From NCBI RefSeq assembly GCF_001870435.1, contig NZ_MDDR01000025.1, positions 124,001-188,000 of the forward strand: 64,000 nt of DNA, given 5' to 3'. Every line of letters starts with the position of its first letter. Position 1 is the stretch's first letter. Positions 1 through 64,000 of this stretch are shown piece by piece. This stretch comes from Pseudomonas costantinii. GTDB taxonomy: Bacteria > Pseudomonadota > Gammaproteobacteria > Pseudomonadales > Pseudomonadaceae. Below the pieces are notes generated by a model. The model saw only the letters and a list, made by a program, of their open reading frames with translations. It ran no database searches and was not told where the DNA came from. The position numbers and the translations under genes are program-made.

Positions 1-99
1 CCTTGGCAGGATACAGCACTGAAAATGACAAAAAGATTTTAATCTCGGCGGATGTACGAATTTTCATCGTTTAAACGCAAGTGACATGAGGTCACACCC

Positions 100-411
100 T
101 TAGAACGGCACCTTGCCAAGGATCATGTCGCGGTACATCACAAAGTCCCCCAGCAAGCTGTAGAACGGGTGCTGAAAGGTCGCCGGGCGGTTCTTTTCGA
201 AGAAGAAGTGGCCAACCCAGGCAAAGCTGTAACCGGCGATCGGCAAGGCCAGCAGCAGGCCCAATGAACCTCTGCCGATGGCATAGGCCAGAATGCCAAT
301 CACCAGCGTGGTGCCGATAAAGTGCAGGCGTCGGCAAGTGCTGTTGCCGTGCTCACTCAGGTAGTACGGGTAGAAATCGGCGAAGCTGTTGAATTGCCTG
401 ATATTTTCCAC
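100..411 (-). CDS. DUF962/Mpo1-like small membrane protein
   Basis: Small membrane protein of the DUF962 (YGL010w/Mpo1-like) family. The translation has the family's start (ENIRQFNSFADFYPYYLSEH), then CRRLHF and a GHFFFEKNRPATFQHP segment carrying the conserved His residues, with two hydrophobic stretches between. Yeast Mpo1 is an Fe(II)-dependent dioxygenase of 2-hydroxy fatty acids; whether bacterial members do the same is inference. No ATG fits. I chose the GTG at 411 (103 aa) because the family-like sequence starts there; a TTG at 444 would give 114 aa. It is divergent from the AraC gene. Family call fairly sure, reaction unsure. Confidence 0.75.
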   Translation of the reverse strand: MENIRQFNSFADFYPYYLSEHGNSTCRRLHFIGTTLVIGILAYAIGRGSLGLLLALPIAGYSFAWVGHFFFEKNRPATFQHPFYSLLGDFVMYRDMILGKVPF

Positions 412-571
412 GGTGGCTGGCCCTTTGATTGTTAGGCCGCCCAACAGATGTTCGGCGGGGAGCTTATTTGAGTCTAGAGTGATCAGTGGTAACAGCCAGT
501 GACAATAGATGCCACTTTAGTATCCTTGGCTTCCTGGCTGCCGTTTAAGCCTGCTTTTTTAAGAAGACGCC

Positions 572-1630
572 ATGAGCGAACGAACAACTTCTGCAAGCTG
601 GGCGATGGGGATAGTCAAGGCGTTGGAAATGGACGGCCTGGACTGCCGTGCCTTGTTCAAGCAACTGGGCCTGGACTACGCAGCCCTCAGTGACCCCGAT
701 GCGCGTTTTCCGCAAGACTCCATGACCCGGTTGTGGCAGCGGGCAGTGGAGTTGTCGGGCAACCCGGCGATTGGCCTGAACATGGGCAAGGTGGTGCGCC
801 CTGCGTCGTTTCATGTGGCCGGTTATGCGCTGATGTCCAGCAATACGCTGGCCGAAGGTTTCATGCGCCTGGTGCGCTACCAACGGATCATCGCCGAAAG
901 CGCCGACTTGAGTTTCCGACTATTACCTGAAGGCTATGCGCTGATTCTGACGGTGCACGGCGATCACCTGCCGCCGACCCGGCAAAGCGCCGAAGCTTCG
1001 TTGGCCAGTGCGCTGGCGTTGTGCGGCTGGCTGACCGGCCGCACCCTGCAACCGCGCAAAGTGCTGGTGCAGGGCGACCAACCGGCGGACCTGGCGCCCT
1101 ACAAGCAGGCGTTTCATGCGCCGCTGGAATTTAACGCGCCCTATGACGCACTGATTTTTGAACGGGCCGACATGGAAGCGCCGCTGCCCACGGCCAATGA
1201 GGCCATGGCGTTGTTACACGATCGATTTGCCGGCGAGTACCTGGCGCGTTTTTCTGAAAGCCGCGTGACCCACAAGGCGCGACAGGTGTTATGCCGTCTG
1301 TTGCCCCAGGGCGAGCCCAAGCGCGAAGTGGTGGCCCAGACCCTGCACCTGTCCCAGCGCACCTTACAGCGGCGGTTACAGGAGGAAGGCACCAGCTTCC
1401 AGACCCTGCTCGACGACACGCGCCGCGAACTCGCCGAGCAATACCTGGCGCAGCCGAGCATGACCCTGCTGGAAATTGCCTATCTGTTGGGTTTTGCCGA
1501 CCCGAGTAATTTCTTCCGCGCGTTTCGCCGCTGGTTCGATGCCACGCCCGGCGAATACCGGACGCGGTTGCTGGAAGCCTCGACGGTCAGTGACGCCAAA
1601 ACGCAGGAATGCACAGAACAAAGACTGTGA
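572..1630 (+). CDS. AraC-family transcriptional regulator with arabinose-binding-like N-domain
   Basis: DNA-binding regulator of 352 aa. Residues about 20-210 match the 'Arabinose_bd' sensor domain of the OruR/VirF type (NPAIGLNMGKVVRPASFH near the start). Residues about 240-335 form the double helix-turn-helix of AraC proteins, with the second recognition region ending LGFADPSNFFRAFRRW and the typical GxxPGEYR-like tail. The ligand is unknown: this subfamily includes ornithine and fatty-acid-type sensors. The ATG at 572 sits just after AAGAAGACGCC. Its last 44 bases overlap the 3' end of the convergent trkH gene, so the two transcripts would be complementary there. Confidence 0.88.
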   Translation: MSERTTSASWAMGIVKALEMDGLDCRALFKQLGLDYAALSDPDARFPQDSMTRLWQRAVELSGNPAIGLNMGKVVRPASFHVAGYALMSSNTLAEGFMRLVRYQRIIAESADLSFRLLPEGYALILTVHGDHLPPTRQSAEASLASALALCGWLTGRTLQPRKVLVQGDQPADLAPYKQAFHAPLEFNAPYDALIFERADMEAPLPTANEAMALLHDRFAGEYLARFSESRVTHKARQVLCRLLPQGEPKREVVAQTLHLSQRTLQRRLQEEGTSFQTLLDDTRRELAEQYLAQPSMTLLEIAYLLGFADPSNFFRAFRRWFDATPGEYRTRLLEASTVSDAKTQECTEQRL

Positions 1631-3041
1631 TGATTTCCAGGCGACCCAACAGCATGCCGAACGACAAGATCCACTTGGCCGCATCCGGCAGGCTGGCGAA
1701 GTTACCGGCTGGGCCAATGGTTTCGCCCAGGCCCGGGCCGACGCCGGACACGGTACTGGCGGCGCCGGTCAGAGCAGTCATCCAGTCCAGCCCCAGCAAC
1801 GACAGGGCCAGGGCGATGGCGCAGATGGTGATGGCGAAGAAAAACGAGAAGGTCAGAATCGACCGCACGATCTCCTCGTCGAGGCGATGGCCGTTGTACT
1901 TTTGCTTGATCACTGCCCGTGGGTGAATCAGCTGGTTCAAGTTGGCCTTGAGCAGGATATAGGCGACCTGGAAGCGGAAGATCTTGATTCCGCCGGCCGT
2001 CGAGCCCGAGCAGCCGCCGACAAAACCCAGGTAGAAGAACAACATCAGTGAGAAGTTGCCCCAGATGCTGTAGTCCCCCAGCGCAAAACCGGTGGTGGTT
2101 ACCACTGATGTGACGTTCACTGCCACATGGCGCAGCGCGTCCAGCCAGTGCAAATCGGTGGTCCACCAATACCAGGTGCCGAGTACCAGCCAGGTCACGA
2201 TCAGCAAGCCGAGTAAGCCTTGCACCTGCTGATCCTTGATCAATGCCCGACGGTTGCCGCGTAACGTCGCCACATACAGGGTGAACGGCAAGCTGCCGAG
2301 AATCATCACCACTACCGCCACCCAGTGCACCGCCGGTTGTTTCCAGTGGGCCAGGGATTCATCCGAGGTGGAAAAGCCACCCGTGGAAATCGCTGACATT
2401 GCGTGGTTGATCGCATCGAACAGGCCCATCCCGGCCCACCAGAACGCCAGGCTACCCAGGATGGTGATACCCACATATGTCGCCACAATCAGCCGCGCCA
2501 CCATGTGTGAGCGCGGCATGACCTTTTCCGAGCGGTCTGAGGACTCGGTCTGGAACAGGCGCATGCCACCAATGCGCAGCAGCGGCAGGATCGCCACCGC
2601 CATGCCGATAAAGCCGATGCCGCCGAGCCAGTGCAGGAGCGAGCGCCACATCAGAATGCCGGGGGACATGCTGTCCAGGCCGCTCAATACGGTTGACCCG
2701 GTGGCGGTGATGCCGGACATGCTTTCGAAAAAAGAGTCGGTGTAGCTGATGTGCTGGGTCAGCAAAAAGGGCAGCGCGGCGAAGATGCACACCACCAGCC
2801 AACTGCTGACCGTCAGCAGGTACATGTCGCGGGGGCGTAGGTGTACGTGTTCGGGGCGGCCGGGGATGACCAGGGCCAGGCCTGCGATAAAGGTGATCAT
2901 GCTGGCCCACAGGAACGAGGGCAGGTCGCTGGTGCGTTCGAAGATCACCAGGGTGGCCATCGGGATGACCATGGCGATCGCGAGGGTGATCAGGAAGATG
3001 CCGATGATGAAACCGATGATGCGTAGGGTCGGCAACGCCAT
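1587..3041 (-). CDS. trkH: Trk potassium uptake system membrane subunit TrkH
   Basis: Inner-membrane K+-translocating subunit of the Trk system, 484 aa, which is the usual TrkH length. All four selectivity-filter loops of the four M1-P-M2 repeats are visible: TATGSTVLS, ISTGGFST, VTTTGFALG and STVSGVGPGLG. It works with the cytosolic NAD-binding TrkA, which is not in this window. It stands alone on the minus strand; its 3' end overlaps the AraC gene tail and its 5' side faces the large palindrome. I see no frameshift or missing segment. Confidence 0.95.
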   Translation of the reverse strand: MALPTLRIIGFIIGIFLITLAIAMVIPMATLVIFERTSDLPSFLWASMITFIAGLALVIPGRPEHVHLRPRDMYLLTVSSWLVVCIFAALPFLLTQHISYTDSFFESMSGITATGSTVLSGLDSMSPGILMWRSLLHWLGGIGFIGMAVAILPLLRIGGMRLFQTESSDRSEKVMPRSHMVARLIVATYVGITILGSLAFWWAGMGLFDAINHAMSAISTGGFSTSDESLAHWKQPAVHWVAVVVMILGSLPFTLYVATLRGNRRALIKDQQVQGLLGLLIVTWLVLGTWYWWTTDLHWLDALRHVAVNVTSVVTTTGFALGDYSIWGNFSLMLFFYLGFVGGCSGSTAGGIKIFRFQVAYILLKANLNQLIHPRAVIKQKYNGHRLDEEIVRSILTFSFFFAITICAIALALSLLGLDWMTALTGAASTVSGVGPGLGETIGPAGNFASLPDAAKWILSFGMLLGRLEIITVFVLCIPAFWRH

Positions 3042-3125
3042 GAAATTTGCTCGGGTGGTAGGCTAATGAGGCGCCATTCTACCTGCGGTGGGGGGGGTGT
3101 AAACCTTGCGGGCTGTTCTGTGTGT

Positions 3126-3841
3126 ATATCCGTTGCTGCGGTCACGGCCTCTATTGGTTCCGCCCTTACGGCGGGTCACTTTTGGAAAAGAGTCCCAAAA
3201 GTAACCAAAAGGGCTCTTGCCCCACCACTCGGCACCTCGCCTAGGCTCGGTGTGCCCGCACGCAGGCTTGAATCCGTGGGCCGCCGCGATGGGCCATCCT
3301 TGGCCCAGCGCGGCTAACCCGGCGTCCTGCCGGGTCACCCACGGATTCAAGCCTGCGTGCGGCCAGCGTGGTTAATGGGGCGCCTGAGATCAAGATCAAA
3401 AGCAAAAGCACGGCGGCCTGAAAGCCGACCTGAGTGGTGTGGATCAAAAGCCAGATCAGAAGCAGGGCAGATTGCAGTTTCCCTGATGTATGGAACTCCC
3501 ACATTCCGATCGCTTTTGATCTACACCACTCAGGTTGGCTTTCAGGCCGCCGTGCTCTGCTTTTGATCTTTTTGATCTTGATCTTAGGCGCCCCATTAAC
3601 CACGCTGGCCGCAAGTAGGCACGGTGGAGCGGGTAAACCGGCAAGGATGCCGGTTTAGCCGCGCTGGGCCAGGGATGGCCCATCGCGGCGACCCGCGCAG
3701 CCGTGCCGGAGTGCGGGCACACCGAGCCACAGCGAGGTGCCGAGTGGTGGGGCAAGAGCGTTTTGCTTACTTTTGCGCTGTTCAAAAGTGAGCCGCCGTA
3801 AGGGCGGAACCATACGCGGCCGTGACCGCAGCAACGGATAT
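3126..3841. repeat. 716-bp compound palindrome (long inverted repeat, arms about 330 bp)
   Basis: This fills most of the 863-bp gap between trkH and the imelysin gene. The outer ends are exact complements (ATATCCGTTGCTGCGGTCAC at 3126 against its reverse complement ending at 3841). Similarity continues inward through CACTCGGCACCTCGC, GCGATGGGCCATCC, GCCAGCGTGGTTAATGGGGC and CGGCGGCCTGAAAGCC, leaving a centre of about 58 bp near 3454-3511. Each arm also carries its own hairpin, for example 3260-3283 against 3337-3360. Short ORFs inside differ between arms and show no family features, so I call no gene here. It resembles the long intergenic repeats of P. fluorescens genomes. Confidence 0.85.
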
Positions 3842-3904
3842 GTACCCAAAAGCCCCCATAAAAAAAGGCGACCCAAAGGCCGCCTCATTCAACACAACAC
3901 TAGA

Positions 3905-5242
3905 TCAAAACTCGTGATCAGCATTATCCGGGTTCAAATCACTGATCCCCAACTTACCCGCAGCCGCCTCAATCGACCCCGTCTGCTTAACCAACGCAGC
4001 GATTGCGTCACGCACGATCTGATTGCCCTTGTCGTTACCGGCGGCGATCAACTGGTCGTAGTGCTCACCGTTGTTGGCGTGATCAACCATGACCTGGATC
4101 TTCGCTTCAGTCGACGCCAGGTCAGCCTTCAGCGCCGAGTCGGCAGCCGGATCAACTTTGGCCACCAACGAGGACAAGCTGGCGCCAGTCATCTTGTTGC
4201 CGTCAACACGGGTGTACTCACCCAGATAAACGTTACGAATACCCTTGGCATCGTAGAAGTGCGAGTTGTGGGTGTTGTCGCTGAAGCAATCCTGCTCGTC
4301 TTCCGGCGAGTTGGCCTCCAGGGAAACTTTCATACGCTCACCGGCCAGTTCACCCAGGGACAGGCTGCCCATGCCGAACAACATCTTACGCAGACCGTCG
4401 GTGGCAGGTTCTGCCTCCAGGGTGGCGCGGTAGTTGTCTTCGACGTTGGGTTTCCAGTTGCCGACCATTTCTTCCAGGTCGCTGACCAGCAATTGGGTCA
4501 CGGCGCGCAGGTAAGTGCGGCGGCGCTCGTTGTGGCCACCGGTAGCACCGTCACCGGTCATGTAGTCCGAAGCCGGGCGGTTGCCCGCGCCTGGGCCGGT
4601 GCCATTGAGGTCTTGGCCCCACAGCAGGAATTCAATGGCGTGGTAGCCGGTGGCGACGTTCGCTTCGGAACCGCCCAGCTCATTGAGGCTGGCGAGTTTT
4701 TCCGGGGTGATGTCTTTGACGTCGACCTTGTCTTCGCCGACCTGGATCTGGGTGTTGGCGATGATATTGGCGTTGGCGCCTGGGTTACCCAGCGCGTGCT
4801 CGTAGGATTTGTCGACGTAGTCGATCAGGCCTTCGTCCAAAGGCCAGGCGTTCACTTGGCCTTCCCAGTCGTCGATGATGGTGTTACCGAAACGGAACAC
4901 TTCGCTCTGCAGGTACGGTACGCGAGCGGCGACCCAGGCGGTACGGGCCGCTTTCAAGGTTTGATCGTTCGGGTTGGCGAGGAAGGTGTCGATCGCAGTC
5001 TGCAGGGTTTTCGCCGTAGATTCGGCATCGCTGTACACCGCGAACACCATGTCAGCGTAATGCGCGACCACGGCCTTGGCAGCAGCCTCATCAACCTGGC
5101 CGGCGGCTGCCGCTGGAGCGGTAGTGCTGGCCGTCGGGGTCGGCGCTTGAGGCGCGGCGGCCTTGTCTTTACCTTCGCCGCAACCGGCGAGAGAAATGGC
5201 AATGGCCAGCAGACTGGCGGTGGCCAGGGGCATACGAATCAT
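3905..5242 (-). CDS. Imelysin-family (peptidase M75-like) lipoprotein
   Basis: Cell-envelope protein of the imelysin family, linked in other bacteria to iron or haem handling. The start at 5242 follows AGGA; the N-terminus gives a lipoprotein signal with lipobox LAGC at about residue 20, then an Ala/Pro/Thr-rich linker. The imelysin signature GxHxxE appears as GYHAIEFLLWG in the middle, with the second-half helices intact, so it looks full length (445 aa). Imelysin genes in pseudomonads often sit with a di-haem peroxidase and a DUF1513 protein. Here downstream there is only a repeat region, so the gene stands alone. Proteolytic activity is not assumed. Confidence 0.85.
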   Translation of the reverse strand: MIRMPLATASLLAIAISLAGCGEGKDKAAAPQAPTPTASTTAPAAAAGQVDEAAAKAVVAHYADMVFAVYSDAESTAKTLQTAIDTFLANPNDQTLKAARTAWVAARVPYLQSEVFRFGNTIIDDWEGQVNAWPLDEGLIDYVDKSYEHALGNPGANANIIANTQIQVGEDKVDVKDITPEKLASLNELGGSEANVATGYHAIEFLLWGQDLNGTGPGAGNRPASDYMTGDGATGGHNERRRTYLRAVTQLLVSDLEEMVGNWKPNVEDNYRATLEAEPATDGLRKMLFGMGSLSLGELAGERMKVSLEANSPEDEQDCFSDNTHNSHFYDAKGIRNVYLGEYTRVDGNKMTGASLSSLVAKVDPAADSALKADLASTEAKIQVMVDHANNGEHYDQLIAAGNDKGNQIVRDAIAALVKQTGSIEAAAGKLGISDLNPDNADHEF

Positions 5243-5369
5243 GGCGAACATCCTGCTTCGGTTGTTGAGAGGGCGCGCGGGGGAGCGCAAAAACTGCGAC
5301 ATAATGCGAAAGATTTGCATTTTGTGTAAAGGGTTATACGTGGGAAATATTTAGTATCGTTTGGTTATT

Positions 5370-7421
5370 TCAGAGAATCGCCGCGTTATTACGCTCGGCA
5401 TGTTTCAAGAAAGCCGCCAACTCCCGAGCTTGCAGCGGTTTGCTGTAGTGGTAGCCCTGGCCCTCGTGGCAGCCCTCAGAAATGATGTAGGCCTCCTGCT
5501 CGGCGGTTTCCACGCCCTCGGCGATCACCTGCATGCCCAGGCTTTTGCCCAATTGGATGATGGCGCGCACGATGGTTGCATCGTCGTCGTCATCCAGCAG
5601 GTCCTGGACGAAACTCTTGTCGATCTTGATTTTGTCCAGCGGCAGGCTTTTCAGATAGCTCAAGGACGAATAGCCGGTGCCGAAGTCATCAATGGCGATC
5701 AACGCACCGGAACGACGCAGGCTCAGCAAGTGCTGGGCGGCGGTGCTGATGTCTTCCATCAGGCCGGTCTCGGTGACTTCAAGCTCAAGGCTACGCGGCG
5801 GCAGGCGGTAGATCTGCATCAGGTTGTTGATCACCCGTGGCAACTCGGTGTGGTGCAACTGCACGGTGGACAGATTGACCGCCATGCGCAGCGTGGTGAA
5901 GCCCAGGTCATGCCATTCGCGCAATTGTCGGCAGGCCTGGTCCAGCACCCATTCGCCAATCGGGATAATGGTGCCGTTTTGTTCCGCCAACGGGATGAAC
6001 AAGTCCGGCGGCACCAGGCCGTGTTCCGGGTGTTGCCAGCGGATCAGCGCTTCCACGCCGACCACGCGGTGGTCGCGGTAGCTGATCTGCGGTTGATACA
6101 CCAAGTGGAACTGTTCACGGCTCAGGGCATCGCGCAGGTCTTTTTCCAGCTCGCGACGCCGACGCATTTCACTGTCGACGCTGGCGATATAGAACTGATA
6201 GCGGTTGCGCGAGCGGCTTTTGGCCAGGGTCATGGTCTGTTCGGATTTTTGCAGCAACTTCTCGGTGCTGTCGCCGTCTTCCGGGAACAGGGTGATGCCG
6301 ATGGTCGCGCGCAGGCGGATCTGATCCTGGTCGAGAGCGAATTCGGCCTCCAGGTCATCCAGGATGCTTTGCGCCAGTTCGGCGGCTTCGTAAGGTTGGT
6401 CGATATCGGCCTGCACCAGCGCGAATTGGTCGCCGCCCAGGCGCGCGAGGGTGCCGAGACGGCCGCTGTGGGCGCGCAAGCGATCAGCCAGGGCCAGCAG
6501 CAATTTGTCGCCGGCTTGGTAAGTGAACTGTTCGTTGACGCTTTTGAAGTCATCCAGCCCCACGCACAACACCGCGACTCGGCGTTGCCGACGACCGGCG
6601 TCGATCAGGATCTTGTCCAGCTGTTCCTGCAACTTCTGACGATTCGGCAAGCCCGTGAGGAAATCATACTGGGCCATACGCAGCAGGCTGGATTCTGCTT
6701 CGTGACGCAAATGGGTGTTGCGTTCGATGGATTCGAGCAATTGGTTGGCGGTGTTGATCCACAGCCCCAGTTCGTTGCGTTCGTGCCCTTTGAGCTGGGG
6801 AATTTTGTGCTCGCTGGGCCGATCCGGGTTGATCGAGGTCAGGTGCTCGATAATCCGCGACAGCGGTTTGGTCAGCAGCCAGTGATAGACCAGGTACAAC
6901 ACAAGACCCATGGCCAGGGCGCGCAGCACGCCGGAAATAAAGATGATTACCGAGCTGACAAGAAAACCTTTGCCGTAGTTGGCGGTGTCCAGGGTGATGC
7001 TCAGGTCGCCGTAATACTCGCTGTAGGGGCCTTTGCCGACTAATGAGGTGGTGAAGGTGCGCTCCTGGCCAAGAATCAGGTCGGTCAGCCAGCGGGTAGG
7101 CGATTGCTGCAACGCACGGGTTTTTTCCGCAAGCATGGTTTCGTTGGGATGGCCAATGGATGCCATGCGCACGGCATCGTCCTGAAACAGGCCTTCGATC
7201 ACCTGCATGCCCATCTCGCGGTCCAAGCTGTAGACGGCCTGGGTCGAGGGGTCGCGAAACATGTCGAGAATACGCTGGGCATCGCCTGCCACGGCCTGGC
7301 GCGTCTTGTAGGCATCGAAAACGATTTGCGCTGCGCTCAACGCCACGCCCACGATCAATGCCGACAGCAGCACAACCCGTAGCAACTTCACCGACAAGCT
7401 GTTCCTGAGTTCCAGCTTCAA
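5370..7421 (-). CDS. bifA: c-di-GMP phosphodiesterase BifA (GGDQF-EAL)
   Basis: Membrane-bound enzyme that degrades cyclic di-GMP and so favours swarming and biofilm dispersal. Domains in order: TM helix at 12-32, periplasmic part to about 150, TM helix 152-182, HAMP-like linker, GGDEF domain about 250-415 with the degenerate site GGDQF at 329-333, then an EAL domain with intact VEALIRW (457-462), ETGLMED and DDFGTGYSSL. The GGDQF change is the hallmark of BifA, whose GGDEF domain is inactive as a cyclase. The start is TTG at 7421 behind AAGGA; the nearby ATG at 7432 runs straight into a stop. Gene order with sodB and the argO/argP pair matches PA4367-PA4363. Confidence 0.9.
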   Translation of the reverse strand: MKLELRNSLSVKLLRVVLLSALIVGVALSAAQIVFDAYKTRQAVAGDAQRILDMFRDPSTQAVYSLDREMGMQVIEGLFQDDAVRMASIGHPNETMLAEKTRALQQSPTRWLTDLILGQERTFTTSLVGKGPYSEYYGDLSITLDTANYGKGFLVSSVIIFISGVLRALAMGLVLYLVYHWLLTKPLSRIIEHLTSINPDRPSEHKIPQLKGHERNELGLWINTANQLLESIERNTHLRHEAESSLLRMAQYDFLTGLPNRQKLQEQLDKILIDAGRRQRRVAVLCVGLDDFKSVNEQFTYQAGDKLLLALADRLRAHSGRLGTLARLGGDQFALVQADIDQPYEAAELAQSILDDLEAEFALDQDQIRLRATIGITLFPEDGDSTEKLLQKSEQTMTLAKSRSRNRYQFYIASVDSEMRRRRELEKDLRDALSREQFHLVYQPQISYRDHRVVGVEALIRWQHPEHGLVPPDLFIPLAEQNGTIIPIGEWVLDQACRQLREWHDLGFTTLRMAVNLSTVQLHHTELPRVINNLMQIYRLPPRSLELEVTETGLMEDISTAAQHLLSLRRSGALIAIDDFGTGYSSLSYLKSLPLDKIKIDKSFVQDLLDDDDDATIVRAIIQLGKSLGMQVIAEGVETAEQEAYIISEGCHEGQGYHYSKPLQARELAAFLKHAERNNAAIL

Positions 7422-7595
7422 AGGGTCATTCCTTGTTCCATGCGGGTAGCCTCAATATGCCATGAGTATTGGCAATCTCGTGATGGCAGTCAAAGGAACA
7501 TTAGGGCATCGGCGGGTTTGACGAGGAACTTGAGGCGGGTAGGGGTCAGGCGGATGTATATCCGCCTGCCTTGGTCAACTGCGCGGGCACGGGTG

Positions 7596-7859
7596 TTACG
7601 AGAAATTGATATTCACGTTGCTGCTGGCCGCGTTGCCGTTTGCAAAATCCACGGGCTTGTTGTGGTTATGGGTATCTTCATGGGCGATTTTGTTTTGACC
7701 CGCGTCCCCCCCTTTACCGCCCGATTGCGCCTGGACCAATTGACCGATCGTTTTGGCGATCTCGGTGACGGCTTTGAGGGCCTCGCCAGCAACGGGCAAG
7801 GCTGCTTTGGCCAGGTCGCCAACCATAGGGAGTGCTGAAGCTAGTGCGCCAATGGACAT
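7596..7859 (-). CDS. Small protein of unknown function (87 aa)
   Basis: I do not recognise this gene. The start at 7859 has a clear GGAG 8 nt upstream. The first half is an amphipathic, Ala/Leu-rich segment (MSIGALASALPMVGDLAKAA, then AVTEIAKTIGQLVQ). The second half is hydrophilic and Gly/His/Asn-rich, ending NGNAASSNVNINFS. There is no signal peptide or cysteine. The glycine-rich, low-complexity tail is reminiscent of secreted harpin-like or helper proteins, but that is only an impression. It lies alone between bifA and sodB, shielded from sodB by a strong terminator, and I do not remember it from the matching P. aeruginosa locus. Confidence 0.65.
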   Translation of the reverse strand: MSIGALASALPMVGDLAKAALPVAGEALKAVTEIAKTIGQLVQAQSGGKGGDAGQNKIAHEDTHNHNKPVDFANGNAASSNVNINFS

Positions 7860-7952
7860 AGTAATTTCTCCGACAGGTACGAGAGGCGAATTCCTCACAC
7901 TGACTACGTGGCACGATCTGCGCACTGAGTTCCAATGACGTAATCAGCGCCC

Positions 7953-7988
7953 ATAAAAAAACCCGGCAAAATAGCCGGGCTCTTTTTA
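7953..7988 (-). terminator. Rho-independent terminator of sodB
   Basis: Stem CCCGGC / GCCGGG (7962-7967 and 7974-7979) with a 6-nt loop, flanked by an A-run on the left and TCTTTTT on the right. Read on the minus strand it gives a hairpin followed by a T-run just after the sodB stop codon. Confidence 0.85.
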
Positions 7989-8001
7989 CTGCAAGCGTTG
8001 C

Positions 8002-8598
8002 TTAGGCAGTGAAGGTCTTGCCTTCGAACTGCTCAGCCACGAACTTCCAGTTGACCAGGTTCCAGAACGCTTCCACATACTTTGGACGCACGTTGCGGTA
8101 GTCGATGTAGTAAGCGTGTTCCCAGACGTCGCAGGTCAGCAGCGGGGTGTCGCCGTTGGTCAGCGGGTTGCCGGCGCCGATGGTGCTGGCCAGGGCCAGG
8201 GAACCGTCAGCCTTTTTCACCAGCCAGCCCCAACCGGAACCGAAGGTGCCGACGGACGTCTTGGTGAATTCTTCCTTGAACTTGTCGAACGAACCGAAGG
8301 CTGCGTTGATGGCTTCAGCCAGCGCGCCGGTAGGTTGACCGCCGGCGTTTGGCGCCAGGCAGTTCCAGTAGAAGGTGTGGTTCCAGACCTGAGCGGCGTT
8401 GTTGAAGATGCCGCCCGAAGAAGATTTGACGATCTCTTCCAGGGTCTTGCCTTCGAACTCGGTGCCTGGCACCAGGTTGTTCAGGTTCACGACATAGGTG
8501 TTGTGGTGCTTGTCGTGGTGGAATTCCAAGGTTTCCTTGGAAATGTGCGGCTGCAGGGCATCGTGTGCGTAGGGCAGCGGCGGCAATTCGAAAGCCAT
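8002..8598 (-). CDS. sodB: Iron superoxide dismutase
   Basis: Cytosolic Fe-type superoxide dismutase converting superoxide to oxygen and hydrogen peroxide; 198 aa, normal for SodB. The start [20 protein letters not shown] follows AGGAG (8598). Metal ligands are visible in [22 protein letters not shown] and [14 protein letters not shown], and the Fe-type signature residues ([12 protein letters not shown]) agree. It is monocistronic with its own terminator. I see no obvious Fur box in the short upstream region, although sodB is iron-responsive in many bacteria. Confidence 0.97.
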
Positions 8599-8776
8599 GA
8601 TGATTCTCCTAATCAGGTCAGTTGCGGTGAGCGCAAGGCCGATCACGGGCGGCCAAACAAGCGCCGGGGAGTTTGTACTCTTTGCGGCGCAGGGGCTGGA
8701 TCATAGCACCGGGGGTGCGGCAAAACCACGCAACAACTGTGTGGAATAGAGGTTCCAGAGCGTTTTGGAATATTCG

Positions 8777-9376
8777 TCAAGCGCTGATCAATTGATAGGC
8801 CACGCTGAACATCATCGCGGCGACTAAAAGGTCCAACAGCCGCCAGGTGGCGGGGCGTGCCAGCCAGGGTGCCAGCCACGCCGCCCCGAGCGCCAGGGTG
8901 GCAAACCACAGGAACGACGCACTGGCGGCACCGGCCACATAGGCACCCGGTTCAGTTTGTTGGGCGCCCAATGAGCCAATCAGCAGCACCGTATCCAGAT
9001 ACACATGGGGATTAAGCAGTGTCACCGCCAGGGCACTGAGCATCACGACCCGCAATGAGCGCACCTTGAGGTTTCCTCCTTGCTCCAGGCTTTGTTTCGA
9101 AAACGCCCGACGCAGCGCCAGGGTGCCGTACCACAACAGGAAAGCCGCGCCGCCCCAGCGGGCAATCGCCAGCAACAGCGGGTTTTGCGCCAATACCGTC
9201 GCGAGGCCAAATACCCCGGCAGCCACCAGCAATGCATCGCACACAACACACAGTGCCGCGACGGGCAGGTGATGTTCACGGCGCAGGCTTTGCGCCAGCA
9301 CAAAAGCATTCTGGGTGCCGATCGCCATGATCAGGCCGAGGGCCACCAATAGCCCGTTCACATAGCTCTGCCACAT
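8777..9376 (-). CDS. argO: LysE/ArgO-family amino-acid exporter
   Basis: Inner-membrane exporter of basic amino acids (arginine/lysine), 199 aa with about six hydrophobic segments. The N-terminus GLIMAIGTQNAFVLAQSLRR and the motif LLNPHVYLDTVLLIGS are characteristic of LysE/ArgO. It begins 5 nt after the stop of the ACT-domain gene, so the two are co-transcribed. The divergent argP gene encodes the regulator known to activate argO in E. coli, which fits an export circuit here. Confidence 0.9.
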   Translation of the reverse strand: MWQSYVNGLLVALGLIMAIGTQNAFVLAQSLRREHHLPVAALCVVCDALLVAAGVFGLATVLAQNPLLLAIARWGGAAFLLWYGTLALRRAFSKQSLEQGGNLKVRSLRVVMLSALAVTLLNPHVYLDTVLLIGSLGAQQTEPGAYVAGAASASFLWFATLALGAAWLAPWLARPATWRLLDLLVAAMMFSVAYQLISA

Positions 9377-9381
9377 AGGAA

Positions 9382-9783
9382 TTACTCCGTGTCCGCTGCC
9401 AGTTGCCGCAGTACGCCCATTGCGCGCTCGGCATCGGTACGGCCGACAAACAGATGGTCGTGGTAATAGCCGGCAATCACGTTGCAACTGATGCCAGCTT
9501 TGCCCAGCGCGCCGGCGAACGCGGCGGTCAGGCCTACGGCTTCGAGGGCTGAATGCACATTCAGGGTGATCCACGCGGCGATGTACTCGAAGGCCAATCC
9601 TGCCTGTTCTGCCTGTTGGCGCTCGACAATCAGCGTCAGCCCTTCCTGTTCGCGAAAGCTTCCGATCACCTCGCAACCTGGCGGGATGCGGTTGTCGGGC
9701 AGGGTGCAGAACACATAATCGCCGTCATTCAGATGCGGGCTCATGCTGCGCAGCAGGGTTGCCAGGGCGGTTTCGCCAGCCAT
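9382..9783 (-). CDS. ACT-domain protein
   Basis: Small cytosolic protein (133 aa) with a tandem ACT-like fold, the type that binds amino acids. The start at 9783 follows AAGGA. Features include GDYVFCTLP, the central ITLNVHSALEAVGLTAAF stretch and GYYHDHLFVGRTDAERAM. It is first in a two-gene operon with the amino-acid exporter and divergent from argP, matching the PA4364 position. It probably senses or buffers an amino acid handled by the exporter; this role is inference from context. Confidence 0.8.
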   Translation of the reverse strand: MAGETALATLLRSMSPHLNDGDYVFCTLPDNRIPPGCEVIGSFREQEGLTLIVERQQAEQAGLAFEYIAAWITLNVHSALEAVGLTAAFAGALGKAGISCNVIAGYYHDHLFVGRTDAERAMGVLRQLAADTE

Positions 9784-9882
9784 GTGAGGATTCCTTTTAA
9801 AGAGAGAAGCAATGCTGGCCATTCTCACGGGCTAAGCTGTATAAGAAAAACCAATATTACTGATCGCTCATTAGAGAAACTG

Positions 9883-10776
9883 ATGTTCGACTATAAATTG
9901 CTTTCTGCCCTGGCGGCGATCGTGGAGCAGGCTGGCTTCGAACGTGGTGCACAGGTGCTGGGGTTGTCGCAGTCGGCGATCTCCCAGCGCATCAAGCTGT
10001 TGGAAGCGCGTATTGGCCAGCCGGTGTTGGTGCGGGCTACACCGCCGACGCCCACGGATATCGGCCGACGCCTGCTCAACCACGTGCAGCAGGTGCGGTT
10101 GTTGGAGCGCGACCTGCAAAGCCAAGTGCCGGCGCTGGACGAGGAGGGCATGCCCGAGCGGCTACGCATCGCCTTGAATGCCGACAGCCTCGCCACGTGG
10201 TGGGCAGAGGCTGTCAGCGGTTTTTGCGCCGACCAACATTTGCTGCTGGACTTGGTGGTGGAAGACCAGACTGTCGGCCTCAAGCGCATGCGCGCCGGTG
10301 AAGTGGCGGCCTGTATCTGTGCCAGCGAACGACCCGTGGCCGGAGCGCGTAGCCTGTTGCTTGGCGCCATGCGCTATCGGGCGTTGGCCAGCCCGGCCTT
10401 TATTGCCCGGCATTTCCCTGAAGGCGTGCGTGCCGATCAATTGGCGCGAACGCCAGCGCTGGTATTCGGCCCGGATGATTTCCTGCAACACCGCTACCTG
10501 GCTTCTCTGGGTGTAGATGGTGGTTTCGAACACCATTTATGCCCCTCGTCCGAAGGTTTTATCCGGCTTACAGAAGCCGGTTTGGGCTGGGGCCTGGTGC
10601 CTGAATTGCAGGTGCGCGACCAGTTGGAAACGGGCGTTTTAGTCGAGTTATTGCCAGATAAGCCCATCGATGTGCCGCTGTACTGGCATCATTGGCGCAG
10701 TGGCGGGCAACTGTTGGGCCTGTTGACCGACCATCTGGCCCAGGCGTGTGGCCAATGGTTGGTGCCGTTGGAGTGA
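9883..10776 (+). CDS. argP: LysR-type regulator ArgP (IciA)
   Basis: LysR-family activator (297 aa) that in E. coli responds to lysine/arginine and controls argO. The N-terminal winged helix reads LSALAAIVEQAGFERGAQVL then LSQSAISQRIKLLEARIGQP, the typical ArgP recognition helix, followed by an effector domain from about residue 95 to the end. The ATG at 9883 opens with MFDYKLLSALAAIVEQ, the expected ArgP start, and sits 99 bp from the divergent ACT-gene start. Both promoters and operators must lie in that gap. Confidence 0.92.
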   Translation: MFDYKLLSALAAIVEQAGFERGAQVLGLSQSAISQRIKLLEARIGQPVLVRATPPTPTDIGRRLLNHVQQVRLLERDLQSQVPALDEEGMPERLRIALNADSLATWWAEAVSGFCADQHLLLDLVVEDQTVGLKRMRAGEVAACICASERPVAGARSLLLGAMRYRALASPAFIARHFPEGVRADQLARTPALVFGPDDFLQHRYLASLGVDGGFEHHLCPSSEGFIRLTEAGLGWGLVPELQVRDQLETGVLVELLPDKPIDVPLYWHHWRSGGQLLGLLTDHLAQACGQWLVPLE

Positions 10777-10828
10777 TGGCGGGCGTCAAGGCAACAGCGA
10801 TGAAAAACGAAAGAACACGGGGTAATAC

Positions 10829-11827
10829 ATGAAAATTCTGGTCACCGGCGCAAGCGGCTTCATCGGCGGACGCTTCGCGCGTTTCGCTCTGGAGCAGGGC
10901 CTGGACGTGCGGGTCAACGGGCGGCGCGCTGAAGGTGTAGAGCACCTGATACGGCGCGGTGCCGAGTTTATCCAGGGTGATCTGAATGATGCCGACCTGG
11001 TGCGCGACCTGTGCCGTGACGTCGAAGCCGTTGTGCACTGCGCTGGTGCCGTCGGGCTGTGGGGGCGGTATCAGGACTTCCACCAAGGCAATGTGCTGGT
11101 GACCGAAAACGTCGTGGAAGCGTGCCTTAAACAACGGGTCCGGCGCTTGGTGCACCTGTCGTCACCGTCGATCTACTTTGACGGTCGCGACCACCTGGGG
11201 CTGACCGAAGAGCAAGTGCCCAAACGCTTCAAACATCCCTACGCCGCCACCAAATATCTGGCGGAGCAAAAGGTGTTCGGTGCCCAAGAGTTCGGCCTTG
11301 AAGTACTGGCACTGCGTCCGCGTTTTGTCACCGGCGCCGGTGATATGAGCATCTTCCCGCGCCTGCTGAAGATGCAGCGCAAGAACCGCCTGGCCATCGT
11401 CGGTGACGGCCTGAACAAGGTCGACTTCACCAGTGTGCACAACCTCAACGAAGCGTTGCTCAGCAGTTTGCTGGCGACCGGCTCGGCGTTGGGCAAGGCC
11501 TACAACATCAGCAACGGCACGCCGGTGCCGGTGTGGGATGTGGTGAACTATGTGATGCGTCAGATGGACCTGCCCCAGGTCACCCGTTATCGATCCTACG
11601 GTTTGTCCTACAGCGTGGCCGCGTTGAACGAGGCATTCTGTGCGATGTGGCCGGGGCGACCGGAGCCGGCGTTGTCGCGGCTGGGCATGCAGGTGATGAA
11701 CAAAGATTTCACCCTCGACATCAGTCGAGCGAGGCATTATCTCGATTACGAGCCCAAGGTCAGCCTGTGGACTGCCCTCGACGAGTTTTGCGGTTGGTGG
11801 AAAGCCCACGACCCGGGGCTAAAGTAA
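10829..11827 (+). CDS. NAD(P)-dependent epimerase/dehydratase (extended SDR, 3-beta-HSD-like)
   Basis: Extended short-chain dehydrogenase of 332 aa. The Rossmann motif TGASGFIG is at residues 6-13; DLNDADLV and the HCAGAVGLWG strand follow. The catalytic Tyr-x-x-x-Lys is YAATK, with an upstream LSSPSIYF serine strand. The arrangement resembles 3-beta-hydroxysteroid dehydrogenase/isomerase-like and NSDHL-like proteins. Substrate unknown. It follows argP by 52 bp and may share its transcript, as in the PA4363-PA4361 order. Confidence 0.8.
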   Translation: MKILVTGASGFIGGRFARFALEQGLDVRVNGRRAEGVEHLIRRGAEFIQGDLNDADLVRDLCRDVEAVVHCAGAVGLWGRYQDFHQGNVLVTENVVEACLKQRVRRLVHLSSPSIYFDGRDHLGLTEEQVPKRFKHPYAATKYLAEQKVFGAQEFGLEVLALRPRFVTGAGDMSIFPRLLKMQRKNRLAIVGDGLNKVDFTSVHNLNEALLSSLLATGSALGKAYNISNGTPVPVWDVVNYVMRQMDLPQVTRYRSYGLSYSVAALNEAFCAMWPGRPEPALSRLGMQVMNKDFTLDISRARHYLDYEPKVSLWTALDEFCGWWKAHDPGLK

Positions 11828-11954
11828 GCTCACAAGCAGCAACACATCAGGAACCGAATGGGTGGTTCCGGGTCGATCAATGCGGTGGGAACGCGGTTTA
11901 TACTCCGGTTGCTCGGCTTTCCACATAGCCATCTCATTGATTCAAGGTTGATTC

Positions 11955-12800
11955 ATGCGTAACGATGCTAAAGACGATTTCGACAATGTTCCCAGCCTGC
12001 GGGCCGACCACGGGGACGATGATGATTTCGAGCCGACTCCCGCGACATCGGTGCGCTCGAGCAATACCAAAGTGGTCAAGGTCAAGAGCGCCAGCACCGG
12101 CCCGCTGTGGGCATTGGTCGGCGCGCTGCTGATCGCCTTCGCGGGCCTCGCCTGGTGGAGCTTTCAGCAGATTTCCCTGATGGGTCAGCAACTGGTCGCC
12201 ACCCAGGAAAGCTTCGCGCGCATCAGCGAAGAAGCGGCGGGGCGCTTGCAGGATATTTCCGGCAAGGTCGTGGCCAGTGAGGCCAGCGTGAACACCGGCA
12301 GTGAAGCGCTCAAGTTGCAGATCAAGCAGTTGGAAACTCAGCTGCTGGAACAGGGCAAGCAGCAAGTCGGTGTCGCCGGCCAGACCACTGCGCTGGACCA
12401 GCGCCTGGCGCAAATGACGGCCGGCACCACTGACCTGTCGAACGCGAATGCCAAGCTGCAAGGTCAAGTCCAGGCCCTGACCGAGGCGGTGGCAACCCTC
12501 AAAGCGGTACAGGGTGACGCGGGTAAGCGCGATACCGAGATCAAGGACTTGTCCGCCGACGTGGCCGCCCTGAAGAAACAGGGTAACCCGGCTGCGGCCA
12601 TTGCCCGTCTCGAACAGGACCTGGTCGTGCTCAAAAGTGCTCAAGACAGCCAGCCGGTAAATAGCGATGTGCCGACCAACAAAGAGTTTGACGTGTTCCG
12701 CATCCAGACCACCCGCAACATCACTACCTTGCAGAGCCAGGTGCAGAACCTGAATCAGCGCCTCAATGCGCCAGCAGCTGTCACGCCGCTCGGTCAATAA
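11955..12800 (+). CDS. Single-pass membrane protein with long coiled coil
   Basis: Protein of unknown function, 281 aa. The N-terminal 55 residues are acidic (GDDDDFEP) and cytosolic. One TM helix at about 55-76 (LWALVGALLIAFAGLAWW) follows a basic stretch, so the C-terminal part should be periplasmic. Residues 80-270 are Gln/Leu/Ala-rich heptads typical of a coiled coil. Layout suggests a structural or tethering protein of the envelope. It ends directly before the palindrome that precedes the sugar block, so that is probably an operon border. Confidence 0.75.
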   Translation: MRNDAKDDFDNVPSLRADHGDDDDFEPTPATSVRSSNTKVVKVKSASTGPLWALVGALLIAFAGLAWWSFQQISLMGQQLVATQESFARISEEAAGRLQDISGKVVASEASVNTGSEALKLQIKQLETQLLEQGKQQVGVAGQTTALDQRLAQMTAGTTDLSNANAKLQGQVQALTEAVATLKAVQGDAGKRDTEIKDLSADVAALKKQGNPAAAIARLEQDLVVLKSAQDSQPVNSDVPTNKEFDVFRIQTTRNITTLQSQVQNLNQRLNAPAAVTPLGQ

Positions 12801-12808
12801 GCCTGGTC

Positions 12809-12880
12809 GGGAAATGTCACCGTCCGGTGACATTTCCCATCCCCTTCGTTACTTGCCCTCGTCCCGCCCTTGTTTAGACT
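12809..12880 (+). promoter_or_regulatory. Palindromic operator plus promoter upstream of the AGE isomerase gene
   Basis: A perfect 13-bp-arm palindrome (AAATGTCACC-GTCC-GGTGACATTT core, 12809-12838) lies 29-30 bp before a -35-like TTGCCC (12853-12858). A 16-bp spacer separates this from a -10-like TAGACT (12875-12880). The same layout recurs upstream of gtsA at 14158-14224 with identical spacing, which makes it a shared regulatory unit. The operator centre would lie near -63, a position typical of an activator. The palindrome has no T-run, so a terminator is less likely. Confidence 0.65.
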
Positions 12881-12914
12881 CCGGTCATCCCACAAAAAAT
12901 AATAAGGGCTACCC

Positions 12915-14174
12915 ATGACTACGCAACCACTGCCTGCCAGCAGTTGGCTGAACGCACCTGCCCATCACGCTTGGCTCGCCAATGAAGGCCAGCGCTTGCT
13001 GTCATTCGCCAAAGCCTCTCGTCTGCCTGACGGTTTTGGCAACCTGGATGACAAAGGCCAACTGCCGGCCGATGCCCACGCCGAAACCATGAACACCGCT
13101 CGCATGACCCACAGCTTCGCCATGGCCCATGCCATGGGGTTGCCGGGTTACGCCGAGCTGGTGGCACATGGCGTTGCGGCCCTCAGTGGCCCGTTGCGCG
13201 ATAGTGAGCATGGCGGTTGGTTCGCAGCTCCCCGAGCACTCGATGGCAATAGTGGCAAGGCTGCTTACTTGCATGCCTTCGTGGCCCTGGCTGCCAGCTC
13301 TGCGGTCGTGGCTGGTGCGCCCGGCGCGCAAAGCCTGTTGACCGACGCCGTGCATATCATTGACCAGTTCTTCTGGAGCGAGGAGGAGGGCGTAATGCTC
13401 GAATCCTTTGCCCAGGACTGGACCGCTGTCGAAACCTATCGCGGCGCCAACAGCAACATGCACGCCACTGAAGCTTTCCTGGCCCTGGCCGATGTCACCG
13501 GTGACACCCGCTGGCTCGACCGTGCTTTGCGCATCGTGGAGCGTGTGATTCACACCCACGCCGTCGGCAACCGGTTCATGGTGATCGAGCATTTTGACGC
13601 CCAGTGGAACCCCTTGCTCGGCTACAACGAAGACAACCCTGCCGACGGCTTCCGACCCTACGGCATCACCCCCGGCCACGGTTTCGAATGGGCGCGGCTG
13701 GTGCTGCACCTGGAAGCCGCACGCCTGCAAGCCGGGCTGGCCACGCCGGACTGGCTGGTGACCGACGCCAAGGGCTTATTCGCCAGTGCCTGCGAATACG
13801 CCTGGGCTGTAGATGGCGCCCCCGGCATCGTCTACACGCTGGACTGGAACCAACGCCCGGTGGTGCGCGAACGCCTGCACTGGACCCATGCCGAAGCCAG
13901 CGCCGCTGCCCAGGCGTTGCTCAAACGCACCTCTGATGCGCATTACGAAACCTGGTACCGGCGCTTCTGGGAGTTTTGCGAAACTCACTTTATCGACCGT
14001 ATCCACGGCAGTTGGCACCACGAACTCAGTCCGCACAACCAGCCCAGCAGCAAAATCTGGGGCGGCAAACCAGACCTGTACCATGCCTGGCAAGCGGTCG
14101 TGCTGCCTGCACTACCCTTGGCACCCAGCATGGCCAGTGCATTGGGCGCTGGGCGTTATGTCACCAGGTGGTGA
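12915..14174 (+). CDS. AGE-family sugar isomerase/epimerase (D-mannose isomerase-like)
   Basis: Cytosolic (alpha/alpha)6-barrel enzyme of the N-acylglucosamine 2-epimerase family, 419 aa, most like bacterial D-mannose isomerases that interconvert mannose and fructose. Visible conserved sites: NTARMTHSFA, HGGWFAAP, RGANSNMHATEAFLALADVT, GITPGHGFEWARL and HGSWHHEL, which supply the barrel's His and Arg residues. It precedes the glucose ABC transporter genes and shares their promoter architecture, which points to joint control by the same sugar signal. An A-rich stretch (ACAAAAAATAATAAGG) just before the start could be a Crc/Hfq target. Confidence 0.85.
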   Translation: MTTQPLPASSWLNAPAHHAWLANEGQRLLSFAKASRLPDGFGNLDDKGQLPADAHAETMNTARMTHSFAMAHAMGLPGYAELVAHGVAALSGPLRDSEHGGWFAAPRALDGNSGKAAYLHAFVALAASSAVVAGAPGAQSLLTDAVHIIDQFFWSEEEGVMLESFAQDWTAVETYRGANSNMHATEAFLALADVTGDTRWLDRALRIVERVIHTHAVGNRFMVIEHFDAQWNPLLGYNEDNPADGFRPYGITPGHGFEWARLVLHLEAARLQAGLATPDWLVTDAKGLFASACEYAWAVDGAPGIVYTLDWNQRPVVRERLHWTHAEASAAAQALLKRTSDAHYETWYRRFWEFCETHFIDRIHGSWHHELSPHNQPSSKIWGGKPDLYHAWQAVVLPALPLAPSMASALGAGRYVTRW

Positions 14175-14224
14175 CATTTGTACGTCCCTTTGTTACCTGC
14201 GCCTTAAACATCCCTGTTTAAACT
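14158..14224 (+). promoter_or_regulatory. Palindromic operator plus promoter upstream of gtsA
   Basis: Second copy of the unit at 12809-12880. Palindrome ATGTCACC-AGGT-GGTGACAT (14158-14177) overlaps the stop codon of the isomerase gene; CTGCGC (14197-14202), 16-bp spacer and TAAACT (14219-14224) form the promoter. Centre-to-(-35) distance is the same as upstream, and TGTTTAaACTCCG around the -10 is nearly identical. Confidence 0.65.
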
Positions 14225-14256
14225 CCGTGCAGCGCAAGCTCTAGACTTGCATGCAT

Positions 14257-14269
14257 AACAACAAAAAAA
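14257..14269 (+). promoter_or_regulatory. CA-motif (Crc/Hfq-type) ahead of gtsA
   Basis: AACAACAAAAAAA directly precedes GG of the gtsA ribosome-binding site. It matches the AAnAAnAA pattern bound by Hfq/Crc in pseudomonads for catabolite repression. Inference from the motif and the gene's role. Confidence 0.55.
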
Positions 14270-14278
14270 GGTACTCAG

Positions 14279-15565
14279 ATGAACGCGATTAATCGCCTCG
14301 CCGTCGCTATTTCCATTGCCTCGTTGTTTCCCCTCAGTGCATTTGCCGCCGACTCGAAAGGGACGGTTGAAGTTGTGCATTGGTGGACCTCCGGCGGTGA
14401 GAAAGCGGCTGTAGATGTCCTGAAGGCCCAAGTTGAGAAAGACGGCTTCACCTGGAAAGACGGTGCCGTCGCAGGTGGCGGTGGCGCCACGGCCATGACC
14501 GTGTTGAAAAGCCGCGCGGTTGCCGGCAACCCACCAGGCGTTGCTCAGATCAAAGGCCCGGACATCCAGGAATGGGCGTCGACTGGCCTGCTCGACACTG
14601 ACGTCTTGAAAGACGTGGCCAAAGAAGAGAAGTGGGATTCCCTGCTCGACAAGAAAGTCTCCGATACCGTGAAGTACGAAGGCAACTACGTTGCCGTACC
14701 GGTCAATATCCACCGCGTGAACTGGCTGTGGATCAACCCGGAAGTCTTCAAGAAAGCCGGTATCACCAAGAACCCAACCACCCTCGAAGAATTCTACGCA
14801 GCCGGCGACAAGCTGAAAGCTGCGGGCTTCATTGCGCTCGCCCACGGTGGCCAGCCTTGGCAGGACAGCACTGTATTCGAAGCCGTCGTATTGTCGGTGA
14901 TGGGTGCAGATGGCTACAAGAAAGCCCTGGTTGACCTGGATAACGCTGCGCTGACCGGCCCGGAAATGGTCAAGTCGCTCACCGAGCTGAAGAAAGTCGC
15001 GACCTACATGGACGTCGACGGTAAAGGCCAGGACTGGAACCTCGAAGCAGGCAAGGTCATCAATGGCAAGGCCGGCATGCAGATCATGGGTGACTGGGCC
15101 AAGTCCGAGTGGACCGCGGCCAAGAAAGTCGCCGGCAAGGACTACGAGTGCGTAGCCTTCCCAGGCACCGACAAAGCCTTCACCTACAACATCGACTCCC
15201 TGGCGGTGTTCAAGCAGAAAGACAAAGGCACTGCTGCGGGTCAGCAAGACATCGCCAAAGTCGTGCTGGGTGAAAACTTCCAGAAAGTCTTCAGCATCAA
15301 CAAGGGTTCGATCCCGGTGCGGACTGACATGCTGGAAAAAATGGCCTCCTACGGTTTCGACTCTTGCGCCCAGACCGCAGCCAAAGACTTCCTGGCTGAC
15401 GCCAAGACCGGCGGCCTGCAACCAAGCATGGCGCACAACATGGCCACTACCCTGGCGGTGCAAGGTGCGTTCTTTGATGTCGTGACCAACTTCATCAACG
15501 ACCCGAAAGCCGACCCGGCCGACACCGCCAAGAAACTTGGCGCTGCGATCAAGTCTGCCAAGTAA
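14279..15565 (+). CDS. gtsA: Glucose ABC transporter, periplasmic binding protein GtsA
   Basis: Periplasmic sugar-binding protein of 428 aa (family 1 SBP). A Sec signal peptide runs to AFA-AD at about residue 23. The mature start [20 protein letters not shown] is the classic GtsA/GltB sequence. It delivers glucose (and in some strains mannose) to GtsB/GtsC. It is first in gtsABCD-oprB, has its own palindromic operator and promoter, and a CA-rich leader. Full length; no oddities. Confidence 0.93.
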
Positions 15566-15657
15566 CGGTTAGCACTGCTGGTCCTTGTGAGGGGAAACCC
15601 CCTGACCCCTCACAAGGCATGCTCCTGTAGTCCTATTTACCTGTACTGGATTTTCCC

Positions 15658-16566
15658 ATGAGTTCTGTTGCTGTGTTCAGCAAGGCCTCGCCGTTCGATG
15701 CACTGCAGCGCTGGCTCCCCAAACTGGTGCTGGCGCCCAGCATGTTCATCGTTCTGGTGGGCTTTTACGGCTACATCCTGTGGACGTTCGTTCTGTCGTT
15801 CACCACCTCCACGTTCCTGCCAAGCTACAACTGGGCGGGGCTTGCGCAGTACGCGCGGTTGTTCGACAACGACCGCTGGTGGGTAGCGAGCAAGAACCTC
15901 GCGGTGTTCGGTGGCATGTTCATCGGCATCACCTTGGTGATCGGCGTGACGCTGGCGATTTTCCTCGACCAGAAAATCCGTCGCGAAGGCTTTATCCGCA
16001 CCATTTACCTGTACCCGATGGCGCTCTCGATGATCGTTACCGGTACCGCCTGGAAATGGCTGCTCAACCCGGGCATGGGCCTGGACAAACTTCTGCGGGA
16101 CTGGGGCTGGGAAGGCTTCCGTCTCGACTGGCTGATCGATCCGGACCGTGTTGTGTACTGCCTGGTCATCGCCGCAGTCTGGCAAGCCTCGGGCTTTATC
16201 ATGGCGATGTTCCTGGCTGGCCTGCGCGGTGTTGATCAGTCGATCATCCGTGCCGCCCAGATCGACGGCGCCAGCCTGCCGCGTATCTACTGGAGCGTGG
16301 TGCTGCCAAGCCTGCGTCCGGTGTTCTTCAGTGCGGTGATGATTCTTGCGCACATCGCGATCAAGAGCTTCGACCTGGTGGCGGCGATGACGGCCGGTGG
16401 TCCGGGCTACTCGTCCGACTTGCCTGCGATGTTCATGTACTCGTTCACCTTCAGTCGTGGCCAGATGGGCATGGGCTCGGCCAGTGCAATCCTGATGCTC
16501 GGCGCGATCCTCGCGATCATCGTGCCTTACCTGTACTCCGAGCTGAGGACCAAGCGTAATGACTAG
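15658..16566 (+). CDS. gtsB: Glucose ABC transporter permease GtsB
   Basis: Inner-membrane permease, 302 aa with six predicted helices, MalF/UgpA type. The EAA loop that contacts the ATPase is visible as RAAQIDGASLPRIYWSVVLP. The start overlaps a weak GC-poor leader after a 92-bp gap from gtsA. Its last 8 bases overlap gtsC, so the two are translationally coupled. Acts with GtsC, GtsD and GtsA. Confidence 0.93.
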   Translation: MSSVAVFSKASPFDALQRWLPKLVLAPSMFIVLVGFYGYILWTFVLSFTTSTFLPSYNWAGLAQYARLFDNDRWWVASKNLAVFGGMFIGITLVIGVTLAIFLDQKIRREGFIRTIYLYPMALSMIVTGTAWKWLLNPGMGLDKLLRDWGWEGFRLDWLIDPDRVVYCLVIAAVWQASGFIMAMFLAGLRGVDQSIIRAAQIDGASLPRIYWSVVLPSLRPVFFSAVMILAHIAIKSFDLVAAMTAGGPGYSSDLPAMFMYSFTFSRGQMGMGSASAILMLGAILAIIVPYLYSELRTKRND

Positions 16567-17404
16567 TCTCGCTTCCAAACCTTCCATCAGCCTGAGTCGC
16601 ATCGCGATTTACGCGGTGCTGATCCTCGCCGTGTTGTTGTACCTGGTGCCGCTGGTGGTGATGTTGCTGACCAGCTTCAAGACCCCGGAAGACATCAGCA
16701 CCGGCAACCTGCTGAGCTGGCCGACCGTGGTTACCGGCATTGGTTGGGTCAAGGCCTGGGCCACCGTCGATGGCTACTTCTGGAACTCGATCAAGATCAC
16801 CGTTCCGGCGGTAATGATCTCCACTGCCATCGGTGCGTTGAACGGCTACGTGCTGTCGTTCTGGCGCTTCAAAGGCTCGCAGTTGTTCTTCGGTTTGCTG
16901 TTGTTCGGCTGCTTCCTGCCGTTCCAGACCGTGCTGCTGCCGGCATCGTTCACCCTTGGCAAGATGGGCCTGGCCAGCACCACCACGGGCCTGGTGTTTA
17001 TACATGTGGTCTACGGCCTGGCGTTCACCACGCTGTTCTTCCGCAACTACTACGTGAGCATTCCGGATGCGCTGATCAAGGCGGCACGCCTGGATGGTGC
17101 CGGTTTCTTCACCATCTTCCGTCTGATCATCCTGCCGATGTCGACCCCGATCATCATGGTCTGCCTGATCTGGCAGTTCACCCAGATCTGGAACGACTTC
17201 CTGTTCGGTGTGGTGTTCTCCAGCGGCGACTCCCAGCCCATTACGGTGGCGCTGAACAACCTGGTCAACACCAGCACCGGGGCCAAGGAATATAACGTGG
17301 ATATGGCGGCGGCGATGATCGCCGGGCTGCCGACCCTGCTGGTCTATGTGATCGCAGGCAAGTATTTCGTGCGCGGCCTCACGGCCGGCGCGGTCAAGGG
17401 GTAA
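16559..17404 (+). CDS. gtsC: Glucose ABC transporter permease GtsC
   Basis: Second permease subunit, 281 aa, MalG/UgpE type with six helices. EAA motif KAARLDGAGFFTIFRLIILP in the C-terminal half; the end AGKYFVRGLTAGAVKG is the family's characteristic tail. Overlaps gtsB by 8 bp and is followed after 2 bp by gtsD. Confidence 0.93.
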   Translation: MTSLASKPSISLSRIAIYAVLILAVLLYLVPLVVMLLTSFKTPEDISTGNLLSWPTVVTGIGWVKAWATVDGYFWNSIKITVPAVMISTAIGALNGYVLSFWRFKGSQLFFGLLLFGCFLPFQTVLLPASFTLGKMGLASTTTGLVFIHVVYGLAFTTLFFRNYYVSIPDALIKAARLDGAGFFTIFRLIILPMSTPIIMVCLIWQFTQIWNDFLFGVVFSSGDSQPITVALNNLVNTSTGAKEYNVDMAAAMIAGLPTLLVYVIAGKYFVRGLTAGAVKG

Positions 17405-17406
17405 TC

Positions 17407-18567
17407 ATGGCTACGCTTGAACTTCGCAATGTAAACAAGACTTATGGCGCCGGCCTGCCCGACACCTTGAAGAACATCGAACTGTCGATCAAGGAAGGCG
17501 AATTCCTGATTCTGGTTGGCCCTTCGGGGTGCGGTAAATCCACGCTGATGAACTGCATCGCAGGTCTTGAGACCATCACCGGCGGCGCAATCATGATCGG
17601 TGACCAGGACGTCAGCGGCATGAGCCCCAAGGACCGTGACATCGCGATGGTGTTCCAGTCCTACGCCCTGTACCCGACCATGAGCGTGCGCGAGAACATC
17701 GAATTCGGCCTCAAGATCCGCAAGATGCCCCAGGCCGATATCGATGCCGAAGTGGCGCGCGTGGCCAAGCTGCTGCAGATCGAACACCTGCTCAATCGCA
17801 AGCCGGGCCAGTTGTCCGGTGGTCAGCAACAGCGCGTGGCCATGGGCCGTGCCCTGGCGCGTCGGCCGAAGATCTACCTGTTCGATGAGCCGTTGTCCAA
17901 CCTCGACGCCAAGCTGCGGGTCGAGATGCGCACCGAAATGAAACTGATGCACCAGCGTCTCAAGACCACCACCGTCTACGTCACCCACGACCAGATCGAA
18001 GCGATGACCCTGGGTGACAAAGTGGCGGTAATGAAGGACGGCATCATTCAACAATTTGGTACGCCGAAAGAAATTTACAACGACCCTGCTAACCTGTTTG
18101 TGGCAAGCTTTATCGGTTCACCACCCATGAACTTCGTTCCTATGCGTCTAAAACGCAAAGATGGCCAAATAGTAGCTCTGCTCGACAGTGGCCAGGCGCG
18201 TTGCGAATTGCCGCTGGGAATGAACGATGTTGGTTTGGAGGACCGTGACGTAATTCTGGGCCTGCGCCCTGAGCAAATCGTACTGGCGACGGGGGAGGGC
18301 AATAGCTCTTCGAGCATTCGTGCTGAAGTCCAGGTCACCGAGCCGACCGGCCCGGACACCCTGGTATTCGTGCAGCTCAACGACACCAAGGTTTGCTGCC
18401 GTTTGGCGCCGGATGTTGCGCCTCAGGTGGGCGAGACCCTGACGCTGCAGTTCGACCCTTCCAAGGTCCTGCTGTTCGACGCCAATACCGGCGAGCGTCT
18501 GGGCACCGCTTCTTCATCGCCCGCACAGGGGCATGCCGACAATGTGGCCCAATTCAAAGGCCGCTGA
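17407..18567 (+). CDS. gtsD: Glucose ABC transporter ATPase GtsD (MalK type)
   Basis: Cytosolic ATPase of 386 aa energising sugar import. Walker A GPSGCGKST (about 38-46), Q-loop MVFQSYALYP, signature LSGGQQQR, Walker B IYLFDEPLSNLDA and H-loop THD are all intact. Residues 235-386 form the TOBE/MalK regulatory domain (VILGLRPEQI). It completes the importer. The gene ends 84 bp before oprB, close enough for one operon, although oprB has its own leader. Confidence 0.95.
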   Translation: MATLELRNVNKTYGAGLPDTLKNIELSIKEGEFLILVGPSGCGKSTLMNCIAGLETITGGAIMIGDQDVSGMSPKDRDIAMVFQSYALYPTMSVRENIEFGLKIRKMPQADIDAEVARVAKLLQIEHLLNRKPGQLSGGQQQRVAMGRALARRPKIYLFDEPLSNLDAKLRVEMRTEMKLMHQRLKTTTVYVTHDQIEAMTLGDKVAVMKDGIIQQFGTPKEIYNDPANLFVASFIGSPPMNFVPMRLKRKDGQIVALLDSGQARCELPLGMNDVGLEDRDVILGLRPEQIVLATGEGNSSSSIRAEVQVTEPTGPDTLVFVQLNDTKVCCRLAPDVAPQVGETLTLQFDPSKVLLFDANTGERLGTASSSPAQGHADNVAQFKGR

Positions 18568-18623
18568 AGCAGGTAAGTTATTGTTTTTAATAAAAAAGTA
18601 ACCCGCGTTAGATAAAAACAGTT

Positions 18624-18638
18624 AAATAACAATAAAGA
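18624..18638 (+). promoter_or_regulatory. CA-motif (Crc/Hfq-type) ahead of oprB
   Basis: AAATAACAATAAAGA lies just upstream of the oprB ribosome-binding site (GACGAGGA). It fits the A-rich AAnAAnAA pattern of Hfq/Crc targets. Motif-based inference. Confidence 0.5.
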
Positions 18639-18651
18639 CGAGGATGTAGGG

Positions 18652-19998
18652 ATGAAAAAGCAACACAACAACACCCGGTTGATCTGCCAACTGTCAGCAG
18701 CAGCAGCCCTGGTATTGTCCGCCAATGCGATGGCGGCCGATGCATTCAGCGCCGATTCCAAGTGGATGACCGGCGATTGGGGCGGTGAGCGTACCAAGCT
18801 GATCGAGCAAGGTATCGACATCAAGGCGGATTACGTCGGTGAAGTCGGTGGCAACCTTGGCGGTGGCTACAACAACGACAAAACTGCCCGTTACGCAGAC
18901 CAATTCGGTCTGGGCGTAGCACTGGACCTGCAAAAGCTGTGGGGCTGGGATAACACCCAGGCCAAGATCCAGTTGACCAATCGTAATGGTGCGAACATCT
19001 CCAACGACCGCATTGGTGACCCACGTGCCGGCACCTTGAGTTCGTCTCAAGAAGTTGATGGCCGTGGCCACATGGTGCGTCTGACCCAGTTCTGGATTCA
19101 GCACCAGATGTTCGACAACAAGCTGGACGTGAAGCTCGGTTACTTCGGTGAAGGCGAAGACTTCAACACCTTCCCGTGCGACTTCCAGAACCTGTCGTTC
19201 TGCGGCTCCCAGGTCGGTAACTACGTAAACACCTGGTACAACTGGCCGGTCGCCCAGGCCGCTATCCGCGTGAAGTACAACATCACGCCTGAGCTGTATG
19301 CGCAAATCGGTGCGTACAACCAGAACCCGTCGCAGTTGGAGCACGGTAACGGCTTCAAACTCAGCGGCAGCGGCACCAAGGGCACCGTGATTCCGGTGGA
19401 ATTGGTCTGGTCACCGAAAGTGAATAACCTGCCGGGCGAATACCGTGTGGGTTACTACAAAAGCGCCGCCGATGCCAACGACGTACTTAAAGATGTCAAT
19501 GGCAACGACGCAGCGACCACTGGGGCGGCCTACCGTGTGCGCAGCAGCAAAACCGGTTACTGGTTCGTTGCGCAACAGCAACTCACCACCCATAACGGCG
19601 ACGCTTCCCGTGGTCTGAACATCGCGGCCAACGCCACCTTCCACGACAAAGACACCAACCTTGTCGACAACTATCAGTCGCTGATGCTGGTGTACAAAGG
19701 GCCATTCGACGCGCGTGCAAAAGATGACGTCGGTATCGGTTTCTCTCGCATCCATGCCAACAGTGACGTGAAGAAAAACGCTGAGCTGTACAACGAGGCT
19801 AACGGCTTCACCGATTACAACCAAGCGGGTTACGCCCCGTTGCGTAACACCGAGTACAACGTTGAAGTTAACTACGGCTTCCACGTTACCAACTGGCTGA
19901 CCGTGCGTCCTAACCTGCAGTACATCGCCAACCCAGGCGGTGTGAAGCAAGTCGACAACGCGGTGGTAGCGGGCCTGAAAATTCAGTCTACGTTCTAA
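18652..19998 (+). CDS. oprB: Carbohydrate-selective porin OprB
   Basis: Outer-membrane 16-strand porin for glucose and related sugars, 448 aa. A signal peptide ends at AMA-ADAFSADSKWMTGDWGG, and GDWGGERTKLIEQGIDIKADYVG is the family start. Strand-turn repeats (GYFGEGEDFNTFPCDFQNLS, VNTWYNWPVAQAAI) and the C-terminal strand ending in Phe (VAGLKIQSTF) mark an intact barrel. It follows gtsABCD, supplying the outer-membrane step of the same uptake route, and ends at a strong terminator. Confidence 0.95.
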   Translation: MKKQHNNTRLICQLSAAAALVLSANAMAADAFSADSKWMTGDWGGERTKLIEQGIDIKADYVGEVGGNLGGGYNNDKTARYADQFGLGVALDLQKLWGWDNTQAKIQLTNRNGANISNDRIGDPRAGTLSSSQEVDGRGHMVRLTQFWIQHQMFDNKLDVKLGYFGEGEDFNTFPCDFQNLSFCGSQVGNYVNTWYNWPVAQAAIRVKYNITPELYAQIGAYNQNPSQLEHGNGFKLSGSGTKGTVIPVELVWSPKVNNLPGEYRVGYYKSAADANDVLKDVNGNDAATTGAAYRVRSSKTGYWFVAQQQLTTHNGDASRGLNIAANATFHDKDTNLVDNYQSLMLVYKGPFDARAKDDVGIGFSRIHANSDVKKNAELYNEANGFTDYNQAGYAPLRNTEYNVEVNYGFHVTNWLTVRPNLQYIANPGGVKQVDNAVVAGLKIQSTF

Positions 19999-20035
19999 CG
20001 CTGTTGCGATAAGCTCCTCTCTCTGTGCGCATTTT

Positions 20036-20066
20036 GCGGGTAGCCATGGCTACCCGCTTTTTTTTG
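20036..20066 (+). terminator. Terminator of the gts-oprB operon
   Basis: Perfect stem GCGGGTAGCC / GGCTACCCGC with a 2-nt AT centre, followed by nine T residues, starting 38 bp after the oprB stop. A short inverted repeat (GCGCCGG...CCGGCGC) follows at about 20071. Confidence 0.92.
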
Positions 20067-20116
20067 TGTAAGCGCCGGTTTGCCGGCGCCTACAAAGATA
20101 TTCAGGACCGTGGCAC

Positions 20117-20962
20117 ATGCATGAGCATCCGCTGCAACGCTTTTTCAAATCCCTGCGCGAGCGTCCGGTGTTCGCCTGGGAGCGCTTTCAGATGCGCGAC
20201 GTGTTGGTGATTGACCATCCGCTGTGCCAGGCGGTGTTCAGTCGCCAGGGCGCGCAATTGCTGCACTTTCAGCCCAAGGGCCAGAAGCCATGGCTGTGGT
20301 GCGCAGCCAAGTGGCCGCAAGTCGGCGCCATTCGTGGTGGCGTGCCGGTGTGCTGGCCGTGGTATGGCCGTCACCCGAGCGAAAATGCCTGGCCATCCCA
20401 TGGTTGGGCGCGGCTGATCGACTGGAAACTGCTCGACAGCAGCACCGACGACGACGGTGTACGTCTGCACTGGCAATTGCAGTTGTGCGACTGGCAGGTG
20501 GACCTGCACGCTCACCTGGGGGAAACCCTGGAACTACGCCTGAGTACCGAGCATCAGGATGAGCTGCCGTGCCAGTTGAGCCATGCTTTGCATGCGTATT
20601 GGCGTATTGGTAACGTCGGTGAGATAGCGCTGTCTGGGCTCGATGGAGCGCAAGGTTATGACCAGCTTAATCGCCAGGTTTGCCAGCAGGAAGGCGAGTT
20701 GCGGGTGGATGGCGGGTGCCAGCGGGTGTTCCAGCATGACGGTGAATTACACCTCAAGGATCACGCCTGGCAGCGTGAGCTGTGTATCGACACCGGCGAC
20801 AGCGCTGACACCGTGGTGTGGCATCCGGGTAGTCGGCCGTTGTTGGGGGTGAGCTTTAACGAGGCGTCGGGGTTTGTGTGTGTAGAGTCAGCGATGGCCG
20901 GAGCCAGTTTGGCGCCGGGGGAGAGGGCGCATCTCAGTTTGCAGGCCAGGGCTGGGGTTTAG
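20117..20962 (+). CDS. D-hexose-6-phosphate mutarotase (YeaD-like)
   Basis: Cytosolic aldose-1-epimerase-family enzyme, 281 aa, interconverting alpha and beta anomers of glucose-6-phosphate. Family features: IRGGVPVCWPWYGRHP (phosphosugar-binding arginine), FSRQGAQLLHF early, SHALHAYWRIGNVGEIALSGL with the catalytic His, and the glutamate region FVCVESA near the end. It supports Zwf by supplying the correct anomer. It lies after the oprB terminator and before hexR (opposite strand). Confidence 0.9.
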   Translation: MHEHPLQRFFKSLRERPVFAWERFQMRDVLVIDHPLCQAVFSRQGAQLLHFQPKGQKPWLWCAAKWPQVGAIRGGVPVCWPWYGRHPSENAWPSHGWARLIDWKLLDSSTDDDGVRLHWQLQLCDWQVDLHAHLGETLELRLSTEHQDELPCQLSHALHAYWRIGNVGEIALSGLDGAQGYDQLNRQVCQQEGELRVDGGCQRVFQHDGELHLKDHAWQRELCIDTGDSADTVVWHPGSRPLLGVSFNEASGFVCVESAMAGASLAPGERAHLSLQARAGV

Positions 20963-20971
20963 TGGTGTTTA

Positions 20972-21085
20972 GATCGTTCCCACGCTCCGCGTGGGAATGC
21001 ATCCTGTGACGCTCCGCGTCACGACTTTCAAGAGCGGACGCGGGGCGTCCAGGGCGGCATTCCCACGCGGAGCGTGGGAACGATC
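20972..21085. repeat. Palindromic intergenic repeat, family A (copy 1)
   Basis: Outer arms GATCGTTCCCACGCTCCGCG and its inverted copy ending at 21085 enclose an inner hairpin GTGACGCTCCGCGTCAC and a GGACGCGGGGCGTCC module. The same composite recurs at 55513-55630 and 58858-58966. It sits between convergent genes (mutarotase and hexR). It is a REP/REPIN-like element with no coding capacity. Confidence 0.88.
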
Positions 21086-21093
21086 ATGCTGAC

Positions 21094-21963
21094 TTAGTTG
21101 AATTCATCCCCAACCGGATACCGGCTGTCATTCAAGCTTTCTTTGATCTTGCGCAAATGCGGCTGGAAATCCACGCCACGGCGCAAGGTCATGCCCGTCG
21201 CCAACACATCCAACACCGTCAGCTGGATGATCCGCGAGGTCATCGGCATGTAGATGTCAGTGTCTTCCGGCAGCGGAATGTTCAGGCTCACCGTACTGGC
21301 CTTGGCCAGTGGCGAATTTTCGGCGGTCACGCCCAGTACCGACGCACCGTTTTCCCGAGCAATGCGCGCCACTTCCACCAACTCGCGGGTACGCCCGGTG
21401 TAGGAAATGATCACGAACAGCTCGCCCGTGTGTGCCACCGAGGCGATCATGCGCTGCATCAGCACGTCGGCATGAGCGGTCACTGCCAGGTTGAAGCGGA
21501 AAAACTTGTGCAGCGCATCCATGGCCACCGGTGCTGAAGCACCAAGGCCGAAGAAGTGGATCTGCCGCGCCTGGATCAACAGGTCCACGGCCTTGCTGAT
21601 CAAGTTCGGGTCCAGGGCCTGGCAGGCGCTGTCCAGGGATGCAATGGCGCTGCCAAAGATCTTCTGCGTGTAGGCCTCAGGGTTATCATCGGCCTCCACG
21701 GCACGGCTGACATACGCCGCACCACTGGCCAGGCTTTGCGCCAGTTGCAATTTAAGTTCAGGGTAACCGCTGACGCCGAACGAACGGCAGAAACGGTTGA
21801 CCGTCGGTTCACTTACCGAAGCGGCTTGGGCGAGGGCGGCGATCGAGAAGCGGGTCGCCTGCTGCGGGTTGAGCAGGATAACCTCGGCGACTTTTTTCTC
21901 AGCCTTGTTCAATTCTTCGAGGCGGTTCCGGATCTGTTCCAGAAGATTTCGCACGCGGTCCAT
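21094..21963 (-). CDS. hexR: HexR transcriptional repressor (RpiR family)
   Basis: Repressor of zwf, eda, edd and gap genes, released by the Entner-Doudoroff intermediate KDPG; 289 aa. N-terminal HTH_6 domain ([20 protein letters not shown], then [20 protein letters not shown]) and a C-terminal SIS sugar-phosphate domain ([37 protein letters not shown]). It is divergent from zwf. The 210-bp gap holds a palindrome (22093-22108) that fits a HexR operator. Confidence 0.95.
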
Positions 21964-22092
21964 TCAGTCTTTCCTTCGGGCGACGATGCAAATAAAGGGC
22001 GGCAACCAATCGACGAGTGGCCCTTTGCGGTGGCCTATCCTACTGAGGGTAGCTGAACACCACCACTCGGAATGCGTATTTTGGGAAAATGT

Positions 22093-22108
22093 TGTGGTTA
22101 TTACTACA
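22093..22108. promoter_or_regulatory. Probable HexR operator
   Basis: TGTGGTTATTACTACA is an imperfect palindrome with TGT...ACA ends, close to the TGTARTnnnAYTACA-type site described for HexR in gamma-proteobacteria. It lies in the hexR-zwf intergenic region, 66 bp before the zwf start, where repression of zwf and autoregulation would be exerted. Confidence 0.6.
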
Positions 22109-22173
22109 TTTTTCCTTGAGTGATGCCTTGAAAAAAGGTATTTGTAGCTTAACTTGATAAAAGAACAAACATC

Positions 22174-23626
<1,453 letters not shown>

Positions 23627-23640
<14 letters not shown>

Positions 23641-24340
23641 ATTGAAACTGCCTCAGGGCGTCAGCGTCCATGAGTACCGTACGCCCGTGCTGTTGGCGGA
23701 CGGCTTGGCGAATGACGTGGCCGGGCAACTGCGCGCGGCCATCAGTGCCCGCGGCGAAGCGACCCTGGTGGTGTCGGGTGGTCGCAGCCCTGTGGCGTTC
23801 TTCCAGAACCTGGCCAAGCAGGGCCTGGACTGGTCCAAGGTCACCATTACCCTGGCCGATGAACGCTGGGTGCCGGTGGAGCACGCCGACAGTAACGCCG
23901 GTTTGCTCAAGCAGCACTTGCTGCAAGGTCCGGCGGCCAACGCGAAGTTTTTGAGCCTGTACAGCGCCGCCGCCAATCTTGAGGACGCAGCCTTGCAGGC
24001 CGATCGCCTGCTGGGTGAGTTGCCGGCTATTGATGTGCTGGTACTCGGCATGGGTGATGACGGCCACACCGCATCGTTGTTTCCCAACAGCCCGAATCTG
24101 ACCGAAGCCCTGCAGCCCGACGGTACCCGCCGTTGCTGGCCGATGCTGGCGCCGACCGTGCCGCACCAGCGCCTGACCATGAGTCGTGCGCTGCTGGCCA
24201 CGGCCCACTACACCGTGCTGTCGATTTCCGGCAGTTCGAAATTGACCACCTTGAGCGCCGCGCTGGCCAGTGACGACGTTGCTGCCATGCCGATTCGCGC
24301 GTTTTTGCAACCTACTTTAGAGATTTACTGGTGCCCATGA
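23627..24340 (+). CDS. pgl: 6-phosphogluconolactonase
   Basis: Hydrolyses 6-phosphogluconolactone to 6-phosphogluconate; 237 aa. The start [10 protein letters not shown] (23627) follows GGGAGG and overlaps the zwf stop by 14 bp, so translation is coupled. The substrate site is seen in [20 protein letters not shown] and [16 protein letters not shown]. Its end overlaps the eda start region (ATGA). Confidence 0.95.
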
Positions 24341-24357
24341 GCCAAGGATCAGCCGCT

Positions 24358-25023
24358 ATGAAAAGCCCTCAATCGACCGTGTCCATGGCGGACAAAGTTG
24401 CCCTGATCGACAGCCTCTGCGCCAAGGCGCGGATCCTGCCGGTGATCACCATCGCCCGCGAACAGGACATCCTGCCGCTGGCCGATGCCCTGGCAGCCGG
24501 TGGTTTGACCGCATTGGAAGTGACCCTGCGTTCCGAGTTCGGCCTCAAGGCCATTCAGGTACTGCGCGAGCAACGCCCTGAGCTGTGCACCGGTGCCGGC
24601 ACCGTGCTGGATCGCCACATGCTCGAAGCGGCCGAAGTGGCTGGCTCGCAATTTATCGTCACCCCGGGCATTACTCGCGACCTGCTGGAAGCCTCGGTGC
24701 ACAGCCCGATCCCGCTGCTGCCCGGCATCAGCAACGCCTCCGGCATCATGGAAGGCTATGGCCTGGGTTATCGCCGCTTCAAATTGTTCCCGGCTGAAGT
24801 CAGCGGCGGCGTTGCAGCGATCAAGGCGCTCGGCGGCCCGTTCGGCGAAGTGAAATTCTGCCCAACCGGCGGCGTGGGCCCGGCCAACATCAAAAACTAC
24901 ATGGCGTTGAAAAACGTAATGTGCGTGGGTGGTAGCTGGATGCTGGACCCTGAGTGGGTCAAGAACGGCGACTGGGCCCGTATCCAGGAAGTCACCGCCG
25001 AGGCGCTGGCGCTGCTGGATTGA
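24358..25023 (+). CDS. eda: KDPG (2-keto-3-deoxy-6-phosphogluconate) aldolase
   Basis: Class I aldolase cleaving KDPG to pyruvate and glyceraldehyde-3-phosphate, the last Entner-Doudoroff step. The Schiff-base lysine is in RRFKLFPAE, with TLRSEFG, CTGAGTVLD and GGVGPANI around the phosphate site. I chose ATG 24358 (221 aa) because AAGGA lies nine bases upstream. ATG 24337, overlapping the pgl stop as ATGA, and GTG 24331 are also in frame and would add 7 or 9 residues. Last gene of the operon, followed by a terminator. Confidence 0.93.
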   Translation: MKSPQSTVSMADKVALIDSLCAKARILPVITIAREQDILPLADALAAGGLTALEVTLRSEFGLKAIQVLREQRPELCTGAGTVLDRHMLEAAEVAGSQFIVTPGITRDLLEASVHSPIPLLPGISNASGIMEGYGLGYRRFKLFPAEVSGGVAAIKALGGPFGEVKFCPTGGVGPANIKNYMALKNVMCVGGSWMLDPEWVKNGDWARIQEVTAEALALLD

Positions 25024-25076
25024 TCTGATTTACCGAATCGTTGTTGCTGTGCTTAACGGCATTTTTGCGGTGCACT

Positions 25077-25099
25077 TGGTCGGTGTACCGCTTTTTTTT
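25077..25099 (+). terminator. Terminator of zwf-pgl-eda
   Basis: Stem GCGGTGCAC / GTGTACCGC (one G-U pair), then eight T residues, 53 bp after the eda stop. Confidence 0.85.
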
Positions 25100-25121
25100 G
25101 CCTGTAATAATCACACAAGAC

Positions 25122-25249
25122 CCAGCCGTAGCAGCTGTCGAGCGAGAGCGAGGCTGCGTTAGCCACGCCGCTGTCATCCAGCCCTGCGCTGAAACCGAGG
25201 TGCGCCCGACGCAGCCTCGCTGGCGCTCGACAGCTGCTACGGTCGGGCT
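25122..25249. repeat. Palindromic intergenic repeat, family B (copy 1)
   Basis: Arms CGTAGCAGCTGTCGAGC (from 25127) and GCTCGACAGCTGCTACGG (to about 25242), with GAGGCTGCGT / ACGCAGCCTC as an inner pair. A second copy lies at 39866-39974. It is placed between eda and the convergent aminotransferase gene, whose stop codon borders the element. Confidence 0.85.
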
Positions 25250-26424
25250 CAGTCACTGGCCAACTCAGTAATGGCTTTGATCAGCACACCGATGTCTTCA
25301 GCAGACGTCATCAACCCCGGCGTCACCCGAATGCACGTACCAAACGCCGCCCCGACACGGGTAGTAGTAAACAGGTCGTAATCCTTGAGCAAACGATCGA
25401 CCATCGCCTGCTGATCCCGCCCGGTAAACTTAAAGGCCGTAATCCCGCAATACAGCCGTGGATCATCCGGTGTCAGCACCTCGATCCCCGGCAACGCACG
25501 CACCTGGCTCACCCACAGGTCTCGCAGATAATTGACCCGCGCCCCTTTGGCCGCCGAGCCACCCACTGCGCGATGTTCTTCAAATACCAGCGGCAAGGTC
25601 ATCAGTGCCGGGAAGTTTGGCGTGCTGTAGGACGTGCGTGCACGTACGTCGGTGACCGGGTAATGAAACTCGCCCATGTCCGGGTCGATATCGGCCAGGC
25701 GCTCGGGGGCTATATACAGAAAGCCCAGGGTCAGCGGTGCGCCGATCCATTTATGCAGGTTGAAACCGGCAAAGCTGATGCCCAGTTCGGCGAGGTTGAA
25801 CTCGACCTGACCCAGGGCATGGGCGCCGTCGAGGATCACGTCAACGTCATGCTCACGCGCGGCCTTGGCAATGGCCTCGACGGGCATCACCAGGCCGGTG
25901 CGGTGGGTGACATGGGTCAGCGCCATCAGTTTGAGGCGTGGGTGCTGAGCGAACGCATCGCGGTAGGTCTGCACTAGGCTGTCGAAGCTCGCCGGGTGAG
26001 TGTGGGAGACCTCGACCACCTCCACACCGCGGACACCCGCCAACCAACGCATGGCGCCTTTGACCGTGTCGTACTCCAGGTCGCTGATCAACACTTGGTC
26101 GCCCGGTTGCAGGCGGTTGTAGTTGCGGATCAGCGACTGCAAGGCCTCGGTAGCGTTACGGGTGAAGGCCACCGACTCAGGGTCGACGTCGATCAACTCA
26201 GCCAGTTGGCGACGGATCTCGACGTTTTCGCCCTGTTCGAAGCGCTGGCGCACGTAGAGTGAATTACTGCGGTTGATAAACGCAACGTGCTCCAGGTAGT
26301 GCGCCCGTATCACGCGGCTCATGCGACCGAAGTAACCGTTTTCCAGGTTGATCGGGCCAGGCTCCAGCTCATAGCGCTGGGCGATGGCCTGCCAGTGAAG
26401 TTCGTTATCTGCATTCCTTGGCAT
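25249..26424 (-). CDS. PLP-dependent class-V aminotransferase-like protein (isopenicillin-N-epimerase type)
   Basis: PLP enzyme of 391 aa, fold type I, class V. Key sites: FTRNATEALQSLIRNYN (phosphate-binding), ILDGAHALGQ (the cofactor Asp/His) and FNLHKWIGAPLTLGFLY with the Schiff-base Lys. The start NLENGYFGRMS resembles isopenicillin-N epimerase-like proteins and also the pyoverdine-maturation enzyme PvdN. It lacks PvdN's Tat signal, so it should be cytosolic. Reaction unknown. It follows the DUF3820 gene by 11 bp, so the two form an operon. Confidence 0.82.
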   Translation of the reverse strand: MPRNADNELHWQAIAQRYELEPGPINLENGYFGRMSRVIRAHYLEHVAFINRSNSLYVRQRFEQGENVEIRRQLAELIDVDPESVAFTRNATEALQSLIRNYNRLQPGDQVLISDLEYDTVKGAMRWLAGVRGVEVVEVSHTHPASFDSLVQTYRDAFAQHPRLKLMALTHVTHRTGLVMPVEAIAKAAREHDVDVILDGAHALGQVEFNLAELGISFAGFNLHKWIGAPLTLGFLYIAPERLADIDPDMGEFHYPVTDVRARTSYSTPNFPALMTLPLVFEEHRAVGGSAAKGARVNYLRDLWVSQVRALPGIEVLTPDDPRLYCGITAFKFTGRDQQAMVDRLLKDYDLFTTTRVGAAFGTCIRVTPGLMTSAEDIGVLIKAITELASD

Positions 26425-26435
26425 GGCGTGGGCTC

Positions 26436-26672
26436 TTAATGACGAGGGGCGGGTTTGCCATGTTTGGCGCGTAGCGGTTCCAGCAGTTCGGACAGGCCGT
26501 TGCTGTCGATTTCCTGCATCAATGCCAGCAAGCCACCGAGCTCGCCGTGGGGGAAACCTTCACGGGCAAACCAGTTCAGGTAGGGCCCGGGCAGGTCGGC
26601 GATGATCCGTCCCTTGTACTTGCCGAAGGGCATTTCGCGGGTGATCAGCAGTTCGAGTTTTTCCGGATTCAT
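26436..26672 (-). CDS. DUF3820 family protein
   Basis: Small cytosolic protein of 78 aa. The stretch MPFGKYKGRIIADLPGPYLN followed by WFAREGFPHGELG is the DUF3820 signature (annotated elsewhere as a putative quorum-sensing-regulated virulence factor). This motif is also seen in nuclease-associated proteins. Function unknown. First gene of a likely two-gene operon with the class-V aminotransferase. Confidence 0.85.
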   Translation of the reverse strand: MNPEKLELLITREMPFGKYKGRIIADLPGPYLNWFAREGFPHGELGGLLALMQEIDSNGLSELLEPLRAKHGKPAPRH

Positions 26673-26860
26673 GGGGCTTCAGATGCGTCAGTCGAGGCTT
26701 TGGAAAATACAGGCATTCTGCATGAAGGCCAAATGACAGATCATGCATATAAAGCGCATACAGATTTATTGATAATTAAGAATTAAGTTGTTTTTTTGCT
26801 TGGTGCGATAAGGTGAAAAACCTGCGTAATCAAGCCCACACTCGTTCGTAAGCGTTGGAT

Positions 26861-26890
26861 AAAAAAGCCCCGCAAATGCGGGGCTTTTTT
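26861..26890 (-). terminator. Terminator of phaJ (possibly bidirectional)
   Basis: Stem GCCCCGC / GCGGGGC with AAAT loop, A-run on the left and T-run on the right. It lies 14 bp after the phaJ stop on the minus strand. The A/T runs would also allow function on the plus strand. Confidence 0.88.
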
Positions 26891-26903
26891 GTCGGTGCTG
26901 GAA

Positions 26904-27374
26904 TCAGCCAATGCTGATCGGCGGCAGCTCGGTCAACGTCACGACCTGCTGCTTGCGCGGTGCGAGGATTTCCGCCTCACCGTCCACCACCAACTCATCG
27001 CGCTGGTTAAATACGCGAGTGGCAATGCGCACGCGAAACTTCGGCAGCTTCTCGAGGATTTCCAGGCGCACCGTCAGGGTGTCGCCAATTTTCACCGGCT
27101 TCTGAAAGCTCATCTGCTGACCGATGTAGATCGTGCCCGGTCCAGGCAACTCGCAGGCTACTGCCGCACTGATCAGCGCGCCGCTGAACATGCCGTGGGC
27201 GATACGCTCCTTGAACATGGTTGCCTTGGCGTACTCGGCGTCCAGGTGCACTGGGTTGTGGTCACCGGACATTGCGGCGAACAGCTGGATATCGCGTTCT
27301 TCGACAGTCTTGCTGTAGCTGGCGGTCTGGCCGACTTCGAGGGCTTCGTACGGGGTGTTGGTAACCTGAGTCAT
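26904..27374 (-). CDS. phaJ: (R)-specific enoyl-CoA hydratase (MaoC/PhaJ)
   Basis: Hot-dog-fold hydratase of 156 aa linking beta-oxidation to polyhydroxyalkanoate synthesis by giving (R)-3-hydroxyacyl-CoA. The hydratase-2 motif with catalytic Asp and His is visible as FAAMSGDHNPVHLDAEYA, followed by RIAHGMFSGALIS. Length and neighbourhood (hydrolase, fadD2, fadD1) match PhaJ1 of P. aeruginosa (PA3302) as I remember it. Confidence 0.88.
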   Translation of the reverse strand: MTQVTNTPYEALEVGQTASYSKTVEERDIQLFAAMSGDHNPVHLDAEYAKATMFKERIAHGMFSGALISAAVACELPGPGTIYIGQQMSFQKPVKIGDTLTVRLEILEKLPKFRVRIATRVFNQRDELVVDGEAEILAPRKQQVVTLTELPPISIG

Positions 27375-27443
27375 CTAAAAGTGCATCCTGTGGCTAATCG
27401 GTAATTATCGGCTGTTTTTAAACGGCTGATTTTAAATGGAAAA

Positions 27444-28388
27444 TTATTCGCAGCGAGTCGGCCTGCGCAAAGCCAGGGCCTGGTCGAGCCACGTCAGCAC
27501 ATCCGCAATGACTTCATCGCGGTTGGTTTCGTTGAACACTTCATGTCGCGCCTGCGGGTAGATAGTCAATTGCAGGTTCTGGCAGCCGGCCTCACGCAGT
27601 GCATGGGCCAGGCTTTTGAGACGCTTGCCTTCGCTCACCGGATCACATTCGCCGCCCATTACCATTATCGGCAGGCCAGGGTTGATCTGGGCGAGATTGG
27701 ACGCTTTGCTGATTTGCTGCAAGCCGCCCAGCAGGTCGATCCACAGCTGGTTGGTGCAGCGGAAGCCGCAGAGCGGGTCATTGATGTATTTGTCGACCTC
27801 ATCCGGGTCACGGCTGAGCCAATCAAACGCCGTGCGATTGGGCTTGAACGCCTTGTTGAATGAGCCGAACGACAGGAACTCGATCAGCGCACTGCGCCCG
27901 CGCAGGCCTTGGCGCGCACGCTCAATACGCGCAATCACCCCGGCAGCGCGGTACAGCGCCACCGGCTGGAAGTTCGAGCCGCTGAGAATCGCTCCGCTCA
28001 AGCTAGCGCTGTGATGCAGCAGATAGGCCTGGGCGATATAGCTGCCCATGCTGTGGCCCAGCAGGATGATTGGCAGTCCTGGCTGTTGATGCGCAATGTG
28101 CTGGTTGAGGCTGGCCAGGTCGCCCACCACTTTGTTCCAGCCGTCCTGTTCTGCGTACAACCCCAAGGTGCCTTCGTCGGCAGTGCGGCCATGGCCACGC
28201 TGATCCGGCGCATACAGCCCGTAACCCGCCCCGCACAACGCTTCGGCCAGGCGCGCATAGCGACCACTGTGCTCGGCCATACCGTGGGACAGCATGATCA
28301 GTGCCTTGGCCGGGCCGTCCGGCAACCATTGATTGACGTACAGGCGGCTGCGGTCATTCGCGGTCAGCCAGAAGGTGCTGTGATTCAT
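27444..28388 (-). CDS. Alpha/beta hydrolase (monoacylglycerol lipase/lysophospholipase-like)
   Basis: Serine hydrolase of 314 aa. The nucleophile elbow is GHSMGS, with oxyanion strand MLSHGMAEHSGRY and DQRGHGRT, typical of monoglyceride lipase/lysophospholipase L2-type proteins. The catalytic Asp (GGECDPVS) and His (QARHEVFNE) are in place. No signal peptide, so cytosolic or membrane-associated. The start at 28388 follows AAAGGA. It lies upstream of phaJ and divergent from fadD2, so it probably feeds released fatty acids to the acyl-CoA ligases. Confidence 0.87.
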   Translation of the reverse strand: MNHSTFWLTANDRSRLYVNQWLPDGPAKALIMLSHGMAEHSGRYARLAEALCGAGYGLYAPDQRGHGRTADEGTLGLYAEQDGWNKVVGDLASLNQHIAHQQPGLPIILLGHSMGSYIAQAYLLHHSASLSGAILSGSNFQPVALYRAAGVIARIERARQGLRGRSALIEFLSFGSFNKAFKPNRTAFDWLSRDPDEVDKYINDPLCGFRCTNQLWIDLLGGLQQISKASNLAQINPGLPIMVMGGECDPVSEGKRLKSLAHALREAGCQNLQLTIYPQARHEVFNETNRDEVIADVLTWLDQALALRRPTRCE

Positions 28389-28587
28389 GGCGCTTCCTTT
28401 GCTCGGGGTCGTTGCAGTGTATAGCTCATCTGCCGGGGGCTGGGGTATCTGCCTACGCATCAGGGGCAAGATTCATACAATCAATGACACGGTTTGGCGT
28501 ATTTGCCTGTTTGGCCATAGCTGCTAACGTCCCCAAAGCTCCGCTTTTTATAGCGGCCGGATACATTCAGGTAAGAGGACAAGAATA

Positions 28588-30276
28588 ATGCAACCTGATT
28601 TCTGGAATGACAAACGCGCGGCGGGCGTTCCCAATGACATCGACCTGACCACCTACAAGTCGGTGATCGAGGTCTTCGAGCGCTCCTGCAAGGCTTTTGC
28701 CGACCGTCCGGCCTTCAGCAACATGGGCATTACCCTGACCTACGCCGAGCTTGAGCGCCAGAGTGCGGCGTTCGCCGGCTACCTGCAACAACACACCGAC
28801 CTCAAGCCCGGCGATCGCATTGCGGTACAGATGCCCAACGTGCTGCATTACCCGATTGCCGTATTCGGGGCCCTGCGTGCCGGGCTGATCGTGGTTAACA
28901 CCAACCCGTTGTACACGCCGCGCGAGATGCGCCACCAGTTCAAGGACGCCGGCGTGCGTGCGCTGGTCTACCTCAACCTGTTCGGTTCGCGGGTGCAGGA
29001 AGTGTGCACCGACACCGAGATCGACTACCTGATCGAAGCCAAGATGGGCGACTTCATGCCCGCCGCCAAGGGCTGGCTGATCAACACGGTGGTCGACAAG
29101 GTGAAGAAGATGGTCCCGGCCTACAACCTGCCACGGGCCGTGTCGTTCAAACGCGCCTTGCGCATGGGCGCGGGCCTGGGCGTGACCCGGCATCCCGTGA
29201 CCCTGGATGACATCGCCGTGCTGCAATACACCGGTGGCACCACCGGCCTGGCCAAGGGCGCGATGCTTACCCACGGCAACCTCGTCGCCAATATGCAGCA
29301 GGCGCGGGCGTGTATGTCCCAGGTCACTGACGACGGTCAGCCGCTGGTGCGAGAAGGGCAGGAGGTGATGATCGCGCCGTTGCCGCTGTACCACATCTAT
29401 GCGTTCACGGCGAACTGCATGTGCATGATGGTGACCGGCAACCACAACGTGCTGATCACCAATCCACGGGACATCGGCGGTTTTATCAAGGAACTGAAAA
29501 AGTGGCGGTTCTCCTGCCTGCTTGGGCTGAACACGCTGTTTGTGGCGCTGATGGACCACCCCGACTTCAAAACCCTGGACTTCTCCCACCTCAAGATCAC
29601 CAATTCCGGCGGCACCGCACTGGTCAAGGCCACGGCCGAGCGTTGGAAGGCGTTGACCGGTTGCTCCATCGGCGAAGGTTACGGGCTGACCGAAACCTCA
29701 CCGGTGGCCAGCACCAACCCCTATGGCAGCCAATCGCGGCTGGGCACCGTGGGCATTCCAGTGCCGGGCACCGCGATGAAAGTCATTGATGATGAGGGCC
29801 ACGAGTTGCCATTGGGCGAACGTGGTGAGTTGTGCATCAAGGGTCCGCAGGTGATGAAGGGCTACTGGCAGCAACCGGTCGCTACCGCCGAGACCTTGGA
29901 CGCCGAGGGCTGGTTGAAGACGGGGGACATTGCAGTGATCGACGCCGATGGGTTTGTACGCATTGTCGACCGCAAGAAGGATTTGATCATCGTCTCGGGT
30001 TTCAACGTGTACCCCAACGAGATCGAAGATGTGGTGATGGCGCACCCGGCGGTGGCTAACTGCGCGGTGATCGGCGTGCCGGATGAACGCACGGGGGAGG
30101 CGGTGAAGCTATTTGTCGTGGCGCGGGCGCAGGGCGTGAGCCTTGAGGAGTTGAAGACGTATTGCAAGACCAACTTCACCGGGTACAAGGTGCCCAAGCA
30201 TATTGTGTTGCGGGACTCGTTGCCGATGACGCCGGTGGGCAAGATTTTACGGCGTGAGCTGCGCGACATCGCCTGA
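28588..30276 (+). CDS. fadD2: Long-chain-fatty-acid-CoA ligase FadD2
   Basis: Acyl-CoA synthetase of 562 aa activating exogenous fatty acids at the inner membrane. ATP/AMP signatures: YTGGTTGLAKGAMLTHGNL, GYGLTETSP, and the FadD signature LKTGDIAVIDADGFVRIVDR; the C-terminal catalytic Lys region is PVGKILRRELR. Close paralogue of the next gene, with a 382-bp gap between. By order (hydrolase, fadD2, fadD1) it corresponds to PA3300. Confidence 0.93.
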   Translation: MQPDFWNDKRAAGVPNDIDLTTYKSVIEVFERSCKAFADRPAFSNMGITLTYAELERQSAAFAGYLQQHTDLKPGDRIAVQMPNVLHYPIAVFGALRAGLIVVNTNPLYTPREMRHQFKDAGVRALVYLNLFGSRVQEVCTDTEIDYLIEAKMGDFMPAAKGWLINTVVDKVKKMVPAYNLPRAVSFKRALRMGAGLGVTRHPVTLDDIAVLQYTGGTTGLAKGAMLTHGNLVANMQQARACMSQVTDDGQPLVREGQEVMIAPLPLYHIYAFTANCMCMMVTGNHNVLITNPRDIGGFIKELKKWRFSCLLGLNTLFVALMDHPDFKTLDFSHLKITNSGGTALVKATAERWKALTGCSIGEGYGLTETSPVASTNPYGSQSRLGTVGIPVPGTAMKVIDDEGHELPLGERGELCIKGPQVMKGYWQQPVATAETLDAEGWLKTGDIAVIDADGFVRIVDRKKDLIIVSGFNVYPNEIEDVVMAHPAVANCAVIGVPDERTGEAVKLFVVARAQGVSLEELKTYCKTNFTGYKVPKHIVLRDSLPMTPVGKILRRELRDIA

Positions 30277-30294
30277 TGTGAATCAGGCTCAAAA

Positions 30295-30387
30295 ATGTGG
30301 GAGCGGGCTTGCTCGCAAATGCGCTGGTTCAGTCACCAAATGTATCGACTGAGCCACCACATTCGCGAGCAAGCCCGCTCCCACATT
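30295..30387. repeat. Palindromic intergenic repeat, family C (fadD2-fadD1 gap)
   Basis: Arms ATGTGGGAGCGGGCTTGCTCGC (here split as ATGTGGGAGCGGG + CTTGCTCGC) and the inverse GCGAGCAAGCCCGCTCCCACAT around a 45-bp centre. Typical P. fluorescens REP doublet. The rest of the 382-bp gap (30388-30658) shows no ORF; it holds an imperfect hairpin near 30470-30500 (ACAGTCATG...CATGACTGT-like) and presumably the fadD1 promoter. Confidence 0.85.
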
Positions 30388-30658
30388 TTATTTATCGCTC
30401 TGTAAAGCCCATTCCAGAGCGTTTGCTTGGGTGATTTTATAGTTATTCCAAGTGTGACCAGATATTGTAGGACAGTCATGTTTATGACTGTGGGACCCTC
30501 TTTTGGCTCTAGGCGGCCCTTGGCAAAGCTGCTACTCTCGGCGCGCTTTGTGACTTCTCGGCCTGCTTGAAAGCGCCAGACTCACCTTAAAAAACATACA
30601 CCAATAATAATCGCATCAAATGCGATGATGAATTCGCGTCGCTGAGGAGTGGGCTTCC

Positions 30659-32350
30659 ATGAACGAAGACTTTTGGAAGGATAAGTACCCCGCCGGGATT
30701 GCTGCAGACATCAATCCAGACGAGTATCCGAATATTCAGGCGGTACTGAAACAGTCCTGCCAGCGCTTCGCCAACAAACCGGCTTTCAGCAACCTGGGCA
30801 AGACAATCACCTACGGTGAATTGTACGAATTGTCCGGTGCGTTCGCCGCGTATCTGCAACAACATACCGACTTGAAGCCCGGTGATCGAATCGCCGTGCA
30901 ACTGCCCAACGTCCTGCAATACCCGGTTGCAGTGTTCGGTGCTATCCGTGCCGGCCTGATCGTGGTCAACACCAACCCGCTGTACACCGCGCGGGAAATG
31001 GAACACCAATTCAATGATTCCGGGGCCAAGGCTCTGGTTTGCCTGGCCAACATGGCCCACTTGGCGGAAAAGGTCGTGCCCAAGACCGCCGTCAAGCACG
31101 TGATCGTCACCGAAGTTGCCGACCTGTTGCCGCCGCTCAAGCGCCTGCTGATCAACAGCGTCATCAAGTACGTGAAGAAAATGGTCCCGGCCTATCACTT
31201 GCCCCAGGCGATCAAGTTCAACGACGTGCTGGCCAAGGGGCACGGCCAACCGGTCAGCGATGCCAGCCCCGCCAGCAGCGACGTAGCGGTGCTGCAATAC
31301 ACCGGCGGCACCACCGGCGTGGCCAAGGGCGCGATGCTCACCCACCGCAACCTCGTCGCCAACATGCTGCAGTGCAAGGCCTTGATGGGCTCGAACCTCA
31401 ACGAAGGTTGCGAGATTCTGATCACGCCACTGCCGCTGTACCACATCTATGCGTTCACCTTTCATTGCATGGCGATGATGCTGATCGGCAACCACAACAT
31501 CCTGATCAGCAACCCGCGCGATTTGCCGGCGATGGTCAAGGAACTGTCGAAGTGGAAGTTCAGCGGCTTCGTTGGCCTGAACACCTTGTTCGTGGCGCTG
31601 TGCAACAACGAAGGTTTCCGCAAGCTGGATTTCTCCGCGCTGAAAGTCACCCTGTCGGGCGGCATGGCCCTGCAACTGGCGGCCGCCGAGCGTTGGAAAG
31701 CCGTGACCGGCTGTGGCATCTGCGAAGGTTACGGCATGACCGAAACCAGCCCGGTGGCCACTGTCAATCCGATCCAGCATGTCCAGATCGGCACTATCGG
31801 CATTCCCGTGCCATCGACCCTGTGCAAGGTCATCGCCGATGACGGCACCGAGTTGGCGTTGGGTGAAACCGGCGAGCTGTGCGTCAAGGGCCCGCAAGTG
31901 ATGAAGGGCTACTGGCAACGCGAAGACGCCACTGCCGAGATCCTCGACAGCGAAGGCTGGTTGAAGACCGGTGACATCGCGATCATCCAGCAAGATGGCT
32001 ACATGCGCATCGTCGATCGCAAGAAGGACATGATTCTGGTCTCCGGTTTCAACGTTTACCCCAATGAGCTGGAAGACGTGCTGGCGACCCTGCCGGGCGT
32101 ACTGCAATGTGCGGCCATCGGCGTGCCGGACGAAAAATCCGGAGAGCACATCAAGATCTTCATCGTGGTCAAGCCGGGGGCTACCCTGACCAAGGACCAA
32201 GTGATGGAACACATGCGTGCCAACGTCACCGGCTACAAGGTGCCCAAGGCCGTGGAGTTTCGTGATGCGTTGCCGACCACTAACGTGGGCAAGATCCTGC
32301 GCCGTGAGTTGCGCGATGAAGAACTGAAGAAGCTGGGCCTGAAAAAGTAA
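30659..32350 (+). CDS. fadD1: Long-chain-fatty-acid-CoA ligase FadD1
   Basis: Acyl-CoA synthetase of 563 aa, paralogue of FadD2 with the same signatures (YTGGTTGVAKGAMLTHRNL, GYGMTETSP, LKTGDIAIIQQDGYMRIVDR, NVGKILRRELR). It begins MNEDFWKDKYPAGIAADINP. In P. aeruginosa FadD1 prefers long and FadD2 shorter chains; assignment here is by order. It has its own upstream region and a terminator right after the stop. Confidence 0.95.
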   Translation: MNEDFWKDKYPAGIAADINPDEYPNIQAVLKQSCQRFANKPAFSNLGKTITYGELYELSGAFAAYLQQHTDLKPGDRIAVQLPNVLQYPVAVFGAIRAGLIVVNTNPLYTAREMEHQFNDSGAKALVCLANMAHLAEKVVPKTAVKHVIVTEVADLLPPLKRLLINSVIKYVKKMVPAYHLPQAIKFNDVLAKGHGQPVSDASPASSDVAVLQYTGGTTGVAKGAMLTHRNLVANMLQCKALMGSNLNEGCEILITPLPLYHIYAFTFHCMAMMLIGNHNILISNPRDLPAMVKELSKWKFSGFVGLNTLFVALCNNEGFRKLDFSALKVTLSGGMALQLAAAERWKAVTGCGICEGYGMTETSPVATVNPIQHVQIGTIGIPVPSTLCKVIADDGTELALGETGELCVKGPQVMKGYWQREDATAEILDSEGWLKTGDIAIIQQDGYMRIVDRKKDMILVSGFNVYPNELEDVLATLPGVLQCAAIGVPDEKSGEHIKIFIVVKPGATLTKDQVMEHMRANVTGYKVPKAVEFRDALPTTNVGKILRRELRDEELKKLGLKK

Positions 32351-32354
32351 CCCA

Positions 32355-32388
32355 ATAAAAAACCCCGCAATGCGGGGTTTTTTATTGT
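32355..32388 (+). terminator. Terminator of fadD1
   Basis: AATAAAAAACCCCGCA / TGCGGGGTTTTTTATT: perfect 7-bp GC stem with A and T runs, 5 bp after the fadD1 stop. It may also serve the convergent gene at 32424. Confidence 0.92.
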
Positions 32389-32423
32389 TGGATTGGAATG
32401 CAATCCAATGTGGGAGCGGGTTG

Positions 32424-32801
32424 TTACAGCGCGAACTGCGCGAAGCTCACGCCAGCCCCGGTTGGCCGCACATCCTTCAAAAACGAATCTTTGTCCGCGC
32501 TCAGCTCCAAGGTGATTTCCGGGCTGCGCTTGCCTGCATTGCGCACCACCAGTCCTTCGAGCTTTTCGCGCAGGAACACCGTCGGCACCTTCAGGTGCAG
32601 CAACTGGTCGGACTCGGCGTTGTGCATCAACAAGTGAATCCACTCGTACTGGCCCACGGAAATACGCCCCACCGGCAGGTCGAACCACCAGATGTTGCGT
32701 TTGCGGTCCAGGTCGGTGAAGTGGCAGTTGTTGACGCCGAGTACGGCACCGCCCAGTTCCTGGTTTCTGCGGGCGATGGCCTGTGCTTTATTGAGTTTCA
32801 T
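32424..32801 (-). CDS. Conserved hypothetical protein (125 aa)
   Basis: Cytosolic protein without a named domain that I recognise. The start at 32801 follows AGGAAGGTT. Conserved-looking features: VNNCHFTDLDRKRNIWWFDLP, YEWIHLLMHNA and LHLKVPTVFLREKLEGL, which suggest a small globular beta-rich fold. No signal peptide or TM helix. It is convergent with fadD1 across the shared terminator. Probably the counterpart of the gene next to fadD1 in P. aeruginosa; that is memory-based and unverified. Confidence 0.72.
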   Translation of the reverse strand: MKLNKAQAIARRNQELGGAVLGVNNCHFTDLDRKRNIWWFDLPVGRISVGQYEWIHLLMHNAESDQLLHLKVPTVFLREKLEGLVVRNAGKRSPEITLELSADKDSFLKDVRPTGAGVSFAQFAL

Positions 32802-33011
32802 AACCTTCCTACGGGATCTGTTATTCAGCGTTATAGCCTGAATGTGCCGGGCATTCTCGTGGGTTGGCCGCAAAACATAAAGCCAAACCTGCGTCGGCGA
32901 TTAAATGTGCGATGAAATGCCCCCTGAAAATAATTGAAACTCTGCCGAACCGCCCCGGGTCAATCTCTAGGTAATGACCAAAACCCTTGATTGTTCTTTC
33001 GGAGAAATACC

Positions 33012-33197
33012 ATGGGCAGCACAGCGGATAAGGCAAAAGGTTTGAAAGACGAAGTTGTCGGCAACATCAAGCAAGGCATCGGCAAAGTCACCGGCAACGA
33101 CAAGCTGCGCGTTGAAGGCGTGGTGCAGGAAAAGAAAGGCCAAGTCGAAAAAGCGATTGGCGACACCAAAGATGCGGTAAAAAAAGCGACCCAGTAG
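33012..33197 (+). CDS. CsbD-family stress protein
   Basis: Tiny hydrophilic protein (61 aa) of the CsbD family, induced in stationary phase or general stress in many bacteria; biochemical role unknown. [20 protein letters not shown], then [15 protein letters not shown] and a Lys/Glu-rich end, is the standard pattern. ATG at 33012 is preceded by CGGAGAAAT; an in-frame ATG at 32991 lacks a site. Own terminator follows. Confidence 0.92.
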
Positions 33198-33219
33198 GCC
33201 TGTTATTGAACAGCCAAGC

Positions 33220-33244
33220 GGCCATCCACGGATGGCCGTTTTTA
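33220..33244 (+). terminator. Terminator of csbD-like gene
   Basis: GGCCATC / GATGGCC stem with a 4-nt CACG loop and GTTTTTAT tail, 23 bp after the stop. Confidence 0.85.
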
Positions 33245-33365
33245 TGTCATCTGCTGACGCTAAAGTTTCGAAATTGTTTCAAGGTCGCCAAATGAGCTAC
33301 CTTGATGTAGAAAACGGCCCCTGAGTCGCCCACGAACTCAACCTTTTGCGGCGAAAGGAGACGCT

Positions 33366-34316
33366 ATGATTTTTCCGGTACTACAAGGCCTCAAGTTGCA
33401 CAAAGTCCTGGTGCGCACCGTCACGGAGTTTCTCGATGACGAGATGCCCACCTACGCCTCGGCACTGGCCTACCAGATGCTGTTTTCCTTGTTTCCCTTT
33501 CTGCTGTTCCTCATCGCCCTGATCGGTTTTCTACACCTGCCGGACTTTTTCACCTGGCTGCGCATGCAATCGGAACTGGTGTTGCCGCCTCAGGCGTTGG
33601 ACCAGGTCAACCCCGTGATCGACCAGTTGCAACAATCCAAGGGTGGCTTGCTTTCGGTGGGTATCGTGATCGCGCTGTGGACCGCCTCTGCCGGCGTACG
33701 CCTGATGATGAGCGCGATGAATGCCGCCTACGACGTGGTAGAGGGGCGGCCAATCTGGAAGCGGTTTCCCCTTTCTGTGTTCTACACCATCGGTATCGCT
33801 GGCATGCTGCTGGCCGCTGCCGCGCTGATGGTGCTTGGCCCGCAGGTGATGGAGTGGCTCGCCGCGCAGATCGGCATGCAGGAATTCGTGGTCACGTTAT
33901 GGACCATCCTGCGCTGGCCGCTGATCGTGATTTTGCTGATGTTCTCCGTGGCCCTCATGTACTACGTGATGCCTGATGTGAAGCAGAAATTTCGCTTTAT
34001 CACCCCAGGCTCGGTGCTGGCCGTGGTGGTGTGGATCGTCGCTTCCCTGGGTTTTGGTTACTACGTCAAAACCTTTGCCGACTACAACGCCATGTATGGC
34101 AGTATCGGTGCGATCATCGTCCTGCTCCTGTACTTTTATATTTCAGCCGCCGTGCTGCTGCTCGGGGCGGAGATGAATGCGGTGATCGAGCACATGTCTG
34201 CCGAAGGCAAGAACCCTGGCGAAAAGGGTTTCGACCAGCACGCGACGGATGAAAAACAGCACGTCTCAGGCTTAGGCCGCGACCCCTCACTCAAGCCCAC
34301 TACTGATGAAGCCTGA
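33366..34316 (+). CDS. YihY/BrkB-family membrane protein
   Basis: Inner-membrane protein of 316 aa with six predicted helices (for example FSLFPFLLFLIALIGFL and VLLLYFYISAAVLLLGAEMN). The conserved start FLDDEMPTYASALAYQMLFS and the GLWTAS-like motif (IALWTASAGVRLMMSAMNAA) identify the YihY/UPF0761 family. It is often mis-named ribonuclease BN. Function unknown. The deformylase gene starts 3 bp after its stop, so the two are co-transcribed. Confidence 0.9.
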   Translation: MIFPVLQGLKLHKVLVRTVTEFLDDEMPTYASALAYQMLFSLFPFLLFLIALIGFLHLPDFFTWLRMQSELVLPPQALDQVNPVIDQLQQSKGGLLSVGIVIALWTASAGVRLMMSAMNAAYDVVEGRPIWKRFPLSVFYTIGIAGMLLAAAALMVLGPQVMEWLAAQIGMQEFVVTLWTILRWPLIVILLMFSVALMYYVMPDVKQKFRFITPGSVLAVVVWIVASLGFGYYVKTFADYNAMYGSIGAIIVLLLYFYISAAVLLLGAEMNAVIEHMSAEGKNPGEKGFDQHATDEKQHVSGLGRDPSLKPTTDEA

Positions 34317-34319
34317 TCG

Positions 34320-34859
34320 ATGATCCGTGAAATCCTGAAAATGGGCGACGAGCGCCTGCTGCGTATCGCGCCACCGGTTCCGCCGGAAATGTTCGACAGC
34401 CCTGAGCTGTGGCAACTGATCGACGACATGTTCCAGACCATGGAGCACGTGGGCGGTGTCGGCCTGGCCGCACCGCAAATTGGCGTCGACCTGCAACTGG
34501 TGATCTTTGGTTTCGAGGCCAGTGAACGTTACCCCGACGCGCCGCCGGTGCCGCAGACCATCCTGATCAACCCGCTGATCACGCCTCTGAGCCCGATAGT
34601 GGAAGAGGGTTACGAGGGTTGTCTTTCCGTGCCGGGCTTGCGCGGTGCTGTGAACCGTTACCAGCAGATTCGCTATGAAGGTTTCGACCCCAAGGGTGAG
34701 CCGATCGTACGCATCGCCGAAGGCTTCCATGCGCGGGTGGTGCAGCACGAGTGCGATCACCTGATTGGCCGGTTGTACCCGTCGCGGATTACCGACTTCA
34801 GCAAGTTCGGGTTTATTGAAGTGATGTTCCCCGATATGGACCCAACGGCTGACGAGTAA
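34320..34859 (+). CDS. def: Peptide deformylase (second paralogue)
   Basis: Fe(II) metalloenzyme removing the N-formyl group from nascent proteins; 179 aa. All three motifs are visible: [18 protein letters not shown] and QHECDH. It is not next to fmt, so it is probably the additional def copy seen in many pseudomonads rather than the housekeeping one. It follows the YihY gene immediately. Confidence 0.92.
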
Positions 34860-34884
34860 CCCCTGACACACCCAAAACCTAAAC

Positions 34885-34912
34885 TGTGGGAGCAGGCAAG
34901 CCAGCTCCCACA
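34885..34912. repeat. Short family-C palindrome
   Basis: TGTGGGAGC-AGGCAAGCCA-GCTCCCACA, a single REP-type hairpin between the convergent deformylase and methyltransferase genes. Without a T-run it is not a classical terminator. Confidence 0.8.
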
Positions 34913-34933
34913 TTGGTTTCTACGTTCATCCGG

Positions 34934-35752
34934 TTATTTGCTGGGTTTAACAAACCGCAACGTCATCCGATCCGACTCACCAATCGCCACATACTTCGCC
35001 TTATCCTGCTCCCCCAACTTCAACGTCGGTGGCAACGTCCAGACGCCCGCGGGATAGTCCTTGGTGTCCTTTGGGTTGGCGTTGACCTCACTTTGTCCCG
35101 CCAGCTTGAACCCTGCATCGGTCGCCAGCTTCACCACCTGGGCCGTGGTCAGGTAACCACTGTCCTTGATGGCTGTCAGATCCGCTCCATCCTTGGCCCG
35201 GTGATCTTCCACGCCGAGCACACCGCCCGGTTTGAGCACCTTGTAGAACGCGCTGAATGTGGCCTGGGCGGTATCCGCCAATACCCAGTTATGCACATTG
35301 CGGAAGGTCAGCACGGCGTCGACCGAAGCGGGTTTGCCGAATACCGGGGCCTTGGGGTCAAACTCGACCACCTGAGCCTTGGCATAACGCGCAGGGTCGG
35401 CGGCGAATTTCTTTTTCAGGTTCTCTTCGGAGGTACGCGCGTAGGCGCTGCTGCTCGCTGCCTGCACGGCGGCAATGTAATGCCCATGCTCCTTGAGCAA
35501 CGGCGCCAGCAGTTCGCTGTACCAACCGCCTCCAGGGGTGATTTCAATCACACTCTGTTTGGCGCCCAAGCCAAAGAATTCCAACGTCTGCTGCGGGTGG
35601 CGATAGCCGTCGCGCGCGCTGTTGGCCGGGTCGCGCCAACTGCCGGTGAGCACGCTTGAGTATTGCTGGGCGGTAATCGGAGCATCGGCTGCCTGGCTCA
35701 AAGTCGGGGCGAGCAGGGCGGTAAGAGATAGGGCTGCAAGCGTCTTTTTCAT
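34934..35752 (-). CDS. Exported SAM-methyltransferase-like protein (COG4798 type)
   Basis: Protein of 272 aa with a methyltransferase-like Rossmann fold behind a Sec signal peptide (MKKTLAALSLTALLAPTLSQ then AAD). Motif I appears as VIEITPGGGWYSELLAPLL, motif II/III region as DAVLTFRNVHNW, and VLKPGGVLGVEDHRA is the strand-5 region. Location in the periplasm is odd because SAM is cytosolic. I chose 35752 as start because AGGA lies 7 bp upstream; 35758 is also possible. Function unknown. Confidence 0.8.
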   Translation of the reverse strand: MKKTLAALSLTALLAPTLSQAADAPITAQQYSSVLTGSWRDPANSARDGYRHPQQTLEFFGLGAKQSVIEITPGGGWYSELLAPLLKEHGHYIAAVQAASSSAYARTSEENLKKKFAADPARYAKAQVVEFDPKAPVFGKPASVDAVLTFRNVHNWVLADTAQATFSAFYKVLKPGGVLGVEDHRAKDGADLTAIKDSGYLTTAQVVKLATDAGFKLAGQSEVNANPKDTKDYPAGVWTLPPTLKLGEQDKAKYVAIGESDRMTLRFVKPSK

Positions 35753-35812
35753 GATCATCCTGTGAGAGGGCCACTGTGCCGCCGAGGCTAGCATGGGCCC
35801 TGCACTGGCCGA

Positions 35813-36250
35813 TCACACATTATCCGAGGTCGACCTCACCAAACGATCTAAGCCCATGGCGATCATCGGTTTGTTGCGCTTGTAGCGCACTAATCGTTCG
35901 CTGAGGGATTGAGGCAGCACCGTGTTCTGGGTGAAGCCCATGCGTTGATACAACCCTTCCAGGTCCGGATGGCACAACAACCAAACCGTGCCGTCCACTG
36001 ACGCCACCGCCTGAAGAATCAACCGCGCCGCCAGCCCTTTGCCGCGATAGGCCGGGTCCACAAACACCCCGGTCAACCACTGCCCACCGACCACTGGCGT
36101 CAGACACAGGCCGCCCACAATCTCGCCGTCTCGAGCCACCCACAAATGCCCGCCCTTGAGCGCCTTCATCGACGAATCATGGCTGCGGTAAAACTTGTTC
36201 AGCAGCGGCCACAGCGGCTCTGCCAGCAGATCGATGGTCAACTCGGGCAT
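35813..36250 (-). CDS. GNAT-family N-acetyltransferase
   Basis: Predicted acetyltransferase, 145 aa. The acetyl-CoA motif A is LTGVFVDPAYRGKGLAARLI, with the later GLYQRMGF strand of GNAT enzymes. Substrate unknown. It is a lone gene on the minus strand, 60 bp upstream-wise of the exported methyltransferase-like gene and divergent from the small Lys-rich gene. Confidence 0.85.
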   Translation of the reverse strand: MPELTIDLLAEPLWPLLNKFYRSHDSSMKALKGGHLWVARDGEIVGGLCLTPVVGGQWLTGVFVDPAYRGKGLAARLILQAVASVDGTVWLLCHPDLEGLYQRMGFTQNTVLPQSLSERLVRYKRNKPMIAMGLDRLVRSTSDNV

Positions 36251-36353
36251 GGTGTTCAGGCAACATAATCAAGGGGCGGGGATTATAAGCGCCTTCTGTA
36301 GCGCAATAGGTGTTATACCCAATGCTACATCCCCTTCACGTGGAGTACGCATC

Positions 36354-36470
36354 ATGTCCAAAGGTATGGATTCAAAGAAAGCCGCGAAGAAAAAACCGGC
36401 CAAGACCGCCGATGAAAAACGCGCCGAAAAGAAAGCCAAAAAATCCGACACCGGCTTGTTCGGCCATTAA
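36354..36470 (+). CDS. Very small Lys/Ala-rich basic protein (38 aa)
   Basis: ATG at 36354 has GGAG 9 bp upstream. The product is almost entirely Lys, Ala and Asp/Glu (DSKKAAKKKPAKTADEKRAE), ending SDTGLFGH. Histone-H1-like or ribosome-associated tails look similar, but I cannot assign a role. The upstream region (TTGTAG..., TGTTATACC) could hold a promoter. It is convergent with no gene and sits just before the desaturase cluster. Confidence 0.7.
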   Translation: MSKGMDSKKAAKKKPAKTADEKRAEKKAKKSDTGLFGH

Positions 36471-36483
36471 GTTCCAAGCTTAG

Positions 36484-36510
36484 AACCAAATGATCTGCAA
36501 GATTTTCCGG
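36484..36510 (+). promoter_or_regulatory. Conserved 27-bp upstream motif (desaturase copy)
   Basis: AACCAAATGATCTGCAAGAT then TTTCCGG lies just upstream of the desaturase gene. A near-identical block (one substitution and one deletion in the first 25 bases) lies at 39998-40024 upstream of the TonB-dependent receptor. I infer a shared promoter or operator, possibly recognised by the ECF sigma factor encoded at 38391. Confidence 0.5.
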
Positions 36511-36551
36511 CCTCAATGCACAGAGCAGGAAACACCTGCTCTGAGCTGCCG

Positions 36552-37481
36552 ATGGCCAACTATCTTGATCTGACCCAACGCCGGGAAATCGAAGCCCTGG
36601 CCCAACGATTTACTGCAAAAACCGAATGGCCGACCTGGCTGTTGTTGATCGGCGTGTATGCCGGCTGGTTCGCCGTGATGCTCGGCAGCCACTGGCTGGG
36701 CCTGTGGCTGAGCACCCTGTTGCTGATTCCGCTGGTCACGCTGTGGCTGTCGGTGCAGCACGAGTTGCTCCACGGCCATCCCACCCGTTCCCTTCTTTTG
36801 AACAAGCTGCTCGGCTACGCCCCATTTGCCGTGTGGTACCCCTACACCCTGTACCGTGACAGCCACCTGTTGCACCACAACGACGAAGACCTGACCCTGC
36901 CGGGCATCGACCCGGAAAGCCGCTACCTGAACCAACACCAATGGGACAACAGCTCGCTGTTCGAACGAGGTGTGCATTGGCTGACCAAAACCGTGCTTGG
37001 CCGTTTCCTGTTGTCGGCACCGCTGGCGATAGGGCAACTGGCTCGCCATGAGTGCCAACGCCTGCCCCAGGTATGGCCGATGTGGCTGGCCCATGGTGCC
37101 GTAACTATTCTGATGCTGAGTTTTATCGCCCACTACAGCGTATTGCCGGTGTGGCATTACCTGCTGCTGGTCAGCGTGCCGGCCTTGTCCCTGGCGTCGA
37201 TCCGTTCCTACTATGAGCACCGCCCGCATCCACAGCCGGAACAGCGCACTGTGCTCAATGAAGCCTCCTGGCCGTGGACCTGGCTGTTTCTGAACAACAA
37301 CCTGCACTTGGTGCACCACGACTTGCCGAAACTGCCCTGGTATTTACTGCCAACGGTCTATCGCGCTCGCCGCGAACAATGGGTCGCGCGTAGCGGTGGT
37401 TTTCTGGTGCAGGGTTATGGGCAGTTGATCAGCCGCCACGGCCTCAAGGCCATCGACAGCCCCCGGCACCCTTTTGCGTGA
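36552..37481 (+). CDS. Membrane fatty-acid desaturase
   Basis: Integral-membrane di-iron desaturase/hydroxylase, about 309 aa. Three histidine boxes are present: HELLHGH (70-76), HLLHHN (105-110) and HLVHHD (about 261), between hydrophobic helices. The substrate could be a fatty acyl chain or another lipid. Start uncertain: ATG 36552 opens a family-like MANYLDLTQRREIEALAQRF, while ATG 36516 would add 12 residues; neither has a strong ribosome site. The next gene begins 9 bp after its stop. The conserved 27-bp motif lies upstream. Confidence 0.85.
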   Translation: MANYLDLTQRREIEALAQRFTAKTEWPTWLLLIGVYAGWFAVMLGSHWLGLWLSTLLLIPLVTLWLSVQHELLHGHPTRSLLLNKLLGYAPFAVWYPYTLYRDSHLLHHNDEDLTLPGIDPESRYLNQHQWDNSSLFERGVHWLTKTVLGRFLLSAPLAIGQLARHECQRLPQVWPMWLAHGAVTILMLSFIAHYSVLPVWHYLLLVSVPALSLASIRSYYEHRPHPQPEQRTVLNEASWPWTWLFLNNNLHLVHHDLPKLPWYLLPTVYRARREQWVARSGGFLVQGYGQLISRHGLKAIDSPRHPFA

Positions 37482-37490
37482 GAGACGACC

Positions 37491-38282
37491 ATGAGTGATC
37501 ACTACGCTGAGCTGCTGATGTACGTGGCGCCGGAGCAAGTACAGCAGGCTAACCAACAGTGGTTGGCGCGTATTTTTGAACGCTTGAACCTGCGCCGCCG
37601 CGACGCCGGCCATCTTGACCTGCTCGGCCTGTGGCTCGCCCCCGAACTGCTGGTCACCCAAACGTGTGGCTACCCGCTGATGACCCAACTGCGTGGCCAA
37701 GTGCGCGTGATCGGTCGCCCACGCTACGAGCTGGCCCACAGTAGTAACGGCGAGCATTGCAGCCTGTTGCTGGCCCACGACGACAACCCGCGCACCACAC
37801 TGGCAGATTTCTACAACAGCCGCGGCGTGATCAACGGCCACGACTCCAACAGCGGCATGAACCTGCTGCGCGAGCGCCTCGCACCGTTGCAGCGCGACGG
37901 CCGTTTCTTCGCCAGCGTCGATATCAGCGGCGCCCACCGCGAAAGCCTGCGGTGGCTGCGGGAAAAGCGCGCCGACCTCGCCGCCATCGACAGCGTCACC
38001 TACGACTACCTTGCGCGTTTCTCCCCGCAAGAAGTGGCGGGGCTGCGCATTGTCAGCCACAGCGCGCCGAGCCCGACGTTGCCGTATATCGGTTCGCTGG
38101 GTTTGAGTGATGAGGGCCTGAAGCAGATTCGCGAGGCGATGAACCTGGCGTTGCAGGATTTGTCGCAGGTGGTTGAGACGTTGGGTATACAAGAAGTCCT
38201 CCCGGCCAATGAAGACGACTACCACGTGTTGCTGGATTACCAGCAACGAGCCGTCAGCGCCGGTTATCCGATACTTCAATAA
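37491..38282 (+). CDS. PhnD-like binding-protein fold, no signal peptide
   Basis: Protein of 263 aa with the fold of phosphate/phosphonate (PhnD) periplasmic binding proteins: LRGQVRVIGRPRY, DFYNSRGVINGHDSNSGMN and the later AAIDSVTYDYLARF are diagnostic. It starts MSDHYAELLMYVAP with no leader, so it should be cytosolic and probably acts as a ligand sensor or carrier rather than an import component. It is coupled to the desaturase gene. No permease or ATPase nearby. Function unknown. Confidence 0.75.
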   Translation: MSDHYAELLMYVAPEQVQQANQQWLARIFERLNLRRRDAGHLDLLGLWLAPELLVTQTCGYPLMTQLRGQVRVIGRPRYELAHSSNGEHCSLLLAHDDNPRTTLADFYNSRGVINGHDSNSGMNLLRERLAPLQRDGRFFASVDISGAHRESLRWLREKRADLAAIDSVTYDYLARFSPQEVAGLRIVSHSAPSPTLPYIGSLGLSDEGLKQIREAMNLALQDLSQVVETLGIQEVLPANEDDYHVLLDYQQRAVSAGYPILQ

Positions 38283-38390
38283 GGTTATATAAAAATACCT
38301 TTTAAATATTATTAAAGAATAAGCAGCCTTGCTAGGATCGCTCCACCGGAACACCGGACATAACGCGCAACCTACTCAGATGGAGCCACT

Positions 38391-38915
38391 ATGTCCGGCG
38401 CCGACACTTCTCACAGCGATTACGTGGGCGGATTGTTCCGCAGTCATTACGACTGGCTGTGCAGCCGTTTGCACCGCCACCTCGACTCCCGCGCGCACGC
38501 CGAAGACATCGCCGCCGACACCTTTGTCCAGCTCCTGAGTTCACCGGGACTGAGCGCGTCTGGGGTAGCGCCGATTCGTCAGCCCCGTGCCTTGCTCACC
38601 ACCATCGCCCAGCGTTTGATGTACCAGCTGTGGCGCCGCCGTGACCTGGAGCGCGCCTACCTCGATGCACTGAGCAACGACGAGATGGCCACCGCGCCGT
38701 CCCCTGAAGACCTGGCGCAAATGCTCGAAGCCCTGCAAGCCATCGACCAGTTGCTCGACGGCTTGCCGGCCAAGGTCAAGGCGACGTTCCTGTTATCCCA
38801 ACTCAATGGCCTGACCTACCCGCAAATCGCCGCCGAACTGGGCATCTCCCAGCGCTCGGTCAGCGACTACATGGCTCGCGCGCTCAACCGATGCCTGCGG
38901 CTGTGCCTGGAATGA
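38391..38915 (+). CDS. ECF sigma factor (FecI family)
   Basis: RNA polymerase sigma factor of 174 aa with region 2 (FRSHYDWLCSRLHRHLDSRAHAEDIAADTF) and region 4 (LPAKVKATFLLSQLNGLTYP, then IAAELGISQRSVSDYMARAL). It belongs to the iron-starvation FecI group that pairs with FecR and a TonB receptor, as here. Its stop overlaps the fecR-like start by 4 bp (ATGA). The upstream region is AT-rich, but I see no good Fur box, so control by iron is not evident. Confidence 0.9.
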   Translation: MSGADTSHSDYVGGLFRSHYDWLCSRLHRHLDSRAHAEDIAADTFVQLLSSPGLSASGVAPIRQPRALLTTIAQRLMYQLWRRRDLERAYLDALSNDEMATAPSPEDLAQMLEALQAIDQLLDGLPAKVKATFLLSQLNGLTYPQIAAELGISQRSVSDYMARALNRCLRLCLE

Positions 38916-39850
38916 GCGACGAACTGATCGAGAGCGCCACGCGCTGGTACGTGCTGCTGCGCTCGGGCCAGGCCAATGCGTCGGATTGGCAGCGTTATCA
39001 CCAGTGGCGTGCGGCCGACCCTCGTCATGATGCTTTGTGTCAGCAATTGGAAATGCGCCTTGGTGTATTTCAGGTTCCTCAGGCGCAGGGCGTGAGCGGC
39101 AAAGTGCTGCAGCAGGCACTGGATGCGCCTTCCAGTCGTCGTCATGTGCTGCAGATCGCTTTGATGGGGGCCGGTGTGGCGTTGGGTGCCGCTTTGTTGG
39201 CCAAGCCCGTGGGCTTATCGGAGCTGACGGCGGATATCCGTACCGGCATCGGTGAGCGCCGCACCGTCACCTTGGCCGATGGCAGCGAATTGCTGCTCAA
39301 CGCGCAAAGCGCGGCAGATATTCAGTTCAACCCGCAACAGCGCCTGGTACGCCTGCGCGAAGGCGAGTTGCTGGCCAAGGTCGCCAGCGATCGCAGTCGA
39401 CCGTTTCTGATCCAGACCGACCAGGCGCGGCTGCGCGCCTACGGCAACCGCTTTTTGGTGCGTGAACGGGAAGGGCAGGGCCAAGTCGTCGCGCTTAACG
39501 GTGCCGTGGAAATCGACAGCCGCAACGGTGAACGCCTGCAACTTGCCGCCGGCCATGAAGTGCATTACGACCGCGCCGGCTTCGGCCCGGTGCAAGCCAG
39601 CTCTTCTGGTGCCACTGCCTGGATCGACGGCTTCCTGCAAGTGCGCGACCGCCCGCTGGCTGAAGTGATCGATGCGTTGCGCCCTTATCACAATGGCGTG
39701 CTGCGCCTGGACCCAGCCGTGGCCGGGTTGCGCGTCAGTGGCCTGTATCGCCTCGACAACCCCCAGCAAATCCTCGACACCCTGGCGCGCACCTTGCCCA
39801 TCCACATCACCCGACGCACCGGCTTGTGGGTGACCGTCAGTGCCACGTGA
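38912..39850 (+). CDS. FecR-family anti-sigma/signal-transducing protein
   Basis: Inner-membrane regulator, 312 aa, relaying the receptor signal to the ECF sigma factor. N-terminal DUF4880 domain (ESATRWYVLLRSGQANASDW), then SSRRHVLQ and one TM helix at about 78-97; FecR proteins of pseudomonads often use such an RR leader. Periplasmic FecR domain (RTVTLADGSELLLNAQSAAD) and a C-terminal STN-like region (LQVRDRPLAEVIDALRPYHN) follow. Start MSDELIES overlaps the sigma stop. Its end is followed by a family-B repeat. Confidence 0.9.
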   Translation: MSDELIESATRWYVLLRSGQANASDWQRYHQWRAADPRHDALCQQLEMRLGVFQVPQAQGVSGKVLQQALDAPSSRRHVLQIALMGAGVALGAALLAKPVGLSELTADIRTGIGERRTVTLADGSELLLNAQSAADIQFNPQQRLVRLREGELLAKVASDRSRPFLIQTDQARLRAYGNRFLVREREGQGQVVALNGAVEIDSRNGERLQLAAGHEVHYDRAGFGPVQASSSGATAWIDGFLQVRDRPLAEVIDALRPYHNGVLRLDPAVAGLRVSGLYRLDNPQQILDTLARTLPIHITRRTGLWVTVSAT

Positions 39851-39865
39851 GCCACAGATGAACGT

Positions 39866-39974
39866 GCGTAGCAGCTGTCGAGCTTTAGTGAGGCTGCGTA
39901 GGGGCCACCTCGCTGTATCTGTTAGACCCAGTCGCCTGCATCGCAGCCTCGCTAAAGCTCGACAGCTCCTACGG
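39866..39974. repeat. Palindromic intergenic repeat, family B (copy 2)
   Basis: CGTAGCAGCTGTCGAGCTTT ... AAAGCTCGACAGCTCCTACG, sharing GAGGCTGCG / CGCAGCCTC inner arms with 25122-25249. It separates the fecR-like gene from the receptor gene, so the receptor probably has its own promoter. Confidence 0.85.
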
Positions 39975-39997
39975 GGAGTTGGGCGTTCTAAGGACAT

Positions 39998-40024
39998 AAC
40001 CAAACGATCTGCAAGTTTTCCTCC
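39998..40024 (+). promoter_or_regulatory. Conserved 26-bp upstream motif (TonB receptor copy)
   Basis: AACCAAACGATCTGCAAG then TTTTCCTCC, second copy of the block at 36484-36510. It lies about 70 bp before the receptor start, downstream of the family-B repeat. Confidence 0.5.
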
Positions 40025-40094
40025 CGCCATCCCACATCACTCCCGTAAGCGCTGCGGGGAGCAGCGTTCTCGAGTTTCCTTGGGGGGAGCCAAC

Positions 40095-42737
<2,643 letters not shown>

Positions 42738-42824
42738 GAAAACTTGAAGAACACACCGGTCCAGTGTGGGAGAGGCGGTGCCCACTTTGGATCTGCTTGG
42801 AACCGAATCACCAAGAGGCTACAC

Positions 42825-43838
42825 ATGAAAACAATTAAAAACCTGCTCGGTGGCTCGCTGCTGGCACTGACCATCCTGGCCCAACCAGCCCCCGCCGCCG
42901 AGGCGGTCAAACCGATCCACTTCGGTGACATCACTTGGGAAAGCGGCAGCCTGATCACCGAAGTGCTGCGCCTGATCGTCGAGAAAGGCTACGGCCTGCC
43001 CACTGACACCTTGCCCGGCAGCACCGTGAGCCTGGAAGCCGCCCTGGCCAAGGACGACATCCAGGTGATCGGCGAAGAGTGGGCCGGGCGCAGTCCCGCG
43101 TGGGTCAAGGCCGAGAGCGAAGGCAAAGTGTTTGGCCTGGGCGACACGGTCAAGGGCGCCACCGAAGGCTGGTGGGTACCCGAATATGTGATCAAGGGCG
43201 ACGCGACACGCGGCATTAAACCCTTGGCGCCAGACCTGAAATCGGTGGCTGATCTGGCGCGCTACAAGGACGTGTTCCGCGACCCTGAAGACCCCACCAA
43301 AGGCCGTTTCCTCAACAGCCCCACTGGCTGGACTTCGGAAATCGTCAACAGTCAGAAACTCAAGGCTTACACACTGACCGACAGCTTCGTCAACTTCCGC
43401 ACCGGCTCCGGCGCGGCGCTGGATGCTGAAGTGGCGTCGTCGATCCGACGCGGCAAACCGGTGCTGTTCTACTACTGGTCGCCGACCCCGCTGCTGGGCC
43501 GCTTCAAGTTGATCAAACTGGAAGAGCCGCCGTTTAACGCAGAAGCCTGGAAAACCTTGTCCGACGCGAAAAACCCTAACCCGCAAGGCACTCGCTCGAT
43601 GCCTGCGCGCTTGGCAATTGGCGTGTCTGCACCGTTTAAGGCGCAGTACCCGCAACTGGTGAGCTTCTTTGAAAAAGTCGACCTGCCGATCGACCTGCTC
43701 AACGGCATCCTCGGTGAAATGAGCGAGAAGCGTCAGCCACCACGCCAAGTGGCTGAAGCGTTCCTCAAAGAGCAGCCGCAGGTTTGGCAGCAGTGGGTGC
43801 CGGCGGATGTGGCGGCCAAGGTCAAGGGAGCGCTCTGA
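42825..43838 (+). CDS. Periplasmic binding protein of the glycine-betaine (OpuAC/ProX) family
   Basis: SBP of 337 aa with a Sec signal peptide (MKTIKNLLGGSLLALTILAQ, cut after PAPA-AEA). The OpuAC fold is seen from IHFGDITWESGSLITEVLRL through IGEEWAGRSPAW, TEGWWVPEYV and FYYWSPTPLLG; the Trp/Tyr-rich sites could form the aromatic cage that binds quaternary amines. No cognate permease or ATPase nearby, so it must share or borrow one. The start sits 87 bp after the receptor stop, and its TGA overlaps the next ATG by one base. Confidence 0.85.
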   Translation: MKTIKNLLGGSLLALTILAQPAPAAEAVKPIHFGDITWESGSLITEVLRLIVEKGYGLPTDTLPGSTVSLEAALAKDDIQVIGEEWAGRSPAWVKAESEGKVFGLGDTVKGATEGWWVPEYVIKGDATRGIKPLAPDLKSVADLARYKDVFRDPEDPTKGRFLNSPTGWTSEIVNSQKLKAYTLTDSFVNFRTGSGAALDAEVASSIRRGKPVLFYYWSPTPLLGRFKLIKLEEPPFNAEAWKTLSDAKNPNPQGTRSMPARLAIGVSAPFKAQYPQLVSFFEKVDLPIDLLNGILGEMSEKRQPPRQVAEAFLKEQPQVWQQWVPADVAAKVKGAL

Positions 43839-44764
43839 TGCTGAAATTTATTGCTGGCGCTGTTCTGTCGATGGTCGCAGGCCACGTGCTGGCGGCCGAA
43901 CCTTCCACCTTGCGCATCGGCTACCAGAAAAGCTCGGTGAGCATGGTGCTGGCCCGTGAGCACAAGCTCTTCGAAGAGGGGCTGCCCGGCACTCAGGTGC
44001 AGTGGATCGAATTCCTCGGCGGCCCGCCGCTGATCGAAGCGCTGAATGGCGGCAGCCTGGACATCGGCAATATCGGCGACATCCCGCCGATCTTCGCCCA
44101 GGCCGCCGGTATCGACTTGCAGTACATCGCCGTCGAGCCTAACGAAGGCAAAACCGAAGCGGTGTTGGTGCCCAAAAACAGCCCCGTGCAAACCGTGGCT
44201 GAACTCAAGGGCAAGCGCGTGGCGCTGCTCAAGGGCTCCAGCGCCCACAACCTGTTCCTCAAAAGCCTGCTGCGCGCCGGCTTGCAGTGGAAGGATGTAG
44301 ACGTGGTGTACCTGTCGCCGTCCGACGGGCGTGCCGCGTTTGAACAAGGCAAGGTGGACGCCTGGGTGGTGTGGGACCCGTACTACTCGGCCGCCGTGGT
44401 CGACGGTTCTGCACGCTTGCTGGGGGATGGCCAAGGCCTCAACCCCGCGGGCAGTTTCTTCGTCGCCAGCAGCCCATTTGCCAAGCAACACCCGCACGCC
44501 ATTGCCGCGATTATCAAGACCCTGGGCAAGGCACAGCGCCTGTCCCTCGACCAACCCGAGGAAAGCATCGCGCTGATGGCCAAGACCCTGGGGCTGCAAC
44601 CGGCGGTGGTGAAAAGCTACTTCGAACACCGCTCACCCGCACCGATTCGCCCGCTGGAAGCCATCGACATTGCCAACCAACAACGCACCGCCGACCTGTT
44701 TTTCGCCAACGGCCTGATCCCGAAAAAGGTCGATGTGCAGCAGATCGTGTTCAAGGCCCCGTAA
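43838..44764 (+). CDS. Periplasmic binding protein of the aliphatic-sulfonate (SsuA) family
   Basis: SBP of 308 aa with a signal peptide (MLKFIAGAVLSMVAGHVLA-AEP). The mature start LRIGYQKSSVSMVLAREHKL, then LNGGSLDIGNIGDIPPIFAQ and GKVDAWVVWDPYYSAAV, is the SsuA/NrtA/TauA signature. Ligand may be a sulfonate or another organic acid. It overlaps the betaine-type SBP gene by one base, which strongly suggests that the two act together. Again no SsuB/SsuC in the window. Confidence 0.87.
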   Translation: MLKFIAGAVLSMVAGHVLAAEPSTLRIGYQKSSVSMVLAREHKLFEEGLPGTQVQWIEFLGGPPLIEALNGGSLDIGNIGDIPPIFAQAAGIDLQYIAVEPNEGKTEAVLVPKNSPVQTVAELKGKRVALLKGSSAHNLFLKSLLRAGLQWKDVDVVYLSPSDGRAAFEQGKVDAWVVWDPYYSAAVVDGSARLLGDGQGLNPAGSFFVASSPFAKQHPHAIAAIIKTLGKAQRLSLDQPEESIALMAKTLGLQPAVVKSYFEHRSPAPIRPLEAIDIANQQRTADLFFANGLIPKKVDVQQIVFKAP

Positions 44765-44783
44765 CCCCATCAGTGAGCAGACC

Positions 44784-45788
44784 ATGCAACCGATCTACAT
44801 CGACTTTCTCAACGGCCTGGACATCGAAGAACTGGGCTTAAGCAACGACGAAATCCTCACCGCGATTGAAGCCAGCCTGGCTATCCAGGGCCGGGGCGAG
44901 GCGGTGATTGAGCCGCGCACCCATCTGATTCCTGGCGGTGAAATCAACGGTCACTTCAACGTGTTGCGCGGTGTGCTCGGCGGCGATATCGGCTACGCCG
45001 GGGTCAAGGTCGTGGGGGACTTTGTCGACAACTACCGCAAGGGGTTGCCATCTGAACTGGCCATTCTCAACCTGCTGGACCCGGCCACGGGCATTCCCAA
45101 GGCCATCCTCGACGCTTCGGCGATCACCGATATGCGCACCGGCGCGGTCACCGCCATCGGCGCCAAATACCTGGCCCGGCCCGACAGTAAAGTGCTGGCG
45201 CACATCGGCGCGCGCGGCACCGCTTACTGGAACGTGCGGCTGCTGGACCACCTGTTCGACTTCGAGGAAATCCGCGTGCACTCGCGCCGCAGCGAAAGCC
45301 GCGAAGCCTTCGCCGAACGCCTGCGCCGCGACCTTGGCAAACCGGTGATTGTCACCGACGACTGGGAATCCACCGTGCGCGGCGCCGATATCGTGGTCGA
45401 GGCCTCGCGCCTGGATCAGCCCGCGCCGTTGTTGCGCACCGACTGGATCAAGCCCGGCGCCTTTGTGGTGCCCTACGGCACCATGAGCGCGGTGGAATTG
45501 TCGCTGACCGACATCATGAGCAAGCTGGTGGTGGACGATTGGGGGCAATGCAAAGGCGGTCTGTTTGGCGCATTGCGCGCCCATGTCGACGCCGGAAAGC
45601 TCAGTGCCGAGACCCTGCATGCCGAGCTTGGGCAGATTGTCGCCGGCTTGAAAAGCGGTCGGGAAAACCCGCAAGAAACCATCCTGTTCTGGCACCGAGG
45701 CTTGAGCCTCAGTGATATCGCTCTGGGCCATGCGCTGCTGGAGAAAGCCAAGCGCTCAGGTGTTGGGCAGCGGTTGCGTTGGGCATGA
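44784..45788 (+). CDS. Ornithine-cyclodeaminase/mu-crystallin-family oxidoreductase
   Basis: NAD(P)-dependent enzyme of 334 aa. The OCD fold is clear: FNVLRGVLGGDIGYAGVKVV, TDMRTGAVTAIGAKYLARPD and KPGAFVVPYGTMSAVELS. The nucleotide-binding loop reads HIGARGTAYWN instead of the more usual GxGxQA, suggesting a distinct subgroup. OCD-family members include proline-forming deaminases, alanine and lysine dehydrogenases and ketimine reductases, so the reaction is open. It lies 19 bp after the SsuA-like gene and its stop overlaps the lyase start (ATGA). Confidence 0.82.
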   Translation: MQPIYIDFLNGLDIEELGLSNDEILTAIEASLAIQGRGEAVIEPRTHLIPGGEINGHFNVLRGVLGGDIGYAGVKVVGDFVDNYRKGLPSELAILNLLDPATGIPKAILDASAITDMRTGAVTAIGAKYLARPDSKVLAHIGARGTAYWNVRLLDHLFDFEEIRVHSRRSESREAFAERLRRDLGKPVIVTDDWESTVRGADIVVEASRLDQPAPLLRTDWIKPGAFVVPYGTMSAVELSLTDIMSKLVVDDWGQCKGGLFGALRAHVDAGKLSAETLHAELGQIVAGLKSGRENPQETILFWHRGLSLSDIALGHALLEKAKRSGVGQRLRWA

Positions 45789-47179
45789 TTCATTTCGATC
45801 CCCAAGGCCTGACACTCGCGGATTTGCTGGCGATTGCCCGCCAGGAAGCACCGACGGACTTCACCGCGCAGGCCCGCCAACGCATCGATGAAGGCCACCA
45901 GTTGCTGGTGAAGCTCGCGGCTGAAGGCACGCCGATTTATGGCGTCACCACCGGCCTCGGGGCGGCGGTGGATACGCCGGTGGTGCCAGTGCAGGCGAGC
46001 ATTCCGTTGGGGCGTGCAGTGGGCGTTGGGCGTTTGGCGAATCGACAGGAGCTGCGCGCGATCACGGCTGCACGCTTGGCGGGGTTGGCCCAGGGCCGTT
46101 CGGGCATTTCGCCGAGAGCGGCGGATGCGTTGTTGGCGTTGCTCAACGCAGGCACAGAACCGCCAGTGCCGCTGCTCGGCTCATTGGGTGAGAGTGACCT
46201 GGCACCGTTGGCACACCTGAGTTTGGCGTTGTCCGTACCATTAAGCGGCAAAGATGGCCTGGCGCTGGTGTCGGCGAATTCGGCGAGTGTCGGTCTCGGC
46301 GCGTTGCTGGTGGCCGAGGCGCAGCAGGTGTTGGACGCTTTGTTGGCGGCGCTGGCGTTATCGTGCGAAGGCTATCGAGCCAATCTCAGTCCCTTTCAGC
46401 CGTGGGCTTCACGCTTGCGGCCGGCGCCTGGGCAAACCAAACAATCGGCGGCGCTGTTGCAACTGCTTGAGGGCGGTGAATTGGCGGACGGCCCACGCCG
46501 CTTGCAGGACCCGTTGAGCTTCCGCTGTGCCACGGTAGTTCAGGGCGCAGCGCAACAGGCGTTGCAACAGCTGCATGAATTGGTCGAGTTGGAGTTGCGC
46601 AGTGGTGCGGATAACCCGGCGTTGATCAGCGAAGAATCATTGGTATTGGCCACGGCCAATTTCGACAGCACGCATCTGGCGCTGGCCGCCGAAGGGTTGG
46701 GCTTGGCACTCAATCGAGTTGCCGCGTGCAGTGCGGAGAGAATTGCCAAGTTGCTATCGCCAGCCTCCAGCGATTTGCCGCGCTTTCTGATCACCCAACC
46801 GGGTCATGTCGGGATGGCTGCCTTACAGCGCACGAGCTCGGCGTTGGTCGCGGAAATCGGCCATTTGGCCAACCCGTTGCCGGCAGTGAGCGTGCCGGTG
46901 GCAGATCGTGTGGAAGACTACGCCGGACAGGCTCTGGCGGTGGTCGACAAGACCCGTCGTTTGGCCGAGCGGGTGTTGTGGCTGGTCAGCATTGAACTGA
47001 TCGTCGCCGCGCAAGCGGTGGATCTGCGCGGTGCGCTGCGATTGGGGCAGGGCGTTCGGCAGGTTCATAACTTCGTGCGCAGCCAGGTCGCCTATCTGGA
47101 CCAGGATCGCTCAGGCTCGGTGGATGTGTTGGCGCTGAGCGCTTTCATCACCGATGGCCACCTGAAACCCATTCTTTAA
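45785..47179 (+). CDS. Histidine-ammonia-lyase-like protein lacking the ASG (MIO) triad
   Basis: Cytosolic protein of 464 aa, about the length of HutH minus a short segment. The catalytic-Tyr motif is present as IYGVTTGLG (Tyr52). Where HutH has GASGDLAPLAH, this protein has GESDLAPLAH (135-144): one residue is missing and the Ala-Ser-Gly that forms the MIO cofactor is gone. QDxYSxRC is QDPLSFRC (Tyr to Leu). So it may be a MIO-independent lyase, possibly eliminating an amine other than ammonia; ergothionase is such a relative as I recall. Last gene of the cluster, overlapping the OCD stop by 4 bp. Earlier in-frame TTG 45779 has no ribosome site. Confidence 0.8.
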   Translation: MIHFDPQGLTLADLLAIARQEAPTDFTAQARQRIDEGHQLLVKLAAEGTPIYGVTTGLGAAVDTPVVPVQASIPLGRAVGVGRLANRQELRAITAARLAGLAQGRSGISPRAADALLALLNAGTEPPVPLLGSLGESDLAPLAHLSLALSVPLSGKDGLALVSANSASVGLGALLVAEAQQVLDALLAALALSCEGYRANLSPFQPWASRLRPAPGQTKQSAALLQLLEGGELADGPRRLQDPLSFRCATVVQGAAQQALQQLHELVELELRSGADNPALISEESLVLATANFDSTHLALAAEGLGLALNRVAACSAERIAKLLSPASSDLPRFLITQPGHVGMAALQRTSSALVAEIGHLANPLPAVSVPVADRVEDYAGQALAVVDKTRRLAERVLWLVSIELIVAAQAVDLRGALRLGQGVRQVHNFVRSQVAYLDQDRSGSVDVLALSAFITDGHLKPIL

Positions 47180-47193
47180 GTCGATCAAGATCA

Positions 47194-47240
47194 AATGTGG
47201 GAGCGAGCAAGTCGAGTCGTCGCACCGCCCCTCCCACATG
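47194..47240. repeat. Degenerate family-C palindrome
   Basis: AATGTGGGAGCGAGCAAGTC ... GCCCCTCCCACATG between the convergent lyase and GST genes. Arms match only at the outer GTGGGAG / CTCCCAC. Confidence 0.7.
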
Positions 47241-47257
47241 TTTAACTGCATTTCAGG

Positions 47258-47860
47258 TCATGGGTTCTCGGCAGCCAGTGCGGCTAGTACAGCAGGCCGC
47301 CCACCCACCCGCTGCTGAAACGCATCCAACGCAGGCCACTCACGCAGATCGATATCGTGAAACGCCGCCCAGCGCAGCACCACAAACAGATACGCATCCG
47401 CCACCGAGTACTGCGAACCCAGCAAATAATCCTGGCGCTCCAACGTCTGCACCAGAATCGCGAAGCGCTTGAACAACGTAGCCTTGAACATTTCCCGCAC
47501 ATCGCCCTGGATCGCGCCGTTGAAGAAGACCGCCAGGCCACCATGAATCTCGCTGGCGATAAAGTTCAGCGATTCCTGCAAGCGCACGCGCTCCCAACTA
47601 CCATTAGCCGGGGCCAGGTGAGCATCCGGTTTCAGGTCGGCCAGGTATTGCAGGATCGCGCTGGCCTCGGTCAGCACTTCACCATTGTCCAACTGCAACG
47701 CCGCCACGTAGCCCTTAGGGTTTATTTGCAGGAAGTCTTCGCCGTTGGCGGTGGTTTTGGCCTGGTTATTCACCAGCACCAAGTCGAACGGCAGCGCCAA
47801 TTCCCGCAGTACGATATGCGGGGCGAGGGAACAGGCGTTTGGGAAGAAATACAGTTTCAT
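47258..47860 (-). CDS. Glutathione S-transferase (GstA-like)
   Basis: Cytosolic GST of 200 aa. Thioredoxin-fold N-domain (KLYFFPNACSLAPHIVLREL with Cys at position 9-10, then VLTEASAILQYLAD) and all-alpha C-domain (YSVADAYLFVVLRW) match the bacterial beta-class GST, with the active-site Cys region PNACSLAPH. Divergent from the LysR gene (97-bp gap), so the regulator may control it. Confidence 0.9.
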   Translation of the reverse strand: MKLYFFPNACSLAPHIVLRELALPFDLVLVNNQAKTTANGEDFLQINPKGYVAALQLDNGEVLTEASAILQYLADLKPDAHLAPANGSWERVRLQESLNFIASEIHGGLAVFFNGAIQGDVREMFKATLFKRFAILVQTLERQDYLLGSQYSVADAYLFVVLRWAAFHDIDLREWPALDAFQQRVGGRPAVLAALAAENP

Positions 47861-47956
47861 CGGGGGCAGCTCCGTGGGATTTGCGCCAGTCTCGCGGGCA
47901 TGGCACCTTGCGTAAAATTAAACGTTCAGACCCCTGCCATAAGGACAGCTACTGCC

Positions 47957-48826
47957 ATGATGAACCTGATGCATTGGCGCTTGCTGGTGGCCGTGGCCGA
48001 TCACGGCAGCATTACCGCCGCCGCCGAGCGTGTAGGCATGACTCAATCCGCCGCTAGCCAGGCCATGGCCGGTATGGAAGCGACGCTGGGTGCGCAACTG
48101 TTTACCCGTGAGCCACGCAAGACGTTGCCCACTGCCCTGGGGCTGAGTGTGGTTGAACAGGCGCGGGTGATGCTCGGCGCCTTACAGGCGATTCGCAGCA
48201 CCGTGGACGAAGCCAAGCCCATGCTGCGTGGGAGTCTGCGCATTGCCAGTTTCCCCGTGGTGCTGGCGACGTTTCTGACGCCGCTGTTACAGCGTTTCGC
48301 GCAGCTTTATCCCGGCATCGAGGTCACCACCCTGGATGTCACGGACAACGAAGTGCTCACCCTGCTCGACGCCGACCTGATCGACCTGGGCGTGGTGCTC
48401 AACCCTAAGCCCGAGCGCAATGCCACGGTATTGGGGCGGGACTTCTGGGTGGCGGTGCTGCCGGTGGACCATCCGTTGGCGCAGCGCCGGGCCGATGCCA
48501 GCGTGTCGTTTGAGGAATTACTTGAGCAACCCTTTGTGCTCGCCACTGGCGGCTGCACCGCCAACGCCCGCAGCCTAGGGGCTGCAGCGGGACTGACCCT
48601 GCGTGATATTCGCGTGGAGGTGCGTGAATGGAACAGCGCCTTTAGCCTGGTGCGCGAAGGCGTCGGTGTCACGCTGGTGCCGGAAATGGCCCTGCCGGCC
48701 CAGCGTAATGGCCTGCGCGTGATGCCGCTGAGCGTGCCACTGCACCGTGAGTTTGCCTTGGTCGGCTCGCCAACCCGTCTCCCTTCAGCCGCCGCCTGTG
48801 CATTGTTAAAAATGCTGGCTGATTAG
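47957..48826 (+). CDS. LysR-family transcriptional regulator
   Basis: Regulator of 289 aa. Winged HTH: LLVAVADHGSITAAAERVGM then TQSAASQAMAGMEATLGAQL, followed by an effector domain. Start ATG 47957 (or 47960) is preceded by AAGGACAGCTACTGCC. It is divergent from the GST gene, the usual arrangement of a LysR regulator and its target. Confidence 0.9.
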   Translation: MMNLMHWRLLVAVADHGSITAAAERVGMTQSAASQAMAGMEATLGAQLFTREPRKTLPTALGLSVVEQARVMLGALQAIRSTVDEAKPMLRGSLRIASFPVVLATFLTPLLQRFAQLYPGIEVTTLDVTDNEVLTLLDADLIDLGVVLNPKPERNATVLGRDFWVAVLPVDHPLAQRRADASVSFEELLEQPFVLATGGCTANARSLGAAAGLTLRDIRVEVREWNSAFSLVREGVGVTLVPEMALPAQRNGLRVMPLSVPLHREFALVGSPTRLPSAAACALLKMLAD

Positions 48827-48993
48827 TGGCCTTGCATAGCGCCAAGCCCTGTCTATGCTCACCCAGAACCGTTGATGACGTTTGACATATGAAGCGTTTC
48901 GGATGGTTATTTCCCCAAGAAGGTTTGCCAGCAATATCCAACAAATGAATGGAATGCGCCTTCGAGGCGCCGGGAATCAAGGGTGATCTGACC

Positions 48994-50313
48994 ATGTTTA
49001 ACCGCCAGCACAAATCCGACCTGCAAGAAATCGAACGTTTCTCCTGTGCACTCACTGAGGCCAACGCCAAACTTGCTGCGATTAACCGTTCAATGGCGAT
49101 GATCGAGTTCGACCGCACGGGCGTGATCCTCGATGCCAACGACAATTTCTGCAAAACCATGGGCTACAGCGTCGAGGAGATTCGCGGCAAACATCACCGG
49201 GTCTTTTGCGAAGAGGCCTACACCCACACCGACGCCTACGCCAAGTTGTGGCGTGACCTGGCGCGCGGCGAAGCCATCAGCGGCACCTTTATGCGCTTGA
49301 ACAAGCGCGGTCAGGAAGTATGGCTTGAGGCCAGCTACATGCCGGTGTTGGACAGCCAAAACCAGGTGCGGAGCGTGATTAAAGTGGCGTCGGACATTAC
49401 CGCGCGGGTCCACCATGAGCACGAGAACCAGAGCCTGATCGATGCCATCGGCCGCTCCATGGCAGTGATCGAATTCAACCCTCAGGGCCAGATCCTCAAT
49501 GCCAACGAAAACTTCCTGCGTACCGTGCAGTACTCGAAGGAAGAAATCATTGGCCAGCACCACAGCATGTTCTGCCATCGCAGCGAAGTGGAGTCACCGG
49601 CGTACAAGGCGTTCTGGGCCTCGCTGAACCGCGGCGAATATCACTCACACCGCTTTGAGCGCAAAAACAAATACGGCAAAACCCTGTTTTTGGAGGCTTC
49701 CTATAACCCAATCTTCGACACCAATGGGCGTCTGTACAAAGTGGTGAAGTTCGCCAGCGACATCACCGACCAGGTCACCACCCTGCGTACCGCCGCCGAC
49801 TCGGCCCACGCTACCTCGGTACAAAACGACGCTTGCGCGCGCAAAGGCTCGGAGGTAGTGCAGCAAACGGTGCAGATCATCGAAGAGATTTCCCACGACC
49901 TGAACCAGGCAGCAGTGAGTATCGACGCGGTGAGCAAGCAGTCGGACATCATTGGCGCCATCGTGCAGACCATCCGCAGCATCGCCGAACAAACCAACAT
50001 GCTGGCGCTCAACGCGGCGATTGAAGCGGCGCGGGCAGGTGAGCACGGGCGCGGGTTTGCGGTGGTGGCAGATGAAGTGCGCAGCCTTGCGGCGCGGACC
50101 AGCCAGGCGACGGTGGAGATTGTCGATGTGGTGCGCAAGAACCACGACTTGTCAGTGAGCGCGGTCTCGAGCATGCAGTCGAGCTTGAGCCGCACGGGGC
50201 TGGGGGTGGAGCTGGCGAATGAGGCGGGGCAGGTGATCCTGGAGATTCAGGAAGGGTCACGGCATGTGGTGGATGCGATCAGTCAGTTCAATTCGACGTT
50301 GCAATTGCAGTAG
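48994..50313 (+). CDS. Soluble methyl-accepting chemotaxis protein with two PAS domains
   Basis: Chemoreceptor of 439 aa without TM helices. Two PAS domains (about 30-145 and 150-270) show the paired motifs [20 protein letters not shown] and [20 protein letters not shown]. The MCP signalling tip is [20 protein letters not shown] followed by [20 protein letters not shown]. The short MCP part resembles Aer-like/PAS-type energy or redox sensors. It should signal to CheA/CheW from the cytosol. ATG 48994 is the first Met in a family-like context; 48949 would add 15 residues. Confidence 0.88.
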
Positions 50314-50430
50314 GCGTCTTGTCGCTCGCTGTCGGTACAGGGTCGGCAGCGAGCTTTGCGATTAACCCTACAGATCGGTTCCAAGGGGGGGCGTATAAAA
50401 CTCAGGTTTATTCACTGAGTAGGACTAACT

Positions 50431-51321
50431 ATGAAGTTGCAAGGTGCCTTATTCCTGTCGCTGTGCATGCTGTCAGCCGGCGTGATTGCGAACGATGCCG
50501 TTCTGGAAAAAATCCGCGAAAACAAACAAATGGTGATTGGTTATCCGGCTGAGGCCTTGCCGTTCTCTTATCAAACCGGCGACGGTGAACCGGTCGGCTA
50601 CTCCATCGATCTGTGTCGGCGTATCGCCAGTGATGTGAAGAAAAACCTCAAGCTTGATGAGCTGGCCTTGAGCTTCAAACCCTTGAGTTTCAAAGACCGT
50701 ATCAGTGCGGTCAGCAGCGGGGCGGTAGATCTGGAATGTGGTTCCACCACCAATACGCTGGAGCGTCAGAAGCAGGTCGACTTCAGTATTTCCACCTTCG
50801 CAGCCTCGATCAAAGTGGTCTCCAGGGTCGGCGAGAAGCTGGACACCTTGAAGGCTCTCAACGGCCGCTCCGTAGTGATCGTCGACGGCACCACGGTGGG
50901 CGAGGTGGTTGAGCAGCTTGAAAAGCGCAAAGGTTGGAGCTTTAAAAAGGTGCATGCCAAGAGCCTGACCGAAGGCTTCAAGTTGCTGGTGGAGAACCAA
51001 GCCGACAGCCTGGTGTTTGATGAAGTGGTGGTGGCGCCGTTAATGGCGAGCGCCGCCGAGCCTGCGCGTTATCAGTTTTTACCGGATGTGCTGGTGGTGG
51101 AGCACCTGGGGTTGATCATGCCGAAGAATAACCCTGCGTTGAAACGGACGGTGGACGCGACCCTGATGGGCTTGATGGTATCGGGGGAAGCCAAAACACT
51201 CTATGCGAAATGGTTTGATGCGCCGATTGTGACCAAGATGCTTAATTTGAACGTGCCGTTTTCGGCCCAGATGGAGCAGATGTTCAGCGCCCCGACGGAT
51301 CAGCCGGGTAAGGCGTTGTAA
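50431..51321 (+). CDS. Amino-acid ABC transporter periplasmic binding protein (GltI-like)
   Basis: SBP family 3 protein of 296 aa, glutamate/aspartate type. A signal peptide ends near GVIAN-DAVLEKI. Core motifs: MVIGYPAEALPFSYQTGDGE, VGYSIDLCRRIA, VDLECGSTTNTLERQKQVDF. It has no adjacent permease or ATPase, so it may be an orphan SBP or feed a chemoreceptor; the PAS/MCP gene lies immediately upstream. Ligand unknown. Confidence 0.87.
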   Translation: MKLQGALFLSLCMLSAGVIANDAVLEKIRENKQMVIGYPAEALPFSYQTGDGEPVGYSIDLCRRIASDVKKNLKLDELALSFKPLSFKDRISAVSSGAVDLECGSTTNTLERQKQVDFSISTFAASIKVVSRVGEKLDTLKALNGRSVVIVDGTTVGEVVEQLEKRKGWSFKKVHAKSLTEGFKLLVENQADSLVFDEVVVAPLMASAAEPARYQFLPDVLVVEHLGLIMPKNNPALKRTVDATLMGLMVSGEAKTLYAKWFDAPIVTKMLNLNVPFSAQMEQMFSAPTDQPGKAL

Positions 51322-51375
51322 GGTTATTTGCCCAAGGAGGGGCGCAGCCCTGCCCCCTCCTCAAAGGCTGCGTAG

Positions 51376-51888
51376 TCAGATCGCGGCCAAGGTCTCTTTC
51401 ACGGTCTGCGCCTGCGGGTCAGCAGTCTTCGCCGCTACCTGCTGATCTTGCTGCTGCTTCAGGCGCTCAGCCACTTCCTTGGAAATAGCGTCCTGCTTTT
51501 CCTGCGGCAGGCTCTGCACATCCGCCTCAGTCAAACCCTGCTCCTTGAGCAACTGCTCACGAATGCGTTCGGCCGGGGATTTGCTCATGTAGTCAGTGAA
51601 GTCGGCACGTGCGGTGCTGGTGCTCGAACCCACTGCCGGTGTATCAGTGGTCGCCGTGGTTGCCGCCGTGGTGGCTTGCAACTGCACACGGGTCTTGGCG
51701 AAGGCTTCGTCGATGCGATCGTTGGCCTTGTCCAGGTTTGTCTGCGCCGTCGGCACCGTGACGCTTTGCTGGGCCATTTGCGCGGCGCCGCTGTAGAGCG
51801 CGCTGGCGGCGGCGTTGGCCGGGTCCATGTCGGCGCGCTTGAGCTGTTGGATCGTCGCCTGGGCTTGGGGATTGTTGTTAACCAGCAT
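51376..51888 (-). CDS. Hypothetical protein rich in Ala/Gln/Thr (170 aa)
   Basis: I do not recognise a family. The start MLVNNNPQAQATIQQLKRAD follows AGGTGACC. There is a Thr/Ala-rich low-complexity stretch (about 73-88), then a charged segment ARADFTDYMSKSPAERIREQ. The end is Gln/Glu/Lys-rich, likely helical. No signal peptide, TM helix or Cys. The middle looks like flexible secreted or phasin-like proteins, but no function is claimed. It lies between the lone SBP and the MFS operon on opposite strands. Confidence 0.7.
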   Translation of the reverse strand: MLVNNNPQAQATIQQLKRADMDPANAAASALYSGAAQMAQQSVTVPTAQTNLDKANDRIDEAFAKTRVQLQATTAATTATTDTPAVGSSTSTARADFTDYMSKSPAERIREQLLKEQGLTEADVQSLPQEKQDAISKEVAERLKQQQDQQVAAKTADPQAQTVKETLAAI

Positions 51889-52021
51889 GATCGGTCACCT
51901 GCGGATATGTTCGGTGCGTCAGGTGGAGCAAATAGCATGCCGGGTGCGCCACCCCCGGTTTTATTGGGGATGGCACGGCCGTCGCGGCAAACATTGTCCC
52001 GTAGGCGGCCAGCCGTTGCCG

Positions 52022-53431
52022 TCAGTGGGCGATATTCTCCAGCGCCAGGTTGCGCGTGCGCGGGCCGAACCAGCTAATGGTGATCATCACAATCAACATG
52101 CTGCTGGCGATAAATGCCAACACGCCCGGTGTGCCCAGGTGTTCGAGGATAAAACCGATCAACAGGCTGCTGAACACCGTGGACAAGCGGCTGAACGAAT
52201 AGCAGAAGCCCACCGCCCGTGCGCGGATATTGGTGGGGAACAGTTCGCTTTGGTATGAGTGATAACTGAAGCTCAGCCAGGCATTGCAGAAGGTGATCAT
52301 CACCCCGCAAATCACCAGCCCTACCGCTGTAGTTTGCAGGGCAAACAGGCTGCCGAAGATCATCGCGCCCATGGCCGAGCCGACGATCTGCCATTTGTTT
52401 TCAAAACGGTTGGCCACCTTCACAAACAGCAGCGGGCCCAGCGGGTAGGCAAGGGTGATGATAAAGGCGTACATCAAACTGTGTGTCACGCTGACGCCTT
52501 GGCCCGACAGCAGCGCCGGCAACCAATTGCCGAAACCGAAAAAGCCGATGGCCTGGAACACATGGAACACGATCAGCATCAGCGCGCGGCGGCGGTACGG
52601 CGGTTGCCAGATATCGGCAAAGCGGCCCGCGCCTTGAACGCTGATCGCTTCGGGTTCTGGTTCATCCAGCGGTTTGCCGTGATCTTTTTGGCAACGCGCT
52701 TCCAGGTTGTCCATGATCTTTCCCGCCTCATCGAAGCGGCCTTTCTGCGCCAGCCAGCGCGGCGACTCCGGCAGGCGCTTACGCAGTTGCCAGATAAACA
52801 GTGCAAACACTGCACTCGAGAGCACCACCCAGCGCCAACCGGAGATCCCGAACGGCGCCTGGGGCACCAGCCACCACGACATCAAGGCCACCGCCGGTAC
52901 CGACAGAAACTGGATGAAAAACGCAAAGGCAAACGCGGAGCTGCGCATGCGCTTGGGCACCAGTTCCGAGAGGTAGGCGTCGATGGTCACCAACTCGATC
53001 CCCAAGCCAATGCCCACCAGGAAGCGCATGCAGATAATCCCCAGTGCGGAGGTCTGGATGCCCATCAACACCGTGGCGACGGTGTACCAGATCAACGCGA
53101 AGGTGAAGATCGCCCGGCGCCCGTAGCGGTCGGCAATAGGACTGAGCAGGCTGGCGCCGAGGAACAGGCCCAGGAAGGTCGCCGAGGCGAACGCCGCCTG
53201 GTCCGAGAAGCCAAACACGCCCTCGCTGCCGGTGTGGAAAATCCCGTCGCTGATCAAGCCGGGGCTGATATAGGCAGTCTGGAACAGGTCATACAGCTCG
53301 AAAAAACCGCCGATCGACAGCAACGCTACAAGGCGCCAGACGGTGGCGACGGCAGGCAGGCGGTCGATGCGCGCGCTGATGTGGGTGGCACGGACTGGGT
53401 CGATGCCGTCGGCGGTGGAAAGTGCGGACAT
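52022..53431 (-). CDS. MFS transporter (sugar-porter/aromatic-acid-type)
   Basis: Twelve-TM major facilitator, 469 aa. Signature loops: SPIADRYGRRAIFTFALIWY (loop 2-3), GIGLGIELVTIDAYLSELVP and LPESPRWLAQKGRFDEA (sugar-porter signature), with a central cytosolic loop rich in Asp/Glu. Exact substrate unknown; SP-family members carry sugars, sugar acids or aromatic acids. Last gene in the operon with the uronate-dehydrogenase-like and GST genes (11-bp gap). Confidence 0.87.
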   Translation of the reverse strand: MSALSTADGIDPVRATHISARIDRLPAVATVWRLVALLSIGGFFELYDLFQTAYISPGLISDGIFHTGSEGVFGFSDQAAFASATFLGLFLGASLLSPIADRYGRRAIFTFALIWYTVATVLMGIQTSALGIICMRFLVGIGLGIELVTIDAYLSELVPKRMRSSAFAFAFFIQFLSVPAVALMSWWLVPQAPFGISGWRWVVLSSAVFALFIWQLRKRLPESPRWLAQKGRFDEAGKIMDNLEARCQKDHGKPLDEPEPEAISVQGAGRFADIWQPPYRRRALMLIVFHVFQAIGFFGFGNWLPALLSGQGVSVTHSLMYAFIITLAYPLGPLLFVKVANRFENKWQIVGSAMGAMIFGSLFALQTTAVGLVICGVMITFCNAWLSFSYHSYQSELFPTNIRARAVGFCYSFSRLSTVFSSLLIGFILEHLGTPGVLAFIASSMLIVMITISWFGPRTRNLALENIAH

Positions 53432-53442
53432 GGTGAGCGGGC

Positions 53443-54180
53443 TCAGTAAGTAATCGGGATTTCAAATGCCTGGAAGGCATCATCCACGGGTTGGTAGCCC
53501 AATACACGCGTGGTTTCGCTCAAGTCCAAGCGCTTAAAGCGGTTATTGGAAATGCCGTGGGCGATCAGGTGTTTCACGCCCTCGGCCTCCACCGAGCGTT
53601 GCAGCAATTGCACCGCGTCACGCGGGCTGAGCCAGGCGCTGAGGTCGCGGGCGTTGTTCAGGTCGTGGGTTTCGGGGAACTCAAAGGCGCCGATGCGCAG
53701 GGCAATCGTCGACAGCGGCGTTTTGGCTGCGTAATAGCCGCACAACGCCTCGCCGTAGCATTTGCTCACGCCATACAGATTGGCAGGTAAGACCGGCATG
53801 CCGGGAGTGATTTGTCGGTCTACCGAGTAGCCTTCGATGGTTTGCGCGCTGCTGGCGAATACCAGGCGTTGCACGCCCGCGGCCACGGCGGCTTCAAACA
53901 GGTAGGTGGTGGCGAGGATGTTGTTGGGCAGCAATTCGTCGAACGACGCGCTGGCGTGGGGGATGCCTGAGAGGTGCACGATCACGTCGATGCCTTCGAG
54001 CAGGGCGGCCAGGCTGGTTTTATCGCTGAGGTCGGCGTTGATGAAACGGTGCTCGTCGAGGGCGAAGTCCGGTGCGACGCGGTCGGTGAGGGTGAAGCGG
54101 TAGCGCTCCTTCGAGGCTTCGAAAAACGTCTTGCCGATTCTGCCGCAGGCGCCGGTGAGCAGTACGTTGAGTCCTTTCAC
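53443..54180 (-). CDS. NAD-dependent SDR, uronate-dehydrogenase-like
   Basis: Extended SDR of 245 aa. TGACGRIG Rossmann motif at the start, DVIVHLSGIPH, and the active-site LYGVSKCYGEALCGYY with Tyr-x-x-x-Lys. The layout, length and ending (LDLSETTRVLGYQPVDDAFQ) resemble uronate dehydrogenases (galacturonate/glucuronate oxidation) more than other epimerases. Substrate not proven. Overlapping context with an MFS transporter and a GST suggests a small catabolic unit. Confidence 0.8.
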   Translation of the reverse strand: MKGLNVLLTGACGRIGKTFFEASKERYRFTLTDRVAPDFALDEHRFINADLSDKTSLAALLEGIDVIVHLSGIPHASASFDELLPNNILATTYLFEAAVAAGVQRLVFASSAQTIEGYSVDRQITPGMPVLPANLYGVSKCYGEALCGYYAAKTPLSTIALRIGAFEFPETHDLNNARDLSAWLSPRDAVQLLQRSVEAEGVKHLIAHGISNNRFKRLDLSETTRVLGYQPVDDAFQAFEIPITY

Positions 54181-54195
54181 GGTGAAGTCCTTGTT

Positions 54196-54828
54196 TTAGT
54201 TATGGCCGTCGAGGGCGAAGGTCTGGAAGCCCGGGCGCCCGCTGAGGCGTTGGTAATACGCCTCGACAGCCGGGTAGGGCGGATGCTCCAAAGGCGCATT
54301 GCGCCAGCGGTGCACGGAGAGGCCGACGAGGATGTCGGCCAGGGTGAACTCACTGCCGGCCACGTAGGCGCCGGTCTTGATCAACTGTTGTTCGAGCAGG
54401 CCCATCTTGTCATTCCAGGCTTGCACACCGGCCTTGAGACGTTGCGGGTCTTGATAGTCAGGGTTTTTGCGCACTAGGGCGTGAAAGGCGTAGCCCCAGG
54501 ACGGGTTGAGTTCGGTGGCTTGCCAGTCCATCCACTGTTCCACCCTGGCCCGTGGTGCGGGTTCGGCGGGTAAAAGGTCGTGGCGTTGGTAAAGGCCGAC
54601 GAGGTAGCGGCAGATGGTGTTGGATTCCCATAGCACGCCGTGGTCGTCGATCAGCACCGGTACCTGGGCGTTGGGGTTCAGGGCCAGGAATTCGGGGGAC
54701 TGGGTGGGGGTGTAGCCGATGCCCCAGTCCTCGCGGGTGTATTCGATGCCCAGTTCCTGGCAGGTCCACAGGACTTTTCGCACGTTGATGGAGGAGGTGC
54801 GACCCAAGATTTTCAGAGAGTGTCCCAT
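54196..54828 (-). CDS. Glutathione S-transferase family protein
   Basis: GST of 210 aa. N-domain start LKILGRTSSINVRKVLWTCQ, then NPNAQVPVLIDDHGVLWESN (GSH-binding cis-Pro and Glu-Ser), C-domain FTLADILVGLSVHRW. The start at 54828 follows CAGGAAAGC. It heads a three-gene operon (GST, uronate-dehydrogenase-like SDR, MFS). Its role may be detoxification or a glutathione-dependent step. Confidence 0.87.
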   Translation of the reverse strand: MGHSLKILGRTSSINVRKVLWTCQELGIEYTREDWGIGYTPTQSPEFLALNPNAQVPVLIDDHGVLWESNTICRYLVGLYQRHDLLPAEPAPRARVEQWMDWQATELNPSWGYAFHALVRKNPDYQDPQRLKAGVQAWNDKMGLLEQQLIKTGAYVAGSEFTLADILVGLSVHRWRNAPLEHPPYPAVEAYYQRLSGRPGFQTFALDGHN

Positions 54829-54952
54829 GGTGCTTTCCTGGCGGGGGAGAGCGGTCAATCTAACAGGGGCCGGGAGCCACGGCGATGCTTCCAAGTGTGC
54901 ACAATAAAAAAAGTGGGCTTGCCCGCTCCCGCATTTCTAACCGAGTAGGGCT

Positions 54953-55186
54953 TTAAACTCGCGGTGTGTGTTGATCCATCGCCTGGCCGACCAGCAATAC
55001 GCTCAGTTCGCTGAGTTGATGAATCGCCAAGGCAACATCACGCTGTTTACCCGTAAGGTCATCTGAGAGGTCGAGCAACAAGGTGCTGACGGAACACACG
55101 GTTTCGTAGCTGTTGATCAGCAAGGTTTCGGTGGGGGTATCGGGGATGACGGTGAAGAGCGTATTCGGGGGATTGACGCTTTGCAT
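54953..55186 (-). CDS. DUF6124-like small protein (77 aa)
   Basis: Small helical protein of unknown function, of a type common in Pseudomonas. FTVIPDTPTETLLINSYETV begins it, followed by LSDDLTGKQRDVALAIHQLS and LSVLLVGQAMDQ. The start at 55186 has only a weak ribosome site (CAGGTATTTCAACC). It sits directly downstream of the structured RNA region 55221-55366 on the same strand, which may control it in the way C4 RNA controls its downstream gene in phages P1 and P7. Confidence 0.72.
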   Translation of the reverse strand: MQSVNPPNTLFTVIPDTPTETLLINSYETVCSVSTLLLDLSDDLTGKQRDVALAIHQLSELSVLLVGQAMDQHTPRV

Positions 55187-55220
55187 GGTTGAAATACCTG
55201 ACTTGTGCCAACACCCGCAT

Positions 55221-55370
55221 CGCTACTAAACGAATGGGGTGGCAGCTGTACGCAGGTTAGTAGACCGGTAATCCCACACAAACCCGGCGCGCTCGAAGGC
55301 GCCCTACGCACAGCCGCCATGATTGGCTTATGCATATTGTGTGGGGACGTTCAGGCTACTAAACCCGATC
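55221..55370 (-). ncRNA. Structured leader resembling C4 antisense RNA
   Basis: Read on the minus strand, GGCGGCTGTGCGTAGG (55303-55318) can pair over 16 positions with CCTGCGTACAGCTGCC (55241-55256); three of the pairs are G-U wobbles, which only work on this strand. A second pair, CCCACACAA / TTGTGTGGG (55337-55345, 55273-55281), and the hairpin GGCGCCTTCGAGCGCGCC lie between. CTACTAA (minus-strand read of 55257-55263) can pair with either of two TTAGTAG copies (55356-55362 and 55223-55229), the second near the gene. This matches my memory of C4-type antisense RNAs. The rest of the 448-bp gap holds a family-A repeat. Confidence 0.5.
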
Positions 55371-55512
55371 ACCGAGAAATTCAGCGACCGGCCAACCTTA
55401 GTTGCCCCCCACCCAAGCGCACAAGCCGGCGGATTCTGACGTAAGCGTAGGCAACCGGGCAAGGCGCTTACCGCAATGTCAGTCGCGTCCTACGGGCGTC
55501 CTACACCACTCT

Positions 55513-55630
55513 GATCGTTCCCACGCTCCTGCGTGGGAATGCTGCCTGGGGCGCTCTGCGTCCCGCCATTCACCGAGGTTGTGACGCGGAGCGTCACGAG
55601 ATGCATTCCCACGCAGAGCGTGGGAACGAG
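55513..55630. repeat. Palindromic intergenic repeat, family A (copy 2)
   Basis: GATCGTTCCCACGCTCCTGCGTGGGAATGC with inverse copy ending GTGGGAACGA at 55630, and GTGACGCGGAGCGTCAC inside. Located between the C4-like region and gntR. Confidence 0.85.
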
Positions 55631-55634
55631 CGAG

Positions 55635-56663
55635 TCAGGTACTTTCGCGGACCTGCAACTCAAACCCCATATCCACCACCGGCTTGGCGATTTTGTTGCC
55701 CGCCATGATCGTCAACAAATGCTCCGCCGAGCGCCGACCAATGGCTTCACGCGGTGTGCTGATGCTGCTCAAGCGCGGCACCATAAAGGACGACGCAGGC
55801 AAGTCGTTGAACCCCAGTACCGCCACGCGTTCCGGCACTTTGATGCCATGGCGCATGGCTTCCAGCAGCGCGCCTTGGGCCAAGTCGTCGTTGCCAAAGA
55901 AGATCGCATCCACATCGGGATGGCTGGCCAGCAACTGCAAAAACAGCTCGCCGCCCAGGCCGACCGAGGACGGGCGTGGTGTCAGCAGTTCCAGCGCCGG
56001 GTCGTACATTCCGGCCTGTTGCAGGGCGCGGCGAAAACCCTCACCGCGCAGCAACGTGCGCTGATCCAACTGCGCGCCGATGTAGGCCAGGCGCTTACGT
56101 CCACGGGACAGCAAATGCGCCGCCGCCGTTTCACCGGCGTTCAATTGTGAGAAACCCACGCAGTTCACGCCGGCGTTGGGGTCCAGGTCCATCATGTACA
56201 CGCAGGGCACATTGCTGGCCTCGACCATCCGTCGGGCGCTTTCGGTGCGGTCAAACCCGGTCAGCAGCAAACCCCGTGGCTGGTAGGCCATGTAGTTGCG
56301 CAGCAGGTTTTCTTCTTCATCGCGCGAATAGTGGGAGTTGCCGATCAACACCTCAAAGCCCTTTGGCCGCAGCACTTGGTGGATGGCTTCCAGGGTTTCG
56401 ATAAACAGCAGGTTGGACAGCGACGGCACGATGACCACCACCGAATGGCTTTGCGCCGACGCCAGGGCGCGGGCGGCAGGGTTGACCACATAGTTGAGTT
56501 CAGCGGCGGCCTGTTGCACTTTTTCCACCAGTTCGGTGGCCACAGTACTGACGCCACGCAAGGCGCGGGAGGCGGTAATCGGGCTGACACCGGCCAGGCG
56601 GGCAACTTCGTTCAGGGTAGGGCGGCCCGTCGTGCGGGTATTTTTATCGTTCTTAGAGGTCAT
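55635..56663 (-). CDS. gntR: LacI-family gluconate repressor GntR
   Basis: Repressor of the gluconate genes, 342 aa. LacI-type HTH with hinge: GRPTLNEVARLAGVSPITAS, ALRGVSTVATELVEKVQQAA. Periplasmic-binding-protein-like sensor domain from about residue 60 (SHSVVVIVPSLSNLLFIETL, DAIFFGNDDLAQGALLEAM). Ligand likely gluconate. The start at 56663 follows a T-rich site (GCCGCCTGATG context, weak). Three palindromic sites (56697, 56848, 57427) flank its own promoter, gntK and gntT, so autoregulation is expected. Confidence 0.92.
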   Translation of the reverse strand: MTSKNDKNTRTTGRPTLNEVARLAGVSPITASRALRGVSTVATELVEKVQQAAAELNYVVNPAARALASAQSHSVVVIVPSLSNLLFIETLEAIHQVLRPKGFEVLIGNSHYSRDEEENLLRNYMAYQPRGLLLTGFDRTESARRMVEASNVPCVYMMDLDPNAGVNCVGFSQLNAGETAAAHLLSRGRKRLAYIGAQLDQRTLLRGEGFRRALQQAGMYDPALELLTPRPSSVGLGGELFLQLLASHPDVDAIFFGNDDLAQGALLEAMRHGIKVPERVAVLGFNDLPASSFMVPRLSSISTPREAIGRRSAEHLLTIMAGNKIAKPVVDMGFELQVREST

Positions 56664-56696
56664 CAGGCGGCTTGCCAAACAAAAATCGAGGCACTA

Positions 56697-56710
56697 AGGT
56701 AGCGCTGTCT
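56697..56710. promoter_or_regulatory. GntR operator 1 (gntR promoter)
   Basis: AGGTAGCGCTGTCT, 34 bp upstream of the gntR start; matches the core GATAGCGCTATC of the other two sites with two changes. Confidence 0.7.
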
Positions 56711-56847
56711 CCAAAAGGCTGCAAATTCTTGAACATTGGGTTGCCTGATCCGGTTCAAATGATTGGAGAGGATGCACGCGTCACTCCATAAAAACGACAA
56801 GACGGCGCGGGAAAAGCCTGTTTTTGCACTAGCCTTACAGCGTGCAA

Positions 56848-56861
56848 AGGTAGCGCTATCT
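56848..56861. promoter_or_regulatory. GntR operator 2 (gntK promoter)
   Basis: AGGTAGCGCTATCT, ending 17 bp before the gntK ATG. Near-perfect palindrome identical in the core to operator 3, so a bound repressor would block gntK transcription or its start site. Confidence 0.75.
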
Positions 56862-56878
56862 GCGTCCTGAGGTGTTTC

Positions 56879-57412
56879 ATGAGTCAACCTGTTACCGCCC
56901 TGGTCATCATGGGTGTTTCCGGCTGTGGCAAGTCCAGTGTCAGCGAGGCCCTGTGCCGCCTGAACGGCGCCACCGCCATTGAAGGCGACAGCTTTCACCC
57001 CGCCGCCAACATCGAAAAAATGAGTGCCGGCCACCCCCTCAACGACGACGACCGTGCCGGTTGGCTCGACATCCTTTGCGATGAACTGCGCCGTGCGCTC
57101 AAGGCCGGCGAGCATCCTGTGCTCACCTGTTCAGCCCTGAAAAAGAAATACCGCGACCACCTGCGCGAAGCCGCGCCGGGCCTGGGGTTTGTGTTTCTGG
57201 AACTGACTCGTGAAGTGGCCGCTGACCGCGTGTCCCATCGCCCCGGCCATTTCATGCCGGCAAGCCTGATCGACAGCCAGTTCGCCACCCTTGAATCGCC
57301 CGTGGGCGAAACGCTGACCCTGGCGCTCAACGCCAGCGAAGACAGCGTCGAGGCGTTGGCCGAGCAAACCAATGCCTGGTGGCTGCAACACGGCTTTGAA
57401 CCTTCCAAGTGA
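56879..57412 (+). CDS. gntK: Gluconokinase
   Basis: Phosphorylates gluconate to 6-phosphogluconate, feeding the Entner-Doudoroff route; 177 aa. P-loop GVSGCGKSSVSEAL, then GDSFHPAANIEKMSAGHPLN (substrate loop) and LTCSALKKKYRDHLR, all typical of the short GntK family. First gene of gntK-gntT, divergent from gntR, with a GntR operator just before its start. Confidence 0.95.
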   Translation: MSQPVTALVIMGVSGCGKSSVSEALCRLNGATAIEGDSFHPAANIEKMSAGHPLNDDDRAGWLDILCDELRRALKAGEHPVLTCSALKKKYRDHLREAAPGLGFVFLELTREVAADRVSHRPGHFMPASLIDSQFATLESPVGETLTLALNASEDSVEALAEQTNAWWLQHGFEPSK

Positions 57413-57426
57413 TTTTTTGCCGGAAA

Positions 57427-57440
57427 AGATAGCGCTATCT
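57427..57440. promoter_or_regulatory. GntR operator 3 (gntT promoter)
   Basis: AGATAGCGCTATCT, a perfect 14-bp palindrome 15 bp after the gntK stop and 57 bp before gntT. It suggests that gntT has a separate repressible promoter. Confidence 0.75.
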
Positions 57441-57466
57441 ACGGCAGGAAATTTAACACCCGCTTT

Positions 57467-57485
57467 AATAACAACAACAAACAGG
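57467..57485 (+). promoter_or_regulatory. CA-motif (Crc/Hfq-type) ahead of gntT
   Basis: AATAACAACAACAAACAGG runs into the gntT ribosome-binding site (CAGGAGAG). Strong AAnAAnAA pattern; expected to mediate catabolite repression of gluconate uptake. Confidence 0.6.
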
Positions 57486-57496
57486 AGAGACCCCCC

Positions 57497-58849
57497 ATGT
57501 TTGGCATGTCCCACGAGTCCTACCTGCTGCTAGATGCAGTGGTCACTATCATCGGGCTGATCTTTTTGATCACCAAGTTCAAGGTTCACCCGTTCATTGC
57601 ACTGATCATCGCGGCCGGCTTTCTAGGCCTGACCTCGGGCATGCCCGTGGACAAGATCATCAAGGCGTTCCAGGACGGCTTCGGCGGGGTGCTCGGCTTT
57701 GTCGGCATCATCCTTGCGCTGGGCACGATGCTCGGCAAGATGATGGCCGAATCCGGCGGCGCCGATCAGATCGCCCAGACCCTGATCCGTGCCTTTGGCA
57801 AGGAAAAGGTCCAGTGGGCCATGATGTTCGCCGCATTCCTGGTGGGTATCCCGCTGTTTTTCGAGATCGGCTTTGTGCTGCTGATTCCGCTGGTGTTCAT
57901 CGTCGCGCGCCGCACCGGCGTGTCGCTGATCAAGATCGGCATCCCGCTGCTCGCCGGCCTGTCGGCGGTGCACGGTTTGGTGCCACCGCACCCGGGCCCG
58001 TTGCTGGCCATCGGCGTGTTTGGCGCGGACATCGGCAAGACCATTCTGTACGGCCTGATTGTCGCATTGCCGACTGCCATCATTGCCGGTCCGATCTTCG
58101 GTACGTTTATCGCCAAGTACATCCCGGGCAACCCGTCCCAGGAACTGGTGGATCAACTGGCCCGTGAACCTGAGTCGAAAGACCTGCCGAGCTTCAGCAT
58201 TACCCTGATCACCGTGCTGCTGCCGGTGTTCCTGATGCTGCTCAAAACCTTCGCTGACGTCGCGCTGCCGGACGGTCACGCCATTCGTAACTGGATGGAC
58301 ATGATCGGTCACCCGATCACCGCGTTGCTGCTGGCCTTGCTGCTGTCGCTGTACACCTTTGGTCATCGCCAAGGCATTCATTCCAAGCAAATCCTCAAAC
58401 TGCTCGACGCCAGCCTTGCGCCGACCGCCGCGATCATCCTGATCATCGGCGCCGGTGGTGGCTTCAAACAGATGCTGGTGACCAGCGGCGTGGGTGACGT
58501 GATCGGCCATATGGCGGTGAACGCGCAGATCAACCCGATCCTGCTGGCGTGGCTGGTGGCGGCGGTGATTCGTGTGGCAACCGGCTCGGCCACTGTGGCG
58601 ACCATCACTGGCGCGGGCATCGTGGTGCCGGTGGTGGGGATGATTCCGGGGGTTAACCGTGAGCTGCTGGTGTTGGCGACGGGGGCGGGTTCGTTGGTGT
58701 TGTCTCACGTCAACGATGCGGGGTTCTGGCTGGTGAAGCAGTACTTCAACATGACTGTGGCTGAGACGTTCAAGACCTGGACGGCGATGGAGACCATTCT
58801 GTCGGTTGTGGCGCTGATCTTTATCATGTTGCTGTCGTTGGTGGTGTAA
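57497..58849 (+). CDS. gntT: Gluconate:H+ symporter (GntP family)
   Basis: Inner-membrane transporter of 450 aa with about 12-14 hydrophobic segments. Family motifs: HPFIALIIAAGFLGLTSGMP, FGGVLGFVGIILALGTMLGK, GLVPPHPGPLLAIGVFGADI and ATGSATVATITGAGIVVPVV. Brings gluconate in for GntK. Preceded by operator 3 and a CA-motif; followed by a family-A repeat. Confidence 0.95.
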   Translation: MFGMSHESYLLLDAVVTIIGLIFLITKFKVHPFIALIIAAGFLGLTSGMPVDKIIKAFQDGFGGVLGFVGIILALGTMLGKMMAESGGADQIAQTLIRAFGKEKVQWAMMFAAFLVGIPLFFEIGFVLLIPLVFIVARRTGVSLIKIGIPLLAGLSAVHGLVPPHPGPLLAIGVFGADIGKTILYGLIVALPTAIIAGPIFGTFIAKYIPGNPSQELVDQLAREPESKDLPSFSITLITVLLPVFLMLLKTFADVALPDGHAIRNWMDMIGHPITALLLALLLSLYTFGHRQGIHSKQILKLLDASLAPTAAIILIIGAGGGFKQMLVTSGVGDVIGHMAVNAQINPILLAWLVAAVIRVATGSATVATITGAGIVVPVVGMIPGVNRELLVLATGAGSLVLSHVNDAGFWLVKQYFNMTVAETFKTWTAMETILSVVALIFIMLLSLVV

Positions 58850-58857
58850 CCCCTGAC

Positions 58858-58966
58858 TAATCGTTCCCACGCTCTGCGTGGGAATGCCTCTTGTGACGCT
58901 CCGCGTCACGCTTTGGGACGCGGAGCGTCCTCGGCTGCATTCCCACGCGGAGCGTGGGAACGATCA
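58858..58966. repeat. Palindromic intergenic repeat, family A (copy 3)
   Basis: ATCGTTCCCACGCTCTGCGT ... GCGTGGGAACGAT with inner GTGACGCTCCGCGTCAC and GGACGCGGAGCGTCC modules, between the convergent gntT and alaC genes. Confidence 0.88.
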
Positions 58967-58979
58967 ACGATCATTTGGA

Positions 58980-60191
58980 TCAGGCTTTGGTGACAAGCCC
59001 ATCCGCTCGGAACATCCCGCGAATCCCGCGCACTGCCTGGCGAATCCGGTCCTGGTTCTCGATCAGCGCAAAGCGCACATGATCATCCCCATACTCACCA
59101 AAGCCGATCCCCGGCGACACACACACCTTCGCCTCCAGCAGCAGCTTCTTGGCAAATTCCAGCGAGCCCATGGCGGCATACGCCTCGGGAATTTTCGCCC
59201 AGACGTACATCGACGCCTTCGGGTTCTCGACCATCCAGCCCAGCTCATGCAGGCCTTTGACTAGCACGTTACGGCGCTGGCGGTACTGCTCGGCAATGTC
59301 CTTCACGCACTGTTGGTCGCCTTCGAGCGCGGCAATCGCCGCCACTTGCAGCGGGGTAAAGGTGCCGTAGTCGTGGTAGCTCTTGATCCGCGCCAGGGCG
59401 TTGACCAGTTCCGGGTTACCCACCATGAAGCCAATACGCCAGCCGGCCATGTTGTAGCTCTTGGACAGGGTGAAAAACTCCACCGCAATGTCCTTGGCAC
59501 CGGGCACCTGCATGATCGACGGGGCTTTCCAGCCGTCGTAGACGATGTCGGCGTAGGCCAGGTCGTGGACCACCAACACGTCGTACTGCTTGGCCAGCGC
59601 AATCACGCGCTCGAAGAAATCCAGCTCCACGCACTGCGCGGTGGGGTTGGACGGAAAACCCAGAATCATCATTTTTGGCTTGGGAATCGAACCCCGAATC
59701 GCCCGTTCCAGCTCGGCGAAGAAGTCTACGCCGGGAATCAACGGCACCGAGCGCACCTGGGCGCCGGCAATTACAGCACCGTAGATGTGAATCGGGTAGC
59801 TCGGGTTCGGAACTAATACGGTATCGCCCTGGTCCAGGGTGGCCAGCATCAAGTGCGCCAGGCCTTCCTTGGAACCGATGGTCACGATGGCTTCCGACTC
59901 GGGGTCGATGTCCACTTCATAGCGGTCTTTGTACCAGCGCGAAATCGCCCGGCGCAGACGCGGAATGCCTTTGGAGGTGGAGTAGCCGTGGGTGTCTTCA
60001 CGCTGAGCGACGGTGACCATTTTTTCCACGATGTGCGGTGGAGTGGCGCCGTCAGGGTTACCCATGCTCAAGTCGATGATGTCTTCGCCGCGCCGACGCG
60101 CAGCCATCTTCAGCTCGGCAGTGATATTGAATACGTAAGGGGGGAGTCGATCTATGCGCGCAAAGCGGCGCGGCGAACCTTGGTCTGCCAT
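58980..60191 (-). CDS. alaC: Alanine aminotransferase AlaC (PLP class I/II)
   Basis: Class I/II aminotransferase of 403 aa making alanine from pyruvate and glutamate. Start [20 protein letters not shown], then [20 protein letters not shown]. The PLP lysine is in [17 protein letters not shown], with [16 protein letters not shown] and [10 protein letters not shown] for cofactor contacts. The AlaC-specific SMGNPDG and [15 protein letters not shown] segments agree. Start at 60191 is the only family-like Met; longer in-frame extensions upstream are not coding-like. Confidence 0.92.
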
Positions 60192-60386
60192 TGTTGCCTC
60201 GAAGTACGTAAGCGCCCGGAACCGTCCGAGCGACGTCGGCCACTGCGGTGGCCTGCGGAGCAGACAATACGGTTGATGATGGCCCGTTGTCCAGATGCGT
60301 AGGAAAAATTTCTGCGTGGAGTGCAACGCGGATATCCCCCTATACTTGATGCGGGTTTGTTCCCTCATAAGAAGGAGACTGTTCAG

Positions 60387-60869
60387 ATGGATCAGCAGAC
60401 AAAGCAACCGTTGCAGCCACGCATGGAAGCAGGCAAGGCACTGGTCATCGCCGGTGTACAAGGGCGTTATTCGAAGGCCACCATCGGTGATATTCCCAAG
60501 TTGTGGGAGCTGTTCGACACCTGCATCAAGGACATCAAACAGCGCGTCGGTGGGGTGACTTACGGCGTGTGCCATAACCCCAATCACGGCGAATTCGATT
60601 ACATGGCCGGGGTTGAAGTGCCGAGCAAGAGCGATGTGCCGGGCAACTTCGAGTTCATCGAAATTCCGCCGCTCAACTATGCCGTGTTCCCTCATTTCGG
60701 GCCGGTACAGGCGCTTGAGCAGACCTACGAGCGGATCATGTTCGAGTGGCTGCCGCACTCGGGCTATAAGGTGATGGGGTCGGATTTCGAGCGCTACAGC
60801 GCCGATTTTGATGGGCGCAAGGGGACCGGGACCGTGGAAATCTGGTTGCCGGTCGGCGAAAGAGGCTGA
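60387..60869 (+). CDS. GyrI-like/AraC effector-binding-domain protein
   Basis: Small-molecule-binding protein of 160 aa (GyrI-like/SHS2 fold) without a DNA-binding domain. Features: [61 protein letters not shown]. Such proteins bind hydrophobic or drug-like ligands. Start MDQQTKQ follows AAGGAGACTGTTCAG. Lone gene divergent from alaC. Confidence 0.87.
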
Positions 60870-60878
60870 CCACGACCC

Positions 60879-60907
60879 TGTAGGAGCCGGCAAGCCGGCT
60901 CTACAGG
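60879..60907. repeat. Short REP-type hairpin
   Basis: CTGTAGGAGCCGGC AAG-like centre GCCGGCTCTACAG: arms CTGTAGGAGCCGG / CCGGCTCTACAG. It overlaps the stop codon of the small minus-strand ORF 60901-61047. Confidence 0.8.
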
Positions 60908-61047
60908 TGCTTCAATACAACGTACTTCTGACTCGCTCCGGCATCTCTGGCCAGGTAGTCCTCGTTGAGAAACGGGATTTCCTTGCGCACCGCCCGTTCA
61001 TGGGGGAGGCCGTAGAGGGTTTCGAGTTGTTCGAGGGTTGTCAGCAT
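60901..61047 (-). pseudogene. 48-aa remnant of a flavin-binding (pyridoxamine-phosphate-oxidase-like) gene
   Basis: A textbook ribosome site (AAGGAGGTGGTGAAC) precedes ATG 61047. The product begins MLTTLEQLETLYGLPHERAV and continues KEIPFLNEDYLA, which is the N-terminus I recognise from the pyridoxamine-5'-phosphate-oxidase-like family. The family then continues with an ASPF..AT motif; here it runs instead into [14 protein letters not shown] and a stop inside a REP-type hairpin. I read it as a truncated remnant, though a genuine microprotein is possible. Confidence 0.55.
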
Positions 61048-61067
61048 GTTCACCACCTCCTTATCGT

Positions 61068-61556
61068 TCAAAACACTAACGCCAGTCGGCGCTCATAACC
61101 GATCCGCCCTTTATACGCCTCCCCGCTGTCCACCCACCCGGCCCCCAAATACAACCCCATCGCTGCCACATTGTCCGTATCCACCGACAGCTCCAACCCC
61201 TTGATCTGCGGCCACGCCTGCTTTGCCGCCTCCGGCAGCGCTTGCAAACACGCCTTGCCAAACCCGCGACCCTGTTGCCCGCGATCCACCTGCAACGCAT
61301 GCAAAGTAGCGCTGTGTTCATCGGCCCAATGGGGTAAACACGGCGGGCGTTTGAGCAGAAGAAAGGCGACGGGGATTTCATCGGCGAGCAAGGCAAAGCC
61401 TTTGATACCGGCGGGATTGGGATTGACCAGCAGGCTGTTCAGCGCGCAGTAGATATCGCCGGAGTAAGCCAGTTGCTCGGGATGCACTTGCAGCGTGTCG
61501 AGCCGCTGCTTTTGCACGGGGCTCAGCGTCTCATAGAGGACGAGGCGGGTTTCCAT
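61068..61556 (-). CDS. GNAT-family N-acetyltransferase
   Basis: Predicted acetyltransferase, 162 aa. Motif A is LHALQVDRGQQGRGFGKACL and the C-terminal GLYLGAGWVDSGEAYKGRIG is the GNAT strand-7 region. Substrate unknown. It lies 20 bp upstream of the remnant ORF on the same strand. Confidence 0.85.
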   Translation of the reverse strand: METRLVLYETLSPVQKQRLDTLQVHPEQLAYSGDIYCALNSLLVNPNPAGIKGFALLADEIPVAFLLLKRPPCLPHWADEHSATLHALQVDRGQQGRGFGKACLQALPEAAKQAWPQIKGLELSVDTDNVAAMGLYLGAGWVDSGEAYKGRIGYERRLALVF

Positions 61557-61703
61557 CGGGGGTGCATCCGAAATCCTACAAAGAGGCGTGGATTCTAGCG
61601 GGTTTGCCGGGGACGAAATTATTTTTCAGCGGTGTGTCGATTTACCGAAAGGCCATTCGACTAAGGGTGTCTGTTGTGATTTTCCACCCCAAGGAGTATC
61701 GCT

Positions 61704-62123
61704 ATGAGCACTGCAATCAACACCCTGATCGATCAATGGAAGCAAGCCATACTTGCCCATGATATCGACAAAATTGTCAGCTTTTACGCCGATGATATCG
61801 TCTCGTTCGACGCCGTAACCGCGCTGCAATTCAAGGGCAAGGCCGCCTACCGCGCGCACTGGGACGAATGCATGAAGCATTGCCCCGGCCCAGGTATTTT
61901 TGAGTTCCATGAACTGCGTATTGTCGAGGCACAAGACAGTGCGTTTGCCCACTGGCTGGCCCACTGCGGCGGTGCCGGGCCGGACGGTGTGGTGAAGGCC
62001 TGCTGGATGCGGGTGACCGCCGGTTACCAGCGCTTCAATGGCCAGTGGAAGGTGGTGCATGAGCATTGGTCGGCGCCTTTCGATATGGAAAGCGGCACCG
62101 CTTTGTTTGATCTGGAACCTTGA
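61704..62123 (+). CDS. NTF2-like/SnoaL-family protein (YybH-like)
   Basis: Protein of 139 aa with the cone-shaped NTF2-like fold. WKQAILAHDIDKIVSFYADD, FKGKAAYRAHWDEC and RVTAGYQRFNGQWKVVHEHW are the typical signature of YybH/ketosteroid-isomerase-like proteins. Start at 61704 is preceded by AAGGAG. It opens a cluster with YCII, AHSA1 and an ECF sigma factor. Confidence 0.87.
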   Translation: MSTAINTLIDQWKQAILAHDIDKIVSFYADDIVSFDAVTALQFKGKAAYRAHWDECMKHCPGPGIFEFHELRIVEAQDSAFAHWLAHCGGAGPDGVVKACWMRVTAGYQRFNGQWKVVHEHWSAPFDMESGTALFDLEP

Positions 62124-62165
62124 TCGGCGCGAACTATAGTCAGTAGTCCGAAAACGGAGACTCAC

Positions 62166-62510
62166 ATGAAATACCTCTGCCTGATCTACAGCAACGAACA
62201 GGTGCTGCACACCTCGCCTGACAGCCCCGCAGACCCGGAGTGTTTCGCCTACGCGCAGTCCATTCAAGCCAGCGGTCGGATGCTTGCCGCCGAGCCGCTG
62301 GAGTCGGTGACCACCGCTACCACCGTGCGTATGCGCAATGGCAAGTTGTCGATCACCGACGGGCCGTTTGCCGAAACCAAGGAGCAACTCGCCGGGTTTT
62401 ACCTGATCGACGCGAAGGACTTGAACGAAGCGATCCTGGTAGCTGGCGGCATTCCGGCGGCAAGGGTCGGCAGTGTGGAAGTGCGCCCGGTGCGCGAATT
62501 GAATCTCTGA
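62166..62510 (+). CDS. YCII-related (DGPF) domain protein
   Basis: Cytosolic protein of 114 aa. MKYLCLIYSNEQVLHTSP, then TVRMRNGKLSITDGPFAETK (the DGPF motif) and EQLAGFYLIDAKDLNEAI. DGPF proteins are the hallmark partners of ECF42 sigma factors, which matches the sigma gene at 63018. Exact function unknown. Confidence 0.9.
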   Translation: MKYLCLIYSNEQVLHTSPDSPADPECFAYAQSIQASGRMLAAEPLESVTTATTVRMRNGKLSITDGPFAETKEQLAGFYLIDAKDLNEAILVAGGIPAARVGSVEVRPVRELNL

Positions 62511-62544
62511 CCACTACAACCATAAGACTCAAGAGGTTTACCCC

Positions 62545-63021
62545 ATGACGATGCAGCCTGCCGAATTTGAACTGTCCATCAGCCGCCTGATCGACGCCCC
62601 GCGCAGCCGTGTGTTCCGCGCCTGGACCACGCCTGAGTTGTTGCAACAATGGTGGGGGCCCCACGGCATGACCACCCCTGAGTGCGAAATGAACCTGTGG
62701 GTCGGTGGCCTGTTTCGTACCCTGATGCGCGCGCCGGATGGCACTGAGTACCCCACCCAGGGCGTATTTCTGGAGATCGATGCGCCGAACCGATTGGTGT
62801 TCACCGATGCTTTTACACCCGGCTGGATACCTGCGGGCAAGCCGTTCATGACCGCCGAAGTCACCTTCGAAGACGTCGACGGCAAGACCCGCTACACCGC
62901 CCGCGCCCTGCACTGGAATGCTGAAGACAAGCAGGCCCACGAAGCCATGGGTTTTCATGACGGCTGGGGCCAGAGCCTCGACCGTTTAGTGACGCTGGTG
63001 ACCCAAGGCATGTTCGATTGA
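62545..63021 (+). CDS. SRPBCC/AHSA1-family protein
   Basis: Protein of 158 aa with the START-like AHSA1 domain: ISRLIDAPRSRVFRAWTTPE, LLQQWWGPHGMTTPE, and the last helix MGFHDGWGQSLDRLVTLV. These bind hydrophobic small molecules; true role unknown. Its stop overlaps the sigma-factor start codon. Confidence 0.88.
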   Translation: MTMQPAEFELSISRLIDAPRSRVFRAWTTPELLQQWWGPHGMTTPECEMNLWVGGLFRTLMRAPDGTEYPTQGVFLEIDAPNRLVFTDAFTPGWIPAGKPFMTAEVTFEDVDGKTRYTARALHWNAEDKQAHEAMGFHDGWGQSLDRLVTLVTQGMFD

Positions 63022-64000
63022 CGCCTCAGGTCGAGGCGATTTACCGCAGCGAATCACGGCGCGTGCTGGCGACGTTGATTCGCTTGCTCGGTGATTTCGA
63101 CTTGGCCGAAGAGGCTTTGCACGAGGCGTTTTTCATCGCTGTGCAGCGCTGGCCGCAGGACGGCGTGCCGGATAATCCTCGGGCGTGGCTGGTTTCTACC
63201 GGCCGCTTCAAGGCCATCGATCGCCTGCGCCGTCAGGCGCGTTTTACCCCGTTATTGCAGGAACAGGCCGACGCGCTGGAAGCGGCTGACTGGAGCGACG
63301 AGGACGTGGAAGACGACCGCCTGCGCCTGATTTTCACCTGCTGCCACCCTGCGCTGGCGCCCGATGCACAGGCGGCACTGACCTTGCGTGAGATCTGCGA
63401 CCTCACCACCGAGGAAATCGCCCGGGCCTTTCTCGCTACGCCCACCACCATCGCCCAGCGCATCGTGCGCGCCAAAAGCAAGATTCGTGAGGCCAGGATT
63501 CCCTACCAAGTGCCGTCCCTGGCCGAGTTGCCCGAGCGTCTCGACAGTGTGCTGCGGGTGATTTACCTGGTGTTCAACGAGGGGTATTCGGCGTCCATGG
63601 GCGCGGATCTCACGCGGGAAGACTTGACCCGCGAGGCCATTCGCCTTGGCCGTCTGCTGATGGAGTTGTTGCCGGAGCCTGAAGTGATGGGGTTGCTGGC
63701 GCTGATGTTGCTGCACGAATCCCGCCGAGCGGCGCGCACCTCGGTTGGCGGTGAGTTGGTGCTGTTGGATGAGCAGGACCGTTTGCTGTGGGACGCGTCC
63801 TTAATTGCTGAAGGCTGTGCACTGGTGGAGCAGGCGTTGAGCACGCGGCGCTTTGGACCGTATTGCCTGCAAGCGGCGATTGCGGCGGTACATGCCGAAG
63901 CTCTTGGCGCGGGGGAGACGGACTGGTTGCAGATTGTCGGGCTCTACGATGTGTTGCTTCGAGAAGTTCCGTCGCCGGTGATCGAGTTGAATCGCGCAGT
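63018..64000 (+). CDS. ECF42-type RNA polymerase sigma factor (partial, runs off window)
   Basis: Large ECF sigma factor with a C-terminal extension. The only start is TTG 63018, overlapping the AHSA1 stop (TTGA), then TPQVEAIYRSESRRVLATLI. Region 2 (FDLAEEALHEAFFIAVQRWP, NPRAWLVSTGRFKAIDRLRR) and region 4 (LTLREICDLTTEEIARAFLA, TTIAQRIVRAKSKIREARIP) are clear. The following LRVIYLVFNEGYSAS begins the TPR/DUF6596-type extension seen in ECF42 factors; it is cut by the window end after IELNRAV. No anti-sigma gene is visible. Confidence 0.9.
   Translation, partial: MTPQVEAIYRSESRRVLATLIRLLGDFDLAEEALHEAFFIAVQRWPQDGVPDNPRAWLVSTGRFKAIDRLRRQARFTPLLQEQADALEAADWSDEDVEDDRLRLIFTCCHPALAPDAQAALTLREICDLTTEEIARAFLATPTTIAQRIVRAKSKIREARIPYQVPSLAELPERLDSVLRVIYLVFNEGYSASMGADLTREDLTREAIRLGRLLMELLPEPEVMGLLALMLLHESRRAARTSVGGELVLLDEQDRLLWDASLIAEGCALVEQALSTRRFGPYCLQAAIAAVHAEALGAGETDWLQIVGLYDVLLREVPSPVIELNRA

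What the first reader, a model, noticed from the sequence alone, without database searches (positions are those of the whole stretch)
36484..47179. Possible uncharacterised sensing-import-breakdown system: sigma/FecR/TonB receptor, two orphan SBPs, OCD-like enzyme and MIO-less lyase
Nine genes on one strand, with overlapping or very short spacings between most of them, combine cell-surface signalling (ECF sigma, FecR, STN receptor), two periplasmic binding proteins of different families (betaine-type and sulfonate-type) with a one-base overlap, an OCD-family oxidoreductase and a HutH-like protein. No permease, ATPase or siderophore gene is present. A quaternary-amine or sulfur-bearing amino-acid derivative (for example ergothioneine, hercynine or a related betaine) would fit the betaine SBP, sulfonate SBP and lyase together; an opine or other metallophore is the main alternative.
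Basis: partly seen in the sequence, partly recalled or inferred. Interest (0 to 1): 0.8.

Follow-up and report, generated by a model that had tools for sequence, protein, structure and literature searches.

The report
Pseudomonas cassette for a histidine-like betaine
A self-regulated set of nine bacterial genes appears to sense, take up and break down a small quaternary-nitrogen nutrient, probably a trimethylated form of histidine, using a close but distinct relative of the enzyme that degrades ergothioneine.

Summary
Observation confirmed. Nine + strand genes (36516-47179) encode a diiron desaturase-type protein, a cytosolic PhnD-like protein, ECF sigma, FecR, STN-TonB receptor, ProX-type and SsuA-type binding proteins, an OCD-family enzyme and a HutH-like lyase. 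Of 25 Pseudomonas loci, 18 keep all seven genes probed in this order. A 22-base motif lies before the desaturase and receptor genes and nowhere else in the genome. The lyase lacks the MIO triad and falls in a sister group of ergothionase (94/94). Elsewhere lyase and OCD often sit beside betaine-type ABC transporters and sometimes in hut loci with ordinary urocanate hydratase. ProX is 49% identical to this genome's HutX. Best reading: import and trimethylamine-eliminating breakdown of a histidine-like betaine, hercynine favoured. Ergothioneine is less likely: no thiourocanate hydratase over cut-off. Against: Arg replaces the HAL pocket His; SsuA is unexplained; 20 of 30 OCD-anchored loci lack the lyase; OCD, PhnD-like and desaturase roles are unknown. 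No paper on it was found in the searches made.

The parts
36484..36505 (+). Promoter-like motif 1 (AACCAAATGATCTGCAAGATTT), presumed ECF-sigma promoter of the desaturase-PhnD operon
   Evidence: exact motif before the desaturase gene in 14 of 25 Pseudomonas loci; only 2 matches in the whole genome at up to 3 mismatches (reversed-pattern control: 1)
36516..37481 (+). PF00487 diiron desaturase/hydroxylase-type membrane protein (start perhaps 36552)
   Evidence: His motifs HExxHGH, HxxHH, HxxHH invariant in 9 aligned sequences; homologues next to OCD in L134, L136, L162, L163, L165
37491..38282 (+). Cytosolic PhnD-like (PF12974) binding-protein-fold protein; no signal peptide seen by eye
   Evidence: model pLDDT 90.8, nearest folds AioX/ArrX/PtxB/PhnD
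38391..38915 (+). ECF (FecI-type) sigma factor
38891..39850 (+). FecR-type anti-sigma regulator
39998..40019 (+). Promoter-like motif 2 (AACCAAACGATCTGCAAGTTTT), upstream of the receptor gene
   Evidence: exact motif before the receptor gene in 14 of 25 Pseudomonas loci
40095..42737 (+). TonB-dependent receptor with N-terminal STN signalling domain (880 aa from GTG 40095)
   Evidence: only low-scoring, mostly plug-level similarity to solved receptors
42825..43838 (+). ProX/HutX-type periplasmic binding protein without its own permease
   Evidence: 49% identity to HutX of this genome's hut locus
43838..44764 (+). SsuA-type aliphatic-sulfonate binding protein
   Evidence: SsuA_fam over cut-off; 346 bits to E. 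coli SsuA 2x26; absent from L041, L044, L060, L065
44784..45788 (+). OCD/mu-crystallin-family NAD(P)-dependent enzyme, discrete orthologue family
   Evidence: 84 plasmid records, all at 60-80% identity; alanine dehydrogenase 1omo nearest
45785..47179 (+). MIO-less HutH-like lyase, sister group of ergothionase

Best explanation
The cassette is a cell-surface-signalling regulon for a histidine-like betaine, most likely hercynine (N-alpha-trimethylhistidine). Proposed steps: ligand on the STN-TonB receptor signals through FecR to the ECF sigma, which fires two promoters (before the desaturase gene and before the receptor gene); the receptor brings the ligand across the outer membrane; ProX captures it and hands it to a shared permease elsewhere (HutWV or Cbc); in the cytoplasm the MIO-less lyase expels the already good leaving group (trimethylamine), giving a urocanate-type acid that the ordinary Hut pathway can finish. 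OCD, the PhnD-like protein, the desaturase and SsuA probably modify or sort related forms of the substrate; their steps are not known. Shown here: gene identities, conserved co-occurrence, the two-site motif, absence of the MIO triad, the phylogenetic position, the HutX relationship and some Hut links. Inferred: ligand, reaction, permease sharing and sigma-promoter pairing.
For: Lyase nearest by sequence to ergothionase 6s7j (191 bits against 175 for HAL); Ala-Ser-Gly in 0 of 105 rows of the window's group, LQDPLSFR and SxN of the window's lyase shared with ergothionase; MIO-less clade 100/100 without the motif columns, window's group 94/94. ProX 49% identical to HutX; HutXWV takes part in histidine uptake (PMC8871633, passages). 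Outside Pseudomonas an OpuC-type SBP lies near the lyase in 22 of 55 loci; the one tested (L049) is an OpuAC protein with a ProV-family ATPase partner and has EgtUC (171 bits) and OpuCC (162 bits) among its solved relatives, behind engineered acetylcholine/nicotine sensors (up to 194 bits). HutU/I/G/F genes lie near OCD in 5 of 30 OCD-anchored genome loci (L130, L131, L149, L152, L168) and on plasmids L107 and L137; five such HutU genes were scored (L107; L131, L137, L168 and partial L130), all fit ordinary HutU and none reaches the thiourocanate-hydratase cut-off. Two-site motif in the genome. A second ECF-FecR-STN receptor-OCD-lyase row in another class (L167).
Against: The position of HAL His83 (numbering recalled) is Arg in 85 of 105 rows of the window's group, window included, but His in all 7 ergothionase-clade and all 6 MIO-HAL rows, so the side chain bound may not be a plain imidazole. 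In rhizobial loci L109, L129 and L140 the partners are a CoA-transferase, SDR and MaoC, which suggests other acids. 20 of 30 OCD-anchored genome loci have no MIO-less lyase of the two clades nearby, several of them on short contigs, and 29 of the 80 lyase loci kept (from 194) lack OCD (21 are Mesorhizobium or Labrys, 4 are cut by contig ends). Two OCD loci have MIO-type HutH instead (L131, L139). SsuA does not fit hercynine. A ligand this small should not need a TonB receptor. Foldseek ranks HAL above ergothionase on a weak model (pLDDT 68).
Confidence: 0.43

Rival explanations
1. Catabolism of an N-alkylated histidine such as an opine-type metallophore: the receptor imports a metal complex, OCD oxidises the opine C-N bond and the lyase releases the histidine moiety as a urocanate-type acid.
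For: FecI/FecR/STN receptor architecture typical of metallophore uptake; OCD family includes SbnB-like enzymes; dipeptide-type ABC genes near OCD in some loci (L134, L136, L154); Hut links.
Against: The ABC partner seen most often outside Pseudomonas is betaine-type; a secondary amine is a poor leaving group without MIO (inference); no Fur-box match in the window at up to 3 mismatches; no opine dehydrogenase or nicotianamine-synthase-like family among the nine genes (the rest of the genome was not searched for them).
Confidence: 0.15
2. Ergothioneine itself is the substrate and the lyase is an ergothionase; sulfur is removed by a route that uses the desaturase, OCD and SsuA.
For: Sister group of ergothionase; EgtUC among the solved relatives of the Enterobacterales binding protein; a YeiH-type putative sulfate exporter near OCD in L105, L109, L129, L137; L105's lyase lies in the ergothionase clade and sits with OCD and the PhnD-like gene.
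Against: No thiourocanate hydratase over cut-off in this genome; the two loci with thiourocanate hydratase (L103, L145) show no OCD in the stretch held; His to Arg change in the pocket.
Confidence: 0.15
3. Another anionic or aromatic amino-acid betaine, or a sulfonated betaine, is the substrate; the lyase group has several substrates.
For: Arg in place of HAL His83; SsuA with 346 bits to E. coli SsuA; CoA-transferase/MaoC/SDR neighbours (L109) and FMN monooxygenases (L106, L132, L135).
Against: ProX/HutX relationship and Hut links point to histidine; SsuA is missing in 4 of 25 Pseudomonas loci.
Confidence: 0.22

Closest known systems
Ergothionase (ergothioneine trimethylamine-lyase, T. denticola 6s7j/6s7q)
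   Same: HAL fold, no MIO triad (GE-x-D), SxN and LQDPLSFR motifs, Tyr and Arg of the HAL active site kept (roles recalled)
   Different: Separate sister group; Arg instead of His in the side-chain position; partners are OCD, PhnD-like and, in some loci, ordinary HutU rather than thiourocanate hydratase and thiohydantoin desulfurase; the window's subgroup lacks a stretch of about 25 residues
HutXWV histidine transporter and Hut pathway of Pseudomonas
   Same: ProX 49% identical to HutX over the full length; lyase of the HutH superfamily
   Different: No permease/ATPase in the cassette; separate ECF regulon; lyase without MIO
FecI-FecR-FecA cell-surface signalling
   Same: ECF sigma, FecR and STN receptor in order
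   Different: Sits with catabolic enzymes and periplasmic binding proteins; ligand unknown
OpuC/EgtU-type betaine ABC transporters
   Same: Partner transporter of the orthologous lyase/OCD in many loci outside Pseudomonas
   Different: In Pseudomonas replaced by a TonB receptor plus orphan binding proteins

Membership tests
Ergothionase | HAL-superfamily lyase without the Ala-Ser-Gly MIO triad | tested here: met
Ergothionase | Falls in the clade of the characterised enzyme | tested here: not met
   ergothionase clade 100/100 excludes the window's lyase, which lies in the sister group (94/94); filed as sister group, not as ergothionase
Ergothionase | Thiourocanate hydratase in the same genome | tested here: not met
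   best match 690 bits, under the cut-off of 930; positive loci L103 and L145
Ergothionase | Releases trimethylamine from ergothioneine | not testable with these tools
   needs enzyme assay
Histidine ammonia-lyase (HutH) | MIO-forming Ala-Ser-Gly | tested here: not met
   G-S-L-G-E-S-D in place of G-S-V-G-A-S-G-D; below the HutH cut-off
FecI/FecR/FecA-type cell-surface signalling | ECF sigma + FecR + receptor with STN domain, adjacent | tested here: met
   (STN 24.5 bits, under its 28.4 cut-off, in the expected position)
FecI/FecR/FecA-type cell-surface signalling | Sigma factor fires the receptor promoter | not testable with these tools
   a shared motif exists; pairing with this sigma not shown
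Quaternary-amine binding proteins (OpuAC/ProX) | OpuAC domain over cut-off | tested here: met
   Trp residues W38, W86, W116, W117, W169, W218 invariant (their role as a cation cage is recalled, not tested)
Aliphatic sulfonate binding protein SsuA | NCBIfam SsuA_fam over cut-off | tested here: met
Opine-metallophore (Cnt/Zrp) systems | Nicotianamine-synthase-like and opine-dehydrogenase genes in the cassette | tested here: not met
   none among the nine genes (a purely catabolic use is not excluded)

The most novel reading that the evidence does not exclude
A widespread, previously undescribed route for histidine-type betaines, built on a large sister group of ergothionase plus a conserved OCD/PhnD-like pair, which Pseudomonas and at least one alphaproteobacterium have separately put under TonB-receptor cell-surface signalling; the PhnD-like protein is a cytosolic enzyme or sensor with a binding-protein fold.
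Probability: 0.35. Interest if true: 0.78.

Novelty: new variant of a known kind. Interest (0 to 1): 0.6.

Why it matters
Hercynine and ergothioneine are common in fungi and soils (recalled), yet the only MIO-less lyase of this superfamily named in the sources seen here is ergothionase. A dedicated cassette with a distinct lyase group would add a second branch of trimethylamine-releasing lyases, give an assignable ligand to an orphan TonB receptor and two orphan binding proteins, and offer a likely setting for an OCD family that keeps about 60-80% identity across Alpha-, Beta- and Gammaproteobacteria and Rhodococcus plasmids.

Tried and rejected
Ergothionase membership: rejected on the tree and on missing thiourocanate hydratase. 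Plain HutH: rejected, no MIO triad. Iron control: no Fur-box match in the window at up to 3 mismatches (consensus recalled); not a strong test. RNA structure in the receptor's leader: conserved sequence but z -0.72, nothing shown. Lyase model from 8 sequences was weak (pLDDT 68) and did not separate HAL from ergothionase. PhnD-like fold: nearest are AioX, ArrX, PtxB and PhnD at 12-22% identity; no enzyme with this fold stood out in the 50 rows shown, which proves nothing. Receptor ligand by homology: only low-scoring hits to solved receptors, 17 sequences, best 56 bits. Literature: nine listings; judged by titles and abstract starts, none is on this cassette, OCD pair or lyase group; only PMC13405746 and PMC8871633 were opened, for passages; the library lacks most subscription journals.

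Rows dropped and limits: trees used 57 and 39 of the lyase rows collected. One search fetched 20 of the 28 places; two more (G166, G121) were held, six were not fetched. The OCD samples are centred on genomes chosen because they carry OCD and include them; one search includes the window's own genome. My own ORF caller missed or mis-called some genes, so presence counts rest on tblastn with identity limits of my choosing. The output was cut, so not every upstream row was seen; one search recounts the motif. L019, L021, L022, L023, L024 sit on contigs of the same length as L033, L034, L037, L063, L043 and are probably the same genomes; for the 25-locus count I use loci only.
Full report
Observation. 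Most spacings are short or overlapping. The gap before the receptor (about 244 bp) holds a 32-nt inverted repeat, and the conserved receptor start is GTG 40095.

Conservation in Pseudomonas. In a sample of 115 related genomes, 8 (the window's own included) have the lyase at E <= 1e-60; the seven others keep the same nine-gene order. One of them (L024) lacks the window's flanking genes, which marks the cassette's ends. A scan of 84,980 species genomes gave 194 relatives of the lyase, of which the best 80 were kept. Of the 25 Pseudomonas loci among these, 18 hold all seven genes probed in the same order and strand; the exceptions are a contig end (L026), L036 (no desaturase, PhnD-like or ProX hit), four without SsuA (L041, L044, L060, L065) and one without a receptor hit (L045).

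Regulon. Aligning upstream regions of orthologues showed the same motif before the desaturase gene and before the receptor gene (output partly cut). AACCAANNGATCTGCAAGNTTT occurs at 36484 and 39998 and nowhere else in the 7.24-Mb genome at up to 3 mismatches; the reversed-pattern control gave one match. In the window, 100 shuffles gave none. Exact copies precede the desaturase gene in 14 and the receptor gene in 14 of the 25 Pseudomonas loci; others differ by mismatches or lack the gene. This ties the desaturase and PhnD-like genes to the receptor operon and fits one dedicated ECF sigma; the pairing itself is inferred.

Lyase. The closest solved relative by sequence is T. denticola ergothionase (191 bits) ahead of P. 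putida HAL (175 bits). The eight aligned orthologues carry G-S-[LI]-G-E-S-D where HutH has G-S-V-G-A-S-G-D and ergothionase S-S-I-G-E-G-D, and 0 of 105 rows of the window's group have Ala-Ser-Gly. LQDPLSFR and SxN are also shared with ergothionase. Ergothionase is known to lack MIO (PMC13405746, passages). With the motif columns removed, ergothionases and the window's group form one clade (100/100) that splits into an ergothionase clade (100/100) and a sister group with the window's lyase (94/94, just under the program's star) (similar). The position of HAL His83 (numbering recalled) is Arg in 85 of those 105 rows; the 20 with His are the Mesorhizobium-type loci, which have no OCD nearby; all 7 ergothionase-clade rows have His. 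The predicted model is weak and does not discriminate: HAL ranks first, ergothionase sixth.

Partners elsewhere. In Enterobacterales, Bosea, Ancylobacter, Rhizobium and an NC10 genome the lyase and OCD lie with an OpuAC-type binding protein, two permeases and a ProV-type ATPase, often plus the PhnD-like gene (family searches only on the L049 set). The L049 binding protein's solved relatives are engineered acetylcholine/nicotine sensors (up to 194 bits), EgtUC (171) and OpuCC (162). Other OCD loci have different transporters: TctC-type in L105 and L139, TRAP in L137, dipeptide ABC in L136. OCD homologues at 60-80% identity are on 84 plasmid records, 69 of them Rhizobium. In samples OCD occurs in 11 of 398, 27 of 385 and 1 of 250 genomes, the centre genomes included. 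Of 30 OCD-anchored genome loci, 10 have a MIO-less lyase of the two clades, one has a MIO-type HutH, two have only 25-27% HutH-like hits, and 5 have HutU, HutI, HutG or HutF. So the OCD is not always with the lyase. Of the 80 lyase loci, 51 have OCD.

Substrate clues. ProX is 49% identical over its full length to the HutX of this genome's hut locus, which also holds HutF, HutC, HutU, transporter genes, two HutH genes, HutI and HutG; HutXWV takes part in histidine uptake in P. fluorescens SBW25 (PMC8871633, passages). SsuA is a clear sulfonate-type protein. The five HutU-type genes near OCD that I scored, in L107 and in L130 (partial), L131, L137 and L168, fit ordinary HutU; that of L149 is cut and was not scored. 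L103 and L145 have thiourocanate hydratase over its cut-off and show no OCD in the stretch held; L145's neighbour is thiohydantoin desulfurase over its cut-off, and L103's neighbour is its 75% homologue. The window genome has no thiourocanate hydratase over cut-off. A betaine whose product is urocanate, that is hercynine, fits best, but the Arg, the SsuA, and CoA-transferase/MaoC/SDR neighbours in rhizobia leave other betaines open. Against a clean split, ergothionase-clade lyases themselves occur with OCD in L105, L107 and L137/L141.

Other parts. The desaturase-type gene has homologues next to OCD in five loci (Azospirillum L134, Terrarubrum L136, and L162, L163, L165 of unnamed, inferred alphaproteobacteria), with all His motifs kept in the four of these aligned (L134, L136, L162, L165). 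The PhnD-like protein has no signal peptide by eye and a confident binding-protein fold nearest AioX/ArrX and PtxB. The OCD is nearest to alanine dehydrogenase 1omo among solved structures. An inferred alphaproteobacterium (L167) has ECF, FecR, STN receptor, a short unassigned ORF, OCD, lyase and glutaminase in a row, a separate meeting of cell-surface signalling and this enzyme pair.

Verdict. Literature searches listed no description of it.

Noticed in passing
L171:13203-14732 (own genome hut locus): HutH1 also lacks Ala-Ser-Gly (GSVGY--LTH) and forms a separate 100/100 clade with L047 and L130 copies; [quoted passage not shown] It may not be a histidase.
   Followed up: partly
L079-L085, L087-L100 (mostly Mesorhizobium; L090 Labrys), also L071 and L073 (Labrys): MIO-less lyases without OCD, PhnD-like or betaine transporter found nearby; the three placed in trees (L071, L079, L083) fall in the window's sister group.
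   Followed up: partly
L107:12076-13719, L142:7866-9506: Ergothionase-clade lyases that begin with what look like signal peptides by eye, so perhaps periplasmic; L142 (S. meliloti pSymA) also has a DMSP-lyase-family gene nearby.
   Followed up: no
L145:3767-9533 and L103:3304-11491: Thiourocanate hydratase and lyase of the ergothionase clade together, with thiohydantoin desulfurase over its cut-off in L145 and a 75% homologue of it in L103: likely ergothioneine catabolic loci in Burkholderia arboris and a betaproteobacterial MAG.
   Followed up: partly
L167:7034-15740: ECF-FecR-STN receptor-short ORF-OCD-lyase-glutaminase row in an unnamed, inferred alphaproteobacterium.
   Followed up: partly
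G000 contigs C3, C5, C6: The same loci (e.g. hut) appear on three contigs of the window's assembly, which has 9.18% contamination listed; the assembly is partly redundant.
   Followed up: no
window 39867-39973: 32-nt inverted repeat, REP-like by eye, between fecR and the receptor gene; the stretch upstream of the motif varies among orthologues.
   Followed up: partly
L122-L124, L126-L128: Next to OCD-lyase, a PF00487 protein, a Rieske ferredoxin and a PanB-like gene, recalling mocDE of rhizopine catabolism (recalled).
   Followed up: partly
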